Assembly (NCBI GenBank): GCA_002418705.1
Contig: DIEQ01000058.1
Span: forward strand, 1,637 to 16,100
DNA from: Mageeibacillus sp. UBA5770
GTDB lineage: Bacteria; Bacillota_A; Clostridia; Saccharofermentanales; Saccharofermentanaceae
DNA: 14,464 bases
Reading direction: 5' to 3'
The notes under the pieces were generated by a model. It saw nothing but the letters and a program-made list of their open reading frames with translations, had not been told where the DNA came from and searched no databases. Positions 1 through 14,464 of the stretch are shown in pieces. A program made the translations under genes and the position numbers. Position 1 is the first letter of the stretch, and every line of letters starts with the position of its first letter.

Positions 1-1215
1 GGAGCTCCAGAGAGCCCTTTCAAAACCAGCTCTCTGAATCCAGTGGGAAAGAATCCAACTATTGACTCTCTTCTTGAAACATTTGAGACCGACGACACGG
101 CACTGAAACCGTGTATGGACTATGCTCGAGACTACTATGATTCCCTTTTTCACGTTCAAGAGCAGGCTCTACAGAACATTCAGACAATCGACGAATACCA
201 TGACCAGCATGAATCGGTACTCGCGTATTCCGATTCGGATGACCTGTTCGCAGTTTCAACAGATCTCTCTGGTCCTGGCTCTGGATCTGGAACTTCTGGT
301 GACACGAGCGACCAAAACCTTGCATCTCTTGGTTCAGCGCTGCGGTCGCTACTGAAACCAATGGCTGATTCGGCGGTTTTTCAAACCGAAGTTTCAACGA
401 ATCGCGCTGCGACGAATGGAACTGAGAAAGCTTTAGAAGAGCATATGCTTTCGAATACGGCTTCCACGCAAAGCAAAATGACGAGCATTGTTAAAGGAGT
501 TGCAACAACCGGCGCAGCTGGAGCCGCTGTCACTGGTGTTGCTGCGCTCGGTGCACCAGTCACCGCGGTTGTTGGATTCATCTTCGCATTGCTCAGCATG
601 GTACCGGCTGGAATTGTCTTCATGGCCTACATAGTGACGTATGCCATGGCCGTTACAGTATCTGCATTTGCAATAATCTACGTGCCGTTCTACCTCCTGT
701 TTCAGTTCGGCAAATCGGTAACGACTCCTGCAACGCAGAGCAACCTCGGTCAACAGCATGGTGTCACCGAGTTACTGATGACGTTCACTATCCCAATAAT
801 CGTAACTCTTGAGATGGTCAACTTGGCTGTCTCAAAGGGGATGTTCATGGAGTTCTTCAATCATCTCATCGGAATGCTCGGCATCATCGGCGTAACGCTC
901 GGATCCTCAATAGTCTACAGCGCAATCTCGGTGCCAGTTGATCAAGGTGTGCTGCTCTCGGCGATGGCGGCATCTCTGAAACCGCTTGGAGTAAATATTG
1001 GAATGTCTCTACTTGCGATCTCATTTGCGCAGGTAATACGCGGAAAGCTTCAAGGGAATCAAGCAGTTTCAAAAGGCGATGTTGAGGGAGCTGCTCATAA
1101 AGTTGCGGAGGCGTCTCTTGTACGAGGTCTCATCAACCCAATTGCGTCAAGCGTCGGTAAACACAAATGGGCCACAAGTAAGGCATCGGCTGCTAAGGAC
1201 GTTAATCCACTCTAA
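1..1215 (+). CDS. C-terminal part of a large polytopic membrane protein (possible type IV secretion/conjugation component), 5' partial
   Basis: The reading frame is open from base 1, so the GTG at 43 is probably internal and the true start lies upstream. About 404 residues are visible. The first 155 or so are hydrophilic and include a KPC motif (nt 106-114), a Gly/Ser-rich stretch near nt 270-310 and an ASLGSALRS motif near nt 322-348. They are followed by about five hydrophobic segments at roughly residues 185-212, 214-235, 257-277, 287-310 and 330-347, counted from base 1. The downstream 873-aa protein carries the same landmarks in the same order, including the closing KPL...IG-SL...RG...GN pattern, so the two are paralogues. 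A hydrophilic domain followed by a C-terminal membrane bundle is the topology of VirB6/TraG/DotA-TraY class inner-membrane proteins of type IV secretion systems. I see no diagnostic motif, so that assignment rests on topology and context only. The missing N-terminus is probably about 450 residues, judged from the paralogue. Confidence 0.75.
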   Translation, partial: GAPESPFKTSSLNPVGKNPTIDSLLETFETDDTALKPCMDYARDYYDSLFHVQEQALQNIQTIDEYHDQHESVLAYSDSDDLFAVSTDLSGPGSGSGTSGDTSDQNLASLGSALRSLLKPMADSAVFQTEVSTNRAATNGTEKALEEHMLSNTASTQSKMTSIVKGVATTGAAGAAVTGVAALGAPVTAVVGFIFALLSMVPAGIVFMAYIVTYAMAVTVSAFAIIYVPFYLLFQFGKSVTTPATQSNLGQQHGVTELLMTFTIPIIVTLEMVNLAVSKGMFMEFFNHLIGMLGIIGVTLGSSIVYSAISVPVDQGVLLSAMAASLKPLGVNIGMSLLAISFAQVIRGKLQGNQAVSKGDVEGAAHKVAEASLVRGLINPIASSVGKHKWATSKASAAKDVNPL

Positions 1216-1229
1216 TCAAGGTGAAAATC

Positions 1230-1403
1230 ATGAAAAAATCTGAAACCGACGGAATTAACCTCTTTGATTTCAACACATTCGATCTCGAATTCAGCCCGGT
1301 TTTTGATCGCGAATGCCGAAATCTGTTCTACGTAAAACTGCATTCAAGCCACGCGTCTCTGTCGATTGACGAACAACGAGACCCGGGCGAAAACAAAAAA
1401 TAA
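1230..1403 (+). CDS. small hypothetical protein (57 aa)
   Basis: A 57-codon ORF lies between the two paralogous membrane-protein genes on the same strand, starting 15 nt after the first one stops. I chose the ATG at 1230 over the in-frame GTG at 1221 because an AAGGTG Shine-Dalgarno (1218-1223) sits six bases upstream of it. The GTG would itself be part of that ribosome-binding site. The product is soluble, with a Phe-rich centre (residues 11-25) and one cysteine (residue 29), and has no signal peptide or membrane segment. I do not recognise the family. Its position suggests co-expression with the flanking membrane proteins, but a role cannot be read from the sequence. The good ribosome-binding site and tight spacing are the main reasons for calling it real. 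Confidence 0.55.
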   Translation: MKKSETDGINLFDFNTFDLEFSPVFDRECRNLFYVKLHSSHASLSIDEQRDPGENKK

Positions 1404-1449
1404 TTTGAATCTCGGTAACTGAAAAAAACAACAATCTCGGTGAAATGTG

Positions 1450-4071
1450 ATGGATTCAATAATTTCTGACAGCTCCGGTGGATTCACTCTGCTCGCATAC
1501 GACACAACCCACGCAACTATTCTCGTGAATGGCTTAGCAATCCTTCACGGAATCCTGCCAGGACTGCTCACGATCGGAATCCTCTACTTCCTCATTGCAT
1601 CATTTATTCGGACATCTACTGGAGATCGGCAGTTTTTCATGTGGATTATGCAGGCGACGGTGGCAACTCTGTGCCTAATGATCATGTTCAATGGAATCTA
1701 CCTGCCAGGCTTCGGAACTGTTCTGAAACTCCGAGCAAATTCTCCGAAAAAACTCTCAAACATTTACGTCATCAAACATCCTGGTGCAATTCCGAACACC
1801 CAGGTCTTAGCCGGAATTTATGCTTTCGGGCCGTTCGAAACAATGGCCATGAATGACGCGGATGAAGAATTTGCGGCCGCTGCCGGTGGAAACAACGCGA
1901 AACTCGTCACTGGAACTGGCGGTGCACAGATGCCAATATATCGGCTCAGCCTCGGCTCCGGAGGCATGCTCAACTCTTCATGGGCTGCTCTGAATGGTAG
2001 ACTTGCAGAGGCTCCGGTTTACAGCTCAATCGCGATGTATCTCGTGAACTCGTTTACGAGCATAATGTACGCGACATTCAATACGGCTGAGGTGCTCTAT
2101 GTCGACCGATTCAATAGTTTCAACAATGAGAATGCCGTAAAGAGTGGAGAGAAAAAGGTTGGTCTCGTTGCTCCGGCTAAAGAGAGTTTTTATGCTGCTC
2201 TGCTCGATGGCGTTGAATCGGTGGTTCAAAAAACTTCGACTCTTTTTGAATTCAACAATGGGTCTTCTGAAAATACAGCCTATGCCGCAACGTCTGGGAC
2301 ATCTTCTACAATCCGTCTCGAACCGCTTGGTGAGGCCTCGGTATCTGTCAACGCTTTGGATGTTACCGAAATGATCACTCATCCTATCGATCTTCCGGAT
2401 CTATCCTACGATGAATTCAGTCAGAGACTCGTTGGAAGTTCCAGTAGTGAAGGGATTGGAATTGAGAGTTCCAGTGAGTTTGCGGAGCGCTACCATGCGA
2501 ACGGTGGATCTGGTGATCCGCTCCGAAAAGGGGCGATGTTCGGTATCGGTGCTGCTTCGTGTCTTACTAACGTACAAGCTCCGCTGATTGGAAAATCCGC
2601 CGCGATCTTCCATCCAGCCTACTTTCAACCTTCGGACAGGATTACCGGAAGACTGACAAATGAAAGTGGTTCGTGTGCCGTTCCCCTTTTCGGAGGCCTC
2701 TGCCTTGACGACTTCATCACGGCTGTTACTGGCTCGAACGGCAACTTCGAATTTCAAGACGCTCTCTCAGCACTTGGGAACATGGCTTCCCAGGAGTGGA
2801 ACTTTGATGTGCCAGAATGGACCCTTGAAACTCCATCGACAATCTCTCTGCAAAGCACATTGTCAGCTCTTGAGTCGGTTGATGTGGAACAATTTCCGGA
2901 AATGAAGCCGTGCGTTGAACTTGGAAAGGACCTTGTCGCGCTTGATCTAACCAAACTCGAAATGAATGAGGATTTTATCGCGGAAACCGATTCGAGGTTT
3001 GCTGACCGAGATGCACATGTGGAGATGTATAACGCAATCGCCGGCATTGAGAATAAATCGCGCGATGACGATGATGGATTCTATGCGATCTCAATCGATA
3101 CGCCAGGCAGCTTGGATGGGTCTGGAGGAAATATGAGTGGTGGTGCTGACTCTAATATGGCCTCACTCGGATCTGCGATGAGGTCAATCGCCTCAGTCCT
3201 TACGACGAACTACAACCCGATGCAACTCGAACAGGATACTTCACATACGCCAGTTGAAGAAAAATCGAAAACTACAGGCATCGTCCAGTCGGTCTTAGAT
3301 TTCGGTCAAACAGTCAATAACTGGACCGTGGTCGGACTTGGTAAGCGAGCCGCCGAATTTGGAGCTGGAGTTGGCAAGGCTGCCTGGGACGGCGGTCTTA
3401 GTGGAATGAAGGACCATGTCACTGAAGGCATCAAAGACGCTGCGTTTTCAGGCCTCGAAATGATCATGACTCCGTTCTCGCTGATCCCGATCCTAGCAAT
3501 CTTGTTGCTTCATACCATTGCCTACTACACGACCATTTTCACCGCTGGGATATTTGTCGTATTGTTTCTGGTCTGGATTGGCCTTGCATGTATCAAGCTC
3601 TTCATGGGCACGTCGGATGATGACACGAGGCCGCTTGGAATTGCGATCTTCCCGATCGGTTCTCTGTTTGCGTTTGTCGCTCTCATTGGGGTCACGCTTG
3701 CAATCTTTCCGTTCATCAGCGCAGACTGCATGCTCTTCATGAAAATGGCGCGGACCAGCCTTGCAACTGCGACCACTGGCATCCTTTCAGGTTTCGTGGC
3801 CGGAGTTTCTGGTAGTCAGGGAATGGTCGAGACTGGAATGGACCTTTTTACAATCGCGATGAAACCGCTCGCCGAGATTATTGGAATTTCGCTGATTCCG
3901 GGAATCCTCATGAGCCTGCTGCGTGGAAATCCATATCATCCACAATCAACAACATCTGGGGCATCTGCAGTGCTGCGGTCTGCCGGCAATCCGACTGGTG
4001 GAGCGTCCGGCTTGATGTCAACGGTGACAAGGCTCTCTGGAAAATCCAAAACGCCGTCTGGCAGTGCATGA
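1450..4071 (+). CDS. large polytopic membrane protein (873 aa), paralogue of the upstream gene; possible type IV secretion/conjugation component
   Basis: I start it at the ATG at 1450, which follows a GGTGA ribosome-binding element (1439-1443); an in-frame GTG lies just ahead at 1447. Two membrane segments are near the N-terminus (about residues 26-51 and 64-86). A long, mostly hydrophilic region of some 580 residues follows, with several cysteines. About four or five segments come at the C-terminus (about 677-700, 703-725, 730-757 and 800-826). The region from the KPC motif (about residue 486) to the end corresponds to the partial protein at the left edge: KPC, a DDGFYAIS block, a GSGGNMSGG linker, ASLGSAMRS, the membrane bundle and an RGNP terminus. 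The layout matches the broad class of VirB6/TraG/DotA-TraY inner-membrane proteins of type IV secretion, but no family signature is certain. Another large transporter-like or surface protein remains possible. I am confident of the coding call and much less sure of the function. Confidence 0.85.
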   Translation: MDSIISDSSGGFTLLAYDTTHATILVNGLAILHGILPGLLTIGILYFLIASFIRTSTGDRQFFMWIMQATVATLCLMIMFNGIYLPGFGTVLKLRANSPKKLSNIYVIKHPGAIPNTQVLAGIYAFGPFETMAMNDADEEFAAAAGGNNAKLVTGTGGAQMPIYRLSLGSGGMLNSSWAALNGRLAEAPVYSSIAMYLVNSFTSIMYATFNTAEVLYVDRFNSFNNENAVKSGEKKVGLVAPAKESFYAALLDGVESVVQKTSTLFEFNNGSSENTAYAATSGTSSTIRLEPLGEASVSVNALDVTEMITHPIDLPDLSYDEFSQRLVGSSSSEGIGIESSSEFAERYHANGGSGDPLRKGAMFGIGAASCLTNVQAPLIGKSAAIFHPAYFQPSDRITGRLTNESGSCAVPLFGGLCLDDFITAVTGSNGNFEFQDALSALGNMASQEWNFDVPEWTLETPSTISLQSTLSALESVDVEQFPEMKPCVELGKDLVALDLTKLEMNEDFIAETDSRFADRDAHVEMYNAIAGIENKSRDDDDGFYAISIDTPGSLDGSGGNMSGGADSNMASLGSAMRSIASVLTTNYNPMQLEQDTSHTPVEEKSKTTGIVQSVLDFGQTVNNWTVVGLGKRAAEFGAGVGKAAWDGGLSGMKDHVTEGIKDAAFSGLEMIMTPFSLIPILAILLLHTIAYYTTIFTAGIFVVLFLVWIGLACIKLFMGTSDDDTRPLGIAIFPIGSLFAFVALIGVTLAIFPFISADCMLFMKMARTSLATATTGILSGFVAGVSGSQGMVETGMDLFTIAMKPLAEIIGISLIPGILMSLLRGNPYHPQSTTSGASAVLRSAGNPTGGASGLMSTVTRLSGKSKTPSGSA

Positions 4072-4090
4072 GTATAAAGGAAATGGAGAT

Positions 4091-4120
4091 GACGGCTATG
4101 GTCAGCTGATTATAGCCGTC
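4091..4120 (+). repeat. 9-bp perfect inverted repeat (hairpin) between genes
   Basis: GACGGCTAT (4091-4099) pairs exactly with ATAGCCGTC (4112-4120) across a 12-nt loop that contains the palindrome CAGCTG. It begins 19 bases after the stop of the 873-aa gene. No U-run follows the right arm, so it is not a standard intrinsic terminator. An RNA stem that limits read-through or protects the upstream transcript, or a protein-binding site, would each fit. A nine-codon frame (ATG at 4084, TGA ending at 4110) overlaps the left arm but has little support. Confidence 0.5.
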
Positions 4121-4172
4121 GATCATAGCGGATTGGAAAACAGCTGTGACCTCGCATGCTATGGAGATATGT

Positions 4173-4322
4173 ATGAACGCACCAGCAATGCCCAAAATCA
4201 TCGAGAAAACCATTCAACTTGAAGATCTTGAAATGGATCCTGAGTTACTCGCCGAATTCATCGAAAGCGATGAACTGGCAAATTCAGAAAAGGGAACTCT
4301 ATCGGACCTGAACCAGTGCTGA
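4173..4322 (+). CDS. small acidic hypothetical protein (49 aa)
   Basis: This short ORF opens with ATG at 4173, six bases after a GGAG ribosome-binding site (4163-4166). It encodes a strongly acidic 49-residue peptide rich in Glu, Asp and Leu (residues 10-45), with no signal peptide or membrane segment. Its TGA (4320-4322) overlaps the GTG start at 4316 of the next gene within the string GTGCTGA, a classic arrangement for translational coupling. I do not recognise the family. An acidic peptide encoded directly before a protein with a very basic tail could form a charge-complementary pair, but that is only inference. Confidence 0.5.
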   Translation: MNAPAMPKIIEKTIQLEDLEMDPELLAEFIESDELANSEKGTLSDLNQC

Positions 4323-4747
4323 AACCGATGCAGGTACAGTCTGCTTCAGAGGAGGTAAACACTCCGGTTTTTCCGATCACAGCGGCTCTTCAGCAGAAGC
4401 TCGGTAGAGTAAAGGTGATCAGAGAATTGAGCGTAAGGATGGGAACCAATCTTGAAACGGCTCGACTTCTTCTGGAGCTTCCAACTGATATTGTAATGGA
4501 TTTATCATCTGCATTACGCGGGAAGCACGCAACTGTGACGGACCTCTGTGTCATTCTTTCAATGTTCTATGGAATCAGGATCAACGACACGCAATTCACT
4601 GCGATGCTCGTACAGCTAGACCCGGGAGAGAGACTCCGTCGAAAAAGAGAAAAGCGCAAACGTCGAAAACAGGCGCTGAAAATCAAGAAAAAAGGTGCTG
4701 CGGAAGTGGAGGCAGAAATTGAGATGGAAGGACCGTCACTCAATTGA
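4316..4747 (+). CDS. hypothetical protein with a highly basic C-terminal tail (143 aa)
   Basis: The GTG at 4316 overlaps the stop of the preceding 49-codon ORF by seven bases. No clear Shine-Dalgarno stands before it, which suits initiation by termination-reinitiation. An in-frame ATG at 4328 is the alternative start. Residues 25-100 look like a compact alpha-helical domain (alternating Leu/Ile/Val and charged residues). Residues 106-127 are almost all Arg and Lys, and the end (129-143) is acidic. The basic stretch suggests binding to nucleic acid or to membrane phospholipid, but no known helix-turn-helix or ribbon-helix-helix is convincing. It sits between the membrane-protein genes and an HU-type gene. 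I cannot name the family. Confidence 0.65.
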   Translation: MLKPMQVQSASEEVNTPVFPITAALQQKLGRVKVIRELSVRMGTNLETARLLLELPTDIVMDLSSALRGKHATVTDLCVILSMFYGIRINDTQFTAMLVQLDPGERLRRKREKRKRRKQALKIKKKGAAEVEAEIEMEGPSLN

Positions 4748-4763
4748 AATTTCTTGAAAAGAT

Positions 4764-4780
4764 ATCAATTAATAATTGAT
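4764..4780 (+). promoter_or_regulatory. 17-bp palindrome (candidate operator) upstream of the HU-like gene
   Basis: ATCAATTA (4764-4771) and TAATTGAT (4773-4780) form a perfect 8-bp inverted repeat around one central base. The right half covers most of the proposed -35 box of the HU-gene promoter (TTGATT, 4776-4781). That is where a repressor dimer, or the nucleoid protein itself, would act. The site is very A/T-rich, so some symmetry could arise by chance. Confidence 0.4.
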
Positions 4781-4805
4781 TTCATGAACGAAATTATCGT
4801 ATAAC
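4776..4805 (+). promoter_or_regulatory. candidate sigma-70-type promoter for the HU-like gene
   Basis: TTGATT (4776-4781) and TATAAC (4800-4805) lie 18 bases apart, matching the -35 consensus at four of six positions and the -10 consensus at five of six. Transcription would start near 4812, leaving a leader of about 50 nt before the ATG at 4861. The region has no ORF, which fits a separate promoter. Confidence 0.4.
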
Positions 4806-4860
4806 TCTCGAAATTGCAGTTTAGGCTACTACATTGTAAACCATAATTCGGAGTTTGAAG

Positions 4861-5172
4861 ATGAACAAATCAGATTTGATTAAGGCTTTCGTCGATGAAA
4901 CCAAGGTTTCAGACAAGGTAGGTAGCAGCATTATCGAAACTATCTTGGACAAAATGACTGAATCTCTGATTCAAGGCGAAAGTATAGAATTGCGTGGCTT
5001 TGGCAGCTTTACAATCAAAAAATATGAAGGCTATGAAGGCCGAAATCCTAAAACTGGAGTCGTTACAATCGTCAAACCGAAAAAGCTCCCGTTTTTCAAG
5101 CCGGGTAAGGCTCTTCGCGAATCGGTCAATTCGAATCGGAGAACTGTTTCGAAAGCTAAAAACAAGAAATAA
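4861..5172 (+). CDS. HU/IHF-family DNA-binding protein with a basic C-terminal tail (103 aa)
   Basis: This is a nucleoid-associated, DNA-bending protein of the HU/IHF family, which acts as a dimer in the minor groove. The helical N-terminal half opens with MNKSDLIKAF. It is followed by the signature GFGSF (residues 46-50), the beta-arm GRNPKTG (60-66) containing the Pro63 that intercalates in DNA, and the closing PFFKPGKALRESVN (77-90). I chose the ATG at 4861 because GGAG (4850-4853) is seven bases upstream; an in-frame TTG at 4855 is less likely. HU proteins usually end near residue 90. Here 13 further residues (91-103), including six Lys or Arg, form a short basic tail. HU versus IHF subtype cannot be fixed from sequence alone. 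It has its own candidate promoter and is the last plus-strand gene. Accessory HU/IHF-like proteins are common on plasmids and integrative elements, which would suit the neighbouring genes. Confidence 0.93.
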   Translation: MNKSDLIKAFVDETKVSDKVGSSIIETILDKMTESLIQGESIELRGFGSFTIKKYEGYEGRNPKTGVVTIVKPKKLPFFKPGKALRESVNSNRRTVSKAKNKK

Positions 5173-5302
5173 CGTGTAGGAATCGAGATTTGATCTGACA
5201 AAAACCTCTGTGCTCCCTTCCTGCCAAGAGTAACCAGAAAGAATTTAGTCAGGGAAGCAACCGCGCGCCTTAAAAACGACGGTGTTTCCGATGTATCCTC
5301 GT

Positions 5303-5806
5303 CTATTGTATCGTGGTATTCAAATCAGCCATTATTCGGCTCTCATTTGGCAATATTGCATCAGAACAAACGGAGTTGCTTTTAAATTTGTTTTCCTTAC
5401 ACATCTCGATGAGTTCGAAGGACTGTGCGGGAGTAAAAGAAAAACTCATCTTAGGCCCCCTTGATGGATAAGGATTTTCGTTATGCTGGTTTTTAGTCTC
5501 CTCAACCTTAGCTGTTGCTGGGATTTTCCCGCTATGTACTGAATCAATTACGCATTTATTTCGTTCTGAAGGACGAAGGTCTGGTGACATGCATGAAGGA
5601 TAGACTTTCATGCACATCTCCATTTCTTTTTGATTAAAATCAAACTGTTCACATGCAATTCTTACACCTAACTTATTTATGTTATCATCCATTTCTTGAA
5701 ATGCATTGCCGGCTAATGATAGCGATGGATAGAATGTTAATAAAACAAATAATAGCAAAAAATTAAATTTATTTTCTGAAGCAAAGGCTATTTGTTGTTT
5801 TAACAT
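5303..5806 (-). CDS. small secreted protein with six ordered cysteines (167 aa)
   Basis: The start is the ATG at 5804-5806, preceded by a strong AAGGAG six bases upstream; the longer frame to 5842 has no comparable site. Residues 1-32 form a Sec signal peptide with a hydrophobic core and likely cleavage after LSLA (residue 32). The mature part has six cysteines at about residues 52, 65, 72, 85, 136 and 147. The first four have symmetric spacing, Cx12C-x6-Cx12C, which suggests a disulfide-locked helical hairpin in the periplasm. The last two form a Cx10C pair near the C-terminus. I do not recognise the family. It is the last gene of the minus-strand series, 150 bases after the two-TM protein gene, so it may belong to the same envelope system. 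The DNA is more A/T-rich than the FlgT-like genes upstream. Confidence 0.75.
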   Translation of the reverse strand: MLKQQIAFASENKFNFLLLFVLLTFYPSLSLAGNAFQEMDDNINKLGVRIACEQFDFNQKEMEMCMKVYPSCMSPDLRPSERNKCVIDSVHSGKIPATAKVEETKNQHNENPYPSRGPKMSFSFTPAQSFELIEMCKENKFKSNSVCSDAILPNESRIMADLNTTIQ

Positions 5807-5845
5807 TTTTATCTCCTTAGGTGGAAAAGATAAATTATTCAATAA

Positions 5846-5864
5846 CTCAACTCAGAAAGTTGAG
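5846..5864 (-). repeat. 7-bp hairpin between two minus-strand genes
   Basis: CTCAACT (5846-5852) pairs with AGTTGAG (5858-5864) around a five-base loop. It lies in the gap between the two-TM protein gene and the six-cysteine protein gene. On the minus strand only a weak T-rich stretch follows, so it could be a poor terminator or attenuator that lowers expression of the last gene. The evidence is structural only. Confidence 0.3.
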
Positions 5865-5956
5865 ATACTAAAAATCATATTTCAAGAGCTGGAACCATTC
5901 ATGTGTATGCATTCATGTGTGATACCTTTGAGAACCTTTCCTCTGCAAAATGGAGA

Positions 5957-6826
5957 CTAAATGGGATCAGTTGGTTCTTCTTTGCTCTCATCCGCGGTAG
6001 CAACCTGACGCCATTCTTTTTGATAAATCGCTTCATGAATGTTTCGAAGGTTATTCTCTATTTTTGCGAATATGAGATAAAGGGCGAGAAACATGAAGAT
6101 TCCAAAAGATACTCCAGCCGCCATGAGATTTTGCAGCGCGTCAACTTTAGCCGAACGAACTCTATTGAGCTCGGCGTTCCATTCATTCTCGACTCGGTCC
6201 TTTTCGCTTTTTTCGAATTGCAGCTTTTCGTCCTGAATTGTTCTCCAGGTATCAGCGTGAAATTCAAGAATAGGTAAGAAAATGGTTTTTACTTTGCCCT
6301 CTTTTTTGAGTGCAATTAACGATTCATCTTCCAGTGCCTTACAGATAAATGGTTTTGCCGCCCTGACCCAGGCTTCCCCCAAAAGTGGGGAATCGGCTAT
6401 CCTTTCAAGCCTTGATCTGAATTCGTTTACCCGTTGCAGGTTTTGAGTATCATCTATATTTTCAATTACCGCGCCGATTTTTTTGCCGAAGTCGGCTGAA
6501 CAGCGATACAATGCCGTCGCATCTTCTAAATACAATAATGACGTTTGCTGACTGTCTTGCTGAGCGGGTATTGTTCCCTGATTATTTTCCTGCTTTTCTC
6601 GATCAATAAGAAATTGTTTTAATCTGTCCAGGTTTATCTCCTTTACTGGATCTTTTTCCGGAGCTTTTTGAGCGGGAGTTGGTTGCTTTGGCGTTTGTGA
6701 AAGCTGATAGATGGCGTTACCGCAAAGAATCAGAATGGAGAGTAGAGCAATTCCCATAATGAACAAAACGGTACCCTTGAAAATTTTAAGAAAGAAAACC
6801 TCTAAGTTCTGAGTCGAATGTGCCAT
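5957..6826 (-). CDS. two-TM membrane protein with a large periplasmic helical domain (289 aa)
   Basis: The ATG at 6824-6826 follows AAGGGG four bases upstream. A membrane segment at about residues 15-40 is followed by a Pro/Lys-rich linker (44-61). A mostly helical domain (62-232) then holds two cysteines, C109 and C162, that could form a disulfide. A charged, probably coiled stretch (about 195-232) leads to a second membrane segment (about 233-254) and a cytoplasmic tail of 35 residues. Both ends are therefore predicted in the cytoplasm with about 190 residues in the periplasm. I do not recognise the family. Its place immediately after the CsgG/peptidoglycan-binding lipoprotein makes an inner-membrane partner for the periplasmic and outer-membrane proteins of this cluster a reasonable guess. 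Confidence 0.8.
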   Translation of the reverse strand: MAHSTQNLEVFFLKIFKGTVLFIMGIALLSILILCGNAIYQLSQTPKQPTPAQKAPEKDPVKEINLDRLKQFLIDREKQENNQGTIPAQQDSQQTSLLYLEDATALYRCSADFGKKIGAVIENIDDTQNLQRVNEFRSRLERIADSPLLGEAWVRAAKPFICKALEDESLIALKKEGKVKTIFLPILEFHADTWRTIQDEKLQFEKSEKDRVENEWNAELNRVRSAKVDALQNLMAAGVSFGIFMFLALYLIFAKIENNLRNIHEAIYQKEWRQVATADESKEEPTDPI

Positions 6827-6857
6827 ATTTCCCCTTAAGACATAAAAATTGTGTTTA

Positions 6858-6873
6858 CAGGATGTTCATCCTG
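6858..6873 (-). promoter_or_regulatory. 16-bp palindrome upstream of the two-TM protein gene
   Basis: CAGGATG and CATCCTG flank a two-base centre, giving a perfect 16-bp palindrome 32 bases before the ATG at 6826. It could be an operator. It could also be the stem of a weak terminator for the lipoprotein gene, since a run of five T follows about nine bases later on the minus strand. The loop would be tight for a terminator. Confidence 0.35.
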
Positions 6874-6943
6874 CGTCACGATGGAGAGAGGCAAGGAATT
6901 GATTCGATCTTGCCATCGACGTGTTGTAATGATGGAAGAAAGG

Positions 6944-8002
6944 CTATAAATCCATAGGTGAGACCTTTTCGGCTGAAGGAGTGGTCTGCTTTGTTTCTTC
7001 AGGAGTTGCGTTACTTGTAGGAGGAACAGAGGGAACAATTTCTGCCTGTGGAGTTGTTGCAGCCTGCGATTGAGCCCCAGACTTTGCCGATTGTTCTTTG
7101 TTTTGCTGCAGCAATGTGTTGATAGTTGCCTTATCGGCCTGACCGGTTTCTGGAAGATTGTTCTCTTTCTGAAATTTCTTTATGGCTGCAATTGTACCCT
7201 TGCCCAGCTTACCGTCTACCGGCCCAGGTTCATAACCCAAGTCAAGGAGTTGTTGTTGTACTTGGGCGATTATTTTTCGGGAACCTTTCTTTTTGCCACC
7301 TTTGGCTTTGGGAGTGTTATCCAGAGTTACATCTCTTTCGGGTGGGGATATTATTTCGGTGGATGCTGTTCCACTTGATTGAAGGCTTTCGAACGCGGGT
7401 GTTATGATATTTTCTGCAAATTCACTGAACGTTGCGCCACCTTGGCCGAATACACCTCCTTTCTTCCATTCACCGCTTCCCGCCCAGGATATTTCACTTG
7501 TACCAGTATCAATTAGCATGACGTCAAGTGAGGCTCCGGCACCTTTCGAGATGAAGCCAACATCCAATTTTTCTGATTTTAAGCGTGATACAAGTAAAAA
7601 ATCACAGCTCAATATCCGCCCCAGAGTCATAACATGTCGTTTGTCCATTACTCCGGTAGCTTCGTAGCTTGACAGGAGCTGTTCAAAATTCGTCAGACTG
7701 TTTGTTTGATTCAACTGATAGACTACATCGGCGATGTCCGTGATAATGGCTGAAGGAACTTTTGCTCGCAAGGCCGGCGCCAAACGTTTGTTCACTTCAG
7801 TCCTCATTGCCATAACAGAGTCCGGCGCCAAGGACGTCTGCATCTTTGCCGGTAAAATTGCAATTCTTTTATTGTTGAATATTGAGGCATTGGTGACTTG
7901 AATAACACTTTGTGAACCGGTCACGCTCATGCATCCCTGGCTGATCAGCATTACGGACAACATCATCATTGACCAGAAGAAAATGTAAGGTTTTGTTCGC
8001 AT
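6944..8002 (-). CDS. CsgG/FlgO-like lipoprotein with a C-terminal peptidoglycan-binding domain (352 aa)
   Basis: The start at 8002 follows GGAGACGAG. A hydrophobic leader ends at Cys24 (LISQGC), a plausible but imperfect lipobox, so lipid anchoring is likely rather than certain. Residues 44-208 resemble the CsgG/FlgO/LpoB-type fold: KRIAILPA strand, an AMRTEVNKRLAPALR helix, LGRILSCDFLLVSRL, and a strand pair with a DTGTSEI turn. Residues 243-299 form a PG_binding_1 domain, with QQQLLDLGY, PGPVDGKLGKGT, AIKKFQKENNLPETG and a closing DKATINTLLQ helix. A lysine-rich linker (232-243) joins the two, and the last 50 residues are a Gln/Thr/Pro-rich tail. CsgG-family proteins act at the outer membrane as secretion pores or flagellar-ring accessories, and PG_binding_1 domains hold proteins to the cell wall. 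The combination points to an envelope-anchoring part of the cluster. Confidence 0.85.
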   Translation of the reverse strand: MRTKPYIFFWSMMMLSVMLISQGCMSVTGSQSVIQVTNASIFNNKRIAILPAKMQTSLAPDSVMAMRTEVNKRLAPALRAKVPSAIITDIADVVYQLNQTNSLTNFEQLLSSYEATGVMDKRHVMTLGRILSCDFLLVSRLKSEKLDVGFISKGAGASLDVMLIDTGTSEISWAGSGEWKKGGVFGQGGATFSEFAENIITPAFESLQSSGTASTEIISPPERDVTLDNTPKAKGGKKKGSRKIIAQVQQQLLDLGYEPGPVDGKLGKGTIAAIKKFQKENNLPETGQADKATINTLLQQNKEQSAKSGAQSQAATTPQAEIVPSVPPTSNATPEETKQTTPSAEKVSPMDL

Positions 8003-8153
8003 CTCGTCTCCGTAGGTTGAAGTGTTGAATATTGTTTCCTGTCAGAAAGTGTTATTCATTGTATTTCGACCTTTTTTAGGTGATCCGTCCTTCCAGAATT
8101 TGCTAGAGTAGTTTGATAGACATCAATTTTTTCAGACATGAGTGGTCTTGATC

Positions 8154-9506
8154 TCAATAGGCCGAAGTATCTACTTTCATGGATTCTAACTGTTTGCTGT
8201 CTTTGCCCGGTTGCGTGCCGGTAGAGGCACCCCCAGTCTGTTGGTTTTCCATGGCTGCCGCGGCAGCCTTGCTCACCTGGGCTGAGGACGGCGTCCAGGC
8301 GATAACCGTTCCCGCCACGTCTTGACCTGTTTCCGGATGCTTGGCATTCCATTCTTTGATTACACGCAAGCCGCTCAGTTTAACCTTGACGTTTTTGCCG
8401 GTGATTTTCTTTTGATATTCTCGCACAACTTCCGTGCCAAAGGTCATGTCGGAAAATTCACGAGACAATTCTTCGCTCAACTCGCTCTCACGCAAGGTGA
8501 GTCCTTCCTGAATGAAATTGACAATGGCGGCTCGAGCCCGGTTGGCAGCGATCTGATTGGCATCTTGAATCGCGGCTAGTTCACGGCCTGGGGCCGCTCT
8601 CCTTGGCTGTGCCTGGCCATACGCCATCACTGCATACTGGCCCTTTTCATCGACCACTATTTTCGCCCCTACGGAACCGATCAACACAGCTTCATCCGTA
8701 GGCATGTGCTCCGCCAGTGGTTTGCCCGGCGTCACAGCCGGAATGCTGTACTCATCGTTCATCAGGCTCAACGCCAACCGGTTAAGCTTTGGTGTCCAGA
8801 TAACGCCGACAAGCACCTGGTATTCATCATTAGTCATTTTCCCTTCCGTAGAATAAATCGGGGTGGCACCGATCAGGGTTTTCATGGCAATTCCCTGAAT
8901 CTGCCGCTTGAACCGGGATTCGGCTATCTGCTTCAGTTCTTCCGGAGTCTTGCCGGCATATTTTTCCGGATCATATTCCGGGTCGAGTTTTTGGAGGGCG
9001 GCGTTAAGGCTGCTTTCTGTCAGCGCCAGGGATTTCTTGCCTATGCGGTCCAGCGTATCCGCCACTTCATTGAGCTCCTGGATCTTATGGATATCACCAT
9101 CCTGCCAGGTCGCATTTTCCAAGACCTCCAGGCTGCGTTTTGTGTCGGTAGATTCCACCAAGCTACGGATAATCTTTGCTTTAGCATCTAATTCCGCCCG
9201 TTCAAAGGCTGCCACCCGGGAATCGATCCAGCCGGGTTGACCAAGCCGCACGGCAACGGAAACCGTCGCAGATGCGATTATTTTTCCATCCGCGTGGATA
9301 ACGCCGTTTTCTGTCTCGTCCGAAGGCCAACCTTGGGTCTCGACAAAAGCCCGCCATTTTTCATTCAAGTTGGCAATGGCGACGATTTCCTTCTTCTGAG
9401 CGGCCTCTTCGCTGGATTTGAGGAGCAGGTCAGGATTATCCTCGCTATGGGCGTACCCCGTTGCCAGGAAAATGGTTGCCAACAGTATGGTTGCGATGCG
9501 TTTCAT
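8154..9506 (-). CDS. secreted FlgP/LPP20-like protein with two related halves (450 aa)
   Basis: The start at 9506 follows AAGGAGAG. The gene begins 15 bases after the FlgT-like gene ends, so the two are surely co-transcribed. Residues 1-21 are a Sec signal peptide without a lipobox cysteine. Two halves show the same plan: an Ala-rich amphipathic helix typical of LPP20/FlgP domains (98-118 with AFERAELDAKA; 309-334 with AIQDANQIAANRARA), then about 90-140 residues, then a strand ending VGVIWTP (233-239) or GTVIAWTP (399-406). The C-terminal 40 residues are Gln/Gly/Ser-rich and probably disordered. FlgP forms part of the flagellar outer-membrane disk in Vibrio and Campylobacter, but no flagellar gene is present here. 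I infer a structural periplasmic or outer-membrane-associated component. The similarity is read by eye and is distant. Confidence 0.82.
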   Translation of the reverse strand: MKRIATILLATIFLATGYAHSEDNPDLLLKSSEEAAQKKEIVAIANLNEKWRAFVETQGWPSDETENGVIHADGKIIASATVSVAVRLGQPGWIDSRVAAFERAELDAKAKIIRSLVESTDTKRSLEVLENATWQDGDIHKIQELNEVADTLDRIGKKSLALTESSLNAALQKLDPEYDPEKYAGKTPEELKQIAESRFKRQIQGIAMKTLIGATPIYSTEGKMTNDEYQVLVGVIWTPKLNRLALSLMNDEYSIPAVTPGKPLAEHMPTDEAVLIGSVGAKIVVDEKGQYAVMAYGQAQPRRAAPGRELAAIQDANQIAANRARAAIVNFIQEGLTLRESELSEELSREFSDMTFGTEVVREYQKKITGKNVKVKLSGLRVIKEWNAKHPETGQDVAGTVIAWTPSSAQVSKAAAAAMENQQTGGASTGTQPGKDSKQLESMKVDTSAY

Positions 9507-9521
9507 GTATTCTCTCTCCTT

Positions 9522-10658
9522 TTATTGTTCAGTAGTGCCTTTCCAGGAGAACCTGATGCGGCCTCCTTGAACGGTGGTAACCGTGACGAGCCAGTTCTCG
9601 TCATCGAAGGCTGCCCGGATTGCTTCGGCGAGTTCCGCGCCTTCACCCTTGAAAGTGACATTCTTGATAAATTGTCCTTCTGCGTATTTGGCCGGTGTAG
9701 TGGCAGTTACCCTATGAAGCCCCTGGATGATGGCATCGGCTCTGGGCACAGCATCTCCCGGCAGGGAATCGATCATTACCGTCTGCTCCATGCCGTTATT
9801 CCATGTCTGGTTCCAGACCTCCGCCAATTTCCGAACCAGATTCTCCGAAACCGCAGGGGCAACGGCTCCGATGCACTTCTCTTTTGCCTGGTCGAGAGAA
9901 AACCCGGCATCCGGCCCGTGTGACTGTTTAAATTCAGCAACAGTCGTTCCCCGTTCCTTGTCGCTGATCTTGTAGGATACGTGACAATGTACCGTCGTGG
10001 TTCCCAATGCGGGCATCTCTTTCGTCTGCACAACCTGAAAAAGTTCTATCAAATATTGCGGATTCACTTCGCTGGAGATCATGATGCCGTTGTGGATGAG
10101 ATTGTCGCGGAAAAAACGCAGGGTTCGGTCATCTTGATTTTCACGGGACGTTCCGTCTAGGTCTTCCGCAAAGTTTAAGACGACAACCGGTTTCCCTATC
10201 CGAGTCCAGAAGTATCCAGCATCCTGTTTGGCTACGGCTTCCTGTTCGGAGTCGACAGCGATCTTGGCCGTGACGTAATATTGCCCTTTCTCCTGCCATT
10301 CCCTGACAATCTCCACCAGCCTGGCATGCCCCTTGGTCTGTGTAGCTCCAGCGGCATTGTGCCGACTCTGCTGCCGGGTGGCCGTGTCGGCTTTTTCTGC
10401 GGTGATCATGGTATCTTCCCTTGTTCGAAGGGAATCGCTTCGCTCACCACTCACTGTTGCCCCGGTCACCTGTAACAACGCCAAGTCAAGTGCATTGCGC
10501 AGAGCGCGCTGTCGAAGTAATTCAACATTGTTGATTTCCGAATCGGATTGCGGGGAGGCTACTCCTGTTTGCGTGGTTTCCGTTGCCGCGTGACCATTTA
10601 TACAAGTCAATAGGAAGAAAACGATGAGAAAAAAACAGAGAGAAAAAGTATTCCGCAT
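9522..10658 (-). CDS. FlgT N-terminal-domain-like secreted protein (378 aa)
   Basis: The ATG at 10656-10658 has AAAGGT eight bases upstream. A Sec signal peptide spans residues 1-24, with likely cleavage after NGHA. Residues 44-136 match the plan of the FlgT N-terminal domain: a helix RQRALRNALDLALLQVTGATVSG, a long polar insert, then the strand pair GHARLVEIVREWQEKGQYYVTAKIAV. Residues 155-290 start with a beta strand KPVVVLNFAED and may be a CsgG/FlgT-middle-like alpha/beta domain. Residues 295-373 form a third alpha/beta unit (FIKNVTFKGEGAELAEAIRAAF). FlgT is a periplasmic H-ring protein of the Vibrio flagellar motor. The family assignment is by eye and the true role may differ, because the neighbours are not motility genes. 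It leads a two-gene unit with the FlgP-like gene. Confidence 0.83.
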   Translation of the reverse strand: MRNTFSLCFFLIVFFLLTCINGHAATETTQTGVASPQSDSEINNVELLRQRALRNALDLALLQVTGATVSGERSDSLRTREDTMITAEKADTATRQQSRHNAAGATQTKGHARLVEIVREWQEKGQYYVTAKIAVDSEQEAVAKQDAGYFWTRIGKPVVVLNFAEDLDGTSRENQDDRTLRFFRDNLIHNGIMISSEVNPQYLIELFQVVQTKEMPALGTTTVHCHVSYKISDKERGTTVAEFKQSHGPDAGFSLDQAKEKCIGAVAPAVSENLVRKLAEVWNQTWNNGMEQTVMIDSLPGDAVPRADAIIQGLHRVTATTPAKYAEGQFIKNVTFKGEGAELAEAIRAAFDDENWLVTVTTVQGGRIRFSWKGTTEQ

Positions 10659-11058
10659 AGTTGTCGACCTTTTTGGACAAAGAAACGAAGATGGTTAGTA
10701 GGGTTTAAAGAGATGTCATCACTGCTGTTTAAATAGAACAGAGTTTTAAATAATCCAATTTTGCGAAATTTAACTGTCAACAAAATTGGGTGAAAAAAGG
10801 TTCATCCGGTTTAGGTGTACCCTGGTGTAACTCCTAATTGATATTTCAATCAAATGCCAAATTTATGGTTTAAAAGAGTTAGTAGTTTTATCATCAAAGA
10901 CGAGAACCCCTCCTTTTTGTGCCCCCATTGCTACTGTAATATTTTCATAACATATAAAATTTATCCAAACAATTCATTGGATTCCCGATTGTTTTAACTG
11001 TGAAAGAGGGCTTTTACCTCCAAGATTTCCTGAATGTTTATCACAAAATCGGTAACCA
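10659..11058. other. 400-bp A/T-rich intergenic region, no gene seen
   Basis: This gap separates the end of the beta-propeller gene from the start of the FlgT-like gene, both on the minus strand, and should hold the promoter of the FlgT/FlgP-like pair. I found no ORF with a credible ribosome-binding site. It contains the inverted repeat described separately at 10755-10789 and a weaker 7-bp pair (AAACAAT 10967-10973 with ATTGTTT 10988-10994) that could belong to the end of the propeller transcript. A short direct repeat, GGTGTACC/GGTGTAAC, lies near 10815-10830. No promoter could be fixed with confidence. Confidence 0.5.
10755..10789 (-). repeat. 9-bp inverted repeat upstream of the FlgT-like gene
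   Basis: CCAATTTTG (10755-10763) and CAAAATTGG (10781-10789) are perfect inverted copies with a 17-base spacer, about 100 bases before the FlgT-like start. The centre-to-centre distance of 26 bases is between two and three helical turns. It may be a regulator-binding site or a leader RNA stem. The arms are A/T-rich, so chance is possible. Confidence 0.35.
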
Positions 11059-12501
11059 CTATTCAAGTAGAAGAAAAATTCCAAAAGGGATAGTCTTTGG
11101 CGGAGGAGGTGGAGGTGGTGGAGTATTATTAACTTTGAATGCCCATATTGGTCGATCATCAAAATTAGGTCTAGCCGAAAAATATAGAGTATCGTTTATT
11201 GTTGTAAAACCGCTTGGATAACTACTCATGCCAAGGTCTCCGGGGAAAATATCCTTAACAAGTGTTGTGCCGGACGTAGTTCCATCACTTTGCCACAATT
11301 CTTCCCCATGAATTCCATCATCCATGGCAAAGAATATTTTGCTTTGAAAAGCAAATAGTTTTGGGAAGAACATTGGTATGTATCCGGATGGAAATTTTTT
11401 TACTATGCCTGTTCCAGAAGGTGTCCCGTCAGTTTTCCATAATTCTAGTCCATCAGAATTGCTGCTTGCACGCAAGAAGTACATATGGCTATTAATTTTA
11501 GCTAACGAACCTATTTGAAGATTTGATATGTTTATAGGAGTCGTGCCATTGACCGTTCCGTCTGTTTTCCACAAACCCCACTCCTGTTGCTTGGATGCTA
11601 CAAAAATATATAAATTATTTCCAAATTTTTCAAAATCATTAACAAAATTAAATTCGTTAGATATCAACGGAAAGGTACCTTGCGCTGTTCCATCACTTCT
11701 CCATAACGTATTAGTACTAATTTTATTAGTATACCTATTGAAAAAGAAAAATATATTATTATCTCCTCCTAGCGGGTAGTAGGCTTCTATCATAATGTGT
11801 GCATAAGTGTAATCACCAAAAATATCTTTTATTCTATGAGTACCTGCTTTTGTTCCATCGCTCTTCCATAATCCCAAGTCATGAATTCCGTCTTCGCCAA
11901 GAAAAAAAAGAGTAGCGCCTGTACTTGTTAATCGCCAAATTTGGTTCAACCCTGAGTATCCTGGTTGTGGAGGAGAAATTGCGGGTAAAGTTCCTGTCTT
12001 CGTACCGTCTGTTTTCATTAATACAGCGTCGTCTCTATAATACGTAGGATAATATACTGTATTGCCAATTATTCCATAATGGTAATCCCCATTTCTATTT
12101 ATATAGAAATCACTATCTATGTTGCCATCAAGCATAATTGTTCCGTTTTCGGTTCCATCCGTTTTCCATAAATTCGGTGACATTGTGCCATCATGACTTA
12201 AGGCATGAAAGAAAAGATTATTATTTACAGTAAACTTATCACTTCTAGAAGCAAAGTACGTATTAGAAGACTCTTGACAGGAATCCTTAATTAATTTCAG
12301 AGCAGCTGTTTGCGGATCATAACTATAAATATCGAAACAATCACCTTCTGTAAATAAGATCAGTTTGTCGTTTGTCGTGCCATAGTCTAAGTCATTTTTA
12401 AAGTCATCATTAATTACAATGCAAGGTTCACTCCCAAAAATAACATTTGTCTGGAAAAGCATAATGAATAATATGGTGAATAAAGATAAATTCTTCGCCA
12501 T
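11059..12501 (-). CDS. secreted ELWxxDGT-repeat beta-propeller-like protein (480 aa)
   Basis: I chose the ATG at 12499-12501, eight bases after GAGG; an in-frame GTG at 12510 is part of that G-rich site. Residues 1-23 form a Sec signal peptide ending near VIFGS. Seven copies of the [E/G/N]LW-[K/R/Q]-[T/S]-DGT--GT repeat begin at about residues 111, 161, 211, 266, 310, 354 and 402, spaced 44-55 residues. An eighth degenerate copy with IWAF lies near 452. Such repeats build beta-propeller blades in exported proteins of many environmental bacteria; their role is usually binding or adhesion and is poorly known. The protein ends with eight consecutive prolines and a hydrophobic 12-residue tail (KTIPFGIFLLLE), as if a C-terminal domain or anchor were short or lost. 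The DNA is A/T-rich compared with the FlgT-like genes. It may be a surface cargo of the neighbouring system. Confidence 0.88.
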   Translation of the reverse strand: MAKNLSLFTILFIMLFQTNVIFGSEPCIVINDDFKNDLDYGTTNDKLILFTEGDCFDIYSYDPQTAALKLIKDSCQESSNTYFASRSDKFTVNNNLFFHALSHDGTMSPNLWKTDGTENGTIMLDGNIDSDFYINRNGDYHYGIIGNTVYYPTYYRDDAVLMKTDGTKTGTLPAISPPQPGYSGLNQIWRLTSTGATLFFLGEDGIHDLGLWKSDGTKAGTHRIKDIFGDYTYAHIMIEAYYPLGGDNNIFFFFNRYTNKISTNTLWRSDGTAQGTFPLISNEFNFVNDFEKFGNNLYIFVASKQQEWGLWKTDGTVNGTTPINISNLQIGSLAKINSHMYFLRASSNSDGLELWKTDGTPSGTGIVKKFPSGYIPMFFPKLFAFQSKIFFAMDDGIHGEELWQSDGTTSGTTLVKDIFPGDLGMSSYPSGFTTINDTLYFSARPNFDDRPIWAFKVNNTPPPPPPPPKTIPFGIFLLLE

Positions 12502-12584
12502 TAACCCCACCTCACTTGTTAGAGATTAGTATCAATTTAGTCCACTATACTATTGCCCCATAGTCAAGATAAATTTTTAAATAA

Positions 12585-12612
12585 TTATGGACAATTAATT
12601 GTTTCTCCATAA
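12585..12612 (-). repeat. inverted repeat with nested palindrome upstream of the beta-propeller gene
   Basis: TTATGGA (12585-12591) pairs with TCCATAA (12606-12612). Between them lies the perfect 12-bp palindrome ACAATTAATTGT (12591-12602, sharing one base with the left arm). The site is 84 bases before the propeller start and 150 bases after the CsgG-family gene ends. It could be an operator for the propeller gene or an imperfect terminator for the gene before it. No U-run makes the terminator reading convincing. Confidence 0.35.
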
Positions 12613-12764
12613 CCAAGAAATTATGAGCACCAGATACAGAATTCAAAGACCGCTTTCTTTATTCCAGTGCCATATCCATATCGGGATAAAGAAATGATTT
12701 TCAATGCATAAATGATTTATAAATTTAGATACAAAAATGTTTACTAAAACCGGAAAAGATATAT

Positions 12765-13970
12765 TTATTCTATAACTAGTTCTTTAAAGCTTGCAAAAAA
12801 ATTTCCTCCATGACCGTTGGTATAACTTACAGCAGCAATAATATGTTTACCGTCACCTTTAATATCTCGAAAATTTATTGATGAGATTCTCGGAATGCCA
12901 GCAGGAAAATCAGGAGGATTAATCTTGAGTTCTGCTGATTTAAAAAAATATTGATTCCCAAGTTCATCAACGAGATAAGTGTTTTTTTCTGGATCATCTA
13001 AAGCAAAGCTTACGGCTTCATTTGTCCTATTAATATATCTTAATTTTAATTCGATATCTGAACCATTCCGCCTTAAAGACACCACTTCAATTCGAAACCA
13101 ATCATTCTCAAAAACGGCCTGTTGTTGCGATTTATTGGCATTTTTGGGCGATTGTGCAGAAGCATCCTCGGGCGAAACGGTTGAAGGTTCACTGTCAATC
13201 TGTGTTTCCAACAGTTGCGCGATGAGCGGCGTCTTTGGCAAAGCGACCTCGGAGGCGCTGATGGCATCGCCGGTGCCGATGTCAACCAATCGGCCATTAA
13301 GGTTGATTTCGTTGCCCATATCGTTGATTGTACCCAGCAGCATGCCTTCCGCTCCTAGCAACTCACCAATCTTTTTGGCCGATTCCATGTTCACCAGCCC
13401 GGAGTAGCCAAGCTTCTGCTCCTTGAGGACTCGCTCTAACTGGTCCCGTTCCACCACTTGCATCCCTCTGTTGGTCAAAGAGGTGACCATTTTTTCCTGC
13501 AGGTTTTTAGTCAACTGGTTGAAGGACTGGTTATAACTGAATTGGCCGACCACTATTCGCTTGACCTGCTTGCGCAGCGGGTAGGCCAGATCGCCGGACT
13601 GTGGAACCCCTGTTTTTTCCACTACTCTACAGATTGACATTTTCTCCCGCACCTTAATGACTTCCACTTTGGCGACTGGCACTTCCTCGTTACCAAAGAT
13701 TTCGCTGCCTACTTTGAGCGGAGCGCCTGGGCGGACAATCTCAAACCTGTTGCCCTCTACCACGCCATCCACCTGACCAAGGGTCAGATATACCTCAGTA
13801 TCCGAACCTTTAATCACCTCGCCCTTCAGCGAAGAGGTTGAAAGCTGCTCTATCATTTTCTCCAACTGCCTATTCAGGTCGTCAGCCGCCAGAACTGGTG
13901 AGCAACATACAATCACCCCGAGTACTAAGGCGCGACAAATAACGCGTATCAGCTTATTGATGCCTTTCAT
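12765..13970 (-). CDS. CsgG-family secreted protein with FlgT-C-like and Ig-like domains (401 aa)
   Basis: The ATG at 13968-13970 follows GAGGAGAG closely. A Sec signal peptide ends at about Ala28 (SPVLA), with cysteines at 22-23 but no proper lipobox. Residues 47-131 form a small beta domain like FlgT-C, with the telling phrase GQVDGVVEGNRFEIV and a closing PQSGDLAYP. Residues 137-250 are a CsgG/FlgO-type domain: RIVVGQFSYN, an LTKNLQEKMVTSLTNRG helix, QVVERDQLERVLKEQ, a GELLGAEGMLLGTI strand and LVDIGTGD. After a low-complexity linker (255-285) comes a beta-rich, Ig-like domain (286-401) related by eye to TRF2/DUF4352-type folds. CsgG proteins are outer-membrane pores or ring accessories. 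Base composition changes sharply near the Ig-like domain (33% G+C at 12841-12900 against 60% at 13201-13260), suggesting a fused or exchanged C-terminus. It is the first gene of the minus-strand series. Confidence 0.88.
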   Translation of the reverse strand: MKGINKLIRVICRALVLGVIVCCSPVLAADDLNRQLEKMIEQLSTSSLKGEVIKGSDTEVYLTLGQVDGVVEGNRFEIVRPGAPLKVGSEIFGNEEVPVAKVEVIKVREKMSICRVVEKTGVPQSGDLAYPLRKQVKRIVVGQFSYNQSFNQLTKNLQEKMVTSLTNRGMQVVERDQLERVLKEQKLGYSGLVNMESAKKIGELLGAEGMLLGTINDMGNEINLNGRLVDIGTGDAISASEVALPKTPLIAQLLETQIDSEPSTVSPEDASAQSPKNANKSQQQAVFENDWFRIEVVSLRRNGSDIELKLRYINRTNEAVSFALDDPEKNTYLVDELGNQYFFKSAELKINPPDFPAGIPRISSINFRDIKGDGKHIIAAVSYTNGHGGNFFASFKELVIE

Positions 13971-14125
13971 GATCTCTCCTCTGGTTATTTCAAATAATTT
14001 GGACGTGAAATAGATGCGTCATACACTCAACACAACACCACCAATTTGATCATATTGATTATCATAAAGTCATTGAAAAGCCAAAGAAAGATTTAACCCT
14101 ATTCCGACTCCATTCCTGCTGTCAT

Positions 14126-14464
14126 CTATGTGCCTTCTTCTTTTGATAGCGTTCGTGTCGAATCTGCGTCGAAGATCACCGGCTCCTGACCGACCTCAAC
14201 CTCGCCATACTTGAGAGTGCCGGCGCGTTCATAGACGCGCAGGACAGCACCTGTAGCGGTCTGTTGCGTGTCGACAAGTCGGAAACTGCACGGATCGTGC
14301 CTTCACCAAACAGGCGTTTGCCGGTGCCGAGAACTACGAGAAAGAGCCAGATGCGTAGCGTTGTCGATGAGATCGTGCTTAAGCAGGGTCTGGAGAAGGT
14401 TGCCGCTGCCGTGGACCTGATTTCACCGCTTTCTTGAGCCTTGAGCTTCCCACCCTCCCCGGCG
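14126..14464 (-). pseudogene. RibD_C/dihydrofolate-reductase-family gene fragment with three frameshifts, 5' partial
   Basis: Reading the minus strand from the right edge, the C-terminal part of a dihydrofolate-reductase-like (RibD_C domain) protein can be followed only by changing frame. KLKAQESGEI is in one frame; QVHGSGNLLQTLLKHDLID begins near 14419; LRIWLFLVVLGTGKRLFGEG begins near 14358; and SFRLVDTQQTATGAVLRVYE runs from near 14287 to the TAG at 14126-14128. The GSGNL...LL..DLID and VVLGTGKRLF motifs are characteristic of the family. Three single-base shifts (about 14418, 14360 and 14292) break it. Two of them look like a lost C in a C-run, so sequence error near a contig end is as likely as real decay. 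The beginning of the gene lies beyond the window. It shows no link to the envelope cluster. Confidence 0.75.

Follow-up and report, generated by a model that had tools for sequence, protein, structure and literature searches.

Can proteins built from flagellar-ring modules belong to an envelope structure other than a flagellum? The question is raised by a 14,464-nucleotide stretch of Mageeibacillus sp. UBA5770 DNA (hereafter the window), in which seven consecutive minus-strand ORFs encode exported or membrane-anchored proteins of 179, 289, 352, 450, 378, 483 and 401 amino acids. The original prediction described seven consecutive genes, nearly all with signal peptides or anchors, at a locus free of flagellar genes, and this observation proved largely right and is confirmed in part. 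The ORF list and hydrophobicity agree with it, signal-like starts being visible by eye in six of the seven ORFs (the signal of 8154-9506 is short and lies below the hydrophobicity cut-off), and no flagellar family was recognized by Pfam or NCBIfam in the 11 main window ORFs, 9 of which were scanned with both. No RNA genes were found in the window, and promoter-like and terminator-like sites were no commoner there than in shuffled sequence. The intergenic gaps across the seven genes range from 15 to 400 bp and their GC content from 0.35 to 0.53; this spread and the unequal gaps argue against one uniform seven-gene operon. The seven genes are not one unit.

For three of them, blastp at 1e-4 gave no match in the loci compared. 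The 289-residue protein encoded at 5957-6826 (minus strand) has two hydrophobic segments and matches nothing in Pfam or NCBIfam; the role of inner-membrane partner once proposed for it finds no backing in the relatives, and it stays a candidate member only. The same standing applies to the 179-residue secreted protein encoded at 5303-5842 (minus strand; GC 0.35). The third, of 483 residues (11059-12510, minus strand), is an ELWxxDGT-repeat protein (NCBIfam TIGR04534, E=5.3e-53 in six stretches; repeat family D1). It had been cast as a surface propeller; being GC-poor (0.36) as well as unmatched, it is possibly an insertion between core genes.

Domains of the four remaining proteins

We call the 378-residue secreted protein encoded at 9522-10658 (minus strand) FlgT-like on the strength of FlgT_N matches in its relatives, structural comparison and adjacency to a DUF6844 gene. 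Its predicted parts are an FlgT_N-like domain (residues about 26-135), a CsgG/TolB-fold middle domain (about 139-288) and a C-terminal alpha/beta domain (about 290-375). The FlgT_N assignment holds for the family, 11 of 18 members matching at E<=1 (best 3.8e-5), while the window protein itself falls below the Pfam cut-off (E=0.0053). Foldseek searches with an AlphaFold model (mean pLDDT 80.5, pTM 0.54) ranked first chain 8z5n_0 of the LPHT ring (E=6.4e-8), which we take to be FlgT, and second FlgT 3w1e (E=1.1e-6), both with low TM-scores. Model residues 133-289 were covered by CsgG/PelC/TolB/LptE-type rows, a fold that is not FlgT-specific. Like FlgT of Vibrio-type polar flagella, then, the protein is exported and places an N-domain before a CsgG/TolB-fold middle domain, but no flagellar family is recognized near it. 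An FlgT_C domain, which had also been predicted, appears only below threshold, in the L001 relative of the CsgG/FlgO protein described below (E=0.018), and is not among the matches listed for the window's own CsgG/FlgO protein; residues 290-375 of the FlgT-like protein were barely covered by the structural comparison. Against the FlgT_N-like domain, the LPP20 profile gave only 9-column matches (E 0.005-0.008).

Next to it, at 8154-9506 (minus strand), lies a gene for a 450-residue secreted protein that had been taken for LPP20/FlgP. It belongs instead to DUF6844 (PF20891), matched by 25 of 27 relatives at E<=1 (best 4.4e-8); LPP20 is absent from the 21 families listed for the 27 members. The window protein itself scores below the PF20891 cut-off (20 versus 27 bits), and a profile search links it to PDB 4qvr (FTT_1539c of Francisella tularensis) at E=1.3e-20 over 366 of 455 profile positions. 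FTT_1539c, a hypothetical protein, is immunoreactive, and its structure has been solved. In the window protein the C-terminal tail is conserved and its last residue is Tyr. LPP20 genes occur in 4 of 11 DUF6844 genomes, never at the DUF6844 locus and in none of G001-G003. An internal duplication within DUF6844 was considered and rejected (hhalign E=0.12).

The 401-residue secreted protein encoded at 12765-13970 (minus strand) bears out the prediction of a CsgG/FlgO domain (residues about 135-248), with CsgG at E=5e-11 and FlgO at E=1.2e-8, both above the Pfam cut-off; its C-terminal domain is of no recognized type. LpoB, the family of wall-synthase activators, also passes the cut-off (E=1.3e-5, 25.6 versus 22.3 bits) and is outscored by both. 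Because the CsgG match spans only profile positions 30-100 of 210, a CsgG-type pore is not indicated, and unlike the curli system the window has no curli partner family matched by Pfam or NCBIfam.

The 352-residue product of 6944-8002 (minus strand) is a probable lipoprotein, so called because Cys24 is near-invariant; no lipobox pattern was matched. Cys24 is followed by a predicted PelC/CsgG/FlgT-middle fold (residues about 43-211), a PG_binding_1 domain (about 240-304; Pfam E=1.9e-16) and a low-confidence tail. In fold comparison the modeled first domain most resembles PelC, the Pel polysaccharide export lipoprotein, with CsgG, LpoB and FlgT-middle folds also matching; by Pfam, LpoB lies below the cut-off there. 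PelC differs in lacking the PG_binding_1 domain, and no Pel family was matched in the window by Pfam or NCBIfam. The peptidoglycan anchor once proposed here has a PG-binding domain, and its blastp matches in the three closest relatives (L001-L003) are limited to that domain.

Recurrence of the gene neighborhood

Of the seven genes, the FlgT-like and DUF6844 genes travel together, standing side by side in all four close loci (the window and L001-L003); the three unmatched genes lack a counterpart in the relatives. Eight of 16 FlgT-like matches lie on a contig of the same size as one with a DUF6844 match. A CsgG/FlgO gene adjoins the pair in one of the three relatives, L001, where its product is 49% identical to that of 12765-13970; a PG_binding_1 gene lies near the pair in 4/4. 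More broadly, a CsgG/LpoB/PelC-type gene occurs near DUF6844 in 12 of 13 loci examined. The wider family, which includes FTT_1539c, likewise has CsgG/LpoB-type neighbors. It differs in that blastp with the FlgT-like protein matched nothing in loci L004 and L020-L027 and in that their DUF6844 tails end otherwise. No flagellar structural gene was seen within the window, and the loci compared did not show a dispersal of the gene set.

The gene set seems rare and patchy among bacteria and not tied to swimming. Carriage on known plasmids was considered and rejected, with one DUF6844 match (Azospirillum, 22% identity); plasmid searches gave no match for the FlgT-like and CsgG/FlgO proteins and none for an 874-residue protein, for which a single hit of E=6 appeared at E<=10. 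Viral contigs gave no match for A1, A3 or the 874-residue protein. A known defense system was also considered and rejected; PADLOC matched one of nine proteins, the L003 caspase fusion described below.

A proposed periplasmic collar and its alternatives

In our best reading, the locus is an FlgT-containing variant of an uncharacterized DUF6844-CsgG/LpoB module anchored in the outer membrane and the wall. We give a probability of roughly 0.45 that the FlgT-like, DUF6844 and CsgG/FlgO proteins, with a PG-binding lipoprotein such as that of 6944-8002, form a non-flagellar periplasmic collar. The lipoprotein would sit in the outer membrane and form a ring with its PelC/CsgG-like domain, fastened to the wall by the PG_binding_1 arm. 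Further rings may be added atop it through the TolB/CsgG-type domains of the FlgT-like and CsgG/FlgO proteins, DUF6844 would dock through its conserved C-terminal aromatic tail, and the collar might brace or gate a passage across the outer membrane. Of the non-flagellar assembly originally envisaged, what stands is a recurring FlgT-like/CsgG-type neighborhood, with no visible tie to flagellar genes and with a PG-binding gene nearby; membership of all seven genes does not.

The same genes might instead control peptidoglycan synthesis or remodeling, with the CsgG/LpoB-fold proteins as LpoB-like, outer-membrane activators of a wall synthase and with DUF6844 and the FlgT-like protein as co-regulators. 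The LpoB match at 12765-13970 and the PG_binding_1 association fit this account, as do LpoB genes beside DUF6844 in L024 (E=3.6e-42) and, by annotation, on Azospirillum plasmid NZ_CP039640.1, and, in L020, a lytic transglycosylase encoded two genes away from DUF6844. Set beside LpoB, the window has no matched synthase family, and its proteins carry extra domains. We regard such control as possible but doubtful. If only the FlgT-like and DUF6844 genes formed a unit, and unrelated envelope genes lay next to it by chance, this would explain the three unmatched genes, the lipoprotein's similarity through its PG-binding domain only and the range of GC content, but it is unlikely, given that CsgG-type and PG-binding genes recur by the unit in different lineages.

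Accessory ring genes of the H/T-ring type might also have been relocated from a flagellar operon. The FlgT-like fold, FlgT_N and the FlgO domain are what this would predict, and FlgI is present in 6 of 11 DUF6844 genomes. In all six, however, it lies on a contig other than that of DUF6844, which is soft evidence where the genomes are drafts. FlgI was not found in the other five, a soft count as some are drafts, yet in three of these DUF6844 sits on contigs of 0.5-2.1 Mb. Of the three genomes that carry an FlgT-like gene, two have FlgI on a separate contig and one, a draft MAG, gave no FlgI, and a flagellin N domain occurs in just one of the three close genomes. We regard relocation as quite improbable. 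Least probable of all is that the set belongs to, or assists, a system for secretion or conjugation whose genes would be those on the plus strand at 43-4747, DotA/TraY-like by eye, for these lie on the opposite strand, have no homologue in L001-L003 and, for the labeled gene (43-4071), lack any Pfam, NCBIfam, PDB or plasmid match.

Were the collar real, FlgT-type ring proteins would not be solely flagellar but part of a wider CsgG/PelC/LpoB/FlgT toolkit for other wall-anchored structures. This would inform ideas of how flagellar rings came to be recruited, and DUF6844 would gain a testable context. Within the open-access library searched, we found no paper on DUF6844, nor one joining CsgG with FlgT.

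A bolder extension, which we consider rather unlikely, is that a dedicated non-flagellar machine re-uses flagellar-ring modules across distant lineages under the control of proteases, with the aromatic tail as a shared signal for docking or processing. In L003 a caspase-type domain is fused to the FlgT-like part, the one defense-system match that PADLOC returned for nine proteins. L001 and L002 encode a membrane-tethered protein with a Lon-like domain in which, by eye, the Ser and Lys positions are kept, and this protein shares the C-terminal aromatic tail with DUF6844.

The FlgT-like/DUF6844 pair and its neighbours

The seven minus-strand ORFs of the original prediction are present in the window (5303-5842, 5957-6826, 6944-8002, 8154-9506, 9522-10658, 11059-12510 and 12765-13970). 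Pfam searches gave clear CsgG and FlgO domains in 12765-13970 and a clear PG_binding_1 domain in the probable lipoprotein 6944-8002. The FlgT_N match of 9522-10658 fell under the cut-off, and this domain was matched in 11 of 18 relatives. We rejected the LPP20/FlgP label given to 8154-9506, as family matches among its relatives identify the gene as DUF6844.

A scan of genome contigs revealed three loci in which, as in the window, a FlgT-like gene adjoins DUF6844: L001 in a Desulfobulbus MAG, L002 in a Chromatiales MAG and L003 in a Granulosicoccaceae MAG. By blastp, identity to the window proteins is 45%, 37% and 31%, respectively, for the FlgT-like protein and 56%, 43% and 36% for DUF6844. 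In L001 a CsgG/FlgO relative (49% identity) lies directly behind the pair; in its place, L002 and L003 have a lipoprotein with CsgG and PG_binding_1 domains, on the opposite strand in L002. The L001 contig appears to fit its bin, since its tRNA synthetase (isoleucyl by eye) resembles those of 18 relatives of that genome, at up to 75% identity.

Half of the 16 listed FlgT-like matches have a longest contig equal in size to that of a DUF6844 match (14051, 25993, 7234, 21507, 18422, 13458, 18144 and 8237 bases), a putative pairing by coincidence of sizes. Both sets of matches were drawn from the roughly 8000 candidates with the most words in common. Six others are on contigs below 2.6 kb, and one of these six is a fragment of the window gene itself. 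The remaining two matches, on contigs of 37510 and 6399 bases, have no DUF6844 partner among the matches listed. The L001 FlgT-like gene, adjacent to DUF6844, is missing among the FlgT-like matches listed. None of 27 other matches to the window lipoprotein family shares a contig size with DUF6844, just six being on contigs above 5 kb.

The expectation that the predicted genes travel together held for the FlgT-like/DUF6844 pair, joined by CsgG/FlgO in L001, but not for 5957-6826, 5303-5842 and the ELWxxDGT-repeat protein 11059-12510, which had no counterpart in any fetched locus (blastp, 1e-4). Their GC contents are 0.42, 0.35 and 0.36, versus 0.52-0.53 for the FlgT-like and DUF6844 genes. The putative core of the system leaves out all three, among them the supposed 'inner-membrane partner' (5957-6826) and 'surface propeller' (11059-12510).

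The DUF6844 family

The distribution of DUF6844 is patchy. Counting each group's starting genome, it was matched in 2/395 genomes of the Desulfobulbus MAG's phylum (one over the cut-off; Pfam model) and 1/257 of its order, the MAG itself, in 2/195 of the Chromatiales MAG's order, and in 2/48 of the order and 8/369 of the class of the Granulosicoccaceae MAG, which alone in that class gave a strong match (profile A1, used to find DUF6844). The gene may have moved by horizontal transfer.

A CsgG/LpoB/PelC-type gene lies at most two genes from DUF6844 in 12 of 13 loci (the window, L001-L004 and the broad-family loci L020-L027, with L040 and L041 outside the count), where the window's lipoprotein is putatively assigned by fold, the neighbours in L023, L025, L026 and L027 were typed by blastp to Pfam-scanned neighbours, that in L004 from the record's LpoB annotation and a match slightly under the cut-off, and that in L021 from a below-cut-off match and blastp to L022. 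No such gene was recognised within two genes of DUF6844 in L020. Because L024-L026 are closely related (DUF6844 75-82% identical), the count by lineage is 10/11. A FlgT-like gene is present in four of the 13 loci, and a DUF6844 neighbour in L022 passes the FlgT_M cut-off (1.8e-10).

With a profile built from 27 DUF6844 relatives, the sole solved structure at E<=10 was 4qvr, FTT_1539c (E=1.3e-20). One study reports that, after immunisation with outer-membrane vesicles, mouse sera recognise the hypothetical protein FTT_1539c, among others (PMC10963506). The C-terminal residue is aromatic across the family: Tyr in 38 of 39 listed matches, the other being P0008, a short protein of 350 aa, and F, Y or W in all 10 readable broad-family members (L004, L020-L027 and L041, with L040 outside the count). 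The background is 31/196 ORFs of the loci, a crude figure that includes spurious and related ORFs.

Flagella, the cell wall and a proposed collar

The original prediction had the locus standing apart from flagella. FlgI was matched in 6 of 11 DUF6844 genomes, always on another contig than DUF6844, and was not found in five, a soft absence as several genomes are drafts. Two of the three genomes with a FlgT-like gene have FlgI, and one has flagellin N domains; the sole FlgI-less genome seen with a FlgT-like gene is a draft MAG. No linkage of the FlgT-like/DUF6844 module to flagella is apparent.

PG_binding_1 occurs at three, three and seven places in the genomes of L001, L002 and L003, of which one, two and one lie within ~4 kb of the DUF6844 gene. 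Assuming uniform placement, this closeness is far from chance. The proteins concerned differ in build, so it is a wall-binding domain that recurs here rather than a single gene.

We propose that the core module would form a collar anchored in the outer membrane and cell wall, as suggested by predicted fold, gene company and the wall-binding domain; its ring formation, order and task we infer. The main rival is that the module would act in LpoB-type wall control.

Lon-like proteins and other genes

L001:10189-11145, L002:8684-9685 and the paralog L001:9559-10182 have a domain resembling a degenerate Lon protease, together with an LES...Y C-terminal tail resembling that of DUF6844. When the domain was compared with a small Lon set, hhalign gave E-values between 4e-4 and 7e-4, at a probability of no more than 27-34%, while five decoys came out above 0.06. 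The first two have one membrane segment each and, by eye, retain the Ser and Lys positions lost in the paralog. None is among the matches listed for a Pfam Lon_C search. Two more genes (~300 and 185 aa; L001:3329-4785, L002:7204-8669) lie close to the DUF6844 cluster at both loci, with 29% and 45% identity between them; the L001 pair has no Pfam family. In L003:1515-3680 a Peptidase_C14 caspase-type domain (1.3e-34) is fused with a FlgT-like domain sharing 31% identity with that of the window, and L020 has caspase-type genes some kilobases from DUF6844.

In the family of the window lipoprotein 6944-8002 (alignment A3), part of the members have a conserved SPMDL-like C-terminus behind a variable linker, and several wholly lack PG_binding_1. 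The ELWxxDGT protein ends in an eight-proline run and a short hydrophobic stub, perhaps a surface-anchoring signal. No tRNA genes or Rfam families were found in the window. On the plus strand, 43-1215 and 1447-4071 encode paralogous multi-helix membrane proteins (27% identity over part, blastp), DotA/TraY-like by eye and without a family match in Pfam or NCBIfam, and 4855-5172 encodes an IHF/HU-type DNA-binding protein (top match IHF beta, 1.3e-25, under that model's cut-off).
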